From positions 20,156 through 84,155 of the forward strand of contig QWHH01000013.1 of the NCBI GenBank assembly GCA_021404785.1: a stretch of 64,000 nt of DNA, given 5' to 3'. Under the pieces are notes generated by a model. It did no database searches. It had not been told where the DNA came from and saw only the letters and a list, made by a program, of their open reading frames with translations. This document shows positions 1 to 64,000 of this stretch, one piece after another. Within the stretch, counting starts at the first letter, position 1. Each line of letters opens with the position of its first letter. Source of the DNA: Lysobacterales bacterium PRO7. GTDB lineage: Bacteria > Pseudomonadota > Gammaproteobacteria > Xanthomonadales > Rhodanobacteraceae. The position numbers were made by a program, and so were the translations under genes.

Positions 1-828
1 AACGTCGCCTTCGAGCGCCGCACCGATGGCCTGATCGAGCGTGTGCCAGATGCCGTCGCTCGGGCCGTTGTCGAAATTCAGCATGTCTTCGCTGCGCAAC
101 GCGCTGACGGAAATTGTCTGCGTGCCGAGTTTGTAGTCGGCGCTGAGCGTGCCGCCGTGGTGTTGCGCGCCGTTGGCGTCCGGGTTGTAGATGCAGTACG
201 GATCGTTCGGGCCATTGCAGATGCCGGGATTGGTCGCCGAAAACCCGCCGACATGGCGCGCGCCGATCTGTACGCTGAAGCCGCCGTTGTCGTCGCGCGC
301 GCCGAATCCGGCGCTGCCGTCCGCGTCGCGGTACGTGCCATAGCTTGCGGCCAGATGCGGGCCGGTCAGCTTGCGCGTGAAAATCTGGATCACGCCGCCA
401 ATCGCGTCCGATCCCCAATAACTCGCGCGCGGACCGCGCACGATCTCGATGCGCTGGATCGCGTCCAGCGGCAAATTTTCCCAGGCGAACGCGCCGGTGT
501 TGCTCGATGCCACGCGCACGCCGTCGATCAGCACCAGCACGTGATTGGAATTGCCGCCGCGCAGAAACACGTTGGTTTGCGCACCCGGTCCGCCAGTGCG
601 CGCCATGTCCACGCCCGCTTGCAGGCGCAGCACTTCGAGCAGATCCGGCGCGTGGCTGGCCTCGATGTCTGCGCGCGTGATCACGCTGACGTCGGCGAGG
701 CTGGCATCCACGGTTTCGGCCACGCGCGATGCGGTCACTTCGACGGTGGGTTGCAGCGCCGCATCCTGTGCGTACACAGCGGCGGTCGCTGAAAAAAGAC
801 AGAGGGAAAACAACGATTGCTTGAACAT
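1..828 (-). CDS. btuB: TonB-dependent vitamin B12 receptor, BtuB-like (partial, N-terminal 276 residues)
   Basis: Outer-membrane receptor that imports cobalamin using TonB energy. The gene starts at the ATG whose complement ends at base 828 and runs off the left edge, so only the N-terminus is visible. The start MFKQSLFSLCLFSATAAVYA is a signal peptide. A plug domain follows with LRGGNSNHVLVLIDGVR, then RIEIVRGPRASYWGSDAIGG, the usual end of a TonB plug, and then the first barrel strands. Homology alone would leave siderophore or sugar receptors possible. The cobalamin riboswitch directly upstream makes B12 the most likely substrate. The C-terminal barrel cannot be judged here. Confidence 0.88.
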   Translation of the reverse strand, partial: MFKQSLFSLCLFSATAAVYAQDAALQPTVEVTASRVAETVDASLADVSVITRADIEASHAPDLLEVLRLQAGVDMARTGGPGAQTNVFLRGGNSNHVLVLIDGVRVASSNTGAFAWENLPLDAIQRIEIVRGPRASYWGSDAIGGVIQIFTRKLTGPHLAASYGTYRDADGSAGFGARDDNGGFSVQIGARHVGGFSATNPGICNGPNDPYCIYNPDANGAQHHGGTLSADYKLGTQTISVSALRSEDMLNFDNGPSDGIWHTLDQAIGAALEGDV

Positions 829-949
829 GACGATCTCCGAACGCTCACCCGCGGTTGATGGCAAGACGCGCGGAGGTCGGAGGGAGGGTGCCGGAGGCGG
901 TGTGGACGCGCGGCAGCCGTCCGTTGCCCGCCGCAACGCCTTGAGCTAT

Positions 950-1113
950 GCCGCAGGCCGGTCTCCGGGCTTGCAGGTACCTTGCTTCAATCGCCTTCCC
1001 GAGCGTCGCTCAGTGGCATGTAGATCGAGCAAACCTGCTTACCGTTGCGGGGGCAGCATCAGCTTTGCACTGATTTCCCGTTTCATCTGCCTCTTGCGAG
1101 GCAAGACACCTGC
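950..1113 (-). ncRNA. Cobalamin riboswitch upstream of btuB
   Basis: Read on the minus strand this leader shows the conserved cobalamin-aptamer blocks in order: GATGAAACGGGAA near 1087-1075, GCTGCCCCCGCAACGGTAAG around 1058-1039, the B12-box elements GCCACTG (1017-1011) and GGGAAGGC (1000-993), and AAGCCCGGAGACCGGCC near 972-956. The aptamer ends about 120 bases before the btuB start codon. No strong U-run terminator was found between aptamer and start codon, so translational control is more likely, but this is inference. B12 binding is expected to repress the receptor gene. Confidence 0.93.
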
Positions 1114-1129
1114 GACGGCGCGCAGTCTA

Positions 1130-2281
1130 TCACTTCTTGTCTGGCAGGAACGACGCGATCACGTCGTTGAGAAACCGCTGCCCAAGATCTGTTGCGCAAA
1201 CGTGATCGTTGACGCGAACAAGCCAACCACGCGCGATGGCGGAGTCCAGTCTGGCGTCGATCGCGGATGCCGGCAGTCCTGTGTGTGCGGCGAAATCCGC
1301 CATGGCGAATCCCGCGTTCAGACGCAGCGCATTGAGCATGAACTCGAACGGCAGTTGCTCGGGGGCGATCACATCGTCGCCGCCGATGCGGCGGGCGGTG
1401 GCCGCGTGTTCGAGATAACCGCGCGGCGCGCGGATTTTCCAGCGACGCCGCACCGTGCTGTCCGCGTACGTCGCCTTGCCGTGCGCGCCCGCGCCAATGC
1501 CAAGGTAGTCGCCGAAATTCCAGTAATTGAGGTTGTGCGCGCACTCACGGCCCGCACGTGCATAAGCGGACACTTCGTACTGCGCCAGCCCTGCGGCCGA
1601 CAACCGTGCCTGACAGGTTTCCTGCATGTCCCAGGCGGAATCCTCATCCGGCAAGGGTGGCGGATTCGCGGCAAATTGCGTGTTCGGTTCCAGGGTCAGC
1701 TGGTAATGCGACAAATGCGGCGTTTGCAACGAAATAGCTTTTTCCACATCGGCCAGCGCGCCAGCGAGCGTTTGCTGCGGCAGCGCGTACATCAGATCCA
1801 GGTTCAGGTTCTCGATGCCGGCATCCTGCGCCGATTTCACCGCGCGCTCGGCCTGCGCCGCGTCGTGGATGCGGCCAATGCGCTTGAGCGCATCGTCGTC
1901 GAAACTCTGCACGCCGAAGCTTATGCGGTTGACGCCGGCATTGCGATAGCCCGCGAACGGGCCGTGCTCGACCGTGCCGGGATTCGTCTCCAGCGTGATT
2001 TCGATACCGGGCGCGAACGCGAGACGCTGTGCCGCACCATCCAGAATCCGCGCGATGGATTCGGGTGAAAACAAGCTCGGTGTGCCGCCGCCGAAGAAGA
2101 TGCTACGCAATGGACGACCCAGTGCCAGCGGCAAATCTTGATCGAGATCGGCCAGCAATGCAGCGACGTATTCGTCCTGCGGAATCGCCTGCGGCGCGTT
2201 GTGCGAATTGAAATCGCAGTACGGGCACTTCTTCGCGCACCAGGGGATGTGGATGTAGAGCGCGAGCGGGGGCAGATTCAT
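1130..2281 (-). CDS. hemW: HemW, radical SAM heme chaperone
   Basis: Radical SAM protein of the HemN-like family, now regarded as a heme chaperone; many databases still call it oxygen-independent coproporphyrinogen III oxidase. It has 383 residues, the normal family length. The 4Fe-4S/SAM motif CxxxCxxC is at C15, C19 and C22 (WCAKKCPYCDF), followed by FFGGGTPSL, the SAM-binding glycine motif. It lacks the N-terminal extension of true HemN. It is the last gene of the minus-strand run that starts with rph. In related genomes hemW directly follows rdgB; here the restriction/toxin islet separates them. Only three bases lie between it and the upstream methyltransferase gene. Confidence 0.92.
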   Translation of the reverse strand: MNLPPLALYIHIPWCAKKCPYCDFNSHNAPQAIPQDEYVAALLADLDQDLPLALGRPLRSIFFGGGTPSLFSPESIARILDGAAQRLAFAPGIEITLETNPGTVEHGPFAGYRNAGVNRISFGVQSFDDDALKRIGRIHDAAQAERAVKSAQDAGIENLNLDLMYALPQQTLAGALADVEKAISLQTPHLSHYQLTLEPNTQFAANPPPLPDEDSAWDMQETCQARLSAAGLAQYEVSAYARAGRECAHNLNYWNFGDYLGIGAGAHGKATYADSTVRRRWKIRAPRGYLEHAATARRIGGDDVIAPEQLPFEFMLNALRLNAGFAMADFAAHTGLPASAIDARLDSAIARGWLVRVNDHVCATDLGQRFLNDVIASFLPDKK

Positions 2282-2284
2282 GAC

Positions 2285-5200
2285 CTACGCAAACAACGAC
2301 GCCGCCGTGGCATCCACTTCGCGCATCAGCGTACGCGTGCGTGCAAGCGCCACGACGATCTTGCGGTAATGCTCGATCTCGTCGCGCGTGAGCTTGCGGC
2401 CTTTGCGATCCTTCAGCCATTTTTCCAGCACCTGATAACCGCCGATGCGGAAGGCAAAGGTTTCGGCGTCGATGCCATCGAAGTATTGCGTCGCGTTGAT
2501 CCAGACCCTTCCCGATTTTCCATCCTTCGACGCCTCGTAGCGCAGCTTCTCCACCGCGTGATCGCCGGAAACCGGAAACGCCGGCGCGCCTTGATCGAGC
2601 GATTTATCGCGCAGCAGATGCAGCGCCACGAGTTTTTCGCCCAGCGCCGCCAGCGCGCGGAATGTGGCCATGTCCGGCGGCAGCGGAATGCGCGGGAAAT
2701 CGCTGCGCAGGTATTCGGCGTAGCGGCTGCGGTAGGTCGGCGCATGCAGCACGGCGTAGATGTAGTGGAAGATGTCTTCTGGCGTCACGCCGCCGGGCAA
2801 GCCGAACGGCGGCGTCACGGCCACGCCTAGCACGTCGGCCAGCGCGTTCAGGTAACGTGGATCGAGATTCGGATGACGGACATTCTTGGCCGGATCGAGC
2901 GTATCGTGTTCGGGGAGAAGCCAAATTGGGAAAACGTATCCGTTATTAGACGTCTTACTCGACATGCAGATCGCCTCGCTCGGCTTATCTGCAACCTGCG
3001 CGTGAGCAAATTCCTCGCCTTTGGTCAAACGCGATGTAATCAAGGACAGATTGGAATCGTCAAACTGCCGCATCACCTTTTCGACAGGCCAACCCATCAC
3101 GCCACGACTTTGGCCAGTGTAGTACGTGTACCGCGTATCGAAGGGCCGATACAGAATCGGCTTGATCAATTCACGATGCGGGCCAGGTTGCTTGCCCGAG
3201 TTCGGCGCTTTGATGTCTTTCTGCGCCCAATCGAATTTCCAATCACGCACTTCCGGCTTGGGTAGCTTGAACCGCTTGCGTGCGTCAGCCTCGCTCGCCT
3301 GTGCAAACCAGTGGATCGCTTGCCATGCTTCGTCGGCATTCCAATGGATGTTGAGTTCATCGCATTTGGTAACAATTCCGTTGCCGTATAGCGGGAAAAT
3401 TTCCGTCACCGACCAGCCGAGTTCGTAATCGCCCCACGCATCCAGATTGACCGGCACGAACGGCAATTGCGGCAGATGCGGATCAAGCTCGCGCCAATCA
3501 ATTTCCTCGAACTCGCTTTCCTCCAGACGCTGGTATTTGCTGTCGCGGTTACCCCACAATTCGGCGTGGTGCACGCGCGCGTTTCGTATGTGCTTGCCGG
3601 GTTTGCGGATCAGAAACAGGATCGCCACTCCTTGCAAGATGTCAAACACGTTCTTGTCATCGCCGTGTTGCTCGTGTTCTGGCGGCGTGATTTCCCTTTT
3701 GTTTGTGTTTCCGTGTAGGTCCAGCACGTAGATGTCGTCAAAGTCGCGCCGCAATGCCGCGCGCATTCCGCGGAAAATAACGCCATCTAGCCATGTGTGC
3801 GGCGCAATGAAGCCGACGATGCCGTGGCCTGTCTGCGCGATCCGCCAGTGTGCAAAGCGGATGAACTTGATCTCGTCAGCGTTGATCCACTTGCTGCTCT
3901 TTTCCTTGAGTTTGCTGCCGTCTGGCTCGCGTTTGTACAACTCCATCAATTCTGCGATCCACTTAGATTTGTTGCGCGACTCGCCGAAATACGGCGGATT
4001 GCCCAGCACCACTTCCACCGGTTCGCGATCCTTGACGCGCTCGGCGCCTTCGGCTTCGGCCGTCAGCCATTGCGCCATCAACTGGCCGGTCTTGCCGGCG
4101 ATGCGATCCAGCGTGTTGGTGAGAAACACATTGAGCCGGTCGCCGTCCTCGAAATGGAAACCGCGGTCGGCCAGTTCCAGCGCCAGTTTCAGATGCGCCA
4201 CGGTGTACGGCGCCATCATCAGCTCGAAGCCGAATACGCGCGGCAGCAATCTTTCGCGCACGTAATCCGGCCACGCGCCACGCATGCCGGCATCCACTTC
4301 GTGCTTCCAGATGCGGTCGATCACCTCGCGCAAAAACGTCGCCGTGCCGGTGGCGGGATCGAGAATGATCGTATCCGGATCGGCCAGCCCCGCCGCCTTG
4401 CCGAACTGCGTTTTCAGCAGGTGCTCGACGCCGCGCACGATGAAATCGACCACCGGCTCGGGCGTGTAGTAGACGCCGCGCGATTCGCGCAGGGCCGGAT
4501 CGTATTCGGCGAGAAAGGTTTCATAGAAATGGAAAATCGGATCGGTAAAGCCGCGCTTGCGCGACTGCCGGTGCAGTACCTTGTCCAGATCGGCGTGCAG
4601 CAGCGCATCCACGATTTGCTCGGCAATCCACTTGATGCCGTCGGACAGATCGAACGCGATGTGATGGAACAACTGGCGCAGGAACGGGCTCGCCTTCGGA
4701 ATCAGGGTTTCCGCTTCACGCAACGAAAAGTCGCGCGGCGTGGGATCGAACACACGCGCGGTGAACAGGCCGTAGGCGACCGTCTGCGCGAACATGTCCG
4801 CGAATTCTTCTTCTTTCAGTTCCGGCACCAGCAGTTCACGGAACGCACGTTGCTGCGCGGCCAGCGCGCCGGTATCGCCCTCGTGCTTGAGCGTTTGCAG
4901 CGTGGCATCGCGCAGCAGTTGCGTCTGCGCCGCGAGCAATTTCGCGAGTTGCTTCGGCGTGGCGACGGTCGGTGCGACCGCGTTGTAGAACGCCTGCGCC
5001 AGTTTGTTCCACTGTTCTTCTGCGTCCGGCATCGCGACGATGCCGCCGCGCGACGCGACTTCGCCGAGCCGCACACGAAGTTTCGACTCGCCGTATTCGA
5101 GCCAGATGAAATCCAGATAATCGGTGAACACGAGGTTCGGCAACGCCTCGGCGTAGCGCTTGAGTTGCACCGATTTGAGCAACTTGTCCAGCGGCTCGCC

Positions 5201-5419
5201 GATGTCCTTGGCCTCGACGTGGCCAAGGATGGTGGCGTTGCGGCGCACGACGAAATCCGGCGCGTTGCCGGCAATGCGCTGCGGCTCGTTGGTGGCCTCG
5301 ATGTTCGCCGCGCGGCTTTGCAGCAGCATCTGCAAGGCCGGGCGGTAACTGTGCTCAGTGGCGTCGCCGCGGCGGTGGACGCGATCCAGTGCGGCGATGT
5401 AGTCGGCGACGGCGGTCAT
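2285..5419 (-). CDS. Fused restriction endonuclease/N6-adenine DNA methyltransferase (type IIG or ISP-like)
   Basis: A single 1044-residue protein that probably both cuts and methylates DNA. The N-terminus has a PD-(D/E)xK nuclease signature: PDF at 54-56 and EAK at 69-71. A helical region follows to about 300. The methyltransferase core carries the motif X-like RGVYYTPEPVVDFIVR at 314-329, SAM-binding DPATGTATF at 354-362 and catalytic NPPY at 474-477, typical of gamma-class N6-adenine enzymes. The C-terminal ~500 residues resemble the specificity region of type ISP enzymes. It lacks the helicase/translocase domain of LlaBIII-type ISP enzymes, so a type IIG-like enzyme is the better description. 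No separate specificity or methylase gene is present. The 5' end lies just downstream of the toxin gene, and the region around 2870-3960 is AT-richer than its neighbours. Confidence 0.8.
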   Translation of the reverse strand: MTAVADYIAALDRVHRRGDATEHSYRPALQMLLQSRAANIEATNEPQRIAGNAPDFVVRRNATILGHVEAKDIGEPLDKLLKSVQLKRYAEALPNLVFTDYLDFIWLEYGESKLRVRLGEVASRGGIVAMPDAEEQWNKLAQAFYNAVAPTVATPKQLAKLLAAQTQLLRDATLQTLKHEGDTGALAAQQRAFRELLVPELKEEEFADMFAQTVAYGLFTARVFDPTPRDFSLREAETLIPKASPFLRQLFHHIAFDLSDGIKWIAEQIVDALLHADLDKVLHRQSRKRGFTDPIFHFYETFLAEYDPALRESRGVYYTPEPVVDFIVRGVEHLLKTQFGKAAGLADPDTIILDPATGTATFLREVIDRIWKHEVDAGMRGAWPDYVRERLLPRVFGFELMMAPYTVAHLKLALELADRGFHFEDGDRLNVFLTNTLDRIAGKTGQLMAQWLTAEAEGAERVKDREPVEVVLGNPPYFGESRNKSKWIAELMELYKREPDGSKLKEKSSKWINADEIKFIRFAHWRIAQTGHGIVGFIAPHTWLDGVIFRGMRAALRRDFDDIYVLDLHGNTNKREITPPEHEQHGDDKNVFDILQGVAILFLIRKPGKHIRNARVHHAELWGNRDSKYQRLEESEFEEIDWRELDPHLPQLPFVPVNLDAWGDYELGWSVTEIFPLYGNGIVTKCDELNIHWNADEAWQAIHWFAQASEADARKRFKLPKPEVRDWKFDWAQKDIKAPNSGKQPGPHRELIKPILYRPFDTRYTYYTGQSRGVMGWPVEKVMRQFDDSNLSLITSRLTKGEEFAHAQVADKPSEAICMSSKTSNNGYVFPIWLLPEHDTLDPAKNVRHPNLDPRYLNALADVLGVAVTPPFGLPGGVTPEDIFHYIYAVLHAPTYRSRYAEYLRSDFPRIPLPPDMATFRALAALGEKLVALHLLRDKSLDQGAPAFPVSGDHAVEKLRYEASKDGKSGRVWINATQYFDGIDAETFAFRIGGYQVLEKWLKDRKGRKLTRDEIEHYRKIVVALARTRTLMREVDATAASLFA

Positions 5420-5422
5420 GCG

Positions 5423-5683
5423 TCAGTTGCGGTACACATCGCGGCGATGGCCGATCTGGATGACTTCAACGACGAGCACGGTGTCGAAAATGTCGTACAA
5501 GATCCGGTAGTGTCCTTGCCGCACACGGAAGGTCTCCCGTCCGGCCAGCTTGATTGCGCCAACCGGCCGCGGGTCGTCTTGCAGCGCGACAATCCGCTGC
5601 ATGATGCGACGCACGTCCGTCTTCGGCACACCGCGCAAATCCTTCGATGCGCGCGCGGCAAATTTCAGTTCAAAGCGTGCCAT
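5423..5683 (-). CDS. RelE/ParE-superfamily toxin
   Basis: An 86-residue basic protein of the RelE/ParE fold. The start MARFELKFAARASKDLRGVP, the middle KLAGRETFRVRQGHYRILYD and the C-terminal strand VVEVIQIGHRRDVY match the family pattern. Members either cleave mRNA on the ribosome (RelE) or poison gyrase (ParE); the sequence does not decide between them, although the R-x-G-x-Y-R-I-L-Y-x-I core is usual in RelE. It overlaps the upstream antitoxin gene by 14 bases, the standard antitoxin-first order, and ends three bases before the restriction-methyltransferase start. All three genes may be one transcript. Confidence 0.88.
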   Translation of the reverse strand: MARFELKFAARASKDLRGVPKTDVRRIMQRIVALQDDPRPVGAIKLAGRETFRVRQGHYRILYDIFDTVLVVEVIQIGHRRDVYRN

Positions 5684-5903
5684 CGGCCTTGAGCTTGGCG
5701 ATGAATTCGGAATAGCTCAGGCGCTTGTCGTTCGCGCGCTCGGCGATGATGGCAAGATCCTCCTCGTCCTCACGCAGCGATTCGCGCACAGCGTCCGAGA
5801 CGATTTCGGAAATCGAGCGGCGCGAATCGGCGGCTTTCAGGCGCAATGCCTTGTGAAGATTTTTTTCCAGATAGATCGTGGCGCGAGTGGTTTCTGCTTG
5901 CAT
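5670..5903 (-). CDS. Ribbon-helix-helix antitoxin, RelB/CopG type
   Basis: A 77-residue antitoxin. The N-terminal half, TTRATIYLEKNLHKALRLKA followed by RRSISEIVSDAVRESL, is a ribbon-helix-helix DNA-binding domain. The acidic C-terminal tail (EDEEDLAIIAERANDKRLSY and beyond) should wrap and neutralise the toxin. It overlaps the toxin gene by 14 bases. Its start lies 39 bases after the rdgB stop codon, and that gap contains tandem ATGACGT repeats suited to RHH binding, so autoregulation is expected. Confidence 0.87.
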   Translation of the reverse strand: MQAETTRATIYLEKNLHKALRLKAADSRRSISEIVSDAVRESLREDEEDLAIIAERANDKRLSYSEFIAKLKADGTL

Positions 5904-5907
5904 GGCG

Positions 5908-5940
5908 GCACCATGACGTTATGACGTCTTGACATTGTAG
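5908..5940 (-). promoter_or_regulatory. Putative promoter and RHH operator of the toxin-antitoxin pair
   Basis: Two exact ATGACGT copies (plus-strand 5913-5919 and 5921-5927) are spaced 8 bases start to start, with a GACGTC palindrome at 5923-5928. On the minus strand a TACAAT -10 hexamer (5939-5934) precedes them; its -35 is weak. Short tandem repeats between -10 and start codon fit an operator for the RHH antitoxin. Function is inferred from position and pattern. Confidence 0.5.
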
Positions 5941-5942
5941 CA

Positions 5943-6557
5943 TCAAAACGTTTGCTGACTCAGCAGAACGCGCAACTTCGCCAGCGCCAGCCCGCGGTGA
6001 CTGATGCGATTCTTGGTCGTCGCATCGAGTTCTGCCGCGCTCAATCCGCCGCCATCATCGGGCTGGAAGATCGGGTCGTAGCCGAAGCCCTTGCGGCCGC
6101 GCGGCGCGCGCAGGATCGTACCCGGCCAGCGCCCTTCGGCGATCAGCGGTGCGGGATCATCAGGTTTACGCAGCAGGACGATGCTGCAATGGAAATGCGC
6201 GGTGCGCTGCGCAGCGGGAACGTCACGCAGTGCATCGAGTAACTTGGCGATATTCGCTTGCGCGTCGCCATGCTCGCCGGCATAACGCGCGGACAAAAGG
6301 CCCGGCGCGCCGTCGAGCGCATCCACGCAGATTCCCGAATCGTCGCCGAGCGCGGGCAGGCCTGAAGTGCGCGCGGCGTGGCGCGCCTTGATCAGCGCGT
6401 TTTCGACGAAGGTGCTGGCGGTTTCCGCGGCGTCGGAGATACCAAGCGCGGATTGCGCGATGAGTTCGACGTCGAGATCAGCGAGGATTTCGCGCATCTC
6501 GATGAGCTTGCCGGCGTTGCCGCTGGCGAGGACCAGATTCATTGAGGCGTGCTTCAC
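5943..6557 (-). CDS. rdgB: RdgB/HAM1 XTP/dITP pyrophosphatase
   Basis: House-cleaning nucleotidase that hydrolyses dITP, XTP and ITP to monophosphates so they do not enter DNA or RNA. It has 204 residues, the family length. The N-terminal LVLASGNAGKLIEM is the phosphate-binding SxNxxK motif and LPALGDDSGICVDALDGAPG the metal-binding motif; FGYDPIFQPDD and a C-terminal ISHRG are also conserved. The start may be the ATG at 6557 or the one five codons later (MNLVLAS). The start region overlaps the VOC-family stop by four bases, so the genes are translationally coupled. Confidence 0.95.
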   Translation of the reverse strand: MKHASMNLVLASGNAGKLIEMREILADLDVELIAQSALGISDAAETASTFVENALIKARHAARTSGLPALGDDSGICVDALDGAPGLLSARYAGEHGDAQANIAKLLDALRDVPAAQRTAHFHCSIVLLRKPDDPAPLIAEGRWPGTILRAPRGRKGFGYDPIFQPDDGGGLSAAELDATTKNRISHRGLALAKLRVLLSQQTF

Positions 6558-6946
6558 GCGCGCCGCTCAATCAGGTCCCAGCGGTTGCCGTACAAATCGC
6601 GGAACACGACGACCGTGCCATAGGCCTCAAGGCGCGGCGATTCCTCGAAGTGCGCGCCGGCGGCAGTCAGGCGCGCATGGTCGCGCGCAAAATCATCGGT
6701 GTGCAGGAAGAACCCGACGCGCCCGCCGTGCTGGTCGCCGATCGCGGCTTCCTGTGCAGCGGTAACGGCGCGGGCCATGATCAGACTGAAGTGGATATTG
6801 CCGGTCGGCGCCATGCGCACCCAGCGTTTGCCGCCGCCGCGGTCGTCGTCTTCGAGCAGGACGAAGCCGAGCGCATCGCGATACCAGGCGATCGCCTCGT
6901 CGTAATCGCGCACGAGTATGGCGATCATGGCGATGTGGGATTTCAT
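6554..6946 (-). CDS. VOC-family (glyoxalase/bleomycin-resistance fold) protein
   Basis: A 130-residue protein with the paired beta-alpha-beta-beta-beta modules of the vicinal oxygen chelate superfamily. Typical pieces are [20 protein letters not shown] at the start, [22 protein letters not shown] in the second half and [15 protein letters not shown] at the end. The final glutamate is the common metal-ligand position. VOC enzymes include lyases, dioxygenases and resistance proteins, so no substrate is assigned. It overlaps rph and rdgB by four bases on either side, so it is a genuine member of that operon. Confidence 0.8.
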
Positions 6947-7686
6947 GCCGACAACGCCTCGCGCTGTTTGTGTAAAAGTTCACTTATCCCTTTTTGCGCA
7001 AGTCCGAGCAGTGCATCGAGTTCTTCGCGCCGGAAAGCGTGGCCCTCGGCCGTGCCTTGCAGCTCGATGAAACCGCCGCCGTCGTTCATCACCACGTTCA
7101 TGTCGGTGTCGCAGGCCGAATCTTCTGCGTAGTCGAGGTCGAGCACCGGCACACCTTGATACACGCCCACCGACACCGCCGCGACAGCGCCGTGCAGCGG
7201 ATCGCGCTTGATCTTGTCGCGCGCCTTGAGCCAGTTGATCGCATCGACCAGCGCGACATAGGCGCCGGTGATCGCCGCCGTGCGCGTGCCGCCGTCGGCT
7301 TGCAGCACGTCACAATCGAGCGTGATCGTGCGCTCGCCGAGCGCCGCACGTTCCACGCAGGCGCGCAGTGCGCGGCCGATCAGGCGCTGGATTTCCAGAG
7401 TGCGACCACCTTGTTTTCCGCGCGCCGCTTCGCGCGCGCTGCGCTCGCCGGTCGCACGCGGCAGCATGCCGTATTCGGCCGTGATCCAGCCTTCGCCCTT
7501 GCCGCGCAGGAACGGCGGCGCCTTGTCCTCGACGCTGGCCGTGCACAGCACGCGCGTGTCGCCGAACGCGACCAGCACTGAGCCTTCGGCATGCCGTGTG
7601 TAGCGCCGTTCGATGCTGACGTTGCGCAATTGGTCCGCGGCGCGGCCGGAAGGGCGTTTGACTGTAGCCATTGAAATCTGGGCCAT
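6943..7686 (-). CDS. rph: Ribonuclease PH
   Basis: Phosphorolytic 3'-5' exoribonuclease that trims tRNA 3' ends. It has 247 residues. Conserved stretches are [20 protein letters not shown], the substrate-binding [12 protein letters not shown], and [20 protein letters not shown] with the phosphate/metal site. The C-terminus carries [18 protein letters not shown]. It heads a minus-strand operon (rph, VOC gene, rdgB and onward) and is divergent from yicC across 65 bases, which must hold both promoters. Confidence 0.96.
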
Positions 7687-7751
7687 CGAAATATCCCAAA
7701 AGCAGGGCGCGGAAGTTTACCATTGCGTCCATTGCCGCCAGTGGAATCGCC

Positions 7752-8630
7752 ATGATCCGCAGCATGACCGCGTTCGCCAGCGCGGAAACCGAAACGCCGT
7801 GGGGTGCGCTCGCGTTCGAGCTGCGCTCGGTCAACCACCGTTACCTCGAACTCAATCCGCGCCTGCCGGATGAATTGCGCGCGATCGAACCGGCCTTGCG
7901 CGAGCGCATCGCTTCGAGGCTCACGCGCGGCAAGGTCGATGCGACCTTGCGTTTTCGCCCGAACGATGCCGATGCGGCCAAGCTTCGCGTCAATGACGCG
8001 ATGGTGGAACGCCTCGCGCATCTGGCGAAATCCTTCGACGAACGCTTTCCCGACCTCGACATCGATTTCACCGGATTGCTGCAATGGCCCGGGGTGCTGG
8101 TGCAGGACGACATCGATCAGGAAGGGCTGCGCAACGCCGCGCTGAAACTGCTCGATCAGGCGCTGGCCGACATGCTCGCCACGCGTCAGCGCGAAGGCGA
8201 GCGTCTCGGCGTGTTCCTGCGCGAGCGCCTCGACGGCATTGCGAAACTCGTCGCTGATGTGCGCGGCTGGCTGCCGCAGATCCGCGAAGCGCTGCGCGCG
8301 AAATTGCAATCGCGCCTGGGCGAACTCAAGCCCGCTGCGGGGTTGGCGCAACTTGAACCGGGCCGGATCGAACAGGAGTTGGTGCTGCAGCTCTCGCGCA
8401 TCGATGTGGACGAGGAACTCGATCGCCTCACCGCGCATATCGCCGAAGCTCGTCGCGTGCTGGCGCTGCCCGACGCGGTCGGTCGGCGCATGGATTTCCT
8501 GATGCAGGAATTCAACCGCGAAGCGAACACGCTCGGTTCCAAATCCGTCGACTCACGCACCACGCAGGCGAGCGTGGAACTCAAAGTATTGATCGAGCAG
8601 ATGCGCGAGCAGGTGCAGAACATCGAATGA
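7752..8630 (+). CDS. yicC: YicC/YloC-family endoribonuclease
   Basis: A 292-residue protein of the YicC family, recently described as endoribonucleases. The start at 7752 (MIRSMTAFASAE) matches the family N-terminus; a longer open frame upstream has no support. ELRSVNHRYLELNPRLPDE near the start and the C-terminal MDFLMQEFNREANTLGSKS are family signatures. Its stop overlaps the gmk start by four bases, the common yicC-gmk pairing. Confidence 0.93.
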   Translation: MIRSMTAFASAETETPWGALAFELRSVNHRYLELNPRLPDELRAIEPALRERIASRLTRGKVDATLRFRPNDADAAKLRVNDAMVERLAHLAKSFDERFPDLDIDFTGLLQWPGVLVQDDIDQEGLRNAALKLLDQALADMLATRQREGERLGVFLRERLDGIAKLVADVRGWLPQIREALRAKLQSRLGELKPAAGLAQLEPGRIEQELVLQLSRIDVDEELDRLTAHIAEARRVLALPDAVGRRMDFLMQEFNREANTLGSKSVDSRTTQASVELKVLIEQMREQVQNIE

Positions 8631-9244
8631 GCGGCACTCTTTTCATCGTCGCCGCGCCTTCCGGCGCGGGCAAGACCAGTCTGACGCGGGCGTTGCTGCA
8701 AGGCGATCCGAACCTGTTGCTGTCGGTGTCCTACACCTCGCGCGGTGCGCGTCCGAACGAGGTCGATGGCGTGCATTACCATTTCGTCACGCGCGCCGAA
8801 TTCGAGGCGATGGTCGCGCGCGGCGAGTTCTTCGAACACGCCGTCGTGCACGGCGATCTGAAGGGCACCTCGCGCAAGGTGGTGGAAGAAGCGCTCGCCG
8901 CCGGCCGCGACGTGTTGCTGGAAATCGACTGGCAGGGCGCGCGCGTGGTGCGCGCACAAATGCCGGACGCGGTCGGGATTTTCATCCTGCCGCCGTCGCG
9001 CGCGGAACTCGAACGCCGCTTGCGCGCGCGCGCGTCGGACAGCGAGGCGACGATCCAGCGCCGTCTCGCCGACGCGCATGCGGACCTGGCCCACGCCATG
9101 GAATTCGACTACTCCATCGTCAACGACGATTTCGATGCCGCGCTTGCGCAGATGCGCGAAATCGTGGCCAGCCGTCGCGAAGGCAGTGCGTTGCCGGCTC
9201 GGGATAACGCGGCACTGCTGGCCCGATTGCTGAACTCGACCTGA
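8627..9244 (+). CDS. gmk: Guanylate kinase
   Basis: Phosphorylates GMP to GDP with ATP, essential for GTP and (p)ppGpp supply. It has 205 residues. The P-loop APSGAGKTS lies at about residues 9-17, followed by the GMP-binding signature SYTSRGARPNEVDGVHYHFV. It is coupled to yicC by an ATGA overlap. In many gammaproteobacteria gmk is directly followed by rpoZ-spoT; here a 6 kb mla block separates them. Confidence 0.97.
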   Translation: MSGTLFIVAAPSGAGKTSLTRALLQGDPNLLLSVSYTSRGARPNEVDGVHYHFVTRAEFEAMVARGEFFEHAVVHGDLKGTSRKVVEEALAAGRDVLLEIDWQGARVVRAQMPDAVGIFILPPSRAELERRLRARASDSEATIQRRLADAHADLAHAMEFDYSIVNDDFDAALAQMREIVASRREGSALPARDNAALLARLLNST

Positions 9245-9299
9245 TTCGTGTCGGTCCTGGCGCTATCGCGCGACGTCGCGCTCGGGTAAGGTAGCCGCG

Positions 9300-10139
9300 A
9301 TGAACGTCACGCCCGCGCCAAAATCCGACGCCGCCGCAATCCGCGAGCCCTTGATCAGGATCCGCGGATTGCGCACCGTGCTCAACGGCAAGACGATCTT
9401 CGATGGCGTGGACCTCGACATTCCGCGCAGTCGCGTTACTGCGGTGATGGGCCCGAGCGGCACCGGCAAGACCACTCTGATGCGCCACATCACCGGGCAA
9501 TTACGCCCCGATGCCGGCGAGATCGTCGTGGACGGCCAGCCGGTGTGGAAACTCGGGCGCGACGCGCTGTTCGATCTGCGCGAGAAGATCGGTTACCTGT
9601 TCCAGAACTCGGCCCTGCTCACGGATTTTTCCGTGTTCGAGAACGTGGCGTTTCCGTTGCGCCAGCACATGAAACTGCCCGAAGAACTGGTGCGCAACAT
9701 CGTGTTCACCAAATTGCAGGCGGTCGGCCTGCGCGGTGCCGCGAACCTGATGCCGAGCGAGCTGTCCGGCGGCATGATTCGGCGCGTGGCGCTGGCCCGC
9801 GCAATCGTGCGCGACCCGATGTTGATCATCTACGACGAACCGTTCGTGGGCCTGGATCCGATCGCGCTGAACCAGATCGTGAAGCTGATCCGCACGCTCA
9901 ACGATACCTTGCACGTGACCGCAATTCTTGTAGCGCACGAATTCTCCGCAGTGCGCCGTGTTGCCGACCACGTCCACCTGCTCGCCGGCGGCAAGATCGT
10001 CGCGCACGGCACGCCGGATGAACTGGCGCGCGGCGAAACGCCGTGGACGCGCCAGTTCTTCAGTGGCGAGGCGGATGGCCCGGTGCCGTTCCACTATCCG
10101 GCGCCGGATTACGCTCGCCAGTTGGGGTTGTCGGCATGA
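9300..10139 (+). CDS. mlaF: MlaF, ATP-binding subunit of the phospholipid transporter
   Basis: ATPase of the MlaFEDB inner-membrane complex, which moves phospholipids between inner and outer membranes and keeps the outer leaflet asymmetric. It has 279 residues, with Walker A GPSGTGKTT, signature LSGGMIRRVALARA, Walker B LIIYDEPFVGLDP and the switch histidine in LVAHEF. The GGMIRR form of the signature is characteristic of MlaF. The stop overlaps the mlaE start (ATGA). It opens the mlaFEDCB operon. Confidence 0.96.
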   Translation: MNVTPAPKSDAAAIREPLIRIRGLRTVLNGKTIFDGVDLDIPRSRVTAVMGPSGTGKTTLMRHITGQLRPDAGEIVVDGQPVWKLGRDALFDLREKIGYLFQNSALLTDFSVFENVAFPLRQHMKLPEELVRNIVFTKLQAVGLRGAANLMPSELSGGMIRRVALARAIVRDPMLIIYDEPFVGLDPIALNQIVKLIRTLNDTLHVTAILVAHEFSAVRRVADHVHLLAGGKIVAHGTPDELARGETPWTRQFFSGEADGPVPFHYPAPDYARQLGLSA

Positions 10140-10903
10140 ATACGGCGCGGCGTCCGGGTTTGCTCACGACAGGCATCGCGCAGATCGGCGCCTGCGGCAT
10201 TTTCCTGTTGCACATCCTGCGCGCGCTGCCGCGCAGTTTGCGCTATGTGCGCGAGACCGTGCGCCAGCTTTTCTTCGTCGGCGCGATGAGCCTGACCATC
10301 ATCATGATCTGCGGATTGTTCGTCGGCATGGTGCTGGGCCTGCAGCTCTACCACACGCTGTCGATCTTCGGCGGCACTGCGGCGCTGGGTACAGTGGTTG
10401 CGTTGTCGCTGTACCGTGAACTGGGTCCGGTCGTGACCGCGCTGCTGTTCGCCGGTCGCGCCGGCACCTCGATCACGGCTGAAATCGGCCTGATGCGCGC
10501 GACCGACCAGCTCGACGCGATGGAAATGATGGCGGTCGATCCGATGGCCTACGTGGTCGCGCCGCGCTTCCTCGCCGGCGTGATCGCCATGCCCCTGCTC
10601 GCCTGCATCTTCAACGCGCTGGGCATTTTTGGCGCGCACCTGGTCGGGGTGAACTGGCTGGGCCTGGACAGCGGCACGTTCTGGTCGAACATGACCTCGA
10701 GCGTGGACGTGTGGACGGACGTGATGAATGGCGTATGGAAAAGTGCCGTGTTCGGCGCGGTGTGCACGCTGATCGCGACATTTCAGGGTTACACCACGCC
10801 GCCGACCAGCGAAGGCGTGGCCTATGCGACCACGCGCACGGTGGTGTTTTCCTCGATCGCGACACTCGCGATCGACTTTGTCATGACTGCCTTTCTCATG
10901 TAA
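10136..10903 (+). CDS. mlaE: MlaE, permease of the phospholipid transporter
   Basis: Membrane permease, 255 residues from the ATG at 10136 that overlaps the mlaF stop. The frame is open further upstream but that part lies inside mlaF. Several hydrophobic segments are present, with the family motifs LYRELGPVVTALLFAGRAG and AEIGLMRATDQLDAMEMM, and LVGVNWLGLDSGTFWSNM in the second half. It forms the dimeric core to which MlaF, MlaB and the MlaD ring attach. Confidence 0.96.
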   Translation: MNTARRPGLLTTGIAQIGACGIFLLHILRALPRSLRYVRETVRQLFFVGAMSLTIIMICGLFVGMVLGLQLYHTLSIFGGTAALGTVVALSLYRELGPVVTALLFAGRAGTSITAEIGLMRATDQLDAMEMMAVDPMAYVVAPRFLAGVIAMPLLACIFNALGIFGAHLVGVNWLGLDSGTFWSNMTSSVDVWTDVMNGVWKSAVFGAVCTLIATFQGYTTPPTSEGVAYATTRTVVFSSIATLAIDFVMTAFLM

Positions 10904-10918
10904 GGCAAGGGAATTACG

Positions 10919-11410
10919 ATGGCACAAAGACAATCATTTCAGGTCGGCACCGGGCTGTTCATCCTGCTCGGCTTCGCCGCGCTCGCGTACCTGGCGACGC
11001 AAACGACCAGCCTGGCCAACTACCGCCAGGGCGCGAGCTACGACATCGTCGCGCGCTTCACCAACATCGGCCAGCTCAAGTTGCGCGCGCCGGTGAAAGT
11101 GGCCGGGGTGCGCGTGGGCAGCGTCGACGCGATCGCGCTGGAGCCCGAAAAGCTCGATGCGAAGGTCACCCTGGCGATCGACGACCGCTACAAGATTCCC
11201 GACGACTCGGCTGCCGCGATCTTCACCAGCGGCTTGCTGGGAGACCAGTATGTGGCCTTGCAACCCGGCGGCTCGCCGACGAATTTCAAGAACGGTGATG
11301 AGGTCGTGCTGACGCAAAGTTCCATGCAGCTGGAGGATCTGATCGGCAAGTATCTGGTCGGAGGCGATGCCGGCAAACCCAAGCCGGATGCGTCCACCGA
11401 CAAGAAGTAA
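10919..11410 (+). CDS. mlaD: MlaD, MCE-domain substrate-binding subunit
   Basis: A 163-residue periplasmic MCE protein anchored by one N-terminal membrane segment (TGLFILLGFAALAYLA). The MCE domain begins YDIVARFTNIGQLKLRAPVK and VAGVRVGSVDAIALEPEKLD, and ends SGLLGDQYVALQPGG. In E. coli it forms a hexameric ring that handles lipids between MlaE and MlaC. It follows mlaE by 15 bases and precedes mlaC by 12. Confidence 0.95.
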   Translation: MAQRQSFQVGTGLFILLGFAALAYLATQTTSLANYRQGASYDIVARFTNIGQLKLRAPVKVAGVRVGSVDAIALEPEKLDAKVTLAIDDRYKIPDDSAAAIFTSGLLGDQYVALQPGGSPTNFKNGDEVVLTQSSMQLEDLIGKYLVGGDAGKPKPDASTDKK

Positions 11411-11422
11411 CAGGAGTTCGAC

Positions 11423-12055
11423 ATGAAATTCGCAAGCCTGCTGTTGTGTGTTCTCGGATTCGCCGCATTCGCGCCCGTGCATGCCGACACGCCCGCGCCC
11501 AACCAGGTCGTGCAGGGCATGGTCGACGAACTCGGCAAGACCATGGACGCGCACCGTGCGGAGTTGCAGAAGAATCGCGACGAGTTGCTCAAGACCATCG
11601 ATGCGATCGTGCTGCCGCATTTCGACATCGACTACGCATCGATCCTGGTACTCGGCCAGAACGCGCGCACGGCCACTCCGGCGCAGCGCGCGCGCTTTGC
11701 CAAGGCCATGTACAACTCGATCACGCACCGCTACGCCGAAGGACTGCTCAAGTACACCGAAGGCAGGGTCAAGGTATTGCCGTTCCAGGGTCAGTTGAAC
11801 GAAAAGCGCACGCTGGTGCGCACCCAGGTCGTCCTCGACGACGGCAAGGTCGTGCCGGTGGACTACGCTTTTCGCAAATCCAGCGATGGTTCATGGAAGG
11901 CCTACGACGTCATCATCGAGGGCATTTCCTACGTCACCAACTACCGCAACCAGGTTGCCGCGGAAATCGCCAAGACCAGCCTGGATGCGCTGACCGCGCG
12001 CCTGGAAACTCAGGGCGCCGACGCGCTCAAGAGCCTGGAGAAGGACGGCAAGTGA
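11423..12055 (+). CDS. mlaC: MlaC, periplasmic phospholipid carrier
   Basis: Soluble periplasmic shuttle between the MlaA-porin complex and MlaFEDB. It has 210 residues. The N-terminus MKFASLLLCVLGFAAFAPVH is a signal peptide. The mature part has the Tol-Ttg2 fold pattern: ILKT-type helices, then HFDIDYASILVLGQNAR, YNSITHRYAEGLLKYTEG and YDVIIEGISYVTNYRNQ. An AAGTAACAGGAG ribosome-binding region precedes the start. The end overlaps the mlaB start region. Confidence 0.95.
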   Translation: MKFASLLLCVLGFAAFAPVHADTPAPNQVVQGMVDELGKTMDAHRAELQKNRDELLKTIDAIVLPHFDIDYASILVLGQNARTATPAQRARFAKAMYNSITHRYAEGLLKYTEGRVKVLPFQGQLNEKRTLVRTQVVLDDGKVVPVDYAFRKSSDGSWKAYDVIIEGISYVTNYRNQVAAEIAKTSLDALTARLETQGADALKSLEKDGK

Positions 12056-12057
12056 GC

Positions 12058-12357
12058 ATGCCGTTCTTCAGTCTGGAAGCCGACACGCTGGGTGGCCTGC
12101 GCGTGTCCGGCGCGATTTCGTATGCAAACGCCGCGCGCGCACTGGAGCAGATGCCGCATCCCGTGCATGGCGCTGAAGCGATGGCGATCGACCTTGGCGC
12201 ATTGCAGGGCGCCGACAGCGCCACGCTTGCCGTCTTCATCGCCTGGAGCGCGGCCGCGCATCGAGCCGGCACATCGCTGCGCTACCTGCGCGCGCCGCAA
12301 GGCCTGTGCAATCTCGCCAAGCTGTGCGAGGTGGATGGATTGCTCGGCTTGGGTTGA
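12058..12357 (+). CDS. mlaB: MlaB, STAS-domain subunit
   Basis: A 99-residue STAS protein that binds MlaF and is needed for assembly and activity of the transporter. The ATG at 12058 gives MPFFSLEADTLGGLRVSGAI; a GTG at 12052 overlapping the mlaC stop is an equally possible start. The central AEAMAIDLGALQGADSATLA has the usual STAS strand-loop with an Asp-Ser pair. It is the last gene of mlaFEDCB, and only six bases separate it from the convergent glycosidase gene. Confidence 0.88.
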   Translation: MPFFSLEADTLGGLRVSGAISYANAARALEQMPHPVHGAEAMAIDLGALQGADSATLAVFIAWSAAAHRAGTSLRYLRAPQGLCNLAKLCEVDGLLGLG

Positions 12358-12363
12358 CGCCGC

Positions 12364-14361
12364 TTATTGCGGTGTCAGTTCCAGCGTCAGTACATCGAAC
12401 GGCGCCAGCGTAAGGGTGCTGGGTGTGTCTGCATCGAACGTGCGCGTTTCGCCCGAACTCCACACCGGTTTGGCGGTGTAGTGTCGCGCCGCGTCCGCCG
12501 GCAGTTCGAGCTGGCGTTGCAGGTCGATCACCGCCAGTTGCGGTTTTGCATCCGGATTGCGCAGGGTCAGGAACGCCTTCTTCGGCGTCCACGCCGCCCA
12601 GCCGTAAACATCGAGGCGACTCGGATCGCCTCCGATCCAGTGCATGTCGCGCAACACATCCGCGTTGGCGCGCGACCATTTCGCGGCTGTCGCGAGGGTG
12701 TCCCAGTCCGAGGACGAAAGCAGCGACGGCGTGATGTACATCTCCTGCAACTGCGTTCCGGTGGCGAAGTACGAATGCACCTCGTTGGCGAAGTCGTGGC
12801 CGGGGTCGGTCGCGAGGCGCGGATTCTTTTGCGCGTAGATGATGCCGTGGAGCATCAGCGAATTGATCGGGAACAGCGGTCCCTTGAGCACGATGTTGCG
12901 GTAGGTCGTTGCGTCGCGGTAGGTAATCCAGCGTTCGCGATTGCTGCCGACGCCGGCGAGGTCGTCGTCCTCGCCGTCGCGCCAGATCGAGTCGGCGTAG
13001 CGCAGCCAGAACGGCGAGGCCCAGGTGCCGGTGGTGAGGTTGATGAACGTATCGGGCTTGTCCTTGCGGATGTCGCCGATCAGTGCGATCGCCGCGGCAA
13101 AGTCGCTGTCGAAGCGGCTGCCGGGGAACACGCTGCTCACGTTGCCGGTGCCGTCGAACTTGAACTGGTTGACGCCGTCCTTGTTGAGCAGGCCCATCAC
13201 CACGTCGTGGAAGCGCTGGTAATACTTTGGACCCGACAAGGCAAAGCCGCCGTCGATGATCTCGTAACCGGTCGCGGTGCCGTTCTTGATGCGTTCGGCC
13301 TTGGGCTTGCCATAGCCGCCCCACGGCGACAGCCACACGCCCGGCGCGGCGCCGTACCTGGCGGCGGCATCTTTCAGCGGCAGGAATCCGTTCGGGAATG
13401 ATTTGCTGAAGTTCCAGCTTCCGCTGTAGTCGTCCCAGCCGTCGTCGAACAGGAACGAGTCGATCTTGACGCCGCGCTTGACGTGCAGTTCCTCGCCGAA
13501 CGCGTGGATGCGTTCGAGCGCCTCGTCTTGCGTGTACGGGGTGAAGTAGCCGATGTCGTACCACGAGTTGTAGTGCAGGAACGGCCGGTACGGATGCGCG
13601 CGTTCGCGCTCGACATACGTTGCGAAATCGCGGCGCAGTTGCCCGGGGCGTGCGATGCCGACCACGGCCGAGTACTCGATCGATTGGCCCTGGCGCAGCG
13701 GCAAGGTGCGCTTGAGCAAGGTGCGCGCACGGATGTTGCCGCGCACTTCGCTTTCCGACAACGGGTTCTCGAAGCCGAAATACCAGTTGCCGAACACGAT
13801 CGGCGAGCCGTTCACGTCGCCGTCGACCGTGGCGCCCTCGACCGTGTCGGCCTTGAGCAGGACGACTTCCGCGATCGCCTCGTCCTGCTTGAGCGCCGTG
13901 ATCTTGACGGCCTCGCGCACATAGGCGGCGTCTTCACGCTGGATCAGGCTCCAATCGATGCGCAGTCGGCCATCGGCATCCTCGAAAATTGCGTTTGCGG
14001 CTTGTCCGGGAAAATGATCGCCGAGGCGCGAAGCCTTGGGGTCGGCGGCGAGCGCGCGCTTGCCGGGCTTGCCGGCCAGTTTCAGGTCGGCCGGCGTGAA
14101 GGTCTTGCCATCGGCCAGCACGATCGCGAACGGCGCGGCAAACTTCAGCGCGATTTTTTCCGCATGAGCGGAAACAGCAAAGTCGTTCAAGTGGCCATCT
14201 CTGATCGACCACGATGCGGCAATTGTCGTGTTGCCGAGTTTTGCGGAGTCCCCGGTGATTGTCGCGACGGTCTTGTCCGCGGCATGCGTTGCGGCGGCCG
14301 GCAGCAACATCAGTAACGCCAACGCGAGGCTTGCCGTGGAAACACGCCCAGGCGACGTCAT
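12364..14361 (-). CDS. Secreted clan GH-D-type glycosidase (alpha-galactosidase/alpha-N-acetylgalactosaminidase-like)
   Basis: A 665-residue exported enzyme. Residues 1-28 form a signal peptide ending ATHAADK. A beta-rich N-terminal domain is followed by a TIM barrel from about 255 to 560. The motifs are those of GH27/GH36 and relatives: substrate-binding FLFDDGWDDY at 303-312, GVWLSPWGGYGKP at 341-353, and VNQFKFDGTGN at 397-407, where D403 is the likely nucleophile. A C-terminal beta-sandwich completes it. Relatives are often annotated alpha-galactosidase or, misleadingly, enterotoxin. Exact specificity is unknown. It lies 48 bases downstream of mlaA on the same strand and may share its transcript. 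Confidence 0.7.
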   Translation of the reverse strand: MTSPGRVSTASLALALLMLLPAAATHAADKTVATITGDSAKLGNTTIAASWSIRDGHLNDFAVSAHAEKIALKFAAPFAIVLADGKTFTPADLKLAGKPGKRALAADPKASRLGDHFPGQAANAIFEDADGRLRIDWSLIQREDAAYVREAVKITALKQDEAIAEVVLLKADTVEGATVDGDVNGSPIVFGNWYFGFENPLSESEVRGNIRARTLLKRTLPLRQGQSIEYSAVVGIARPGQLRRDFATYVERERAHPYRPFLHYNSWYDIGYFTPYTQDEALERIHAFGEELHVKRGVKIDSFLFDDGWDDYSGSWNFSKSFPNGFLPLKDAAARYGAAPGVWLSPWGGYGKPKAERIKNGTATGYEIIDGGFALSGPKYYQRFHDVVMGLLNKDGVNQFKFDGTGNVSSVFPGSRFDSDFAAAIALIGDIRKDKPDTFINLTTGTWASPFWLRYADSIWRDGEDDDLAGVGSNRERWITYRDATTYRNIVLKGPLFPINSLMLHGIIYAQKNPRLATDPGHDFANEVHSYFATGTQLQEMYITPSLLSSSDWDTLATAAKWSRANADVLRDMHWIGGDPSRLDVYGWAAWTPKKAFLTLRNPDAKPQLAVIDLQRQLELPADAARHYTAKPVWSSGETRTFDADTPSTLTLAPFDVLTLELTPQ

Positions 14362-14409
14362 GGTGATGGCTCCTGAATGAACGGCGGCGCGTCTGCGCCA
14401 AGGTACAAG

Positions 14410-15249
14410 TCAATGTTGTGGCGTGCCGTCGCCCAGATCCGGTTTTTTCTGCTTATGCTGTTTTTCGTACTGCTCCTGCTCCTGCAGCAGCTTGTCGGCT
14501 TCGTCCAGATCGTTGCCGCCTTGCAGCGACTGGATCACGTCCAGCGGCGGTTCGCCGCGATAGATCTGGTACAGGCGGCGTTGCCGATACGCGTCGCGGT
14601 AGAAAACGTAGGGATCGAAAACGCCCTGGAGCAAGCCTTCCGCATCGATGCCGGTCGAACGCAAGGTGACGAGGTAGGCCATCGTCGGCAGGTATTCGGC
14701 GTGCAATTCCTTGTCGTGGTTGCGTGCGTAGATGCTCAGCGGATCGAAGAAATAGCCGTCCACCGGCAGGCGCCAGACATCGCGCAGCGTGGTCGAACCA
14801 AATAGCGGCAGCACAAGGTAAGGCCCGTCCGGCACGCCCCACTTGGCCAGGGTCACGCCGAAGTCGCTGGGGCTTGCCTCGATGCCCATTTCGCTGGCGG
14901 GGTCGAAAAAGCCGAGAAAGCCGACCGTGGTGTTGATGAGCAAGCGGCTGGTGGCTTTGCCGGCTTGCGGCAGATTCGCCTGCAACAAGTCGTTCGCGAT
15001 CGTGATCGGAGATTCGATGTTGGCGAAGAAGTTGCTGATCAAGGTGCGCGAAGTCGGGTTCGTCACCTTGCGATAGGCGACTGCGACCGGACGGATCGCG
15101 ACGCGATCGGCGAAATCGTTGAATGCGTACATCTTGCGGTTGAACGATTCCAGCGGATCGTCCTTGCGCGGCATCGGCGTGGCACAGCCGGCCAGCACGG
15201 CGGCGACGAGGCCGGGAATCGCGATTTTCCGCAATTTCATCGAAAGCAT
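14410..15249 (-). CDS. mlaA: MlaA (VacJ) outer-membrane lipoprotein
   Basis: Outer-membrane part of the Mla system that removes surface-exposed phospholipids. It has 279 residues. The N-terminus ends in the lipobox VLAGC, with Cys as the lipidation site. Family motifs are DPLESFNRKMYAFNDFADR, FANIESPITIANDLLQ, DFGVTLAKWGV and GPYLVLPLFGSTTLRD. A Gln/Lys-rich tail follows. A second ATG three codons downstream (15240) could be the true start. It is not in the mlaFEDCB operon but sits 2 kb away on the opposite strand. Confidence 0.95.
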   Translation of the reverse strand: MLSMKLRKIAIPGLVAAVLAGCATPMPRKDDPLESFNRKMYAFNDFADRVAIRPVAVAYRKVTNPTSRTLISNFFANIESPITIANDLLQANLPQAGKATSRLLINTTVGFLGFFDPASEMGIEASPSDFGVTLAKWGVPDGPYLVLPLFGSTTLRDVWRLPVDGYFFDPLSIYARNHDKELHAEYLPTMAYLVTLRSTGIDAEGLLQGVFDPYVFYRDAYRQRRLYQIYRGEPPLDVIQSLQGGNDLDEADKLLQEQEQYEKQHKQKKPDLGDGTPQH

Positions 15250-15348
15250 ATGTGTTGCGAAGGCAGGGGAAGTGCAAGCCTACCGTATGCGCCAGGCATA
15301 TTGCACGGCAGCATTCTGCTTCCGGCCAGCCATTGTTCAGGCGGCCGG

Positions 15349-15380
15349 TTTGCGCCTGACCGGGCGTGGCGGTTACAATG
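15349..15380 (+). promoter_or_regulatory. Putative sigma-70 promoter of rpoZ-spoT
   Basis: TTGCGC (15350-15355) and TACAAT (15374-15379) are separated by 18 bases and lie about 45 bases upstream of the rpoZ start. Both hexamers are close to consensus. The identification is by pattern only. Confidence 0.5.
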
Positions 15381-15424
15381 TATGTCGTGTAATAGTCTGA
15401 ATTGCCTTCGATTTTGAGGATTTT

Positions 15425-15715
15425 ATGGCACGCATTACCGTGGAAGATTGCCTGGAAGTGGTTGATAACCGCTTTGAACTGGTGCTGATGGCGACGCGCC
15501 GCGCGCGCCAGGTTGCCAAGGGCGCCGATGCGCTCGTGGACGCCAACAACGACAAGCCAACCGTAGTCGCGCTGCGTGAAATCGCCGGGCGCAAGGTCAG
15601 CAACGAGCTGATCGACCAGATCGATCGCGCCGAGCGCGAGCGCAAGGAACGCGAGGCTCTGGAATGGGCTGCGGCCGAGGTGGACGACGACCTGAAAGGC
15701 GGCGACGACCTGTGA
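15425..15715 (+). CDS. rpoZ: RNA polymerase omega subunit
   Basis: A 96-residue omega subunit that helps assemble RNA polymerase and forms part of a ppGpp site. The family start [20 protein letters not shown] is followed by [32 protein letters not shown] is also conserved. A GAGGATTTT stretch precedes the ATG. It is followed 57 bases later by spoT. Confidence 0.97.
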
Positions 15716-15772
15716 GCCATTGCGTGATCGGCTGTTGTCATCGCCGGACGCGCTGATCCGCGCGGCACGATC

Positions 15773-17920
15773 ATGAGCACGGCGACGCGGGAAGCCATCC
15801 CTGCCGACGTGCAAGCGCTGGAGCAACGCCTCGGCGCCTATCTTCCCCCGGATCAGATCGCGCGCGTGCGCCGCGCCTACCAGGCTGGTGCGCACGCACA
15901 CAAAGGGCAGAAGCGCCAGAGTGGCGAGCCCTACATCACCCATCCGGTCGCGGTTGCCGGCATCCTCGCCGAGATCGGCATGGATGCGGAAACGATCATC
16001 GCCGCGATCCTGCACGACACGCTTGAAGACACCCCGTTGTCGCGCGCTGAAATCGAATCCGAGTTCGGCGCCACCGTGGCCGAACTCGTCGACGGTGTGA
16101 CCAAACTCGACAAGCTGCGCTTCCGCAGCGTGGCCGAAGCCGCGGCCGAGAGTTTCCGCAAGATGCTGCTGGCGATGGCGCGCGACCTGCGCGTGATCCT
16201 GATCAAGCTCGCCGATCGCCTGCACAACATGCGCACGCTGGCGGCGATGGCACCGGAAAAACGCCGCCGCATCGCGCGCGAGACACTCGACATCTACGCG
16301 CCGATTGCGCAGCGCCTGGGGATGAACCGCACCCGTGCCGAGTTGCAGGATCTGGGCTTCCGCGCCCTGTATCCGGATCGCTATCGCATCATCGCCGCGC
16401 GCATCAAGAATGTGCTCGGCAACCGGCGCGAGGCGATGGGCAAGATCGAAACCGCACTGGCCGCGCGGCTGGAAGAGGAAAAGATCCCGCACCGCGTCGC
16501 CAGCCGGATCAAGTCGCCATACAGCATCTACACGAAGATGCGGGCCCAGCACAAAAGCTTCGCGCAGGTCATGGACGTGTATGGATTCCGCGTCGTCGTC
16601 GCGACGACGATGGATTGCTACCGCGCGCTGGGCGCCATCCATGCGCTGCACAAGCCGCTCGATGGCCGTTTCCGCGATTTCATCGCGATCCCGAAGGCGA
16701 ACGGCTACCAGTCGCTGCACACCGTATTGTTCGGCCCGTTCGGCGCACCGATCGAAATCCAGATCCGTACCGAAGAAATGGACCAGGTTGCCGAGCGCGG
16801 TGTCGCCGCGCACTGGGTCTACAAAACCTCGTCGGAACCGGCCACCGCCGCACAGGCGCGCGCGCGCGAGTGGGTCGCGGGCCTCGTCGACGAGCAGACC
16901 CGCGAAGCCTCGTCGATCGAATTCCTCGAAAATGTAAAAGTGGATTTGTTCCCGGACGAGGTCTACCTGTTCACGCCGAAGGGCCGGATTCTGGCTTTGC
17001 CGCGCAATGCCACCGCGCTTGATTTCGCCTTCGCCGTGCACACCGATGTAGGCAGCCATGCCGTGGCCGCGCGCGTGGATGGCAACCTTGCGCCGCTGCG
17101 CCAGCGCCTGAATTCCGGCGAGACGGTCGAGATCATCACCGCGCCGTCGGCCGCGCCGACGCCGCAATGGCTGGAATGGGTGGCCTCGGCCAAGGCGCGC
17201 ACGGCGATCCGGCATTTCCTCAAGCACTTGCAGCATGAAGATGCGGTGGATTTCGGCCACCGCATGCTCGATCGCGCGCTGGATGCCCGCGGCACCAGCC
17301 TCGATGCGATTTCCGGCGAAGCGCTGGACCGGTTCCTCGCCGACGCGCGCTACAAGCGCCTGGAAGAATTGCTCGCCGACATCGCGCTCGGCAACCGCAT
17401 GCCGGACCAGGTCGCCGCGCAGCTTGTGCAGGCACTCGGCGGCGCGCAGGACCTGTTGCCGCACGAGGCACACGCGCAGGAAAAAATCCTGATCAGCGGC
17501 GCCGAACGCGGCGTGCTCAGCTTCGGCAACTGCTGCAACCCGGTGCCCGGCGACGAGATCGCCGGATACTTGTCGGCGGGCAAGGGCGTCGTCGTGCATC
17601 GCATGGATTGCCCGAACATGCCCGAATACCGCAAGACGCCCGAGCGCATCGTCGCCATCGACTGGGACCGCGACGTGACTGGCGACTACCGCGCGCGCCT
17701 GCGCATCGTCGTCGACAACAAGCCCGGCGTGTTGGCCACGGTTGCATCCGCGATCGCCGAACGCAATTCCAACATCGAGAACGTCGAGTACCAGGAGCGC
17801 GACCAGCAGACCTCGACGCTGATGTTCACCATCGAGGTGCGCAATCGCAAGCATCTGGCCGACGTCATGCGCGGGGTGCGCAATGCGGCGGCAGTGCATG
17901 GGGTGTACAGATTCCCCTGA
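15773..17920 (+). CDS. spoT: Bifunctional (p)ppGpp synthetase/hydrolase SpoT
   Basis: Makes and degrades the stringent-response alarmone. It has 715 residues with the full domain order. The HD hydrolase (about 45-200) retains AAILHDTLEDTPLSRAEIE. The synthetase (about 240-350) has KSPYSIYTKM, DVYGFRVVV and FIAIPKANGYQSLHT. A TGS domain (about 385-450) begins LFPDEVYLFTPKGRILALP, and a C-terminal ACT domain (about 640-715) contains NKPGVLATVASAIAERNSNI. The intact HD motif argues for real hydrolase activity. The conserved neighbours rpoZ and recG support SpoT rather than RelA. Confidence 0.96.
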   Translation: MSTATREAIPADVQALEQRLGAYLPPDQIARVRRAYQAGAHAHKGQKRQSGEPYITHPVAVAGILAEIGMDAETIIAAILHDTLEDTPLSRAEIESEFGATVAELVDGVTKLDKLRFRSVAEAAAESFRKMLLAMARDLRVILIKLADRLHNMRTLAAMAPEKRRRIARETLDIYAPIAQRLGMNRTRAELQDLGFRALYPDRYRIIAARIKNVLGNRREAMGKIETALAARLEEEKIPHRVASRIKSPYSIYTKMRAQHKSFAQVMDVYGFRVVVATTMDCYRALGAIHALHKPLDGRFRDFIAIPKANGYQSLHTVLFGPFGAPIEIQIRTEEMDQVAERGVAAHWVYKTSSEPATAAQARAREWVAGLVDEQTREASSIEFLENVKVDLFPDEVYLFTPKGRILALPRNATALDFAFAVHTDVGSHAVAARVDGNLAPLRQRLNSGETVEIITAPSAAPTPQWLEWVASAKARTAIRHFLKHLQHEDAVDFGHRMLDRALDARGTSLDAISGEALDRFLADARYKRLEELLADIALGNRMPDQVAAQLVQALGGAQDLLPHEAHAQEKILISGAERGVLSFGNCCNPVPGDEIAGYLSAGKGVVVHRMDCPNMPEYRKTPERIVAIDWDRDVTGDYRARLRIVVDNKPGVLATVASAIAERNSNIENVEYQERDQQTSTLMFTIEVRNRKHLADVMRGVRNAAAVHGVYRFP

Positions 17921-17972
17921 GGCGCTGCGCGCGGATGCTATGCTTGCACGCAACCAAAAACCGGATGCAGAC

Positions 17973-18356
17973 ATGCCCCGTCAAATCATCATCTCACCCA
18001 ATGCACCCAAGGCCATCGGCCCCTATTCACAGGCCGTGCGCTGCGGCAACACGCTGTATTTTTCCGGGCAGACGCCGATCGATCCGGCTACCGGCGCACT
18101 GGTGCCAGGCGACGTCACGACGCAGGCGCGGCGCGTGTTCGAGAACCTGAATGCGGTCGCCGCTGCCGCCGGCGCGAATTTCACGAACGTCGCGCGCGTG
18201 GGCATCTACCTCACCGACCTGTCCAACTTCGCCGCGGTCAATGCGGTGATGAAGGAGTATTTCGCGGAACCTTATCCGGCGCGGTCGACCATCGGTGTCG
18301 CGTCGCTGCCACTGAATGCGCAGGTCGAGATCGACATGATCGCGGTGTTCGACTAA
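17973..18356 (+). CDS. ridA: RidA-family enamine/imine deaminase
   Basis: A 127-residue RidA (YjgF/YER057c) protein that hydrolyses reactive enamines such as 2-aminoacrylate. The start at 17973 gives MPRQIIISPNAPKAIGPYSQ, the usual N-terminus. LYFSGQTPIDPATGALV, the substrate-binding arginine in ARSTIGVASLPLNA and the C-terminal VEIDMIAV are conserved. An ATG further upstream would extend into the spoT end and is unlikely. The spoT-ridA-recG order is seen in Xanthomonadales. Confidence 0.93.
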   Translation: MPRQIIISPNAPKAIGPYSQAVRCGNTLYFSGQTPIDPATGALVPGDVTTQARRVFENLNAVAAAAGANFTNVARVGIYLTDLSNFAAVNAVMKEYFAEPYPARSTIGVASLPLNAQVEIDMIAVFD

Positions 18357-18373
18357 AACGCGTCGCGCCGCGC

Positions 18374-20485
18374 ATGCGCGAATCCGCACCTGCCACCGAT
18401 AATTCCGCGCAGCCGGTGACGTCGCTCCCCGGCGTCGGCGCGGCGCTGGCGAAAACCCTGGAACGTCTCGGCCTTCGCACACTGCAGGATTTGTGGTTCC
18501 ACCTGCCGCTGCGCTACGAAGATCGCACGCGCCTCACGCCGATTCGCGACTTGCAGCCCGGCGCGGCGGCGCAGGTGGAAGGCCGCGTCGAAGCAGTCGA
18601 AAGAGGCTTCCGCTACCGCCCGCAACTTCGCGTGGCGATCGGCGACGACTCGCGCGCGACGCTGCTGCTGCGTTTTTTCCACTTCAATGCCGCACAGGCG
18701 AACCAGCTCATCGTCGGCACGCGCCTGCGTTGTTACGGGGACGTGCGTCGCGGTCAGCACGGGTTGGAGATGGTGCATCCGCAATATCGACGTGTCGCCG
18801 ATAGCGAAGCCGCGGTCGTCGAGGGAAGCCTGACTCCCGTGTATCCCGTGACGGAAGGACTTTCGTCGCCACGCCTGGCCGGCGTGATCGCGCGCGCGCT
18901 GCAACGCCTGCCGCAGGACGCAGAACTGGAACTGCTGCCGGCGGAATTGCGCAAAGTATACAAATTGACATCGCTGCGCGCGGCATTGCTGTACGCGCAT
19001 CGTCCGCCGCCGGATGCGGATCTGGCGCAGATGGCGCTTGGCGCGCATCCGGCGCAACAACGCCTGGCGTTCGAAGAATTGCTCGCCCAGCACCTGAGCC
19101 TGAAGCGCCTGCGCTCGCGCATCCGTGAACATGCGGCGCCCGCGCTGCGCGGCGATGGCGACCTGCGCAAACGCTTTCTCGCCGGCCTGCCGTTCGCGCC
19201 GACGCGCGCGCAACAGCGCGTGGCGGCCGAGGTTGCGCGCGACCTGGCGAGACCCGCACCGATGCTGCGACTGGTGCAGGGCGACGTCGGCTCGGGCAAG
19301 ACCGTCGTCGCTGCGCTCGCCGCGCTGGCAGCGGTCGAGTCGGGCGCGCAGGCCGCGCTGATGGCGCCGACTGAATTGTTGGCGGAACAGCACTACCGGA
19401 ATTTTCGCAGATGGATGGAGCCGCTCGGTATCGAGGTCGTCTGGCTCGCCGGAAAATTGAAAGGCAAGGCGCGCACTGCGGCGCTGGCACAAATTGCCGG
19501 CAATGATGAAGCACGTCGTGCGCAGATCGTCATCGGCACGCACGCGCTGATGCAGGAAGGCGTCGCGTTCCGCGAGCTTGCGCTCGTCATCATCGACGAG
19601 CAGCATCGTTTCGGAGTGCATCAACGGCTTGCTCTGAGGGAGAAGGGTCGCGTGGCGGATAACGTCCCGCACCAGCTCGTGCTAACGGCCACACCGATCC
19701 CGCGCACGCTCGCGATGACGGCGTATGCCGATCTCGATGTCTCGGTGATCGACGAACTGCCACCGGGGCGCACGCCGGTCAACACCGTCGCCATCGCCAA
19801 ATCGCGTCGCGCCGACGTGATCGAACGCATTCGCGCCGCCTGCGCCGGCGGGCGGCAGGCGTATTGGGTGTGCACGATCATCGAGGAATCCGATCTTCTA
19901 CAAGCCCAGGCCGCCGAAGCCGTGCACGGGGAATTGACCGCCGCGTTGCCCGGGCTTTCCATCGGCCTTGTGCATGGGCGTCTGAAACCTGCGCAAAAGC
20001 AGGCGGTGATGGACGCTTTCGCAGCCGGCCAGATCGCATTGCTTGTTGCGACGACGGTAATCGAAGTCGGTGTCGACGTGCCGAACGCGAGTCTGATGAT
20101 CGTCGAGAATGCCGAACGCCTGGGCCTTGCGCAGCTGCACCAGTTGCGCGGCCGCGTTGGCCGCGGCAGCGTGGAATCCAGTTGTGTACTTCTATACCAG
20201 TCGCCGTTGTCGGCGATGGCGCGGCAGCGCCTGGACGTGCTGCGCGAAACCGGCGACGGTTTCCGCATTGCAGAGAAAGACCTCGAACTGCGCGGCCCCG
20301 GCGAAGTGCTCGGCACGCGCCAGACCGGCCAGATGATCCTGCGCATCGCCGATCTTGCGCGCGATGCGCACCTGCTGTCTGCCGTACAGCGCGCTGGCGC
20401 GGCATTGCTCGAAAAGCATCCGGAACTTGCCGACAAGCTGATCGGGCGCTGGATCGGGCAAGCGGCGAGATATGCAGGGGCGTAG
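18374..20485 (+). CDS. recG: ATP-dependent DNA helicase RecG
   Basis: Branch-migration helicase that remodels stalled forks and R-loops. It has 703 residues. The N-terminal wedge domain begins TSLPGVGAALAKTLERLGLR and includes the OB-fold. The helicase core has Walker A VQGDVGSGKTVVAALAALAA, the DEQH box LVIIDEQHRFGVHQR, motif III VLTATPIPRTLAMTAYADL and LHQLRGRVGRG near the end. It closes the rpoZ-spoT-ridA-recG run. Confidence 0.97.
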   Translation: MRESAPATDNSAQPVTSLPGVGAALAKTLERLGLRTLQDLWFHLPLRYEDRTRLTPIRDLQPGAAAQVEGRVEAVERGFRYRPQLRVAIGDDSRATLLLRFFHFNAAQANQLIVGTRLRCYGDVRRGQHGLEMVHPQYRRVADSEAAVVEGSLTPVYPVTEGLSSPRLAGVIARALQRLPQDAELELLPAELRKVYKLTSLRAALLYAHRPPPDADLAQMALGAHPAQQRLAFEELLAQHLSLKRLRSRIREHAAPALRGDGDLRKRFLAGLPFAPTRAQQRVAAEVARDLARPAPMLRLVQGDVGSGKTVVAALAALAAVESGAQAALMAPTELLAEQHYRNFRRWMEPLGIEVVWLAGKLKGKARTAALAQIAGNDEARRAQIVIGTHALMQEGVAFRELALVIIDEQHRFGVHQRLALREKGRVADNVPHQLVLTATPIPRTLAMTAYADLDVSVIDELPPGRTPVNTVAIAKSRRADVIERIRAACAGGRQAYWVCTIIEESDLLQAQAAEAVHGELTAALPGLSIGLVHGRLKPAQKQAVMDAFAAGQIALLVATTVIEVGVDVPNASLMIVENAERLGLAQLHQLRGRVGRGSVESSCVLLYQSPLSAMARQRLDVLRETGDGFRIAEKDLELRGPGEVLGTRQTGQMILRIADLARDAHLLSAVQRAGAALLEKHPELADKLIGRWIGQAARYAGA

Positions 20486-20515
20486 CGCATTGAATTAGCT
20501 GTGCAGCACTCAGAG

Positions 20516-20544
20516 TTGCCAAGCTGACATGATTCAGTTAGCTT
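20516..20544 (+). promoter_or_regulatory. Putative promoter of the ATT-start secreted gene
   Basis: TTGCCA (20516-20521) and TAGCTT (20539-20544) are separated by 17 bases, about 40 bases before the proposed start codon. Pattern only. Confidence 0.35.
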
Positions 20545-20584
20545 AAAGCCGGCTGGGGGAGAGAAAGTTCATTCAAGGAGTAGA

Positions 20585-21187
20585 ATTTCGAATAATCGTC
20601 AAATTGTTAATCTCTGTCTTGGTGCAATACTAATTCTTCCAGTTCCGACATTTGCGCAGAGCCAAGCTAGTGCTGCAAATAGTAGTGATATATTGAGTGC
20701 ATCATTTTCTGGTGTAACAAGTGTCAATGGAGACGTCGGTCGATTGACGTTGACTGCAAAAGACCAAGCAAGTCTGGTAAAAACTGTTACCGTAGGCCCG
20801 GGTCTCAATAACGTCGCTAGCAAGTCGCAGATTGCTTCGAGTTTTGCGAGTACATCGCCACCGCCTACTGGCAGCATATCTGCTGTCCCTAAAACTCTCA
20901 ATTTGAGAGCTGGCCAATTGGGTACAACGACACTATATTGGACATGGAGTCAGCCATATAATTACTTCACTTTCGGGTGCGTATATGTGTCTGTAGATGG
21001 AGGAGTTCCAAGCGTAATGGATTGCGAGCACCCAAATAATAATTACGCGACTGTGGCATCTTGGATACAAGGTGGGCATCAATACCAGTTTGAGATCATC
21101 CTTCAAGATGCTCCTTGCAATGGATGTTACCCCTCGCCCCCAGGCGTGGTCGCCTCAACTCTGGTAACTGGCATCCTTGTCAATTGA
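20585..21187 (+). CDS. Secreted protein of unknown function with apparent ATT start codon
   Basis: No ATG, GTG or TTG exists in frame between the upstream stop at 20525 and the TTG at 20693. Starting at 20693 would remove the export signal. An AAGGAG ribosome-binding site (20575-20580) lies four bases before an ATT at 20585. Initiation there gives (M)SNNRQIVNLCLGAILILPVP followed by TFAQSQASA, a textbook signal peptide with cleavage after TFA. The product has 200 residues; the mature part is rich in Ser, Thr, Val and Asn, has paired cysteines (CVYV, DCEH, APCNGCYPSP) and no recognised domain. Base composition is clearly AT-richer than the neighbours, which suggests recent acquisition. ATT could also be a mutated or mis-sequenced ATG. 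Confidence 0.6.
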   Translation: MSNNRQIVNLCLGAILILPVPTFAQSQASAANSSDILSASFSGVTSVNGDVGRLTLTAKDQASLVKTVTVGPGLNNVASKSQIASSFASTSPPPTGSISAVPKTLNLRAGQLGTTTLYWTWSQPYNYFTFGCVYVSVDGGVPSVMDCEHPNNNYATVASWIQGGHQYQFEIILQDAPCNGCYPSPPGVVASTLVTGILVN

Positions 21188-21192
21188 CTGGT

Positions 21193-21226
21193 TAACCCGC
21201 TCTTCGCTGACGGAGAGCGGGTTTTT
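21193..21226 (+). terminator. Rho-independent terminator
   Basis: The stem AACCCGCTCT / AGAGCGGGTT with a ~9-base loop is followed by a T run ending near 21225. It lies six bases after the stop of the secreted gene, so the following membrane-protein gene is a separate transcript. Confidence 0.85.
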
Positions 21227-21252
21227 CATGCGAGAGTGTTGTTAACTATATT

Positions 21253-22848
21253 ATGAGGCGTGACGCAAAATACCGTCGTTATGTGGAAAGCAAACACGCT
21301 GTTTTTGCAATACTTCTCCTTGGCTATCTACTTTTTATCCTTTATCCAATTCTGCGCGCTGATCGTTACTGCAACGACGATCTGATCCGTTCGCTGCTCG
21401 GCAACTATGGATGGAATAACAACGGCCGGCATCTGGCGAATCTGTTGATGCGTGTGCTGCAATTCGGCTCGCAGCGAGCCGTGGATATTTCACCACTGCC
21501 GCAGCTGATCGCCATCGCGATACTGGCTTGGACCGGCGTGTTGATCGCGCGGCGGTATGCGCTTGGTCCGCCGTTGCTTGCCGCACTTGTGACATTTCCG
21601 CTTGGGGCGCAACCGTTCTATCTGGAAAATTTGTCGTACAAATTCGATGCGCCGTGCATGGCATTGGCGATGCTCTTCGCGTTACTACCCTTCTTGGTTT
21701 TGCGGCAAGGCAGAAAGGCCTGGATTCTGAGTGTACTGGCCTTGTTGGCCTGCCTGAATCTCTATCAGCCGGCGATCAATGTCTTTCTCATTTTTGCGAT
21801 TCTGGAAATTTTCCTTGGGCAGGTCGTGCGGGTGGAGTTCAAGGCGCAGACGGTACGGTTATCCAGCCGCGTGAGTCAGGCGGTGATCGCATCGGTAACG
21901 TATCAATTGCTATTCGGCCCGTCGTTAAAGGACTGGATGCGCGAACACGGCACGCTGATACATTCTGCGTCGCAATTGGATCGCGTGTTGGCAAATGCCG
22001 GGGATTTCTGGGGCTATGCCGTTGGCGCTTTCGACCTGCGCTGGATCGAACTATTTTCCCCGCTGGCGATCTTGGCAATCGTTGTTCCGGTTTTCGCCAG
22101 TCTCGCCTTGGCGTGGTCTGGCCGCACCGAGCGCGCAGGATGGCAAACGGGCGTGTTACTGGTGGGTGCAGTGCTGTTGCCATGTGTCGCGGTGTTTTGC
22201 GTCGCAGGCCCCATGTTGTTACTCGAACAGCCGATACTGATGCCGCGCGTCATGGTCGGAGTTGGTGCGTTGCTGTGCGCCGGTTTGATTGCCGCGCATG
22301 CCGTAGTTGAGCAAAAGCGATTGTCGCACCGCCCGCTTTGCGTCATCGCCGGGATATGGGCGTTGGGTTTTGCCGTGATCGCGGGTGCCTATGGCAATGC
22401 CGCCGCCGCACAGAAGGGATACGAATCGCGAATTGCGGCGAACCTTGCCGATGATGTGGCGAGCATGCAAGCTACTCGACTGGTACGGAATTACCTATTG
22501 GTCGGCTCGGCTGGATTCGCGCCGGTCACCGAGCATGCGGCCAAACAATTTCCGTTGTTCAGCACCCTGATTTCGTCTTACCTCAAGGCTGACGATTTCA
22601 ACAGCCGAAACTTTCTTCTGCACTATATTTCGGGCCTGAAGGATATGAGTGGTGGCATTGGCAAGAAGCACGAAAAAGAGATTCTGGCGCAAGCATGCGG
22701 TGCGTCGCCGCGCATCGTTCGCGCCGGGTACACATTGCGTTTGGTCAGCGATACGGTAGTCGTGGATTTCTTGCAATCGCCCGGGTTGGCTTGCGATGCG
22801 CCCAGTCAATCGGGGTCAGCGCCGGTACCTGACGTAAAGACGCCGTAA
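21253..22848 (+). CDS. GtrII-type membrane glucosyltransferase
   Basis: A 531-residue polytopic inner-membrane protein with about ten hydrophobic segments. The N-terminal region, ILRADRYCNDDLIRSLLG and NNNGRHLANLLMRVLQFGSQ, matches the start of the GtrII glucosyltransferase family, in which the acidic residues after the first membrane segment are conserved. GtrII proteins add glucose to lipopolysaccharide O-antigen from an undecaprenyl-phosphate donor. The usual companions gtrA and gtrB are not adjacent. The start ATG follows a short AT-rich stretch. The 3' end overlaps the convergent oxygenase gene by 33 bases. Confidence 0.68.
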   Translation: MRRDAKYRRYVESKHAVFAILLLGYLLFILYPILRADRYCNDDLIRSLLGNYGWNNNGRHLANLLMRVLQFGSQRAVDISPLPQLIAIAILAWTGVLIARRYALGPPLLAALVTFPLGAQPFYLENLSYKFDAPCMALAMLFALLPFLVLRQGRKAWILSVLALLACLNLYQPAINVFLIFAILEIFLGQVVRVEFKAQTVRLSSRVSQAVIASVTYQLLFGPSLKDWMREHGTLIHSASQLDRVLANAGDFWGYAVGAFDLRWIELFSPLAILAIVVPVFASLALAWSGRTERAGWQTGVLLVGAVLLPCVAVFCVAGPMLLLEQPILMPRVMVGVGALLCAGLIAAHAVVEQKRLSHRPLCVIAGIWALGFAVIAGAYGNAAAAQKGYESRIAANLADDVASMQATRLVRNYLLVGSAGFAPVTEHAAKQFPLFSTLISSYLKADDFNSRNFLLHYISGLKDMSGGIGKKHEKEILAQACGASPRIVRAGYTLRLVSDTVVVDFLQSPGLACDAPSQSGSAPVPDVKTP

Positions 22849-23739
22849 CTGATACAGGATTTGCCCGGTTAGGCCACGATCTCGCGCTTGCAGCAGGGCA
22901 GAGTTTTCCGCGTAAAGCCGCTGCATTTGGTTGTCGCGATGCGCGATCAGTTCGCGCAGGGTTTCGACATCCGCGCGTGTCAGCGTGTGCCCTTCGGTCA
23001 GGTGTTCGGGCAACTGACGGTTGACGTAATGCGTGGTGTGCTTGCCTGCGGTTTCCTGCGTGGGCCGTTGCCGCGAGTAGAAATACAGCGCTACCGATTT
23101 GCGCGACAGATCGGTACGATCCACCGGCAAGGCGATCTTGTCGAAGCCGTGCCAGCTCGATTCGGTTGTCTCGAAAATCACGCAGCGGTTCATGGTCGGC
23201 GCAATGCGAGCGACGGGATTCGCGTCCTGGTAGGGATCGCGCCACAGTTCCAGGTTGCCGCCCCATGCCGCGTCCCATTCCGGGTTCAGATAGACGATCA
23301 AATTCAAGCGTCGATGCCAACGCTCGCTCGGGTGGTAGTTGAAGTCCACATGCGCTTGCAGCGCTTGTCCATCGCGATTTTCGTGCGTGCCGCCGCCGAG
23401 ATAGAACGGGTCGTAGAGCAGATCGTCGATGCCGCAGATCTTTCCTATCAGCCCGAGGAATCCCGGCGTCTGGATCGTGGCATCCAGCGCGTGAAAAGCA
23501 GGACCAAGCGCCTTGATGCGCTCGACGGTCGACTTGCCGCCTTCGCGGCCGTCGTCACCGATGCGGTTGCCGCGCTCGAAAGCGGGAAACTCCGCGAGCA
23601 AGGCCTGCGCGAAGGCGGCGTCGAAAAAATTCTCGATGACGACGTACCGGAACGGCCTCGCTTCGGCGAATTGCTGCGTTAGCTGTTTCGCTTCGCTCGC
23701 GATGGCGTGATCAAGTATGAGTTGCGATGAATCGGGCAT
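22816..23739 (-). CDS. 2-oxoglutarate/Fe(II)-dependent oxygenase (prolyl 4-hydroxylase-like)
   Basis: A soluble 307-residue oxygenase from the start MPDSSQLILDHAIASEAKQL; an upstream ATG at 23805 is possible but less like the family. The jelly-roll has the iron site in ALQAHVDFNYHPSERWHRRL (His-x-Asp) and the distal His in ESSWHGFDKI; the Arg in DLSRKSVALYFYS should bind 2-oxoglutarate. The C-terminal 60 residues are helical and basic. Bacterial members of this type often sit in polysaccharide loci and may hydroxylate sugars or peptides; the substrate is unknown. Confidence 0.78.
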   Translation of the reverse strand: MPDSSQLILDHAIASEAKQLTQQFAEARPFRYVVIENFFDAAFAQALLAEFPAFERGNRIGDDGREGGKSTVERIKALGPAFHALDATIQTPGFLGLIGKICGIDDLLYDPFYLGGGTHENRDGQALQAHVDFNYHPSERWHRRLNLIVYLNPEWDAAWGGNLELWRDPYQDANPVARIAPTMNRCVIFETTESSWHGFDKIALPVDRTDLSRKSVALYFYSRQRPTQETAGKHTTHYVNRQLPEHLTEGHTLTRADVETLRELIAHRDNQMQRLYAENSALLQARDRGLTGQILYQLRRLYVRYRR

Positions 23740-23796
23740 GGTCGATACGTTGGAGAACGGACGCGCTAGACTTGGCGCACTGAAGGTTGTGGAGAA

Positions 23797-24735
23797 GTGT
23801 CGCAAGTGTACCCGAATCGACTACCTATTCTCATCGACACCGACCCCGGCGTGGACGACGCGCTGGCGATTCTGATGGCGCACCGCCACGCCGATGTCGT
23901 GGGCCTTACCATCGCCGCGGGCAATGTCGGATTGGCGCACACGACAGCGAACGCGCTGAAGCTGGTGGAAACCATCGGCGCGACGACGCCAGTATTTGCA
24001 GGCTGTGCGACGCCACTCGTGCATGCGGCGGAAGACGCCGCCTTCGTGCACGGGCTCGACGGTTTCGGCGACACCGGTTACGCGCCGAGCGCGAGGCGCG
24101 CGGAAAACGAGCCGGCGGCGCAGGCGATCCTGCGCCTGTCGCGCGAACATGCGGGCAAGCTCGTGATCGTGGCGATGGCGCCGCTGACGAATCTCGCGTT
24201 GGCGTTGCGGCTGGATCCGGACCTGCCATCGCGCGTGGCGCGACTGGTCGTCATGGGCGGCGCGGTGACCGGGCGCGGCAATACAACCGTGTCGGCAGAG
24301 TTCAACATCGGCTTCGATCCGGAAGCCGCGCACATCGTGTTCTGCGCGTGGCCGAAGATCGAGCTGGCGGATTGGGAACTGACCGTGCGCCACGGCATCG
24401 CTTTCGACACGGTTGCACGCTGGGTGCAAGCGGATAGCCCGACCGCGCGATTCTTCGATGCGATCTCGCGCAAGACGCGCGCGTGGTCGATCGAGCGCGG
24501 GCGCCCGCAACTGGCGCTTGCCGATCCGCTGGCGATGGCGGTGGCGTTACAGCCCGATATCGTCACGCAGGGCGAAGAACATCACCTCGAGATTGCCCTG
24601 CACGGCGCCGCGCGCGGCGCGACCATCGTCGATTGGGACGATCGCTCCGGCAAGGCGGCGAATGCGCGCATCGTGATGGACCTGGATCAGGCGCGCTTCG
24701 AAGCGCTTTGTGCGTCCGCGCTCGGCGCCGACTGA
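23797..24735 (+). CDS. Inosine-uridine-type nucleoside hydrolase
   Basis: Hydrolyses the N-glycosidic bond of nucleosides to ribose and base (salvage). It has 312 residues from a GTG start. The calcium/ribose site DTDPGVDDALAILMAHRHAD is intact near the N-terminus. VMGGAVTGRGNTTVSAEFNI and FDPEAAHIVF follow, as in the IunH family. The promoter lies in the 57-base gap to the divergent oxygenase gene. Its last 49 bases overlap the convergent channel gene. Confidence 0.88.
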   Translation: MSQVYPNRLPILIDTDPGVDDALAILMAHRHADVVGLTIAAGNVGLAHTTANALKLVETIGATTPVFAGCATPLVHAAEDAAFVHGLDGFGDTGYAPSARRAENEPAAQAILRLSREHAGKLVIVAMAPLTNLALALRLDPDLPSRVARLVVMGGAVTGRGNTTVSAEFNIGFDPEAAHIVFCAWPKIELADWELTVRHGIAFDTVARWVQADSPTARFFDAISRKTRAWSIERGRPQLALADPLAMAVALQPDIVTQGEEHHLEIALHGAARGATIVDWDDRSGKAANARIVMDLDQARFEALCASALGAD

Positions 24736-27700
24736 GTAGCCGGCATCGCGTTGCGAAACCAGATATCGGTCTGCGGAAACGCCATCTCGATGTTTTTTTC
24801 GCGGAACACTTCGGCGATGCGCGTGAACAGCGCGTCGCGTGCGCGGTTGCGGTCGCCGATCTCGGCGACAAACACGCGCAGGTCGAAGTCGAACGTGCAC
24901 GCGGAAATCTGCACGAACCAGCAGGTCGGTGCGGGATCCTTCGCCACCAGCGGTTCGGCGGCGGCGATATCCAGCAACAGCTCGCGCACTTCGCGCGGAT
25001 CGCTGGCATAGGCGGCGCCGATGCGCAGCACTACGCGCGTGAGCGTGTTCGACAGCGACCAGTTGGTCAGGCGCTCGGTGATGAAACTCTTGTTCGGCAC
25101 GATCACCTCGCGGTGATCCCAGTCGACGATCGTGGTCGCGCGCGTGCGGATGCGCGCGACCGTGCCTTCGACATCGCCGATCGTGACCGTGTCGCCGATG
25201 CGGAACGGACGTTCGAACAGCACCATCAGGCCGGAGACGAAATTCGCGAAGATTTCCTGCAGGCCGAATCCGAGACCAACGGAAAATCCGGCCGCGAGCC
25301 ATTGCAGATTGCTCCAGTGCAGGCCGAGCATGGCCAGGCCCATGATCGTGCCGGCGAAGACGATCGCGTAGCGGGTCAGGCTGGTAATCGCATAGCGCGT
25401 GGGCGCATCCACATGCAGGCGCCGCAGCAGGCTCAATTCGATGAGTCCCGGCAAGTTGCGCGTCGCGATCAGGGTGAAAACCAGCACGAGGACGGCTTCG
25501 AGCACGTCGCGCAGGCTCACGCTCAAGGCGATGGTCTTGCCATCGACGACGTCGCTGGAAGTCCACACGTTGATGTTGCCGAGCACGGTCAGCGCCGGCG
25601 CGACATCGGACCAGACCCACAACAGCAGGGCCGCGACCGCCACCACGACGAACGCGCGCAACAAGCGGCGGGTTTGTGCGCTGACGCTGGCCAGCGTGAT
25701 TTCTTCCGGTTGCACATCCGGCGTCTCGTTGCCCTCCGTGGACGATTCGGCATCCGCCGCCTGGCGTTGCTCCATGCGCTTGAGCGACAGCCGCCGCTCG
25801 CCCAGCACGAGCCAGCGCGCGGCGAGGCTGTAGACGACATTTGCCGCGAGCAGCACGGCCATGGTCGTGAGCGTGTGCCCGGCCAGCGACAAGGCGGTGA
25901 CGAAATATCCGCGCAGCACGAGCACGGCGAGCACGAGCATGCCGCCGGCAAGGATCGTTCGCGTGAACTGGCGCAGGCGCAGCGGTTCGGCGAGCACGGT
26001 ATAGCGCGCCGTCCACAGGCGATTCGGCGCCAGCAGCCACCACGCCAGTGCCGCCATCCCGAGCAGTGCGATGCAAAGCAGGGCGCGCGCGTAGCCGTCG
26101 ATCGCGACGGCATCGTTGCGCACCATGGCCAGTCCGATCAGGAATTGCGCGGGCAGCACGATCAGCGCCAGCCACGGCGCGGCGGCGTGCAAGGCCGCGC
26201 GCCGCAGGCGCGGCCAGCGGAAATGGAATTGCGCCAGACCATTCTCGGCGGTCAGCACGCGCAGGAACGCGAGTACGAAGGCGGGCACCGCCAGCCAGGC
26301 CAGCGCCTTGCCGATATCGGCGGCGAAGTTGTTGTTCGGTGCGGCCCGGAACGCAGCGCCGGCGAATAGCAGCGCAATCGGCCACGGCGTGGCGGCGAGC
26401 AGGCTCCAGGCCAGGGCGCTGCCGGTGAGGCGGTAGCGGTCGCTGCGAATGCGCCGCATCGGTGCGGCGATCACGGCCAATTGCGCCGGTGTGCGCAGGC
26501 GCAGGGCGACCAGCAGCAGCAAGGCCAACAATGCGGCAGTTGCAAGCAAGGGCGCTTCCGTGACCTCGCCAGCAGCGGCGCGCAGCGCGCGCGACCAGCG
26601 CGTGGCGGTGAAAAAGCCGCTGTCGTCGCTGGCCAGTCCCGCAAACCAGGCCGCGTTGACCGGGGCATGGCTCGGCGTCCACAACAAGCGCGAGTCGAGC
26701 AGGGCGTTGAGTTTTGCCGTGGCGTCGACCAGTCCGCGCAATTGCTGTTCGGCCTCGCCCTGCGCGCTGGCCAGTTTGGTTTGCAGCGCGCCAAGCTGGA
26801 CCAGCACCTGTGCGCGCGTGGCGAGCAGGCGATACAGGTTTTCGCGCAGGACCTTGACCCGTTCAGGCGGCACGCTTGCGGGCAGACGCGCCAGCATGGC
26901 ACTTGCGGCACTATCGACATCGCCGAGCTCGCCTTGTTGTTCGCGTACGTCGATCAGGCCGATGCGGGTTTGCGCGTAGCGGGTCAGCAGGTCAGACAAC
27001 TGGCGTTTGAGCCGGTCAAGCGGCTGCAATTTGCGCTTCTCGGCAAGCAGGATCAGGCCAACGGCTTCGTTGACGCCGCCGATGCGAATGCGATCCTGGG
27101 TATTCTTCAAGGCTTGCGCGGTTTCGCTGGCGGCGCGATCCCAGGCCTGCACGCGCGCGCGCAGGTCACTGCTGTCGCGCACGGAATCGGCCAAGCGCGC
27201 GACCAGCGCGACATTGGCGTCGGCCGCTTCGATGAGCACGCGGGCGCGCGGATCGATCGCGGCGCGTTCGTCCGCGACATGTGTTTGCAGCGCGCGTACC
27301 TGCGCGCCGGTGCGATCGAGCAGCAGGTTCTCGAGGAAGCCGGCGCGTTGCCCGGCCTGCAATGCGGCGCGCTGGCGCTCGCGCAGTTGGGCCGAGAGCA
27401 GGCGCATGCGCGGCTCGTAGCTGCGGTTTTCCAGATTCAGCAGGGCGATCTGGATCGTGGCAAGCCTTTGTGTGGACTGCGCGCGCAGCCGCTGGGCCTG
27501 CGCCAGTGCGGGCGGGACGGATTTGGTCGTAGCAGACAAGGCCGCCTGGCTGGAATCGAGCGCCGCGTGCGCGGCGGCCAATTCGTCGCGCAATTGAGCC
27601 GGCCGCGTGGTCTGCCGCGCGAGTTCGGATTCCAGCGCCGTCACGGCCGCGCGCGCATCGGAGGCCACGCCGCGCTCGCGGTCAAGCAGGGCCTCGAGTT

Positions 27701-28130
27701 GCTCGGCGGTTGCACGTTCGGGCAGGGATGCACGCCACTTGGCCATCGCCTCGCCGGAATCGGCGGCAAGGGCTTCCTCCAGATTTTGCGCATCCGTATC
27801 GGCACTGGCGGCGCTCTGGCTCAGGGCCTGCCACTGCTGCACGAGTTCGTCGGCGTGCGCATCGTCCGCCTGGGCCTGGTGCAGAAGGTCTTCGGCCTGT
27901 TTGCGGGTGTCGGCATCCAGTCCGCGTTGCGCCGGCAACGCGCGCAGGGCAGCGGCTATCGTGCTCGCCTGGGCTGGCGGAAAAACGGGCGCTGCGGCAG
28001 GCTGTGTGGCTGCGACCGGTTTGGCCCTTGGGTCGGGCGCGGCGGCGGCCGGGGTAACCGAGCTGCACGCAAGAGTCGCTAGGAACAGTACTAATGCGCG
28101 CCGGATCCTTGCAGGTGGCCGATTATTCAA
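24687..28130 (-). CDS. Large MscS-family mechanosensitive channel (MscK/YbdG-like multi-domain type)
   Basis: A 1147-residue membrane protein. Residues 1-31 are a signal peptide. About 30-480 is a long periplasmic helical/coiled-coil region rich in Ala, Gln and Arg. Many membrane segments fill about 500-930, and the MscS core lies near 940-1120. The core has the pore-helix region [20 protein letters not shown], then [20 protein letters not shown] and [20 protein letters not shown]. An Ala/Ser-rich tail ends the protein. It should open under membrane tension to release solutes. E. coli MscK and MscM share this layout. The stop lies inside the convergent nucleoside hydrolase gene. Confidence 0.88.
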
Positions 28131-28215
28131 GACAATTCACGGTTTGGTCTTGCGCAGACGAGGCCGGAAACGATACCATAGTCATCTTTTCCGCACGATT
28201 TTGTGGAGCTGCAAC

Positions 28216-28461
28216 ATGAAAGCCGACGTCCATCCGAAATACGAGCCGGTGATCTTCCAGGACGTCTCGTCCGATTTCGCCTTCCTGACCCGGTCGACGA
28301 TGACCGCCAAGGACAAGATGAAATGGGAAGACGGCAAGGAATATCCACTGATCAAGGTCGAAATTTCCAGCAAGTCGCACCCGTTCTACACCGGCAAGCA
28401 CAAGATCCTCGATTCTGGCGGTCGCGTGGACAAATTCCGCAAGCGCTACGGCGCCAAGTAA
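28216..28461 (+). CDS. rpmE2: Ribosomal protein L31 type B
   Basis: An 81-residue large-subunit protein. The start [20 protein letters not shown] is typical of type [21 protein letters not shown] and VDKFRKRYG end it. There is no cysteine pair, so this is the zinc-independent form that commonly replaces zinc-binding L31 when zinc is short. No convincing Zur box was found upstream. Confidence 0.93.
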
Positions 28462-28584
28462 GCCCGATCGCGCCGGCCGTTCGCCGGCTGGCGGCTGCGG
28501 GCGTCGTGCATCGGGCGCCCGCCAGCATGGATGGCGCCGCGCATGCGCGGCCGAAATTTCCGCAAATCCGACAAGGAGCCCGCC

Positions 28585-29877
28585 GTGTCCGACAAGACCG
28601 TCCTTATCACCGATAGCGCGTCCGGCAAGACCAGCACGCTGCCGCTCGTATCCGGCAACATGGGCGAGCCCGCCGTCGACATCGGCAAGCTGCACAAGGA
28701 CCTGGGGTACTTCACCTTCGATCCGGGCTTCGTCTCGACCGCGAGCACGCGCAGCGCGATCACGTTCATCGATGGCGACAAGGGCGTGTTGCTGTATCGC
28801 GGCTATCCGATCGAACAGCTTGCCAAGCAATCGAGTTTTCTCGAAGTCGCCTACCTGCTGATCAACGGTGAACTGCCCACGTCCGCGCAATTCGGCGCGT
28901 TCGAGGACGAAGTCACGCATCATACGATGATGCAGGAATCGCTGAAGAACTTCCTGCACGGCTTCCATTACGACGCGCACCCGATGGCGATGCTGTGCGG
29001 TGCGGTCGCTTCGTTGTCGGCGTTCTACCACGACACCCTGGATATTTCCGATCCGGAACAGCGCCGCCTGGCTGCGATCCGGCTGATCGCCAAGGTGCCG
29101 ACGATCGCCGCGGCGGCATATCGCTACTCGATCGACTGGCCGATCCGCTATCCGCGCAACAACCTGGAATACTGCACGCGCTTCCTGCACATGATGTTCG
29201 AGGTGCCCAGCGAACCGCTGCAGCTCAATCCTGTCGTCGCCAAGGCGCTGGATTTGCTGTTCATCCTGCATGCCGACCACGAGCAGAATGCATCGACCTC
29301 GACGGTTCGTCTGGTCGGTTCCACCGGCGCGAATCCGTACGCCTGTGTCGCGGCCGGCATCGCCGCGTTGTGGGGACCCGCGCATGGCGGCGCCAATGAG
29401 GCGGTGCTCAAGATGCTCGCCGAGATCGGCGACGCGAAAAACGTCGGCAAGGCTGTCGAGAAAGCGAAAGACAAGAACTCCGGCTTCCGCCTGATGGGCT
29501 TCGGCCATCGCGTGTACAAGAATTTCGACCCGCGCGCGACGATCATCCGCGAGACCTGCCATCAGGTTCTTGGCGCGCTCGGCGTGAACGATCGGTTGCT
29601 GGATGTCGCGCTGGAACTGGAACAGGTCGCGCTCAAGGATCCGTATTTCATCGAGCGCAAACTGTATCCGAACGTCGATTTCTATTCCGGCATCATCTAC
29701 AAGGCGCTGAAGATCCCGACCGAGATGTTCACGGTGATGTTCGCGATCGCGCGCACCGCGGGCTGGGTCGCGCATTGGCTGGAGCAGCATCAGGACAAGG
29801 ACACCAAGATCGGGCGCCCACGCCAGATCTATACCGGCGCGGCGACGCGAGACTACACGCCGATCACGAAGCGCTGA
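28585..29877 (+). CDS. gltA: Citrate synthase
   Basis: Condenses oxaloacetate and acetyl-CoA in the TCA cycle. It has 430 residues from the GTG at 28585, which has an AAGGAG site eight bases upstream; an ATG at 28531 is less likely. Motifs include [20 protein letters not shown], the catalytic region [20 protein letters not shown], the signature [14 protein letters not shown] and the Asp loop [10 protein letters not shown]. This is the type II hexameric form expected in Gram-negatives. The last 14 bases overlap the convergent hypothetical gene. Confidence 0.96.
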
Positions 29878-30463
29878 GCAACGCTTCCACGGCAGCCAGC
29901 GTCGCCCGTTGCATGGGCCGCTCGCCAGTGCGGTCCAGTGGCGCCTGGCGAATCGCGTCCTGCGGAAGCAAGGTCAGGTCGTAATCCACCCCTGACCGCT
30001 CGATCCGAAGGACCGGAAATTCGGCTGACACATCGTGATTGACGCGCAAGCGCCGGCTATCTTCTTCGAACTCCACGCCATCTTCCGCCAGCATGCCGAT
30101 CACGGCTTCCGGCGATTCCGCGAACAGGTGCAAGGCGACCGCCGAGTGCGCATCGGCGGTTCCATCGAGCACCGGGCCGACCAGCCGCGGTTCAAAGCGT
30201 TTGAAGTAACGCATGGCCGAGCAGGCAGCTTCGCGCAATTCACGCAACCGCTGCGGCTGGTCGGCGCTGTGGAAAAGGCGCTGGTGCTCGCGCAGAGCGT
30301 CCTCGATTTCGCTGTTCCTCGGCAGGCTCGATTCGTCGCGGATGCTCAAGTGCTCGGCGGCCTTGCGTTTGGCCGCGTGGTAGTCGCGCAGTCCGTGTTC
30401 GCTGATCAGGCGCGCCGCTTCCACCGCCACACGTCGGCGCATCGGGTTGTCGCGCGTGGCCAT
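29864..30463 (-). CDS. Conserved hypothetical protein downstream of mrcA
   Basis: A soluble 199-residue protein starting [20 protein letters not shown]; this ATG overlaps the mrcA stop (ATGA), so the pair is translationally coupled. Residues 10-70 are basic and helical ([20 protein letters not shown]). The rest, with [20 protein letters not shown] and a run of acidic residues, resembles proteins of unknown function sometimes labelled nucleotidyltransferase-like. No catalytic motif was identified. Coupling to PBP1A hints at an envelope or regulatory role but does not prove it. Confidence 0.72.
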
Positions 30464-32991
30464 CAGAAGATTCCGTAGGCGTCCTGCTGGACCTTCTTTT
30501 CTTCGTCCGTGGCGTTGTTCGGTCCGGCGGCGAGGCGGGCGACATCCTCGACCTTGAACACTTCCAGCATGCTGTTCGGGTCGCCGGCCGGCGCGAGTTG
30601 GCCGGTCGCCTTGTCGATGCGCGCGGTGGTGATGCCCGCAGGCATCTCGAAGGGTTTTTCCGGCACGCCCTTGAGCGCCGTGCGCATGAAGTCGATCCAC
30701 ATCGGCAATGCCGCCTGCGCACCGAATTCGCCGACGCCATTGCTGCGGCCGAGCGAAGAAAAATCGTCGAAGCCGACCCAGACGCTGGCGACGATGTCGT
30801 CGTTGAAACCGTTGAACCAGGCATCGCGGTGATCGTTGGTCGAACCGGTTTTTCCGGCCAGGTCGTTGCGCTTGAGCACCATCGCGCCGGCGCCAGTACC
30901 GCGACGCACGACATCGCGCAGGATCGAGTCGAGCAGGTAGGCGGTTCGCGCATCGAGTACGCGCGGCGCGAGCTTCGGCGCGTTCGGATCGGCGGGGGCC
31001 GCTGCGGCCGGCGCGGAAGGCGTGGCCGGCAGCGAGGTCTTGATCGGCTGCGCATCACCCGCATTGGCATTGGCATTCGCGGCAGCGGTGGCTTGTTCGC
31101 GCGCGTCCTCGATCAGGCGCTGCGGACAATGCCGGCACGCCAGCGTCGGCTGTGCCTTGTAGATTTCGCGTCCGTCGCGGTCGACGATGCGGTCGATGAA
31201 ATACGGATCAACCAGAAATCCACCATTGGCGAACACCGCATATCCGCGCGCCATCGCCAACGGTGAAACCGAGGCGGTGCCGAGCGCGAACGACAGGTTT
31301 TCTGGCAATTGCTGCAAGGTGAAGCCGAAGCGCGTCGCGAATTCGCGCGCGTAGCGAACGCCGATCGCGTCGAGCAGACGCACCGATACCAGGTTCTTGG
31401 ATTCGACCAGCGCTTCGCGCAGACGCATCGGGCCTTCGAATTTGTCGTCGTCGTTCTTCGGTTCCCACAGTCCATTCGGCTTGGACGGATCGGCAAACAC
31501 GATCGGCGCGTCGTTGATGATCGATGCCGGGGTGAAGCCATGCTCGAATGCGGCGGAATAGAAGAACGGCTTGAAACCGGATCCGGGCTGGCGACTGGCC
31601 TGCACGGCGCGGTTGAACTTGCTGCGCGTGTAGGAGAAGCCGCCGACTTCGGCTTCGATCGCGCCGTCGTCAGGATTCAGTGCGATCAGCGCACCTTGTA
31701 CCTTGGGAATTTGCGAGAGCTTCCATTTGCCGTCCGCGGTACGCGCAAGACGCACCACGTCACCGGGCTTGAGCACGTCGTCGACGCGCTTTGGCGGCGC
31801 GCCGCGATGGCTTTCATCCTTGTAGCGCTGCGCCCAGCGTACCGCGGCCAGGTCCAGCGGCACGCTCTGGCCGTCCTGCAGGTAGATGTCGGCGGCTTTT
31901 TCGGAACTGTCGACGACGATGCCCGCGATCAATCCGAGTACGGGGCGGAACGCATCCGCATCCAGCCGCTTGTCCAATTGTGGCGGCAGCGCGTGGGCGC
32001 CGATGTCGAAGTGCGCTTCCGGTCCGCGCCAGCCGTGGCGCTCGTCGTAGGCTATCAGGTCATCGCGCATGGCCTGGTTGGCGGCGGTCTGGTCGCGCGA
32101 ATCCAGTGTGGTGTAGACGCTGAAGCCATCGGTCAGAGCGTCGTTGCCGAGGCGATCCAGTGCATCCAGACGTACCTGCTCGGCAATGTAGGGCGCGTCG
32201 ACTTCGACCGGGGGCTCATGTGCGAACGACTGGTCCGGTTCGGCGCTGGCCTGCTTGAATTGCGCGGCCGTGATGAAGCCGTTGTCGAGCATGCGCTGCA
32301 GGGTGTAGTTGCGCCGTTCGGTGGCGCGCGCACGATTGCTCAGCGGGTTGCTGCTGGACGGGAATTTCGGCAGCGAGGCGAGCATTGCGCATTCGGGCAA
32401 GGTCAGCTGGTCGAGCGTCTTGCCGTAGTAAAACTCGGCGGCGGCGGCGACGCCGTAGGCGCGATTGCCGAAGAAAATCTTGTTGAGGTACAACTGGAAA
32501 ATTTCGTCCTTGGTCAGTTCGTGCTCGATGCGGAACGAAAGGAATATCTCGGTCGCCTTGCGCGTCAGGCTGACTTCCGAACTCAGGAAGAATCCACGCG
32601 CGACCTGCTGGGTAATCGTGCTGCCGCCCGGCACGTGCAGGCTGCGCTTGACGACCATGTAGCCGAGCGCGCGCAGGATGCCCGTGAAATCGATGCCCGA
32701 GTGGCTGTAGAAGTTCGCATCTTCCGCCGCAAGAAAGGCGTTCTTCAATTGCTGCGGCACGTTCTCGATCTTGACCGGGATGCGGCGCGTCTCGCCGATC
32801 GTGGCGATCAGTTTCGCGTCACGCGTGTAGACACGCAGCGGAACTTGCAGGCGTACATCCCTGAGCACATCGACGGAAGGCAGGCGCGGCTCGATCAGCC
32901 AGTAGGCGACTCCGATCCCGATTGCGCCGACCACGACGCCCAGCACGCACAAAATCAAGAACCAACGGAGCAAACGTCGAAATATTCTCAT
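30463..32991 (-). CDS. mrcA: Penicillin-binding protein 1A, bifunctional peptidoglycan synthase
   Basis: Polymerises and cross-links peptidoglycan. It has 842 residues. An N-terminal membrane anchor (about 8-32) is followed by the GT51 transglycosylase with AAEDANFYSHSGIDFTGILR and GGSTITQQVARG. The transpeptidase has the SxxK motif in PGSGFKPFFYSAAF, SKN in LVESKNLVSVRL and KTG in AGKTGSTNDHRDAWF. The TG-TP linker holds the OB-like insert usual in PBP1A. It is divergent from the pilMNOPQ operon, a conserved arrangement in gammaproteobacteria. Confidence 0.95.
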   Translation of the reverse strand: MRIFRRLLRWFLILCVLGVVVGAIGIGVAYWLIEPRLPSVDVLRDVRLQVPLRVYTRDAKLIATIGETRRIPVKIENVPQQLKNAFLAAEDANFYSHSGIDFTGILRALGYMVVKRSLHVPGGSTITQQVARGFFLSSEVSLTRKATEIFLSFRIEHELTKDEIFQLYLNKIFFGNRAYGVAAAAEFYYGKTLDQLTLPECAMLASLPKFPSSSNPLSNRARATERRNYTLQRMLDNGFITAAQFKQASAEPDQSFAHEPPVEVDAPYIAEQVRLDALDRLGNDALTDGFSVYTTLDSRDQTAANQAMRDDLIAYDERHGWRGPEAHFDIGAHALPPQLDKRLDADAFRPVLGLIAGIVVDSSEKAADIYLQDGQSVPLDLAAVRWAQRYKDESHRGAPPKRVDDVLKPGDVVRLARTADGKWKLSQIPKVQGALIALNPDDGAIEAEVGGFSYTRSKFNRAVQASRQPGSGFKPFFYSAAFEHGFTPASIINDAPIVFADPSKPNGLWEPKNDDDKFEGPMRLREALVESKNLVSVRLLDAIGVRYAREFATRFGFTLQQLPENLSFALGTASVSPLAMARGYAVFANGGFLVDPYFIDRIVDRDGREIYKAQPTLACRHCPQRLIEDAREQATAAANANANAGDAQPIKTSLPATPSAPAAAAPADPNAPKLAPRVLDARTAYLLDSILRDVVRRGTGAGAMVLKRNDLAGKTGSTNDHRDAWFNGFNDDIVASVWVGFDDFSSLGRSNGVGEFGAQAALPMWIDFMRTALKGVPEKPFEMPAGITTARIDKATGQLAPAGDPNSMLEVFKVEDVARLAAGPNNATDEEKKVQQDAYGIF

Positions 32992-33166
32992 GCGTGATTG
33001 GAGTTGTGATCGCAGTCAAGGTAGCGGGGCGGTCTTCCGGGCGAAGATCGCTTGGCCAGTATAGGTGCACAGCGATCCAGCCGATAGAAGAATTCGGCGG
33101 AATATCGGCAAAACGGCTGACATAATTCTGACATATCAATAACTTGCGAGATTTTTCAAGAGACTG

Positions 33167-33195
33167 TTGATAATCCGTTAAAGTTCGTATTTAAT
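33167..33195 (+). promoter_or_regulatory. Putative promoter of the pil operon
   Basis: TTGATA (33167-33172) and TTTAAT (33190-33195) are spaced 17 bases in the AT-rich 253-base gap between mrcA and pilM. A small stem-loop CGCTC-GTAA-GAGCG (33212-33225) lies between it and the pilM start. Pattern only. The rest of the gap shows nothing else recognisable. Confidence 0.45.
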
Positions 33196-33220
33196 GTGGA
33201 TGCGCATATATCGCTCGTAA

Positions 33221-34302
<1,082 letters not shown>

Positions 34303-34303
<1 letters not shown>

Positions 34304-34983
34304 TGGCCAAGATCAATCTATTGCCTTGGCGCGATGAGCTGCGCGCGCAACGCCAGCGCGAGTTCTACGTGATGCTGGCCGGTGCCGCCGTCGCTGCGGT
34401 GTTTGCCGTCTTCGTATGGTGGTACTGGATGGGCATGCGCCTGGACAACCAGGATGCTCGCAATGCCTACCTGAAGGACCAGATCCACCAGCTCGACGGC
34501 AAGCTGACCGAAATCAAGCAACTGGAGTCGACCAAGTCGAAGTTGCTCGCACGCAAGGAAATCATCGAGAAGCTGCAGGCCAGCCGTTCGCAAATGGTGC
34601 ACCTGTTCGATGAACTGGTGAAAACCATTCCCGACGGCGTGCGTCTGATGACGATGCGGCAGAACGGCGATACGCTGTCGCTTGACGGTGTGGCGCAATC
34701 CAACGCCAGCGTGGCAACCTACATGCGCAACCTTGACGCCTCGCCGTGGATCACGCATCCGGATCTGGTCAAGACCGAAGCAAAGAAAAACGACAAGCGC
34801 GAGCGTTTTGATTTCGGCCTGACGGTGAAGTTGACCAATCCCGACGAGAAGGCCAAGGAACAGGAAAAGGCAGCTCAGTTCGCGGCAGCGAACGGCATGG
34901 GCAAGACTGCCAAGCCGACGGTTCCGGCACCAATGGCTCCCGCAACCGCAACTCCGGCGGGCAAGGAAGGGGGCAAGCCATGA
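34303..34983 (+). CDS. pilN: PilN, type IV pilus assembly protein
   Basis: Bitopic inner-membrane protein, 226 residues. The N-terminal cytoplasmic motif MAKINLLPWRDELRAQRQRE binds PilM. One membrane helix (VMLAGAAVAAVFAVFVWWYW) and a periplasmic coiled coil plus ferredoxin-like fold follow. A Pro/Ala/Thr-rich tail of about 35 residues is longer than in many PilN proteins. It overlaps pilO by four bases. Confidence 0.93.
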
Positions 34984-35612
34984 AACTGTCGGATTTCCGC
35001 AATCTGGATTTCAACAACATCGGCGGCTGGGCCCAGGGTGTCAAACTCACTTTTTGCACGTTGCTCTTCGGCTTGATCGTACTTGCCGGCTGGTGGTTCA
35101 TGATCAGCGACCAGCAAGACGACTTGAAACAACGGCAGGGGCAGGAAATAGGTTTGCGCAAGGAATTTTCCGACAAGCAGGCCAAGGTCGTGAACCTCGA
35201 AGCGCTCAAGCAGCAGCTCGACGAGATGCGCGACATGTTGCGCCAGTTGTTGCGCCAGTTGCCAAGCAAGACGGAAATGCCCGAATTGCTGGTGGATATC
35301 TCGCAGACGGCGCTTTCTGCAGGTTTGCAGACGCAGCTGTTTCAGCCTGGTCCGGAGTCGATCAAGGAAGGGTTCTACGCCGAGAAGCCCATTCAATTGC
35401 GCATGATGGGCACCTATCACCAGTTTGGCGCCTTCATCAGTGGCGTGGCTGCCTTGCCGCGCGTGGTGATCCTGACCATGCACAACGTTTCGTTGCGGCC
35501 GGTTGCTGGCGGCCAATTGTCGCTGGAAGGAACGGTCAAGACCTATCGCTACGTCGAGGAAGACGAAGGCGGCAGCGGGCCGAAGAAACCTGCCAACAAG
35601 GGAGGAAAGTGA
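34980..35612 (+). CDS. pilO: PilO, type IV pilus assembly protein
   Basis: PilN partner of 210 residues. A membrane helix near 25-45 (FCTLLFGLIVLAGWWFMI) is followed by a periplasmic coiled coil (KQAKVVNLEALKQQLDEMRD is part of it) and the PilO fold with FYAEKPIQLRMMGTYHQFGA and FISGVAALPRVVIL. PilN and PilO form a heterodimer spanning to PilP. The stop precedes pilP by two bases. Confidence 0.93.
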   Translation: MKLSDFRNLDFNNIGGWAQGVKLTFCTLLFGLIVLAGWWFMISDQQDDLKQRQGQEIGLRKEFSDKQAKVVNLEALKQQLDEMRDMLRQLLRQLPSKTEMPELLVDISQTALSAGLQTQLFQPGPESIKEGFYAEKPIQLRMMGTYHQFGAFISGVAALPRVVILTMHNVSLRPVAGGQLSLEGTVKTYRYVEEDEGGSGPKKPANKGGK

Positions 35613-35614
35613 AC

Positions 35615-36148
35615 ATGCGCAGCGTTCACATCCCCAAACTGGCTCGCCTGTTCATGCTTGGCGCGACCCTCGCCCTGCTTGCCGGTTGTACTGGTGGCAT
35701 GAGCGACCTGCAGGAATGGGTCGCGCAGGAAAAAGCCAAAAAGGGACCGCCGGTTCCACCGTTGCCGGTGCTCAAGACGTTCGAGACGTTTGTCTACCAG
35801 GATCAGGACAAGCGCGATCCGTTCGGGCCGAGCCTTGAAGAACAACGCGAGGCCCAGGCTGGCGCGAACGGGCCGATGCCGGACAAGCACCCCCGGGAAC
35901 AGCTGGAAAACTATCCGCTGGATAGCCTGAAAATGGTGGGTACCATCGGTACCGGCGCGAACATGGAAGGTTTGATCAAGGATCCGGACGGCGTGATCCA
36001 TCGTGTGCACATCAACAATTACATGGGCCAGAACAACGGCAAGATTTCTGCTGTTGCCGAGGACCATATCGATCTCGTGGAGCTGATCCCGAACGGGAGC
36101 GGCGGTTGGATGAAGCGCCAGGCGTCCATCGCGCTGGGCGAGAAATAG
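35615..36148 (+). CDS. pilP: PilP, type IV pilus lipoprotein
   Basis: A 177-residue inner-membrane lipoprotein linking PilNO to the PilQ secretin. The lipobox is ALLAGC, with the lipidated Cys around residue 24. A flexible linker is followed by the beta-domain with DKRDPFGPSLEEQR, LKMVGTIGTGANMEGLIKDP and VHINNYMGQNNGKI, the family hallmarks. A GTG six bases upstream (35609) is an alternative start. Confidence 0.94.
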   Translation: MRSVHIPKLARLFMLGATLALLAGCTGGMSDLQEWVAQEKAKKGPPVPPLPVLKTFETFVYQDQDKRDPFGPSLEEQREAQAGANGPMPDKHPREQLENYPLDSLKMVGTIGTGANMEGLIKDPDGVIHRVHINNYMGQNNGKISAVAEDHIDLVELIPNGSGGWMKRQASIALGEK

Positions 36149-36172
36149 ACGACCCATTGGGGGTAACTAGAG

Positions 36173-38425
36173 ATGACTATGACAGTTGCTGACTTCCAGG
36201 GACGTACGTCCAGACCCGAAACTTCCGCGCGCAGTCGCCGCGGTTTGGCATGGATGCTCATGCTGCTCGGGAGCGTTCTGACGACGAACGTTCTGGCCCA
36301 GAACACCTTGCAGGACATCACCTATGCGCCGCTTTCCGGCGATAAGGTGCAGATCACCCTGCAATTTGCCGCACCAGTGGCCGAGCCGCAAATCTTCACG
36401 ACGCAAAATCCCGCGCGCATTGCCGTTGACATTCCGGATACGCACGATGCGATGACCAAGCGCCGCATCGATATCAACACCGGCGCAACGCAATCGGTTA
36501 CGGCGGTTGAGGCCGCGGGGCGCACGCGTGTCGTCGTCGACCTGTTCCACAACGCCGGTTACGAAACCCGCAAGGAAGGCAACAACTACATCCTGACCAT
36601 CAACAACACGATGTCGGGCGGAGCCGCTTCGGCGACCGCGGCCGCAGTCGCCGCCACCGACCAGACCAAATCGTCCGTGGCAACTGGAATGGAGATCACG
36701 AATGTCGATTTCCGTCGCGGTCAGCACGGCGAGGGTCGCGTCATCGTGACCTTCAGCGGCCAAGGCGCAGGCGTCGACCTGCAGCGCTTGGGCGACAAGA
36801 TCGATGTGAACATGTACAACGTCAAGCTGCCGGCGCAGTTCGCGCAGAAACTTGACGTGCTCGATTTTGCCACGCCGGTGAAGTCCATCGAAACGCACCG
36901 CAAGGGTGGCGGCGTGGAAATGGAAATTACCGCTGGCGGTTCGTTCGACCAGCTTGCCTATCAGTCTGGCAACGAATACATCATCGAAGTCTCCCCGAAG
37001 AAGGAAGAGGCGAAGGTCGATCCGAACGCGCCACCCGTGTATTCCGGCAACCGCGTGACCTTCAACTTCCAGGACATTCCCACGCGTTCGGTACTGCAGT
37101 TGATTGCCGACGTATCCGATCTCAACATCGTGGTGTCCGATTCGGTTGGCGGCAATGTCACCTTGCGCCTTATCAACGTGCCATGGGATCAGGCACTTGA
37201 TCTGGTGCTGCAGACCAAAGGCCTGGACAAGCGCCAGAACGGCAACGTGATCTGGATTGCGCCGCAACATGAGATCGCTGCGCGCGAACAGGCCATCGCA
37301 GAAGCACATCAGAAACTGCAGGACGTCAAGCAAACCGTCACGGTCTATATTCCGATCAGCTATGGCAAGGCGAAAGATATCGCAGCCCTTTTGTCGTCAC
37401 GACAGGGTGCTGGCGGCAGTGGTGGCAGTGCGCAAGGCGGTGGTGGATTCCTCTCGCCGCGCGGACGTGTCACCGCGGATGACCGCACCAACACGTTGCT
37501 CGTGGTCGACACGCCCGAGCGCGTGGAAGAAGTTCGAAACCTGGTTTCCAAGCTCGACAAACCCGTGCAACAGGTGTTGATCGAATCGCGCGTCGTCGTT
37601 GCGACTGACAACTTCGCGCGCGAACTTGGTGCCAAATTCGGTATTAGCGGGGGCTACCAGACCGGCAATACGATTGTTTCAACGTCCGGTTCGCTGGCTG
37701 CCGCCGACCAGATGTCGAACATTGCTCTTGCCAACCGCGTGGCGGGTCTTGGAGGACTGCCGATTTCGTCGCCCGGTACAGTTGGTGCCGGAATTCAGGT
37801 GCCGAACATCGGCAATCGACTGAATGTCAATCTTCCGGCGTCAAACTCGACCGGAAGCTTCGGATTGGCGATTTTGGGAGCGGACTACCTGCTTGATCTG
37901 GAACTATCCGCCGCGCAAACCGAAGGTCGCAGCGAACTGATTTCCAGCCCACGTGTAATTACCGCCAACCAGCAGGAAGCAGACATCAAACAAGGCTCTG
38001 AAATCGGCTATGTCACCTTTACCGGTGGCACTGCCGGTGGCGGTGCGTCTACCGCAACTGTGCAATTCAAGGAAGCGGTGCTGGAGCTGAAAGTCACGCC
38101 GACGATTACAGCCGACAACCGCGTGTATCTTACGCTCGACGTGAAGAAGGATGCCATCAACCAGCTCGTGCCGAATCCGGGTGGTGGCTTTGTGCCACAG
38201 CTGGACAAACGAGAGATCACCACGTCGGTTCTGGTCGATAACGGTCAGACCGTGGTGCTGGGCGGCGTCTATGAATTCGACAAGTCCACGGACATTGCCA
38301 AAGTGCCATTCCTCGGCGATATCCCAGGACTTGGCGCCCTGTTCCGCGACACCAAGAAAAAGAACAGCAAGGCGGAATTGTTGATTTTCGTCACCCCGCG
38401 CATCCTCAATGAAAGCCTGAAATGA
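36173..38425 (+). CDS. pilQ: PilQ, type IV pilus secretin
   Basis: Outer-membrane channel for the pilus fibre, 750 residues. A long leader (MTMTVADFQGRTSRPETSAR and beyond) ends in a signal peptide near VLAQ at about 43. Two AMIN domains follow (about 45-145 and 165-275), then STN/N0 (NFQDIPTRSVLQLIADVSDL), N1 with PISYGKAKDIAALLSSRQGA, and the secretin core with QQVLIESRVVVATDNFAREL and the C-terminal LVDNGQTVVLGGVYEFDKST. The final PFLGDIPGLGALFRDTKKKN is the secretin signature. Confidence 0.96.
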   Translation: MTMTVADFQGRTSRPETSARSRRGLAWMLMLLGSVLTTNVLAQNTLQDITYAPLSGDKVQITLQFAAPVAEPQIFTTQNPARIAVDIPDTHDAMTKRRIDINTGATQSVTAVEAAGRTRVVVDLFHNAGYETRKEGNNYILTINNTMSGGAASATAAAVAATDQTKSSVATGMEITNVDFRRGQHGEGRVIVTFSGQGAGVDLQRLGDKIDVNMYNVKLPAQFAQKLDVLDFATPVKSIETHRKGGGVEMEITAGGSFDQLAYQSGNEYIIEVSPKKEEAKVDPNAPPVYSGNRVTFNFQDIPTRSVLQLIADVSDLNIVVSDSVGGNVTLRLINVPWDQALDLVLQTKGLDKRQNGNVIWIAPQHEIAAREQAIAEAHQKLQDVKQTVTVYIPISYGKAKDIAALLSSRQGAGGSGGSAQGGGGFLSPRGRVTADDRTNTLLVVDTPERVEEVRNLVSKLDKPVQQVLIESRVVVATDNFARELGAKFGISGGYQTGNTIVSTSGSLAAADQMSNIALANRVAGLGGLPISSPGTVGAGIQVPNIGNRLNVNLPASNSTGSFGLAILGADYLLDLELSAAQTEGRSELISSPRVITANQQEADIKQGSEIGYVTFTGGTAGGGASTATVQFKEAVLELKVTPTITADNRVYLTLDVKKDAINQLVPNPGGGFVPQLDKREITTSVLVDNGQTVVLGGVYEFDKSTDIAKVPFLGDIPGLGALFRDTKKKNSKAELLIFVTPRILNESLK

Positions 38426-38505
38426 CCGACGCACACGACAAGATTGGCAGCCTAAAAAGTTGCCGGAGAGACAAACCGATGAAATCGCGAGCCCGGAGAT
38501 TCGAC

Positions 38506-41169
38506 ATGAAAGCCCTGCGCAACCTGTTCGTATTGATGCTCGCGAGCTTCGCCTTGGCGAGTTGCGGCGGCGGCGGTTCCGGAAGCAATTCCGCATTCGG
38601 CGGAAGTTCTGCCTTCAATATTTCCATCACCGCATCGCCTGCGTCGATCACGACCAATTCGTTCACTACGTTGACGGTGAGCGTGAAGAATCCGGGTGGC
38701 GCGAATGCACCGGATGGGACAACGGTGACAGCAAGCTTGTCGCCGGCAACAATCGGCAGTCTGAGTGGATCATCTGCTTCCGGCGCGACGGCAACCAACA
38801 CCGTTACCGGTGGCATGACGACGTTCCTGTTCAACAGCTCCAACCAGACCGGTACCGCAAAGATTACAGTCACCGCCTCGAGCAGTTCGGCCTCGATTAA
38901 CGTGGCGGTCAATCCGGGCAGTACGCAGGATCCGCGTTTGCAGTTGAGTCCGACCGCGGTTTCGTTGCCGATGAATCCTTACGCCGGATCGGCACAAACG
39001 TTTCCGTTCCCGAGCAACTACATCGGGTCGCCGTGGATCTCCGAAGTCACCGTTACCTGGCGCCACTCCAATGGCCAATTGGTTGCCGGTACCACCAAGG
39101 TGAACGTGTCCATCGATCCGGTTTCGATCGCCAGCTTTTCGACGCTGGATGACCCTGCGACTGCTTGGACTGGCCAGACCAAAACGCCACCAACCAACGA
39201 GGGCAATGAATTCCTCACCCTGCTCGGCAGCGGCCCAGTCAATGTGACCGGCGGCAACGGCGTGATTTTCGTCCACGCCAACGACACCCCGGGAACGGCC
39301 ATACTCAGCGTCGTGGCGATCGATCCGGACACCGGGCAGACCATCACGTCGCAGTTGCCGATCACGATTGCCGGCGCTTCATCGAATCTGCCGGCCTCGG
39401 TCTCGGCTTCCAGCGATGGCGGCGCGTACGTTTCCAGTTCGGGTGGTCCGCAGAGTGCGCTGGTACGCGCAACGGTTACCGACGGCAACAATGCACTTGT
39501 GCCGGATCCCAGCGGATTCGACAACGTCGAGTTCACCGTTTCGGGTCCATCGGGAACCGATGTGACGTTGTCCGGCATCAATGCCGCAGGACAGTCGATC
39601 AACAAGTCCAAGACCGTCGACACCGTGACTCATAACGGCATTGCGACAGTTACCGTGAATGCCGGAAACATGCAGGGGCCGGTTCAGATCAAGGCAACCG
39701 TCGACCGTGGCGATGGAAATGTCGACAATGGAATACAGGATCCGGTGAGTTCCACCACCACGGTCATGATTTCCGATGGCAAGCTGTACCGACTCACCAT
39801 CACCGCGCCAAACGCCAGTCAAGTAGCGGCATCGGGCACCTCGAGCAGCGCGACAACGACCGACGGTGGGGCAACCTACAGCCTGCCCGTGACCGTGTCT
39901 GGCGTGGATCGCATGCAGAACCCGGCGCTGCCCAATACGGTTATCGCGTTTGGCGGCGTGGACAGCCCGCAGACCGCGAAAGCCAGTTCCGGCCCGCAAA
40001 GCTGGTTCCTCAATTCCGGCAGTACCGGGGACCCGCAGGAAGGCGGCAACTTGTTCACCGCGACCGGCGGGCAATTCACCTCGGCGGGCGGCGGGTCTGG
40101 TCCTGGCGACACGCTGCTCGTTTTCGGCAAGCAGGTCCCCAGCCCGAACAACAACGATGATCTGGAAATGGCGCGTAGCGTACAGAGCGTTACGAACGCA
40201 ACCAGTCTGAATGTTACTGCGCCATTCAATCGTAACGACACCGTTACGGGGGCCATCGTAAATAGCGGTCCGGTATTGCCTTACGTCCTCGGTCGTGCCG
40301 CGTACGGTAGCATTGATTCGCCGGCATTCGTGGGCACGGGAGGAAGTACCAGCACGACGTTGCACTACCCATCGACAGCGATTGGGAAGGCGATTGCCAT
40401 CTGGGCGCAGGGCACCAGCACGGATTCGGTAACTGGCGGTGCCTATACGGTTGCGGATATCGCAACGCTCGTATATCCGGGTTCCGGCCCGGGTTCGCTG
40501 ACGGCGAGTCCTGATCCGCTGTTGGGCGATGCCACGGTTCCCGTGACAGTTTGCTATTCGGATGCCAACAACCAGCCGATCCCGAATTTCACGCTGAGCT
40601 TCCTGTTCACCTTGCCTGCCGGTGGCAGTGGCAGCGTGAATGGGGTCGCGACTAGTGGAAACGTGAACCAGGTTACCGGCAGCAACGGTTGCGTGACGGT
40701 CTCGGTGACGACTGCCGGGTTGCCGGCGACATCCGGCACAGGTGGCCCGACGCTGACGTTCACGGCTGGCCCGCAGGCTTCGAGCGGAACTTCAACTGCG
40801 CCCAGCGTGGTCCTGAACTTCGTCGTCAATATCAGTGCGATGCAAGTTTCGCCGTGCAGCATCAAGGGCGACGCGACGACCGGAAACTACTCCGGTACAG
40901 TGACTGCAACGATCTTGAGCAGCAGCGGTACAGGTGTTTCCGGGCAGCCGGTTTCCGCGGCATGTACGGTTGCATCGGGTAGCGTTGCCGTCAGTCCGGC
41001 GTCCGGTACCACAGGCCCCAATGGCAGCGTGCCGTTCACGCTTACGTTGACCGGAGTAATCCCGCCTGCAGCAGGCAGCTGCCTGTTCACTGGACCGAGC
41101 AACCTGCAGGCCAAGCTGGTCATCAACGGCACCTGCAACAACAGTGGCTTCAGCCCGCCGGGGCCGTAA
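38506..41169 (+). CDS. Large outer-surface lipoprotein with Ig-like repeats
   Basis: An 887-residue protein starting at 38506 (MKALRNLFVLMLASFALASC), a signal peptide ending in an LASC lipobox followed by a Gly/Ser linker. The ATG at 38422 overlaps the pilQ stop but would put 28 charged residues before the signal. The mature part is beta-rich, Thr/Ser/Gly/Val-heavy and made of several ~90-residue Big/invasin-like units, visible as repeated patterns such as SPASITTNSFTTLTVSVKNP and GVSGQPVSAACTVASGS. No enzyme motif is seen. It lies directly after pilQ and before a terminator, so it is probably co-transcribed with the pilus genes and may be a surface adhesin or pilus accessory protein (inference). 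Confidence 0.78.
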   Translation: MKALRNLFVLMLASFALASCGGGGSGSNSAFGGSSAFNISITASPASITTNSFTTLTVSVKNPGGANAPDGTTVTASLSPATIGSLSGSSASGATATNTVTGGMTTFLFNSSNQTGTAKITVTASSSSASINVAVNPGSTQDPRLQLSPTAVSLPMNPYAGSAQTFPFPSNYIGSPWISEVTVTWRHSNGQLVAGTTKVNVSIDPVSIASFSTLDDPATAWTGQTKTPPTNEGNEFLTLLGSGPVNVTGGNGVIFVHANDTPGTAILSVVAIDPDTGQTITSQLPITIAGASSNLPASVSASSDGGAYVSSSGGPQSALVRATVTDGNNALVPDPSGFDNVEFTVSGPSGTDVTLSGINAAGQSINKSKTVDTVTHNGIATVTVNAGNMQGPVQIKATVDRGDGNVDNGIQDPVSSTTTVMISDGKLYRLTITAPNASQVAASGTSSSATTTDGGATYSLPVTVSGVDRMQNPALPNTVIAFGGVDSPQTAKASSGPQSWFLNSGSTGDPQEGGNLFTATGGQFTSAGGGSGPGDTLLVFGKQVPSPNNNDDLEMARSVQSVTNATSLNVTAPFNRNDTVTGAIVNSGPVLPYVLGRAAYGSIDSPAFVGTGGSTSTTLHYPSTAIGKAIAIWAQGTSTDSVTGGAYTVADIATLVYPGSGPGSLTASPDPLLGDATVPVTVCYSDANNQPIPNFTLSFLFTLPAGGSGSVNGVATSGNVNQVTGSNGCVTVSVTTAGLPATSGTGGPTLTFTAGPQASSGTSTAPSVVLNFVVNISAMQVSPCSIKGDATTGNYSGTVTATILSSSGTGVSGQPVSAACTVASGSVAVSPASGTTGPNGSVPFTLTLTGVIPPAAGSCLFTGPSNLQAKLVINGTCNNSGFSPPGP

Positions 41170-41192
41170 TCCAAATCATTGCTGGTGAATAC

Positions 41193-41221
41193 GAGGGCCG
41201 CCCCGGGGCGGCCCTTTTTTT
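41193..41221 (+). terminator. Rho-independent terminator of the pil-lipoprotein operon
   Basis: The stem AGGGCCGCCC / GGGGCGGCCCT with a minimal loop is followed by a run of seven T. It lies 24 bases after the lipoprotein stop. Confidence 0.9.
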
Positions 41222-41263
41222 GCCCGCTTTCCTGCTAGCATGACGGCAGGGGGAATGGTGCGC

Positions 41264-42430
41264 ATGGCTACTGCTTACCGGATCGAACTCAAACCGGGAG
41301 AAGTCCTGTTTCGTGAGGGCGACGCGCCGAGCACGGCGTTCCTGATCGAATCCGGGAACTTGCGCATCACCGCCGAACGCGATGGCGCGCCGATGCTATT
41401 GGGCGAACTTTCTGCGGGTGCCCTGGTTGGCGAAATGGCGGTACTCGACGACTCGCGGCGCAGCGCGACCGCGACCGCGCTGACGGCATGCACGCTCACC
41501 CCGATCGACCGCGCCCAGTTCGCCGAGCGCTTGCAGGCGGCCGACCCGGTTGTGCGCGCGCTCCTGCTCAGCCAGCTCGCGCGTTACCGCACGGCGTTGG
41601 CCACATTCACCGGCAACGAGCCGGAGCCGGCGCGAGCATCCGCGCATCTGGAATCCGCGCACGCGTTGGACAAGATCAGGCTGGAAAGCCAGTTGCGCAA
41701 TGCAATGGAGAGGCGCGAGCTGGAAATCCGCCTGCAGCCGATCCAGCACATCGCCAGCGGCAGCCTGGCCGGTTTCGAGGCGCTGACGCGCTGGACGCAT
41801 CCGGAGCGCGGAGTCGTATCGCCCGCTGATTTCATCGCACTGGCCGAGGAAACTTCGCTGATCGTGCCGGTGGGTGAATACGTCCTGCGCGAGGTCTGTA
41901 CCGCTCTGCGCCGTATCGCCAACGAGGCATCGCACGCCAAACCCTTCGTCGCGTTCAACGTGTCGGGCCGTCAGGTTGGCGACGCCGATTACGTTGAACG
42001 CGTGCTGGCGCAATTGCGCAGGTACGAAGTCGCACCCGCGCAACTGAAGATTGAAATTACCGAGAGCCTGGTGCTCGATTACGGACAGATCGCGACCTTG
42101 ATCGAGCGCGCGCACAAGGCTGGCATGCAGGTGGCGCTGGACGATTTCGGCACCGGATATTCCAACCTCGGGCACTTGCACAAGCTCGCCTTCGACACGA
42201 TCAAGATCGACCAGGGATTCATCCGCCAACTCGAGGATTCGCGCTGTCTTGCGATCGTGCGCGCCGTCATCGGTATGGCCGGAGCGTTGGGTTGCGATGT
42301 CGTCGCCGAAGGCGTGGAAACGCCCGAACACCTTGCCCAGCTCAAGCAATTGGGTTGCCAGTACGCGCAAGGCTGGCTGATTGGCAAACCGCTTACCGTC
42401 GATGATGCCATCGCCGCGTTGACGCGTTGA
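41264..42430 (+). CDS. Cyclic-nucleotide-binding/EAL-domain protein (putative c-di-GMP phosphodiesterase)
   Basis: About 388 residues. The N-terminal half is a Crp-type cyclic-nucleotide-binding domain: YRIELKPGEVLFREGDAPST, then LGELSAGALVGEMAVLDDSR. Residues from about 145 form an EAL domain with GFEALTRWTHPERGVVSPAD, FIALAEETSLIVPVGEYVL, the DDFGTGYSNL loop and IKIDQGFIRQL. The catalytic E of EAL, the DDFG pair and the lysine are intact, so it should hydrolyse c-di-GMP. Because the sensor has no HTH domain, it links a small-molecule input to c-di-GMP turnover. The start at 41264 has an AGGGGGA site nine bases upstream; ATGs at 41255 and 41240 are alternatives. Confidence 0.85.
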   Translation: MATAYRIELKPGEVLFREGDAPSTAFLIESGNLRITAERDGAPMLLGELSAGALVGEMAVLDDSRRSATATALTACTLTPIDRAQFAERLQAADPVVRALLLSQLARYRTALATFTGNEPEPARASAHLESAHALDKIRLESQLRNAMERRELEIRLQPIQHIASGSLAGFEALTRWTHPERGVVSPADFIALAEETSLIVPVGEYVLREVCTALRRIANEASHAKPFVAFNVSGRQVGDADYVERVLAQLRRYEVAPAQLKIEITESLVLDYGQIATLIERAHKAGMQVALDDFGTGYSNLGHLHKLAFDTIKIDQGFIRQLEDSRCLAIVRAVIGMAGALGCDVVAEGVETPEHLAQLKQLGCQYAQGWLIGKPLTVDDAIAALTR

Positions 42431-42526
42431 CGCGAAACACCGGGAAACCTTCGCACTTCGGCGTTGTCTGAGCAGCGCCGGATGCTTGCGTCCGTGCGAT
42501 CATTCGCTACCGAAATCACGACGCCG

Positions 42527-43522
42527 ATGGACATGACAGAAGCCCCTATTCGCGGCCCCTTGACCGCCGCATTTTCCGCGCTGCGCAGCGAGCTATCCCG
42601 CTGCATCATCGGCCAATCGGCGCTGGTCGACCGCTTGTTGATCGCGCTGCTCGCGGATGGCCACCTCCTGGTCGAAGGCGCGCCGGGCCTGGCCAAGACA
42701 ACCGCGATCAAGGAGCTGGCCGCGCGCATCGAGGGCGATTTCCACCGCATCCAGTTCACGCCGGACCTGTTGCCGGCGGATCTCACCGGCACCGAAATCT
42801 ATCGCCCGCAGGCTGGCAGTTTCGAATTCCAGTGCGGTCCCGTTTTCCACAATCTGCTGCTTGCCGACGAGGTCAACCGCGCTCCCGCAAAAGTTCAGTC
42901 GGCATTGCTCGAAGCGATGGGCGAGCGCCAGGTCACGGTCGGGCGCACGACCTATCCGCTGCCGCGGCTGTTCCTGGTAATGGCGACGCAGAATCCGATC
43001 GAGCAGGAAGGAACCTATCCACTGCCCGAGGCCCAACTTGATCGGTTCCTCATGCATGTGCGCGTGGATTACCCCGATGCGTCCGCGGAAGCCGCGATCC
43101 TCAAACTCGCGCGGACGCGCGCAGGCGAGCAATTGCACGCCGCTGCGTCACCGCAGCGTTTGGTCAACCAGCAGCAGATCTTCGCTGCGCGCGATGCCGT
43201 GCTCGGCCTGCACCTGGCGCCCGCGCTGGAGGAGTATCTGGTGCAACTGACGCTGGCCACGCGCAATTCGAAATCCTACGGTGACGATCTGAATCGTTGG
43301 ATTGCCTACGGTGCCAGTCCGCGCGGAACGATCGCGCTGGATCGTTGCGCGCGCGCGCATGCCTGGCTCAACGGCCGCGATTTCGTGGCGCCTGAAGACG
43401 TGCACGCGATCGCCCACGACGTGTTGCGCCACCGCATCCTGCTGTCCTACGAGGCCGAGGCCGAAGGCGTGACCAGCGACAAGGTGATCGATGCGCTGAT
43501 CGCGCGCGTCCCGTTGCCGTGA
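42527..43522 (+). CDS. MoxR-family AAA+ ATPase
   Basis: A 331-residue chaperone-type ATPase from the ATG at 42527 (MDMTEAPIRGPLTAAFSALR); a frame open from 42464 gives a longer alternative. Walker A is EGAPGLAKTTAIKELA and Walker B FHNLLLADEVNRAPAKVQS. FLVMATQNPIEQEGTYPLPE and LDRFLMHVRVDYP are further hallmarks. MoxR ATPases act with the DUF58 and VWA proteins encoded next to them. It overlaps the DUF58 gene by four bases. Confidence 0.92.
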   Translation: MDMTEAPIRGPLTAAFSALRSELSRCIIGQSALVDRLLIALLADGHLLVEGAPGLAKTTAIKELAARIEGDFHRIQFTPDLLPADLTGTEIYRPQAGSFEFQCGPVFHNLLLADEVNRAPAKVQSALLEAMGERQVTVGRTTYPLPRLFLVMATQNPIEQEGTYPLPEAQLDRFLMHVRVDYPDASAEAAILKLARTRAGEQLHAAASPQRLVNQQQIFAARDAVLGLHLAPALEEYLVQLTLATRNSKSYGDDLNRWIAYGASPRGTIALDRCARAHAWLNGRDFVAPEDVHAIAHDVLRHRILLSYEAEAEGVTSDKVIDALIARVPLP

Positions 43523-44460
43523 GCGCTCTATCCACCAGCGGTATTGCGGTCGATTTGTCGGAATTGATCGCGCTGCGCTTGCGCGCACGGCACCTGGCAC
43601 GGCCGGCGACGCGCGTTTCCGGCATCCACGCGGCGACCAACGCTTCGCGCTTCCGCGGTCGCGGTGTGGACTATGCCGAGTCGCGCATCTACCAGCCCGG
43701 CGACGACATCCGCCAGATGGATTGGCGCGTGACCGCGCGCAGCGGCAAGCCGCACACCAAGTTGTTTGAGGAAGAGCGCGAGCAGAGCACCCTGCTGATC
43801 GTCGACGCGAATCCAAGCCTGCGTTTCGGAACTCGCGTGCGTTTCAAATCGGTGCAGGCTGCGCGCGCGGCAGCATTGATCGCGTGGACCGTGGCGCGCA
43901 ACGGCGATCGGGTCGGAGCGCTCGGATTCGGCGGCGGCATCGCTGCAGAGGTGAAACCGGCTGGCGGCGCGCGCGGTGCCCTACGCGTGCTGCGCGCGCT
44001 GGCCGAGTGGGATGCCGCCGCGCAACGCGATGTTCACACGCCCTTTTCTCAAGCACTGCTGCGCGCGCGCAGCCTGGCGCGTCCCGGCAGCCGCGTGATC
44101 GTGCTCAGCGACGGATTTTCCACGGATGACGACGCGCAAGGCCCGCTCTCGCTGCTGGCCGACCACTGCGACGTCGCCGCGATCGTGCTGGAAGACGCGT
44201 TGGAAATCGAAGCGCCCGCACCGGGGCGATACGCAATGCGCGGCGAATCCGGTCGCGTGCTGCTGGACTTTGCCGCGGCGCGCACGCGCAACGATTGGCA
44301 GGGCTGGTTCCGGCAACAACGCGCGCATTTGCTCGACTTGTTCGCCAAACGCGCCTTGCGAACCGTCCTCCTGCAAACGCACGAAGAGCCTGACATTGCC
44401 GTCGCGCGCGTGCTTGGCACGGATGTGCGCGGTCGCATCATGCAGGCGCGGATCGCATGA
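43519..44460 (+). CDS. DUF58 protein of the MoxR-Bat locus
   Basis: A 313-residue protein of the DUF58 family, VWA-like in fold. RIYQPGDDIRQMDWRVTARS and PHTKLFEEEREQSTLLIVDA are the family signature. It is soluble, with no clear membrane segment. It overlaps both neighbours by four bases, so the locus is one operon. Probably a partner of the MoxR ATPase; molecular activity is unknown. Confidence 0.9.
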   Translation: MSALSTSGIAVDLSELIALRLRARHLARPATRVSGIHAATNASRFRGRGVDYAESRIYQPGDDIRQMDWRVTARSGKPHTKLFEEEREQSTLLIVDANPSLRFGTRVRFKSVQAARAAALIAWTVARNGDRVGALGFGGGIAAEVKPAGGARGALRVLRALAEWDAAAQRDVHTPFSQALLRARSLARPGSRVIVLSDGFSTDDDAQGPLSLLADHCDVAAIVLEDALEIEAPAPGRYAMRGESGRVLLDFAAARTRNDWQGWFRQQRAHLLDLFAKRALRTVLLQTHEEPDIAVARVLGTDVRGRIMQARIA

Positions 44461-44933
44461 ACGCACCCGCCGGCCCGGTCCTGCGCGATATTCATTTGCC
44501 GCCGCCGCCGGGCTGGTGGCCGCCTGCGCCGGGTTGGTGGATCCTGGCCGCGATTGCGGTTTTATTGATTATTATCGCATTGTATAAATTGCGAAAAATG
44601 CGCAAGCGTCGCAGGCACGAACGCGCCGTATTGCGCGAACTCGATGCCTGCATCGAGGCGAACCGGCATGATCCGGCAGGACTCGCTGCCGCGCTCTCGC
44701 ACTTCCTGCGCCGGCTTGCCTTGCGCGATGCGCATGCCGCGGCCTTCACCGGCGAGCGCTGGCTCGAATATCTGGACACGCGTGGCGGCGGCGAGGATTT
44801 CCGCCACGGCATCGGCCGGGTGCTGATCGACGCGCCGTTTCGCGCGCGCGCCGACTACGACACCGATGGCCTCGTCGCGCTGGTACGGTGCTTCACGCGC
44901 AATGCGCTCGCTGCCGGAGCCGCGCATGCTTGA
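44457..44933 (+). CDS. DUF4381 membrane protein
   Basis: A 158-residue protein. A proline-rich start (LRDIHLPPPPGWWPPAPGWW) leads straight into a membrane helix (ILAAIAVLLIIIALYKL). A basic cytoplasmic domain follows with RFLRRLALRDAHAAAFTGER-like sequence and WLEYLDTR, as in the DUF4381 family. It is found between DUF58 and VWA genes in many proteobacterial MoxR loci. Function is unknown. Confidence 0.85.
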   Translation: MNAPAGPVLRDIHLPPPPGWWPPAPGWWILAAIAVLLIIIALYKLRKMRKRRRHERAVLRELDACIEANRHDPAGLAAALSHFLRRLALRDAHAAAFTGERWLEYLDTRGGGEDFRHGIGRVLIDAPFRARADYDTDGLVALVRCFTRNALAAGAAHA

Positions 44934-45930
44934 ATTCGCCTGGCCCTGGTTGTTCGTGTTGCTGCCACTGCCGTGGCTCGCTGCGCGCCTGTTGTCGCCG
45001 GCGCGCGACAATGCGGGTGCGGCCTTGCGCCTGCCGTATGCGCTCGACGGCATGGACGCGGCAGCCGGCGCCGCACCGGTCGCATCGTGGCGGCGCTTGC
45101 TGGCATTGGCGGTTTGGGCATTGCTGGTTTGTGCAGCGGCGCGTCCGCAATGGCTCGGTCCGCCGCAGGATGTCGCGCGCACCGGTCGCGACCTGCTGCT
45201 TGCGGTCGATGCCTCGGGCAGCATGAGCACGCCAGACATGCAGATCGGCGGGCGCGCGGTGAGCCGCTACGCCGCGGTCAAGGCGATCGCCGGCGATTTC
45301 ATCCGGCGCCGCGTCGGCGATCGCATCGGCCTGATCGTGTTCGGCAGCCAGGCCTACCTGCTCACGCCGCTGACCTTCGACCGCGACACCGTACTCAAGC
45401 AATTGGACGAATCCTCGGTCGGCTTGCCGGGTCGGCAAACCGCCATCGGCGACGCGGTCGGGCTTGCGATCAAGCGCCTGCAGCAGCGCCCGCGTGACCA
45501 GCGCGTGTTGATCCTGCTCACCGATGGCGTCAACGATGCCGGGGTGCTCGATCCTTACAAATCCATCGAGCTTGCCGTGGCCGAACACGTGAAGATCTAC
45601 ACCATCGGCATCGGCGCGGACGCAATGACCGTCGGCGGTTTTTTCGGACCGAGCGTGGTCAATCCATCGCAGGACATCGACACGCGCCTGCTTACGCAGA
45701 TGGCGGAAAAAACCGGTGGCAAGTTTTATCGCGCGCACGACACCGCGGAACTTGCGCAAATCTATCGCGAGATCGACAAACTTGAACCCGCGGCGGACAA
45801 AGGTCAGCAGTTTCGTCCGGTCGATGAATGGTTCTGGTGGCCGTTGTCGCTTGCCGTCCTGCTCGTGCTAGTCCTGGCCGGGCGCGCCTTGCCGTTGCCG
45901 CGCAGCGTGCGCGCGAGGTTTGCGCAATGA
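44926..45930 (+). CDS. batA: VWA-domain protein, BatA-like
   Basis: A 334-residue inner-membrane protein. The start at 44926 (MLEFAWPWLFVLLPLPWLAA) is a membrane helix; a second hydrophobic stretch lies near 50-70 and a third at the C-terminus (WFWWPLSLAVLLVLVLAGRA). The VWA domain carries an intact MIDAS motif, DASGSMSTPDM, and ILLTDGVNDAG. Bat proteins were linked to aerotolerance in Bacteroides; here they probably form a membrane complex with the MoxR ATPase. Start and stop overlap the neighbouring genes. Confidence 0.88.
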   Translation: MLEFAWPWLFVLLPLPWLAARLLSPARDNAGAALRLPYALDGMDAAAGAAPVASWRRLLALAVWALLVCAAARPQWLGPPQDVARTGRDLLLAVDASGSMSTPDMQIGGRAVSRYAAVKAIAGDFIRRRVGDRIGLIVFGSQAYLLTPLTFDRDTVLKQLDESSVGLPGRQTAIGDAVGLAIKRLQQRPRDQRVLILLTDGVNDAGVLDPYKSIELAVAEHVKIYTIGIGADAMTVGGFFGPSVVNPSQDIDTRLLTQMAEKTGGKFYRAHDTAELAQIYREIDKLEPAADKGQQFRPVDEWFWWPLSLAVLLVLVLAGRALPLPRSVRARFAQ

Positions 45931-47846
45931 GCGTTTTCCTGCACGACTTTCATTTCCTGCGGCCGTGGTGGCTGCTTGCCTTGGCTGCGTTGCCGTTGTT
46001 GTGGCGGGTCGTGTCGCGCATTGGCGCGGACGCCGGCGCCTGGCGCGGCGTGGTCGATGCGCATCTGTTGCCGCATCTGCTCGATGCGCAGGACGCAGCG
46101 CGAAGTTCGCGCGCGCCACGCTGGCTTGCCGCGATCGCTTGGATCGTCGCCTGCGTGGCACTGGCGGGGCCGGCGTGGGAACGCCTGCCACAACCCTTGT
46201 TCGAGAATCGCGCTGCACGCGTGTTCGCCCTGGAGTTGTCGCCGAGCATGTCCGCCCAGGATCTCAAGCCCAGCCGTTACGAACGCGCGCGCTTCAAGCT
46301 CGACGACATGCTTGCGCGCAGCGGCGGCATGCAGACCGCGCTGATTGCCTACGCCGGCGACGCCTTCGTCGTTGCGCCGCTGACCGACGACGTGCATACG
46401 GTCACGAACCTGGTCGATGCGCTCGATCCGTCTGTGATGCCGGCGCACGGCAACGACACCGGCCGCGCGATCGATCTCGGCGTGAATTTGATCCGGCAGG
46501 CAGGGCTCAATGGCGGCGAGATCGTGGTTCTGGCGGATGGCGCTGGCGACGATGCCGTCATGGCGGCGCAGCGTGCGCGCGCGGCCGGTATTCGCGTATC
46601 CGTGCTCGGCGTCGGCACCGATCAGGGAGCGCCGGTCGCGCTCGCGCAGGGCGGATTCCTCAAGGACAGCTCGGGCAATATCGTATTGCCGAAGCTCGAT
46701 GCATCGGCATTGCAAGCGGTCGCGTCGGCCGGTGGCGGCCGCTACGCCGGCGTCAGTGCCGGCAGCGACGACATCGACGAATTGCTTTCCGCGGCACCGT
46801 TGCAGTCGGCGGCGAATGTCCGCGTCGTGGACGCGACCACGGCGCGCTTCCTCGACCGCGGCCCGTGGCTGGTCCTGCTGTTGCTGCCGCTCGTTGCATT
46901 CGGATTCCGGCGCGGCTGGTTGATGCTGTTGCCACTGGTGCTGCTCGCGCACAGCGATCGCGCAGACGCGTTTTCGTGGAGCGACCTGTGGCAACGTCCC
47001 GACCAGCAGGCGCGCGCGCAGCTCGACGCCGGCCACGCCGACAAGGCGCAGGCGCTGGCGCGCGATCCCGCCTTGCGCGGCGCGGCCGCGTACCGCGCCG
47101 GAGATTTCGCCGCGGCCGAATCCGATTTTGCCAGGGCCGACGATGCGCAGGCGTTGTACAACTCGGGCAACGCGCTGGCCAAGCAGCAGCAGTACGAAAA
47201 GGCCATCGCCGCCTACGACGAAGCGCTGCGCCAGGATCCGGAACTTGCAGACGCGCAGGCCAACAGGAAGGCCGTCGAGGATTGGCTGAAGCAGCAAAAG
47301 CAGCAGCAAAAACAGCAGCAGAACGGCAAGAACGGACAGAACGGCAAGCAGGATTCTTCGTCCCAACAAAACGGTGACCAACAACAGCAATCGGGCGGCC
47401 AGCAGGACCAGAAAAATCCGGGCCAACAGGACGGTCAAGACAAATCCGGCGAGCAGAAGTCGGATGCGAATTCCGGCGGGCAAAAAGATGCGGGCAAGAA
47501 TGGGCAGGACAAACAGTCGGGCCAGGACAATGCGCCGCAGCCATCCGCACAGGAGCAGGCAAAGGCACAACAGGCCGAGCGCGAGGCAGACAAGGATTTC
47601 GGCAAGGAAATGAATCGGCAATTGCAGCAGGGCGGTGCCAAGCCCGACGACAAGAAGGACGAACCCAAGCCGGTGCAGCTCGGTGCGCGCGAAGGCGACA
47701 GGGTACAGAACGAGAAAGATCAAGCCGTCGAGCAATGGCTGCAGCGCGTGCCGGACGATCCCGGCGGCTTGCTGCGGCGCAAGTTCCGGCTCGAATACGA
47801 AATACGCAAGAACGGCGGCCGCGTGCCGCAGGACGAAGGCGAATGA
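45927..47846 (+). CDS. batB: VWA-TPR protein, BatB/BatC fusion
   Basis: A 639-residue protein. The N-terminal part (about 1-340) is BatB-like: membrane helices at both ends of a VWA domain, RWLAA-type linker and LELSPSMSAQDLKPSRYERA. The MIDAS start is E-L-S-P-S, with Glu for the usual Asp. From about 345 a BatC-like TPR unit follows (AQALYNSGNALAKQQQYEKA, then IAAYDEALRQDPELADAQAN). A low-complexity Gln/Lys/Gly/Asn-rich stretch of about 130 residues comes next, and then EQWLQRVPDDPGGLLRRKFR. Fusions of this kind are common in proteobacteria. The low-complexity part is probably disordered. Confidence 0.87.
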   Translation: MSVFLHDFHFLRPWWLLALAALPLLWRVVSRIGADAGAWRGVVDAHLLPHLLDAQDAARSSRAPRWLAAIAWIVACVALAGPAWERLPQPLFENRAARVFALELSPSMSAQDLKPSRYERARFKLDDMLARSGGMQTALIAYAGDAFVVAPLTDDVHTVTNLVDALDPSVMPAHGNDTGRAIDLGVNLIRQAGLNGGEIVVLADGAGDDAVMAAQRARAAGIRVSVLGVGTDQGAPVALAQGGFLKDSSGNIVLPKLDASALQAVASAGGGRYAGVSAGSDDIDELLSAAPLQSAANVRVVDATTARFLDRGPWLVLLLLPLVAFGFRRGWLMLLPLVLLAHSDRADAFSWSDLWQRPDQQARAQLDAGHADKAQALARDPALRGAAAYRAGDFAAAESDFARADDAQALYNSGNALAKQQQYEKAIAAYDEALRQDPELADAQANRKAVEDWLKQQKQQQKQQQNGKNGQNGKQDSSSQQNGDQQQQSGGQQDQKNPGQQDGQDKSGEQKSDANSGGQKDAGKNGQDKQSGQDNAPQPSAQEQAKAQQAEREADKDFGKEMNRQLQQGGAKPDDKKDEPKPVQLGAREGDRVQNEKDQAVEQWLQRVPDDPGGLLRRKFRLEYEIRKNGGRVPQDEGE

Positions 47847-49570
47847 ATTCACGGTTCCGTCGATTTGCGACATTGTGCGCGTTTGCAACATTGTGGATTT
47901 GTGCGGCCGCGCAAGCGGCGAGCGTGCGCGCCTGGCTGGATCGCAACCAGATGCAGCTTGGCGAGACGGTCACGCTCAACGTCCAGGTCGACGGCGACAT
48001 GCAGGCGCAGGCGCCGGATTTCAGCGCGCTGTCCGCGGACTTCGGCATGACCGGCACGCAAAGCTCGTCGTCCATGAACATCGTCAACGGCAAGAGCAGT
48101 TCCAGCATGTTGTGGGCGGTGGGCCTGTCGCCGAAGCGTGCGGGCACATTCACGATTCCGGCGTTGACTGTCGACGGGCAGCGCACGCAACCGTTGACCC
48201 TGGTGGTAGCGGCGCCTTCGGCTGCTGCCACCCAACCCGGTGGTGATGTGTTCGTCGAGACGCAAGCCGATCCGTTGTCGCCGTACGTGCAGCAGCAGGT
48301 GCTGCTGACGGTAAAGCTGTATTTCGCCGTGAACCTCGTCGATGGCAATCTGGATGATCCGCAGGTCAAGGGCGCCGTGGTGCGCAAACTCGGCCAGGAC
48401 AGCCATTACCGCGCGCAGGTCGGCAGTCGCAGCTACAACGTGGTCGAGCGCCACTACGCGCTGACGCCGGAGAACAATGGCGCGATGAGTGTGCCGCCTA
48501 TCGTGTTCCGCGGTCATGCGATGGACGCAAACGGCGGCGGGTTCTTCTTCAACCAGGGCCGTGCGATCGGCGCGCAATCGCCGGCGATCGCGCTCAACGT
48601 GCGGCCGCGTCCGGCTGCCTCGGGAACTGACACCTGGCTGCCGGCGCGTTCGATGTCGCTGACCGCCACCGGCATCGACGCCACGACGCATGCGCAGGTC
48701 GGCGAACCGCTGACGCTAACCTTGCGGCTGGAAGCGCAGGGCCTGGGTTTCGAGCAGTTGCCGAAACTGGAATTGCCGAAGATCGACGGCGCCGACATTT
48801 ATCCCGACAAACCCGTCACCCAGGACAAGGACGACGGCCAGTGGCTGTACGGTGTGCGCGAGCGCAAGTTCGCGATCGTGCCGAACCGGGTCGGCCCTTT
48901 GACCCTGCCGCCGATCACGATCGCGTGGTGGGACACCGCGCACGACAATGCGCAGACCGCGCAATTGCCCGCAATCACGCTGAACGTGTTGCCTGCCGTG
49001 GCCAATGCAACACCAACTGCGCCATCCCAAACTCAACCCGCGCCGACCGCACAATCTCCGGCGGCGGCCGTGACGAATATCGCGCCGGCGCCGATCGTTG
49101 CGGATACGGCCGAGCTTCGCCTGTGGCGTTCGCTGGCATTCGTTGCGCTGGCGTTGTGGATGGCGACGCTGATCGCCTGGATCGTCTGGCTTGTCGCACA
49201 GCGGCGCAAACAGCCACCTGCGACACCATCATCGCGCGAGCCGCAGGATTCGCCGCGTGTCCGGCGTGCCTTTGCCGATGCTTGCAAACGCGAGGACGCG
49301 AACGCCACGGCCCGAACTTTGCTGGCGTGGGCGCGACTGACGCGTCCGGAATTGCGCAATCTCGGAGAACTGCGGCAGGCCGTATCCGATTCCGGCCAAG
49401 CGGTTGCAATCGCCGATCTCGAACGTGCGGCCTATGGCGCGGGCAAATCCGACTCACTGTCGTTCGCCGACCTTGCACGGATTTTCGCGCATGGGCCGGC
49501 GGTTGGCGTGCGCATGGGACGTGGCGAGCCGGCATCGCCATTGCCCGAGCTGTATCCGTCCTATCGGTGA
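47843..49570 (+). CDS. batD: BatD-family oxygen-tolerance protein
   Basis: A 575-residue exported membrane protein. The start MNSRFRRFATLCAFATLWIC is a signal peptide ending AAAQA. The periplasmic part has several beta domains, with RAWLDRNQMQLGETVTLNVQ at the start and VPPIVFRGHAMDANGGGFFF. One membrane helix near 430-455 (AFVALALWMATLIAWIVWLV) precedes a cytoplasmic tail. It matches BatD and closes the six-gene operon, overlapping batB by four bases. Confidence 0.87.
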   Translation: MNSRFRRFATLCAFATLWICAAAQAASVRAWLDRNQMQLGETVTLNVQVDGDMQAQAPDFSALSADFGMTGTQSSSSMNIVNGKSSSSMLWAVGLSPKRAGTFTIPALTVDGQRTQPLTLVVAAPSAAATQPGGDVFVETQADPLSPYVQQQVLLTVKLYFAVNLVDGNLDDPQVKGAVVRKLGQDSHYRAQVGSRSYNVVERHYALTPENNGAMSVPPIVFRGHAMDANGGGFFFNQGRAIGAQSPAIALNVRPRPAASGTDTWLPARSMSLTATGIDATTHAQVGEPLTLTLRLEAQGLGFEQLPKLELPKIDGADIYPDKPVTQDKDDGQWLYGVRERKFAIVPNRVGPLTLPPITIAWWDTAHDNAQTAQLPAITLNVLPAVANATPTAPSQTQPAPTAQSPAAAVTNIAPAPIVADTAELRLWRSLAFVALALWMATLIAWIVWLVAQRRKQPPATPSSREPQDSPRVRRAFADACKREDANATARTLLAWARLTRPELRNLGELRQAVSDSGQAVAIADLERAAYGAGKSDSLSFADLARIFAHGPAVGVRMGRGEPASPLPELYPSYR

Positions 49571-49688
49571 TGTGCCGACCAGCAGCCTGCAGATCCCGTG
49601 CATCCGATTGCCGGCACGAACCAAAATCCGCGGCGCTGGTTCGTTCCGGATTCGACAATTACGCGCGGGATTCCTAAACTGAGCGGCA

Positions 49689-50687
49689 ATGCAACATGCA
49701 TTTGCAAACACTGAGGCCAAACTGCGGATATTGGTCGTCGACGATCAGCCCAGTACCACGATGCTGGTGCGCGCGATCCTGGAACATGCCGGTCATCGAG
49801 TGGACGTATCGCTTTCCGGCAAAGGCGCCAAGGCGGCGATGGCGGCCGCGCAATACGATCTGCTTTTGCTCGACTTGAACCTGCCGGACATTCCCGCTCT
49901 GCAGCTTTTGCGCGATTGGCAGGGCATGGCGTTGCCGCTGGTCCTGGGTATGACCAGTGGCGTCACGCCGGAACTGCTCGAGCGTGCCAAGTCGCTCCGG
50001 ATGCGGCACATTCTGGAAAAACCCATTACCGGTGCCAATTTGCTGGCGACCCTGGCAACGGCAATTGGCGAAGCTCGCGGATGGGAAATCGAGCCCTGCG
50101 AAGGTGCACCGATCGACGTCGGCTTGCTTGAGCAGATGCGCGCGAACCTTGGCGCGGCGCTGCTGCGGCGTTTCGCAGAGCAGGCTCTGGCAGACGCTTG
50201 GCATTGCATCGACCAGCTCAAGAGCGTCACTGGCGACGACATCGGTTCGTGGCGCGAACGCATCAAGGCTCTCGATGGTGTGGCGCGCAGTTTCGGGGCG
50301 CACCGTCTGATTCACTTGATCGCGGCGGCATCGTTGCTGCCGGAAGATAAGTTGCGCGATGCCGCAAGCACGCTGACGCAACAATGCGACAGTCTGCTGG
50401 CAGAAGCCCGGGTTACGCTGAACGCATGGCTAAACACGCCGGTCGAAGACGCGGATCGTACAGCCAGACCGCCCGATCCGGCACACAGGCAGGTCGAAAT
50501 TTCCGAGCGCGAACGCGATGTGTTGCGATTGACGGCGGCCGGAAAAACGTCCTCGGAAACCGCAACGGAACTCGGTATTACCGTGCGAGCGGTGACGTAT
50601 CACGTCACAAACCTGCTACTCAAGCTCCGGGTTGCGAACAAAACCCAAGCCGTGGCCACGGCCATGTCACTGGGCTTGCTCGAATAG
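49689..50687 (+). CDS. Response regulator: REC, degenerate HPt and LuxR-type HTH domains
   Basis: A 332-residue transcription regulator. The REC domain (about 12-128) is complete: D18-D19, phosphoacceptor D62 in LLLLDLNLPD, T89 and K111. The middle (about 140-250) has the helical pattern of an HPt domain, but where HxLKG is expected the sequence is K193-A-L-D-G, so the phosphorylatable histidine is missing. The C-terminal LuxR HTH (about 268-330) has ISERERDVLRLTAAGKTSSE and ITVRAVTYHVTNLLLKL. No kinase gene is adjacent. It may control the collagen-like gene pair downstream (inference). Confidence 0.85.
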   Translation: MQHAFANTEAKLRILVVDDQPSTTMLVRAILEHAGHRVDVSLSGKGAKAAMAAAQYDLLLLDLNLPDIPALQLLRDWQGMALPLVLGMTSGVTPELLERAKSLRMRHILEKPITGANLLATLATAIGEARGWEIEPCEGAPIDVGLLEQMRANLGAALLRRFAEQALADAWHCIDQLKSVTGDDIGSWRERIKALDGVARSFGAHRLIHLIAAASLLPEDKLRDAASTLTQQCDSLLAEARVTLNAWLNTPVEDADRTARPPDPAHRQVEISERERDVLRLTAAGKTSSETATELGITVRAVTYHVTNLLLKLRVANKTQAVATAMSLGLLE

Positions 50688-50840
50688 TCCGCCGGAAGCG
50701 ACTGTCAGCGCGCCGTGCACCATTTGACGCATGAGTGTCTGCTCTCGTCGAGTCGTTATTTGACCCTCCCAATCCGACCAAGTCATCCCACTGGCCCCGG
50801 CTTGCCCGTAATTGGCATTGATTTTGCTTAGTAACAAATG

Positions 50841-50868
50841 ACTGTAATTTTTTACAGTAATAGATTAC
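50841..50868. promoter_or_regulatory. Two overlapping inverted repeats upstream of the collagen-like gene pair
   Basis: ACTGTAA-TTTT-TTACAGT (50841-50858) overlaps GTAAT-AG-ATTAC (50857-50868), in an AT-rich patch about 75 bases before the start of the small exported protein gene. Symmetry and position suggest an operator for a dimeric regulator. The rest of the 256-base gap (50688-50943) shows no gene or terminator. Confidence 0.45.
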
Positions 50869-50943
50869 AAGTCTCGGCTTGGGGCCATCATTAGACTAGC
50901 TACGAATTCGCTGCTGGGCCGGGGATTCAATAAGGGAAAAGCA

Positions 50944-51285
50944 ATGCAGATCAGGCAATTGAGCGTGCCATTGCGCGTGGCACGGTTGTGGCGCGTTGGC
51001 AGTTTTTTGGCCGTTGTGGCGGGCGCTGCCGTGCTTCCCGCCTCGGGCATCAGTGCGCAGGCAGGGGGTTCCTACGATATCAATTGGCACGTCATTGCGT
51101 CCGGCGGCGTCGTGCGATCGCGCAATCCCTGCTACCGGCTATCCGGCACGACCGCGCAGGCCACTGTCACCCCGGGCATAACGATGGGTACGACTTACAC
51201 GCTATTCAGCGGTTTCTGGTCTGCGGCACCGATCGCGAACCGGGATCAAATCTTTTTCGACGGCTTCGAGGACTGCAAACAATGA
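50944..51285 (+). CDS. Small exported protein with C-terminal FFDGFE motif
   Basis: A 113-residue protein. A twin-segment N-terminus ([20 protein letters not shown] and then [17 protein letters not shown]) is a long signal peptide. The short mature domain has [20 protein letters not shown] and [12 protein letters not shown], patterns seen in secreted proteins that precede larger surface proteins. The C-terminus [13 protein letters not shown] resembles short D-x-I-F-x-D-G-F-E ends that recur on secreted proteins in this order (from memory). It overlaps the collagen-like gene by four bases, so the two are coupled. Function is unknown. Confidence 0.72.
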
Positions 51286-53696
51286 ACCGCAAGCAATTGT
51301 GCGCGTTGATCGCGCTGGCGCTCGGCGCATCCACGATCGGTAACCAAGCTGTAGCCGATCCGCAAGGTTACGCCTTCAGCTATCAGGGACAGTTGACCTC
51401 GGGCAGCGGCCTGGTCAACAACAACAATCAGACCTTTACATTCACCTTGTACAACGTGTCCTCGGGTGGATCGCCGGTGGTGGTTCCGAACGGATATTCC
51501 AACCCGCTGGTCGTGAACAATGTACTCGTTGCCGACGGCATGTTTTCAGTCGACCTGAATTTCGGACTGCTCTTCGATGGGTCGCAACAATATTGGGTTG
51601 AAGTTGCTGTCGGCAGCGGGGGCGGTGCGCAGGTGCTGTCTCCGCGCCAGCCGGTCAATACCGTGCCGGTGGCGCAGTTTGCCTTCAATACTCCGGGTGG
51701 TGGTGTGGGTCCGCAGGGGCCGCAAGGTGCGCCAGGCGCACAAGGCCCGCAGGGCGCAACCGGAACAGGCAGCCAGGGCGCGCAGGGACCGCAAGGTGGT
51801 CAGGGTGCGCAGGGTCCGCAAGGTTCGCAAGGTACCGCCGGCACGGGCAGCCAGGGGCCACAAGGTGTGCAAGGTCCGCAAGGCGGCATGGGTCCGCAGG
51901 GACTGATGGGTGCAACCGGCCCGCAAGGTACGGCTGGCACGAACGGTACCGACGGCGCTCCGGGTGCTCCGGGCTCGATCGGTCCGATGGGACCGCAGGG
52001 CGACATCGGTGCGCAAGGTTCGCAGGGTGCGGTGGGTGCGCAGTATTCCGGCGTGTGGAGCGGCACGGGTGCGTACGGCATCGGCAGCATCGTGACGTAC
52101 AACGGCTCGAGTTACATCAACACGACCGGCAACAACAGTGGCGATCCGACGGCGGATCCGACGGACTGGTCGCCGCTGGCGGCGGCGGGTGCGCAGGGTG
52201 CGACTGGCGCACAGGGTCCGCAAGGCACGAATGGCACGAATGGCACGAATGGTGCGGATGGCGCGCAAGGTGCAACGGGCGCTACCGGTTCGCAAGGCCC
52301 GCAAGGCTTTACCGGAACGCAGGGTGCAAACGGTGCAACGGGTGCCACCGGTTCGCAAGGCCCGCAGGGTTTGATCGGCGTTACCGGTTCGCAAGGCCCG
52401 CAAGGCTTTACCGGAACGCAGGGTACAACCGGTGCAACGGGTGCCACCGGTGCTACCGGTTCGCAGGGTCCGCAAGGCTTTACGGGAACGCAGGGTGCAA
52501 CCGGTGCAACGGGTGCCACCGGTTCGCAAGGCCCGCAGGGTTTGATCGGCGTAACCGGTTCGCAAGGCCCGCAGGGCTTTACCGGAACGCAGGGTACAAC
52601 CGGTGCAACGGGCGCCACGGGTGCGCAAGGTCCGCAGGGCTTTACCGGAACGCAGGGTGCAACGGGCGCAACTGGCTCGCAAGGTACTCAGGGTTTGACC
52701 GGCGCTACGGGCACGCAAGGTCCGCAGGGCTTTACCGGAACGCAGGGTACAACCGGCGCAACGGGTGCCACCGGTTCGCAAGGCCCGCAGGGTTTGATCG
52801 GCGTTACCGGTTCGCAGGGTCCGCAAGGCTTTACGGGAACACAGGGCGCAACGGGTGCCACCGGTGCTACCGGTTCGCAAGGCGCGCAGGGCATTGCCGG
52901 AACGCAGGGCGCAACGGGTGCCACCGGTTCGCAAGGCCCGCAGGGCTTTACCGGAACGCAGGGTACAACTGGCGCCACCGGTGCTACCGGCTCGCAAGGT
53001 CCGCAGGGCTTTACCGGAACGCAGGGTACAACTGGTGCCACCGGTGCTACCGGCTCGCAAGGCCCGCAGGGCTTTACCGGAACGCAGGGCGCCACCGGCG
53101 CAACTGGCTCGCAAGGACCGCAGGGCTTCACGGGAACGCAAGGTGCAACGGGCGCCACTGGCTCGCAAGGTCCGCAGGGCTTTACCGGAACGCAGGGTGC
53201 AACCGGCGCTACGGGTGCTACCGGTTCGCAAGGTATTCAGGGTTTGACCGGGGCTACGGGCTCGCAAGGCCCGCAGGGCTTTACCGGAACGCAGGGTGCC
53301 GCGGGCGCTACCGGTGCAACCGGTTCGCAAGGCCCGCAGGGTCAGATCGGGGCTACCGGTTTGCAGGGCCCGCAGGGCATTGCGGGCACCCAGGGTGCGA
53401 CTGGCCCGCAAGGTGCTACTGGTTCCATTTCAGGTTCCGCGACATTTATAACGAGCACCAGCACAGCAAACTGCACAAACAACAACGGTACTTGCACATT
53501 GACGATAACGTGTGCAGCTGGTTACAAGGCAATCGGAGGCGGACTGTCAGCGGGCGGTGCGACGGCGGCCAAGTTCCTTGACTTAACCGAAAGCTATCCA
53601 AGCGGTGCCACCAATAACTCTTGGACAGTGTCGGCCATGAACTGGGGTAACTCAGGAACGATTACTATCACTGGCTACGCCATCTGCGCTCAGTAA
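51282..53696 (+). CDS. Secreted collagen-like repeat protein with chitin-binding-like insert
   Basis: An 804-residue protein starting at the ATG overlapping the previous stop. Residues 1-25 are a signal peptide ([20 protein letters not shown]); about 26-140 is a beta-rich domain with [14 protein letters not shown] and [13 protein letters not shown]. Gly-X-Y collagen repeats run from about 143 to 250 and from about 303 to 716. A ~50-residue insert between them, [20 protein letters not shown] then [20 protein letters not shown], resembles CBM5/12 chitin-binding modules. The second block holds 13 copies of GFTGTQG in near-regular 45-72-base units. The C-terminal ~88 residues (cysteine-containing) may be a trimerisation head. 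Proline is scarce except in GPQ triplets. A surface fibre or attachment protein is the likely role. Confidence 0.85.
52189..53430 (+). repeat. Tandem repeat array coding for Gly-X-Y triplets
   Basis: Imperfect tandem units built on GGCTTTACCGGAACGCAGGG, repeated 13 times with few silent changes, separated by triplets such as GGTGCAACCGGTGCTACCGG. The high DNA identity between units suggests recent expansion or gene conversion, so the copy number may vary between strains. Confidence 0.9.
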
Positions 53697-53719
53697 CGAT
53701 CGCGATTTGAAGCTACCCT

Positions 53720-53750
53720 ATCCCCCGGCCTCGCGCCGGGGGATTTTTTT
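53720..53750 (+). terminator. Rho-independent terminator of the collagen-like operon
   Basis: Stem TCCCCCGGC / GCCGGGGGA, loop about five bases, followed by seven T. It begins 24 bases after the stop codon. Confidence 0.9.
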
Positions 53751-53828
53751 GCGCGACATTCCGAAACGAATCGGCGAAAATGGGGCCCTCGCGCGGCCGT
53801 CCGGCAGCGCATCCTCACGGGAAGACCG

Positions 53829-55826
53829 ATGCCGAGCCGCAGAGAACTCGCCAACGCCATTCGTGCGCTGTCCATGGACGCGGTGCAGGCCGCCAATTCC
53901 GGCCATCCGGGCATGCCGATGGGCATGGCCGACATCGCCGAGGTATTGTGGAACGATTTTCTCTCGCACAATCCGGCAAATCCGAAGTGGTTCAACCGTG
54001 ATCGTTTCGTCTTGTCGAACGGGCACGGCTCGATGCTGCTGTACTCGCTGCTGCACCTGAGCGGCTACGACTTCCCGCTCGATGAATTGAAGCGTTTCCG
54101 CCAGCTGCACTCAAAGACGGCGGGACATCCTGAACATAGCGAATTTCCCGGCATCGAAACCACCACCGGCCCGCTCGGACAGGGGTTGGCGAACGCCGTC
54201 GGCATGGCGCTGGCGGAAAAGGTGCTGGCGGCGCGCTTCAACAAGCCGGACCTCGACATCGTCGATCATTACACCTACGTGTTCCTGGGCGACGGCTGCC
54301 TGATGGAGGGCATCTCGCACGAAGCCGCCTCGCTTGCCGGCACGCTCAAGCTCGGAAAACTCGTTGCGATTTACGACGACAACGGCATTTCCATCGATGG
54401 CGAGGTGCATGGCTGGTTCACCGACGACACGGCCAAACGCTTCGAGGCCTACGGTTGGGAAGTGCTGCGCGACGTCGACGGCCACAATTCCGAGGCAATC
54501 AAAGCGGCGCTGGTTTCCGCCGCGATCGATCCGGACAAGCCGACCCTGGTCTGCTGCAAGACCATCATCGGTTTCGGCGCTCCGAACAAGCAGGGCAAGG
54601 AATCCAGCCACGGCGCGGCGTTGGGCAAGGACGAAGTCGCCGCGGCGCGCGTGCAGCTCGGCTGGAAATATCCGCCGTTTGAAATTCCCGCCGACATCTG
54701 CGCCGGCTGGGACGCGAAGAAAAAAGGCGCAGAGCGCGAAGCGGCGTGGAATGTACTTTTCGCAAAGTATAAAAATGCGCACCCGCAGCTCGCCGCCGAA
54801 TTCAATCGCCGCATCGCTGGTGACTTGCCCGCGGATTTCGATGCCAAGGCGAATGCGTACATCGCAAAATTGCAGGCCGACGGCCCGGTCGTCGCCTCGC
54901 GCAAGGCTTCGCAGATGGCGCTCGACGCTTACGGTCCGCTGCTGCCGGAACTGATCGGCGGCTCCGCGGATCTGGCCGGATCGAACCTCACGATCTGGAA
55001 AGGTTCGAAGGATGTGAATTCGTCCGATGCCAACGCAAACTACGTCTACTTCGGCGTGCGCGAGTTCGGCATGAGCGCGATCAGCAATGGTTTGGCGCTG
55101 CACGGCGGCTTCATTCCCTACGACGCCACGTTCCTCGTGTTTTCCGACTACGCGCGCAATGCCGTGCGCATGTCCGCGCTGATCCCTGCACACGCGATCC
55201 ATGTCTACACGCACGATTCCATCGGCCTCGGCGAAGACGGTCCGACCCACCAGCCCGTCGAGCATCTGGCAAGCCTGCGCCTGATTCCGAAGAACAGGGT
55301 CTGGCGTCCCTGCGACGCGGTGGAAAGTGCGGTCGCGTGGAAGGTGGCGATCGAATCGCGCGAAGGTCCATCGTGCCTCGTGTTCTCGCGCCAGAATCTC
55401 GCCCACCAGCCGCGCACGCCGCAACAACTCGCCGCGATCGAATTCGGCGGCTACGTGCTGCGCGAGGCGAAGAACGGCAAGCCGGATGTGATCCTGATCG
55501 CCACGGGTTCCGAAGTCGGCCTCGCGGTGCAAGCTGCCGATGCGCTGGAAGCCGAAGGCATTGGCGCGCGCGTCGTGTCGATGCCGTGCACGAACCTGTT
55601 CGACCGCCAGCCGCAGACCTACCGCGATGCCGTGCTGCCGCCTGCCTGCCGCAAGCGCGTCGCCATCGAGGCCGGCGTCACCGATTTCTGGCGCAAGTAC
55701 GTCGGCCTCGACGGCCATGTCGTCGGCATCGACACGTTCGGGGCTTCAGCGCCAGCCGAGGCGCTGTTCAAGGAATTCGGCTTCACCGTCGACGCGGTCG
55801 TGGCGGCGGTCAAGTCGCTGCGCTGA
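53829..55826 (+). CDS. tktA: Transketolase
   Basis: Thiamine-diphosphate enzyme of the pentose phosphate pathway, 665 residues. [20 protein letters not shown] at the start, the substrate His region [20 protein letters not shown] and the TPP-binding [20 protein letters not shown] followed by [10 protein letters not shown] are conserved. The middle domain has [20 protein letters not shown] and [17 protein letters not shown]. The pairing with gap and pgk downstream is a common Xanthomonadales order, although here other genes intervene. Confidence 0.97.
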
Positions 55827-55833
55827 TTGCGAC

Positions 55834-57096
55834 ATGCGCAACCCGGGATTGCCCAAGGTAGCGATATTCGGGGTCGGTTCCATCGACGACCTGCCACCGA
55901 AGGAGCAGCTGCGCTCCCATCAGGCCGAGTCGTTCGAAACGGACGAGTTCGTGATGCGCGTGTTCGCGAGCGACGCGGATCTGGAGCGCATCCTGCTCGA
56001 TTTCGATCCACAGGCAATCGTCAGCATCGGCGAACTCGGGAATTTCCCGAAACTGCTGGCGGCGCCGTATTACGTGCGACGCAAGTGGATCCACAAGAAT
56101 CGCGCCGACGAGCTGCATGGTTCGGACATCTTTCGCTGCTTCCTGATCGCGGCGATTCCGGAAACGCGCAAGGACGTGCCGCGCAAGATCAGCGTGTTCA
56201 CGCCGGTATACAACACCGGCCGCGACAAGCTGCTTCGCGCCTGGCGCAGCCTGCGCGAGCAGACGTATGCCGATTGGGAATGGGTGATCGCGGACGATCA
56301 TTCCGACGATGCCGGCACCCTCGAAGCGCTGGGCGAGATCGCGCGCGATTACCGCGTGTCCATGCACAACCTCAAGGCGCCGAGCGGCAACATCGGCCAG
56401 CTCAAGGGACATCTGTGCGCGGCGGCGAGCGGCGACATCCTGCTCGAATTCGATCACGACGACGTGCTCACGCCCGATGCACTGGCGTGGATCGCCACCG
56501 CATTTGAGCGCCATCCGGAATGCGGTGTCGCCTACACGAACTGGTCCGAGCGCTACGAGAACTCTGACCTTTGCCACCACTATGGCGATTTCTACGCGTT
56601 CGGCTACGGCCACGCACACTGGGAAACCCACGCCTGTCGCTACGAGACGTTCGCGCCAGGCGTGGCGCAGTATCTCGTCCAGGATGCGCTGCATCTCAAC
56701 GCGAAGACGATTCGCCACATCGTCGGCGTGCCGAACCACATCCGCGCCTGGACGCGCCAGGCCTACGCCGCGGCCGGCGGCTACAGCACGCTGCACGTGG
56801 CCGACGACTACGAGCTGATGGTGCGCCTGTTCCTGACCACGCGCTTCGTGCACGTGCCGAAGCTGTGCTACATCCAGTTCTACAACACCGAATCCATCGG
56901 CAACGCGCAGAAGGTCCGCAACAAGGAGATCCAGCGCGTGGTGCGTTTCGTCTCCGGGGAATACGAGCGCCGCATCCATGAACGCCTGCTCGAACTCGGC
57001 GTGGACGATTTCGTCTGGAACGAAGCGGCCGGGTGCAGCGATTTCTCGCGGCCCAACCCGGCGCAGGAATCGCATTGCACGATCGTGCTCGCTTAG
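55834..57096 (+). CDS. Family 2 glycosyltransferase with extra N-terminal domain
   Basis: A 420-residue soluble enzyme starting at 55834, seven bases after the transketolase stop. Residues 1-110 form a separate domain (KVAIFGVGSIDDLPPKEQLR, then LERILLDFDPQAIVSIGELG) of the kind seen before GT2 modules in sugar-transfer proteins. The GT-A domain begins KISVFTPVYNTGRDKLLRAW and has the nucleotide-sugar site WVIADDHSDDAGT and the metal motif LLEFDHDDVLTPDAL. The acceptor is unknown. A cell-surface glycan role is likely. The methyltransferase facing it might act on the same product (inference). Confidence 0.8.
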   Translation: MRNPGLPKVAIFGVGSIDDLPPKEQLRSHQAESFETDEFVMRVFASDADLERILLDFDPQAIVSIGELGNFPKLLAAPYYVRRKWIHKNRADELHGSDIFRCFLIAAIPETRKDVPRKISVFTPVYNTGRDKLLRAWRSLREQTYADWEWVIADDHSDDAGTLEALGEIARDYRVSMHNLKAPSGNIGQLKGHLCAAASGDILLEFDHDDVLTPDALAWIATAFERHPECGVAYTNWSERYENSDLCHHYGDFYAFGYGHAHWETHACRYETFAPGVAQYLVQDALHLNAKTIRHIVGVPNHIRAWTRQAYAAAGGYSTLHVADDYELMVRLFLTTRFVHVPKLCYIQFYNTESIGNAQKVRNKEIQRVVRFVSGEYERRIHERLLELGVDDFVWNEAAGCSDFSRPNPAQESHCTIVLA

Positions 57097-57112
57097 CGAT
57101 CCGGCGCGGATC
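57094..57112. repeat. Stem-loop between convergent genes
   Basis: Perfect inverted repeat GCGATCC-GGCGC-GGATCGC between the glycosyltransferase and methyltransferase stops. No T run on either side, so its role as a terminator is uncertain. Confidence 0.5.
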
Positions 57113-57115
57113 GCG

Positions 57116-57580
57116 TCAGACCAGCGCCACCTTGCGCATGCGCACGTTCATGCATACGACGCGCGGGCGCATCTCGAACGTGTGCAAGTGCTCGATGTCG
57201 AAATTGCAACGCAGCCCGGATTTCTTGCCGTAGTCGTAGACCAGCCGGTTGCGGCTGGCGGATACGTAGTTGAGCACGTCCTCGTTCCAGTAGCTGACGT
57301 GCTGCGGGTCGCTCCAGGCGCCCCAGCCGTCCGTCGTCGGGAGTTCGAACTCCAGCAGTCCGCCCGGCACGAGGATCCGGTAGCACTCGTTCAGCGTCGC
57401 CGCCTTGTCCGTGAGGTGTTCGAAGACGTGGTAGGCGCGAATGTGCTCCACCGAGCCATCGGCAAAATCCCATGGGCTGCGATTGAGGTCGGCAACGATG
57501 TCCACGCCAGGACCCGCCAGCAGATCCACGTTGAGAAAGCCCGCGGGACGCTCGTCGCCGCAACCGAGATTTATCTTCAT
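57116..57580 (-). CDS. Class I SAM-dependent methyltransferase
   Basis: A compact 154-residue methyltransferase starting MKINLGCGDERPAGFLNVDL; an ATG 11 codons upstream (57613) would add residues before the SAM site and is less likely. Motif I is INLGCGD, and the core has HIRAYHVFEHLTDKAATLNE then YRILVPGGLLEFELP. The C-terminal half diverges from characterised families. The convergent glycosyltransferase suggests a sugar or lipid substrate, without proof. Confidence 0.78.
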   Translation of the reverse strand: MKINLGCGDERPAGFLNVDLLAGPGVDIVADLNRSPWDFADGSVEHIRAYHVFEHLTDKAATLNECYRILVPGGLLEFELPTTDGWGAWSDPQHVSYWNEDVLNYVSASRNRLVYDYGKKSGLRCNFDIEHLHTFEMRPRVVCMNVRMRKVALV

Positions 57581-57626
57581 CGCCTTATCCCGTGATCGGT
57601 TCGCCGATAGCATAGCTGCCTTGTGT

Positions 57627-58115
57627 CTAGGTCCGCGAAAAATTCCAACCGAGCATGTGCCCGTCGCGGTAGGGCATCACGCCGTGGAACGGGCGCGGGT
57701 CGGTGTCGAACACCAACGGCAGGAACTGCTTGTCGCCTTCCCACAGGGGCAGGTCGAGGATTTTCTCGACGTCGACCCATTCCAGCGCGCCTTCGGCGTT
57801 GGCTTGCAACGGCGTGCCGGAAAATCGCGTGACGACGAAGAGGAAACCGAACCAATCCTCGCCGTGCTTGCCGAAGCCGGGCCAGCTGATCGTGCCGCGC
57901 AGTTGCAACTCGTCGCATTCGATGCCGGCTTCCTCGCGGATTTCGCGGCGCATGCCGGCGATCACGTCCTCGTCGTTTTCCAGCTTGCCGCCGAGGCCGT
58001 TGTACTTGCCCAGGTGGTGGTCGCCCGCGCGCGCGTTGCGATGGATCATCAGCACGCGGCGGCGATCCGGCGACAGCACATAGCCAAGCGTGGCGAGGAT
58101 GGGGGTATAGGGCAT
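57627..58115 (-). CDS. NUDIX hydrolase (8-oxo-dGTP diphosphatase-like)
   Basis: A 162-residue NUDIX protein from the ATG at 58115 (MPYTPILATLGYVLSPDRRR); the open frame extends upstream but without family similarity. The NUDIX box is complete: GGKLENDEDVIAGMRREIRE followed by EAGI, with the glutamates needed for Mg binding. KYNGLGGKLE resembles MutT/MTH1-type enzymes, which hydrolyse oxidised purine nucleotides. The substrate is inferred. Confidence 0.85.
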   Translation of the reverse strand: MPYTPILATLGYVLSPDRRRVLMIHRNARAGDHHLGKYNGLGGKLENDEDVIAGMRREIREEAGIECDELQLRGTISWPGFGKHGEDWFGFLFVVTRFSGTPLQANAEGALEWVDVEKILDLPLWEGDKQFLPLVFDTDPRPFHGVMPYRDGHMLGWNFSRT

Positions 58116-58241
58116 CGTTGGATTCTCGGTGACGACGCGATTTCTTTTGCCGTGACGCTTGATTATGAATGGTATTGAAGGTCGTGACGGGAGCGAAACC
58201 CCGCGGTTGACTGGTTGATTCGGCCACGGATTGGCTTGGGT

Positions 58242-58247
58242 TACAAT
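58242..58247 (+). promoter_or_regulatory. Putative -10 element of the gap promoter
   Basis: A TACAAT hexamer 30 bases before the gap start; the matching -35 is weak. Identical TACAAT hexamers precede rpoZ and pgk in this window, which supports the pattern. Confidence 0.35.
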
Positions 58248-58277
58248 ACGCATTCCCTGCGTATTTCGGAGCCAATC

Positions 58278-59291
58278 ATGACGGTGAAAGTCGCGATCAA
58301 CGGATATGGCCGCATCGGCCGCAACATCCTGCGTGCGCTGTACGAAGCCAACCGCACGCACGAAATAAAGATCGTGGCGATCAACGATCTGGGTGACGCC
58401 GAGACGAACGCGCACCTGACCCAATACGACACCGCACACGGCAAGTTTCCGCATGAAGTCGGCGTCGACGGCGGCGACCTGATCGTCAAGGGCGACCGCA
58501 TCAAGGTCTGCGCCGAGCGCGATCCGGCCAAGTTGCCGTGGAAGGACCTGGGCGTGGACGTGGTGCTCGAATCGACGGGCCTGTTCACCTCCAAGGCCAA
58601 GGCCGGTGCGCACATCGCCGCCGGCGCAAAAAAGGTGATCATTTCCGCGCCGGGCGACAAGGACGTGGACGGCACCTTCGTGATCGGCGTCAACCACGAC
58701 AAGATCAAGGCAACCGACGAGGTCATCTCCAACGCCTCGTGCACGACGAATTGCCTTGCGCCTTTGGCCAAGGTGCTGCACGAGAAGATCGGCATCGTGC
58801 ATGGCCTGATGACCACGATCCACGCCTACACCAACGATCAGGTGCTCACCGACGTTTTCCACAAGGATTTGCGCCGCGCGCGCAGCGCCACGATGAGCCA
58901 GATTCCGACCAAGACCGGCGCCGCCGCCGCGGTGGGACTGGTGCTGCCGGAATTGAACGGACGTCTGGACGGTTTTTCCATGCGCATCCCGACGATCAAC
59001 GTGTCGTGCGTTGACTTGTCCTTCGTCGCCGCGCGCGCCACAACCAAGGATGAAATCGATGCCGTGGTGAACGAAGCCGCCGCCGGCAAGATGAAAGGCA
59101 TCATCGCGGTCAACACCAAGCCGCTGGTGTCGGTGGATTTCAATCACAATCCGGCCTCGTGCACCTACGACGCGACGCAAACCCGCGTCATGGGCGGCAC
59201 GCTGGTCAAAGTGCTGGGTTGGTACGACAACGAGTGGGGGTTCTCCAACCGCATGCTCGACATGACGCTGGCGTTCGCGAACGCAAAATGA
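58278..59291 (+). CDS. gap: Type I glyceraldehyde-3-phosphate dehydrogenase
   Basis: Glycolytic/gluconeogenic enzyme, 337 residues from the ATG at 58278, which follows a CGGAGCC site. The NAD site is [20 protein letters not shown]; the active-site cysteine is in [40 protein letters not shown] and the C-terminal [15 protein letters not shown] are intact. It may work with tkt and pgk in central carbon flow. Confidence 0.97.
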
Positions 59292-59326
59292 TTCTCCGGG
59301 CCGCGTGGCGGCCCGATCCGTCTTCC

Positions 59327-59352
59327 AAGGCCGGCCTGCGCCGGCCTTTTTC
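59327..59352 (+). terminator. Rho-independent terminator of gap
   Basis: Stem AAGGCCGGC / GCCGGCCTT with a short loop, followed by a T run, 36 bases after the gap stop. Confidence 0.85.
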
Positions 59353-59489
59353 ATTGCGCGGCTGTAATCATCGCCCGCCACTGCCGAATCCGTCAGTCAG
59401 GCAGGCAGAAATTCCTGCCTCGGGGCGAATGCCATGGCGCAATGCGCGTGCCGCGTTCGCGCAATCCACTCTGATTCGGGAGAAGGAAA

Positions 59490-60155
59490 ATGAATACGCG
59501 GAAATTGATGTTGGCAATCGCGGTTTCTGGATGCCTGGTGCAGGCAGTGCTGCCTTCGCAGGCGCAGGCCTGTTCGGTGGTCAATTACACCAAGGGCGCT
59601 GCAAACACGGCTTGGGCGGCGCCATCCTTGCCGAGCGCGGAAATCGCGGCGATGGCCGCGGGAGCGGCGCCTGCCGCTGCAGGCGTGCCCGGCAAGCAGG
59701 CCGGGGTCTCGGCGTTGTATCTCGGCTACGCGATCACGCCACCGATCGTGGGCATGTGGAAATTCACCTTCACGGCGCAGGGCAATGGCGCATCGGGGCC
59801 GCCTGATGGCACTCCTATCGATGCGGGCTTCCAGACCTGGCATATAGACCGCACCGAACTCATGAATTCCGGCCGCATTCCGGCAACCGGCAGCTTTTGC
59901 ATGGGCGTGTGGGAGCAGGAAAATTGGGGAACCTACAGCCTCAATCACTGGGCGCTGTCTTGGGACTTCGACCCGAACACCGGCAAACCGACGGTGTTCG
60001 TCGGGCCGACCAACATTCAGGAACGTGTCACGGTCGACGAAGGAGACGGCACGTTTTCCGGACCGTTCTCGCTGACCCAATACGCACCGGATGGAAAGAC
60101 CGTGCTTGGCGGGGTCAAGGGTGTCGTCAACGCAACGCGCGTGACGGTCAATTGA
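59490..60155 (+). CDS. Secreted protein of unknown function
   Basis: A 221-residue protein. The start MNTRKLMLAIAVSGCLVQAV leads to a signal peptide ending near SQAQA. The mature part begins with an Ala-rich stretch, then a beta-rich domain: GMWKFTFTAQGNGASGPPDG, IDAGFQTWHIDRTELMNSGR, FCMGVWEQENWGTYSLNHWA, VTVDEGDGTFSGPFSLTQY. The pattern resembles a lipocalin- or allene-oxide-cyclase-like barrel seen in other secreted proteobacterial proteins of unknown role (inference). A GGAGAAGGAAA site precedes the start. Confidence 0.75.
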   Translation: MNTRKLMLAIAVSGCLVQAVLPSQAQACSVVNYTKGAANTAWAAPSLPSAEIAAMAAGAAPAAAGVPGKQAGVSALYLGYAITPPIVGMWKFTFTAQGNGASGPPDGTPIDAGFQTWHIDRTELMNSGRIPATGSFCMGVWEQENWGTYSLNHWALSWDFDPNTGKPTVFVGPTNIQERVTVDEGDGTFSGPFSLTQYAPDGKTVLGGVKGVVNATRVTVN

Positions 60156-60181
60156 TCGCACAGCCCTGATGCAGGCGTATC

Positions 60182-60209
60182 GCGGGGCATCCGCACGGAT
60201 GCCCCGCGG
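60182..60209. repeat. Long perfect stem-loop between convergent genes
   Basis: GCGGGGCATCCG and its complement CGGATGCCCCGC form a 12-bp stem with a short loop, 26 bases after the secreted-protein stop and 13 before the antiporter stop. There is no T run. It may act as a bidirectional 3' structure. Confidence 0.6.
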
Positions 60210-60221
60210 ACGGGGTCGAAG

Positions 60222-61973
60222 TTAGTCCTGGTGGGCCTTGTCCGATTGCAGCGTCTCGATCAGCGCAATTTGCAAGCGCGAGTGCAGCTTGACGAGGATG
60301 CGCCGCAGCAACACCAGTGCCAGGGCGACCATGGCCAGCACCGCGACCAGCAATTCCGCGGGCGGCAGGATGCTCGACGAGAGCGCGCCAACCAGCAGCA
60401 GCATCGCCGCGATCGATACGGCGGGCAGCACCTCGGCGACGACGCGCCGCGCGCGATCGGTGTGGCGCCCTGCGTGCACGCCCATTTCCGCCAGCAGCAT
60501 GGCCAGCGCCTTGAGCTTGCGATAGGCGGCGATCAGGAACGGCAGCGACAGCAGTAGTGCCGCACCCCACAACAACGCATTCGCCGTGGGCCGATGCGGC
60601 AACAGTGCGGCGATGTCGGCGGCGCGTGTGCGCGCGAGCCAGGCCACGCCGGCGAAGATCGCCGCGACCAGGCACAGGTTCACGAACGTCTGCAACAGGA
60701 TCCTCCGCAGCAGCGCGGCGATGACGGCCCGGTCGCCCTGCAGGCGCAGGCCTTGCAGCCACTGCGTATACAAATGCGCGATGCGACGCAATGAATAGGG
60801 CATGACGATACGCAGGCGTCGCGCCAGCGGATCGGATGCGTGGATCAGGTACGGCGTGAACAGGGTGGTGATCGCGGAGACCGCTACGGCGACTGGATAC
60901 AGGAAGCCGCTCGTCACCTTCAGCGAAGCGCCGAGCGCGGCAATGATGAACGAGAATTCGCCGATCTGCGCCAGACTCATGCCAACGCGCAGCGACACGC
61001 GCCCGTTTTGGCCGGCGGCGAATCCGCCGAAGAAGCGCGCGAGGATCTTGCCGATCACCACGACGGCGGTGATCGCAGCGATCGGTCCGGCGTAGTCGAC
61101 CAGCGCCTGCGGATCGAGCTGCAGTCCCACGGCCACGAAGAACACCGCGCTGAACATGTCGCGCAGCGGCGCGATCAGGCGTTCGATGCGCGGCAGGCTG
61201 TGCGCTTCGGCGATGATCACGCCGATCACGAACGCGCCCAGCGCGACGCTGTAGCCAAGCCAGGTCACCAGCAGGCAGAAGCCGAACAGCAGGCCGAGCA
61301 CGCCGACCAGCAGCATTTCGTCGCGGCGGAAACGGGCCACATAGTCGAGCAGGCGCGGCACCGCCAGGATGCCGATCACCAGCGAGGCGACGAGAAATAC
61401 GGTCAGCCCGCCGAGCGTGGCGAGCACTTCGCCGGCGACGACAGTGCCGGTGGCGGCGACGCCGGACAACAGCGCGATCATGGCGATCGCGAGCACGTCC
61501 TCGACGATCAGGATGCCGAAGACGATGTGTGCGAACGCCTGCTGCTTCAGGCCCAGTTCGTCGATCGCCTTGATCGTGATGGTGGTCGAGGAAATCGACA
61601 GCATCGCGCCGAGGAACAGCGCGTCCATGACGCTCCAGCCGAAAGCCAGTCCAAGCTCGTAGCCGAGCCACAACATGGTGATGATGCCGGCGAGGGCAGC
61701 GACTACGGCAGTGGCGCCGACCCGGCGCAGGTGGCGCAGCGAGAATTCCAGGCCCAGCGAAAACAGCAGGAAGATCAGGCCCAGTTCCGCAACCGTACTG
61801 ATGCTCTGTTCGTCCGTGACCCACGTATACGGCGGGGTATGCGGGCCGATCAGCACGCCCGCGGCGATGTAGCCAAGCACGACCGGTTGGCGCAGCAGGT
61901 GGAACAGCACGGTGACGATGCCTGCGGCAAGCATGATCACGGCCAGGTCCTGGATGAAAGCGATCGTGTGCAT
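60222..61973 (-). CDS. Kef-type cation/proton antiporter lacking an RCK domain
   Basis: A 583-residue CPA2-family membrane protein. The first ~380 residues have about 12 hydrophobic segments with the family pieces [40 protein letters not shown] and [34 protein letters not shown] is a further hallmark. It probably exchanges K+ or Na+ for H+. Unlike KefB/KefC, the C-terminus has no NAD-binding TrkA-N domain; instead it has about four further membrane helices and a basic tail. Confidence 0.87.
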
Positions 61974-62047
61974 CGTGAGTCCGCTGTGGACTTCCTATGG
62001 TGGACGACGCGGCGGACATGCGCAAGCGTGACGGTGCATGGCGCGGG

Positions 62048-62053
62048 TACAAT
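62048..62053 (+). promoter_or_regulatory. Putative -10 element of pgk
   Basis: A TACAAT hexamer 31 bases before the pgk start in the 111-base gap to the divergent antiporter gene. No clear -35. Confidence 0.3.
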
Positions 62054-62084
62054 GCGCGTACCAAATTTTGCATTGGAGCCTGGC

Positions 62085-63257
62085 ATGTCCATCCTGCGCA
62101 TGACCGACTTGGATCTCGCCGGCAAGCGCGTGCTGATCCGTGAGGATCTGAACGTGCCGTTGCACGACGGCCATATCACCGCCACGCAACGACTGGATGC
62201 GGCACTGCCGACGATCAGGCAAGCCCGCGATGCCGGCGCACGCGTGATGATCCTGTCGCATCTCGGGCGCCCGAAGGAGGGCGTGTTCGAAGAATCCGAA
62301 TCGCTGCAACCGGTTGCCGACTGGCTTGGGTCAGCGCTCGGCAAGCCCGTTCGCCTCGTTCGCGATTATCTGGATGGCGTGGATGTGGCGTCGCGCGAAG
62401 TCGTGCTGTTGGAAAACTGTCGCATGAACGTGGGCGAGGGCAAGGATTCGCCGGAACTGTCGGCCCGGTACGCCGCACTGTGCGACATCTACGTGATGGA
62501 CGCGTTCGGCACCGCGCATCGCGCGCAGGCGTCCACGCATGGTGCGATCCGCGCAGCGAAAATCGCCTGTGGCGGACCATTGCTGATGGCCGAACTCGAC
62601 GCACTCGCGCGCGCGCTGGAACACCCGAAGCGGCCATTGCTCGCCATCGTCGCCGGCTCGAAAGTCTCGACCAAGCTCGCCCTGCTCGAAAGCCTGATCG
62701 CGAAGGTCGACCAGCTCATCGTCGGCGGCGGCATCGCGAATACCTTTATCGCGGCAGCCGGATTCAATGTCGGCAAGTCGCTGGTCGAAACCGACCTGAT
62801 TCCCACCGCGCAGAAGATCATGGTCGCGGCGAAGGCGCGCGGCGCCGAAGTGCCGGTGCCGACCGACGTCGTCGTCGCGCCTGAATTTTCGGCATCCGCA
62901 CCGGCCACGGTGAAAAAAGTGGAAAATGTCGCATCCGGCGACATGATCCTCGACATCGGCCCGGACACCGCGGCGCGCTACGCGGCGCTGATCGCCAAGT
63001 CCGGAACCGTGGTCTGGAACGGGCCGGTTGGCGTGTTCGAATTCGACGCCTTCGGCAAGGGTACGCAAACCCTGGCGCATGCGATCGCAAAGTCGAATGC
63101 GTTTTCCATCGCCGGCGGTGGCGACACGATCGCGGCGGTGGAAAAATACGGCGTGGAAAAGAACATCTCCTATATTTCCACCGGCGGCGGCGCGTTCCTC
63201 GAGTTCCTCGAAGGCAAGGAACTGCCGGCGGTGGCGGCCTTGAAGGCGCGCGCGTGA
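62085..63257 (+). CDS. pgk: Phosphoglycerate kinase
   Basis: Glycolytic kinase, 390 residues from the ATG at 62085, which follows a TTGGAGCC site. [20 protein letters not shown] is the signature; [20 protein letters not shown] and the C-terminal [16 protein letters not shown] are intact. The long open frame upstream on this strand is a shadow of the antiporter gene. It overlaps the HAD gene by four bases. Confidence 0.97.
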
Positions 63258-63925
63258 CGAAGCTGGCGTTGTTCGACCTCGACGGCACGCTGATCGATTC
63301 GGAGGCGGGCATCGTCGGGTCGGCAACGTATGCGCTGGCCCGGCTCGGTGCTCCGATCCCGCCACGCGAAGTGTTGCGCACCTGGATCGGGCCACCGCTG
63401 CGGGTAACGTTTCCAACCGTGCTCGGCGACGACCCCGACACGATCGAACGCGCCGTGGCCCTGTACCGCGAGCGCTTCGCCGACGTCGGCTGGCGCGAGC
63501 ACGAAGTCTATGCCGGCGTGGCGGATGCCATCGACGCGCTTGCCGACAGCGGCGTGATGCTCGCGGTGGTCACGTCCAAGCCCGACCTCTACGCCGGGCG
63601 CATCGTCGCCAGCCTGCCGTTCGGCCATCGCTTCGCGCGGGTCTACTCGGTGCACGCCGGCAGCGCGCACAGCGGCAAGGCCGAGATGATCGCCGACGCG
63701 CTGGCGGACTTCGCGACCGCGCCGGAACACGCCGTCATGGTCGGCGATCGGCATTTCGACATCTCCGGCGCGCGCTCGAACGGCGTGCGCGGCATCGGCG
63801 CGGCCTGGGGATTCGGCAGCGTGACCGAACTCGACGAGGCCGGGGCACACGCGATCGCGCATGCGCCGCAGGAATTGCCCGGACTGCTTGCGTCGGACCG
63901 AATGTTGATTTGCAGCGAATCCTGA
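63254..63925 (+). CDS. HAD hydrolase, phosphoglycolate-phosphatase-like
   Basis: A 223-residue HAD-superfamily enzyme from a GTG start coupled to pgk. Motif I is [20 protein letters not shown]; the threonine of motif II is in [13 protein letters not shown] and the acidic motif IV in [19 protein letters not shown]. It resembles Gph or PpaX-type phosphatases; the substrate is not proven. Its last seven codons lie inside what looks like an insertion-sequence end, so the native C-terminus may have been slightly altered. Confidence 0.85.
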
Positions 63926-64000
63926 GCCGGGATTTGCATCGAAAATTGAGCCACCCGTTTGGGGTCTAGCTTAGCTTGTTTTTCGGGTTCGGCTGTTCGG
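63903..64000. mobile_element. Probable end of an IS21-family insertion sequence (partial)
   Basis: Two imperfect 22-base direct repeats, 63907-63928 and 63931-63952, share 18 of 22 bases and are spaced 24 bases start to start. Both contain GATTTGCA and end TGAGCC. Multiple short repeats near a TG terminus are typical of IS21-family ends. The putative left tip TGTTGATTT starts at 63903. No transposase is visible because the window ends. Called by pattern memory only. Confidence 0.45.

Follow-up and report, generated by a model that had tools for sequence, protein, structure and literature searches.

A candidate mobile cassette of a toxin–antitoxin pair and a single-chain Type IIG restriction-modification enzyme between rdgB and hemW

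Toxin–antitoxin (TA) and restriction genes are known to cluster, though in most cases it is hard to tell if the neighbours work together. PrrC and PARIS are guard-type systems that sit beside other restriction-modification (RM) systems; in C-protein controlled RM a helix-turn-helix controller gene precedes the RM genes, while Type ISP RM enzymes carry a helicase/translocase between nuclease and methyltransferase. Several described systems bear on the locus reported here, each cited from the part of the source available to us: layered 'guardian' systems that occur beside RM (PMC12707154), an RptR-controlled island in which a Type I RM system carries an embedded DarTG2 (PMC12255303), yicC-integrated genomic islands of ~21–37 kb with an integrase and the related GI21, whose cargo includes an RM system along with HipAB (PMC8409611, PMC8978831), RM systems that insert with a long target duplication (PMC3874152), and DrdV, classed as Type IIG(S) (PMC11997821). 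Among the open-licence PMC papers listed by our searches, no title or abstract opening describes a Type IIG enzyme linked to a ribbon-helix-helix (RHH)–RelE pair, which does not prove that no description exists.

Such an arrangement is present in the window, by which we mean the whole 64,000-nucleotide stretch analysed. In the list of open reading frames (ORFs), the minus strand carries, in this order, rdgB, an RHH antitoxin gene, a RelE/ParE-superfamily toxin gene, a single-chain RM gene and hemW. The features are as follows.

1130..2281, minus strand: hemW, the islet's downstream flank (Pfam Radical_SAM and HemN_C; HemW equivalog)
2285..5419, minus strand: predicted single-chain Type IIG RM enzyme, 1044 aa (ORF, Pfam, PADLOC, solved-chain match)
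2321..3403, minus strand: target-recognition domain of the enzyme, Type_ISP_C, residues 673-1033 (Pfam)
3989..4000, minus strand: NPPY, residues 474-477, which we take to be methyltransferase motif IV (alignment A1)
4334..4360, minus strand: DPATGTATF, residues 354-362, presumably methyltransferase motif I (alignment A1)
5207..5257, minus strand: PD-(D/E)xK nuclease motif by our own reading, with D55 ... E69-A-K71 unchanged across alignment A1 (the window enzyme and two relatives)
5423..5683, minus strand: RelE/ParE-superfamily toxin, 86 aa (ORF, Pfam ParE_toxin PF05016, 2.9e-8)
5670..5903, minus strand: RHH antitoxin, 77 aa (ORF, Pfam RHH_1 PF01402, 3.8e-6)
5907..5952, minus strand: presumed RHH operator, consecutive 8-bp units AACGTTTT GATGCTAC AATGTCAA GACGTCAT AACGTCAT GGTGCC, pattern RRYGYYNN (repeat scan)
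5934..5939, minus strand: -10-like TACAAT, lying within the repeats and 30 nt ahead of the RHH start; a consensus -35 is absent
5943..6557, minus strand: rdgB (XTP/dITP diphosphatase), the islet's upstream flank (ORF, Pfam Ham1p_like), whose 3' end runs into the first repeat units
8627..8630, plus strand: yicC/gmk junction, empty in the window, a 4-nt overlap

The RHH and toxin genes overlap by 14 nt (5670-5683), 3 nt separate the toxin gene from the RM gene (5420-5422) and the RM gene from hemW (2282-2284), and rdgB and the RHH gene are 39 nt apart; the gene order, overlap and gaps given in the first-pass annotation of this DNA match these ORF coordinates. As the ORFs are long and conserved, and the triplet is found again in another genome, its occurrence in the window is not a product of chance. 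Pfam finds no integrase among the three genes of the ~3.6 kb islet, and a yicC-targeting integrative element with its own tyrosine integrase and att sites was ruled out because the islet genes lack one. No direct repeats or target duplication were detected around the window islet (score 24, reached by 36 of 200 shuffles).

The enzyme matches PADLOC REase_MTase_IIG (1.3e-248) and the Pfam families Type_ISP_C (9.1e-83, residues 673-1033) and N6_Mtase (4e-9). Its nearest solved chain is 7lo5 (E = 3.3e-63 over 1-1046 of the profile), an entry titled 'Site-specific DNA-methyltransferase' that we take to be DrdV. The fold assignment derives from this sequence match, and the nuclease part, which has no Pfam match, is recognized from the motif residues and the 7lo5 alignment. 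The protein, which unites nuclease, methyltransferase and specificity regions in a single polypeptide, is predicted to be a single-chain Type IIG RM enzyme. Pfam matches no helicase family in it, and Type ISP RM was ruled out on the absence of the helicase and on LlaBIII, which aligns only from its residue 846. C-protein controlled RM was likewise ruled out, as the two genes before the enzyme are, by Pfam, RHH and toxin.

These two genes have the make-up of a type II TA module, an RHH antitoxin gene followed by an overlapping RelE/ParE-superfamily toxin gene (ORFs, Pfam). Pfam finds no further domain in the toxin, and PADLOC returned zero matches for the two small proteins. Solved relatives of the toxin include RelE and Rv2866. 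In E. coli RelE the catalytic positions are basic residues and a C-terminal Tyr (K52, K54, R61, R81 and Y87). In the alignment of the toxin R53, R55 and R60 are invariant in 31/31 copies, R80 is kept in 29/31 and Y84 in 28/31, and on our own reading these residues may correspond to the RelE positions, with Lys replaced by Arg. At E 1e-12 the toxin is present in 5 of 234 genomes of the family, every one with a copy at rdgB–hemW or behind yicC, and the five TA copies form one clade (support 99/95) built on RHH and toxin together.

The presumed operator repeats span the rdgB–RHH intergenic stretch plus the end of rdgB. Of 31 TA loci, the window included, 27 have at least two tandem 8-bp units ahead of the RHH gene (shuffle mean 0.2), by a pattern that was written after inspection of the sequences. 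Within the 64-kb window the three-unit pattern has four overlapping matches, all in the 5907-5952 cluster, and none on the other strand. Consensus scans detected no full sigma-70 promoter in 5300-6100 or in 1-9000 and no terminator-like site in 5300-6100; 1-9000 holds five terminator-like sites (10.7 in shuffles), of which one coincides with the extreme end of the enzyme gene (2314-2298, minus). A clear Shine-Dalgarno sequence was not seen at the toxin–RM junction. Since none is clear there and the -35 is unrecognizable, we infer the coupling of toxin and enzyme from their spacing; with the repeats ahead of the RHH gene, the antitoxin's presumed operator is thus the sole evident switch before the enzyme. 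That the three genes form one transcript, as first proposed from their packing, is probable given that 5300-6100 holds no promoter- or terminator-like site by consensus and that the same order recurs in a second genome.

Twenty rdgB–hemW regions were fetched from relatives, and both genes were found in 17, the stretch fetched showing no hemW in the other three (L051, L056 and L064). By tblastn, 16 of the 17 lack any match to the window TA or RM; 13 of these 16 have ~220 nt or less between the matched rdgB and hemW ends, and the remaining three hold 0.45, 0.76 and 3.5 kb of other sequence. The earlier proposals that rdgB and hemW are usually adjacent, and that a tightly packed islet lies between them here, are therefore borne out. 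The search for the triplet elsewhere that had been suggested succeeded in Rhodanobacteraceae fen_1225 (FEN; L082 and G527 in our surveys), where it lies between yicC and gmk; rdgB–hemW, ~2.5 kb off within that gene cluster, is empty there. The triplet order is identical in FEN and the window, the spacing is 3 and 6 nt, and identity is 69% for RHH, 55% for the toxin and 73% for RM (tblastn); by raw identity the FEN toxin is no closer to the window toxin than are some unlinked toxins (up to 60%).

Other relatives hold parts of the islet. The 17th region, from a sister genome (G012), carries the TA at rdgB–hemW, with 92% and 87% identity, and has an MmeI-family enzyme behind it; a candidate enzyme-start scar behind its toxin was rejected, since its score of 14 falls short of the shuffle mean (15.6). 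The TA lies behind yicC in FEN, G007 and G010, and operator-like repeats are visible also in the latter two. In G007, where the site is yicC–gmk, both TA genes are open and only a relic of the enzyme start is left, 29 nt that begin 6 nt behind the toxin stop and align to the start of the enzyme gene (score 38, versus a best of 32 in 2000 shuffles, in a test run on the 36 nt before the yicC copy). Behind this relic comes an imperfect 84-nt copy of the end of yicC, which scores 74 against at most 34 in 200 shuffles. Among five islets tested only G007 has such a flanking direct repeat, FEN, G012 and G515 showing none above shuffles. In G515, which belongs to another genus, the enzyme occupies rdgB–hemW with the TA absent, as two pieces on two contigs that are 92% (N-terminal) and 76% (C-terminal) identical to the window enzyme (tblastn); a promoter-like TAGACA-16-TACCAT is associated with it (1 in 400 nt, versus 0.0 in shuffles). 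As these values exceed the identities of rdgB (68%) and hemW (64%), and the RM–hemW junction is identical in G515 and the window, the enzyme seems to have been exchanged between genera. The same gaps are also occupied by other modules, by a helix-turn-helix and PIN pair in G012 and, judging the sequence by eye, by a VapBC-looking pair in G014; G515 has an integrase behind yicC.

The reading we favour, with moderate confidence, is that the islet is a mobile three-gene defence cassette of RHH antitoxin, RelE-type toxin and single-chain Type IIG RM enzyme. Gene order, packing and operator-like repeats can be read from the DNA itself, as can the presence of the triplet in two genomes at different chromosomal sites, the pair with its relic in a third and an exchanged enzyme in another. 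The three genes would be transcribed together from a promoter ahead of the antitoxin, and the antitoxin, with the toxin, would bind the tandem 8-bp repeats overlapping the -10 and set the levels of toxin and enzyme together. The enzyme may methylate and cut like DrdV, and the toxin would be a ribosome-dependent mRNA nuclease whose presence makes loss of the pair costly and anchors the islet; the pair would then be anchor and regulator, and the enzyme cargo that can be lost or replaced. Addiction to, or maintenance of, the islet by the TA is possible. The yicC–gmk site is probably the older, as it is present in both halves of the TA clade, and the islet probably reached rdgB–hemW by a local move or by transfer. 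A further proposal, which we advance tentatively as possible but doubtful, is that the antitoxin is a controller of the restriction enzyme and the pair a portable regulated socket for such enzymes. RHH–toxin complexes on the 8-bp operator would keep toxin and enzyme low until infection or stress drains the antitoxin, whereupon the toxin would be freed and the same promoter opened, so that the enzyme would rise just as translation is throttled; the enzyme slot could take up other, unrelated single-chain enzymes, whether DrdV-like or MmeI-like.

It might instead be supposed that rdgB–hemW and yicC–gmk simply collect small defence modules, and that TA and RM came separately and share neither regulation nor function, an explanation we judge rather unlikely. 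Other modules do sit in these gaps (those of G012, G014 and G515 above), and TA and RM also occur apart. At E 1e-60 the RM family is found in 7 of 234 family genomes, two with the TA in front and five with none, among them G515 with its enzyme at the very same site; the enzyme thus does not need the TA. Some 1.5 kb behind the toxin is available for 28 of 29 other gammaproteobacterial TA copies, and in all 28 it is without a match to three RM query enzymes, and the flank available around the MmeI-type enzyme is free of such a TA in 13/13 other genomes of the family. However, at two different sites members of one TA clade stand before members of one RM subfamily, in the same order and with 3 and 6 nt spacing, and a relic of the RM start lies behind the TA in a third genome. 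Independent pile-up is disfavoured, since it would need to repeat this arrangement. The interpretation given in the first-pass annotation is partly supported; the independent occurrence that it had named as counter-evidence is in part observed, in the five TA-less enzymes, the different enzyme of G012 and the 28 TA loci. Among 80 broader enzyme relatives, 71 have more than 400 nt upstream and three of these (L082, L092 and L108) have such a TA in front; the toxin HMM matched 0/61 downstream neighbours and 0/97 control neighbours. A general link between RM family and TA is not claimed (3/59 upstream neighbourhoods versus 0/70 control genes, Fisher p = 0.09). Run over the complete flanks of the 80 loci (562,624 nt), the toxin HMM matches only those three, each within 700 nt of the enzyme, a zone that makes up 18% of the flank; this closeness is suggestive, but L082 is the case that prompted the search. 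Five enzyme relatives on viral contigs, two of them short pieces, are accompanied by no RHH or toxin HMM match. The enzyme is present in 44 plasmid records, and in the five inspected this TA is not adjacent to it, one having VapC two genes behind the enzyme and another ParDE ~2.7 kb before it.

Two other explanations assign the parts different roles. The toxin was originally proposed to back up the enzyme; as a guard it would be restrained while restriction works and would fire when a phage disables or bypasses the enzyme. The tight linkage would suit such a guard, as would the layered systems beside RM described in the available part of PMC12707154. The toxin, however, has its own adjoining antitoxin and no further Pfam domain, the pair of G007 remains open, and apparently tolerated, with the enzyme gone except for its start, and G515 has the enzyme without the toxin. 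Thus, the back-up role is unsupported, and we regard it as improbable. Still harder to credit is the idea that the RM gene is the mobile, selfish part and that the TA is a passive leftover providing a promoter by chance. The identities and shared RM–hemW junction of G515 speak for movement of the enzyme, but the opposite direction is seen in G007 and G012, where the TA stayed while the RM left or differs.

These loci make up a natural series: the triplet at one site, the triplet at a second, the pair with another enzyme, the pair with a relic, and the enzyme alone. The series would let one ask whether the antitoxin regulates the restriction enzyme and whether the pair stabilizes the islet.

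Compared with described systems, the window enzyme resembles DrdV-type Type IIG enzymes (PDB 7lo5/7lvv; 1029 aa) in length and in the order of nuclease, methyltransferase and target recognition, and differs in sitting behind a TA pair, 3 nt away. The methyltransferase of the Type ISP enzymes LlaBIII/LlaGI (4xqk, 5ffj) aligns, as does the C-terminal specificity domain of LlaBIII, the LlaBIII match starting at residue 846 there and at residue 296 in the window enzyme; those proteins, however, have 1406–1578 aa, compared with 1044 aa and no helicase match here. Like RHH–RelE/ParE type II modules, the islet has the antitoxin first, an overlapping toxin and operator-like repeats at the presumed promoter, but its third gene is a restriction enzyme. 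On the portions of the sources available, insertion with long target duplication is paralleled in G007, where ~84 nt from the end of yicC are repeated behind the islet, whereas no duplication was found at the window site, and the yicC islands use the same target gene end, whereas the window islet is ~3.6 kb and without an integrase. The RptR island, as far as the accessible text describes it, combines a regulator of its own with a Type I RM system of several genes; in the window islet the presumed repressor is the antitoxin itself, and the RM system is a single gene.

The first-pass annotation rightly observed an islet between rdgB and hemW in the window (G000:C11:20156-84155 of a 2.81-Mb assembly of 19 contigs), in which an RHH antitoxin and a RelE/ParE-superfamily toxin, together the TA pair, precede a restriction-modification (RM) enzyme. 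The spacing it gave also stands: the RHH and toxin genes overlap by 14 nt, and gaps of 3 nt separate toxin from enzyme and enzyme from hemW. The features concerned are as follows.

6557-5943, minus strand: rdgB, upstream flank of the islet
5907-5952: consecutive 8-bp units RRYGYYNN 5' of the RHH gene, overlapping a -10-like TACAAT
5903-5670, minus strand: RHH antitoxin gene (family RHH_1)
5683-5423, minus strand: RelE/ParE-superfamily toxin gene (family ParE_toxin)
5419-2285, minus strand: enzyme gene, 1044 aa (Pfam Type_ISP_C, N6_Mtase and Eco57I; PADLOC REase_MTase_IIG)
2281-1130, minus strand: hemW, downstream flank of the islet
8627-8630: yicC/gmk junction, where the two genes overlap by 4 nt; empty, with no insert

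The nuclease and methyltransferase of the enzyme look intact, since D55, E69, K71, DPATGTxTF and NPPY are common to it and two relatives. Its closest solved chain is 7lo5 (profile E 3.3e-63 over 1-1046), which we take to be DrdV. A passage in PMC11997821 classes DrdV as Type IIG(S). Assignment to Type ISP is disfavoured, despite the ISP name borne by the specificity domain, as a Pfam search found no helicase family in the enzyme. The solved relatives of the toxin include RelE chains and Rv2866. Across 31 related toxins R53, R55 and R60 are invariant, while R80 is retained in 29 and Y84 in 28; these residues presumably correspond to RelE catalytic positions, and the toxin is thus likelier to be an mRNA nuclease than a gyrase poison.

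Short repeats are common repression sites of RHH antitoxins. Of 31 TA loci, 27 have at least two tandem RRYGYYNN units and 24 have three (averages of 0.2 and 0.0, respectively, in 200 rounds of shuffling), a contrast that is not blind because the pattern was composed after viewing the same sequences; what counts is rather the conservation of the repeats between diverged loci. The locus of Rhodanobacteraceae bacterium fen_1225 has just two units. No -35 element is recognisable ahead of the RHH gene. As no promoter-like or terminator-like site was found in 5300-6100 of the window, the most economical interpretation is expression of the enzyme from a promoter before the RHH gene. In G515, a genome of another genus in which the enzyme lacks the pair, a promoter-like TAGACA-16-TACCAT lies immediately 5' of the enzyme start.

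A search for the triplet outside the window, which the first-pass annotation had proposed, found it in fen_1225 (stretch L082, taken to be the same record as G527), where the gene order is identical, the enzyme is 73% identical to that of the window and the pair 69% and 55%. Here yicC and gmk flank the triplet, and the rdgB-hemW junction, some 2.5 kb away, is empty. The 3' end of yicC is a known island site according to passages in PMC8409611 and PMC8978831. At E 1e-12 or better the toxin occurs at six places in 5/234 family genomes: at rdgB-hemW in the window's genome and its sister G012, behind yicC in fen_1225, G007 and G010 (whose contig stops inside the toxin gene), and as a more distant copy elsewhere in fen_1225, in an 8.5-kb stretch that has no match to these enzymes. 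By raw identity the fen_1225 toxin, at 55%, is no nearer to the window's than certain unlinked toxins, which reach up to 60%. The five rdgB-hemW and yicC copies form one clade in a 31-member tree (support 99/95); before G010 and G007 were added, the three known copies had grouped with support of 89/93. Two other relatives have genes at this site: in G515 a tyrosine integrase lies 41 nt behind yicC (L199 561-2018, minus strand), and the yicC-gmk gap of G014 (L239 about 3470-4090) holds a pair that looks like VapBC by eye; the 72-aa piece there has no Pfam match.

The first-pass annotation suggested that the toxin may act as a back-up to the restriction enzyme, an idea disfavoured by the survival of the pair in G007, where the enzyme is gone. 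Past the toxin stop of this genome, after 6 nt, come 29 nt that match the beginning of the enzyme gene with a score of 38, where 2000 shuffles reached 32 at most; the remainder of the gene is absent. The match indicates that G007 very probably once had the enzyme, which the pair outlasted. The match is followed at once by an imperfect 84-nt copy of the yicC end (score 74, against at most 34 in 200 shuffles), with gmk farther on. The copy resembles either a duplicated attachment site of an integrase or the long duplications of target sequence reported for RM systems in PMC3874152.

Among 20 stretches taken behind rdgB in relatives, 17 contain both rdgB and hemW, and hemW was not seen in the other three. 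Of those 17, 16 lack any match to the TA or RM; the exception, G012, has a pair 92% and 87% identical to the window's, followed by an enzyme of 960 aa that carries the complete set of five MmeI domains, a helix-turn-helix and PIN pair (HTH_17 and PIN_3; L049 350-1374) and hemW. A search of G012 for remains of the window's enzyme start gave nothing. The pair was thus either retained or gained there together with another, MmeI-type enzyme. In 13 other family genomes with an MmeI-type enzyme, the flank covered contained no such TA. In G020 (L055 about 970-4450) the 3.5 kb that separates rdgB from hemW contains other ORFs but no TA or RM match.

A further islet site may be metK. There the window's genome carries another single-chain enzyme of this class, with an ISP_coupler domain (L076, G000:C10:60500-71500, at 3446-7924), after which come genes for an NTP_transf_8 nucleotidyltransferase and metK, the last named by eye. 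Seemingly the same trio, again named by eye, lies beside metK in G007 (L077), the enzyme being cut by the contig end. In G059 (L073) a different enzyme lies behind metK, followed by an HTH_17 gene similar in sequence to that of G012.

The enzyme also occurs without the pair. At E 1e-60 it is present in 7/234 family genomes, and the pair precedes it in two (the window's and fen_1225); none was found near it in the stretches covered of G515, G065, G108, G141 and G017. G515 shows it in two pieces on two contigs: on one its start immediately follows rdgB, and on the other 3 nt separate its end from hemW, the junction GCGTAGGTCATGAA being that of the window. Compared through these pieces, the middle being unseen, it is 92% (N-terminal, residues 4-111) and 76% (C-terminal, 903-1044) identical to the window's by tblastn, or 91% and 84% in the scan of family genomes, against 68% for rdgB and 64% for hemW. 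Higher identity in the enzyme than in the genes beside it suggests that it passed from one genus to another.

In a scan of genome contigs with an enzyme alignment, keeping the best 80 of 313 relatives, a TA of the same kind precedes the enzyme in 3 of the 71 loci whose upstream sequence exceeds 400 nt: fen_1225, a Chloroflexi bin (L092, toxin-enzyme gap 6 nt) and an Oscillatoria (L108), in which toxin, a Phd-like antitoxin below the Pfam cut-off, 254 nt and enzyme follow one another. Among these 80, a neighbour test of the link gave 3/59 versus 0/70 (p = 0.09), and the flanks, 562,624 nt in total, contain just three toxin matches, each no more than 700 nt from the enzyme, a zone making up 18% of that flank. 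Of 29 other gammaproteobacterial TA loci, 28 extend about 1.5 kb past the toxin, and in none of these does that sequence match the enzymes used as queries. Nine of 399 order genomes carry the enzyme at E 1e-120, and within the stretches covered the pair accompanies it only in the window's. Given this rarity, the joint unit seems to have arisen locally in Rhodanobacteraceae, perhaps with an independent parallel in the Chloroflexi bin, and not to be a widespread system. Behind the Chloroflexi triplet lie a 133-aa ORF (L092 4217-4618) with a GAGAS motif at its start, SIR2-like by eye and without a Pfam match, and then transposase-like ORFs. Enzyme relatives are also found on a Nostoc plasmid (L235, NZ_AP025736.1), followed 24 nt on by DUF2281 and VapC genes, and on a Roseinatronobacter plasmid (L232, NZ_CP121114.1, 3001-6157), annotated as two overlapping genes.

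The first-pass proposal of a linked system therefore holds in part: pair and enzyme stand together in some lineages (the window's genome, fen_1225) and separately in others, so the islet is more than a set of chance neighbours and less than an obligate system. The pair looks like anchor and switch, and the enzyme like cargo. What is new here is the arrangement, together with its natural series of variants; in concept, the island of an RptR-controlled RM system and DarTG2 described in a passage of PMC12255303 is a close precedent.
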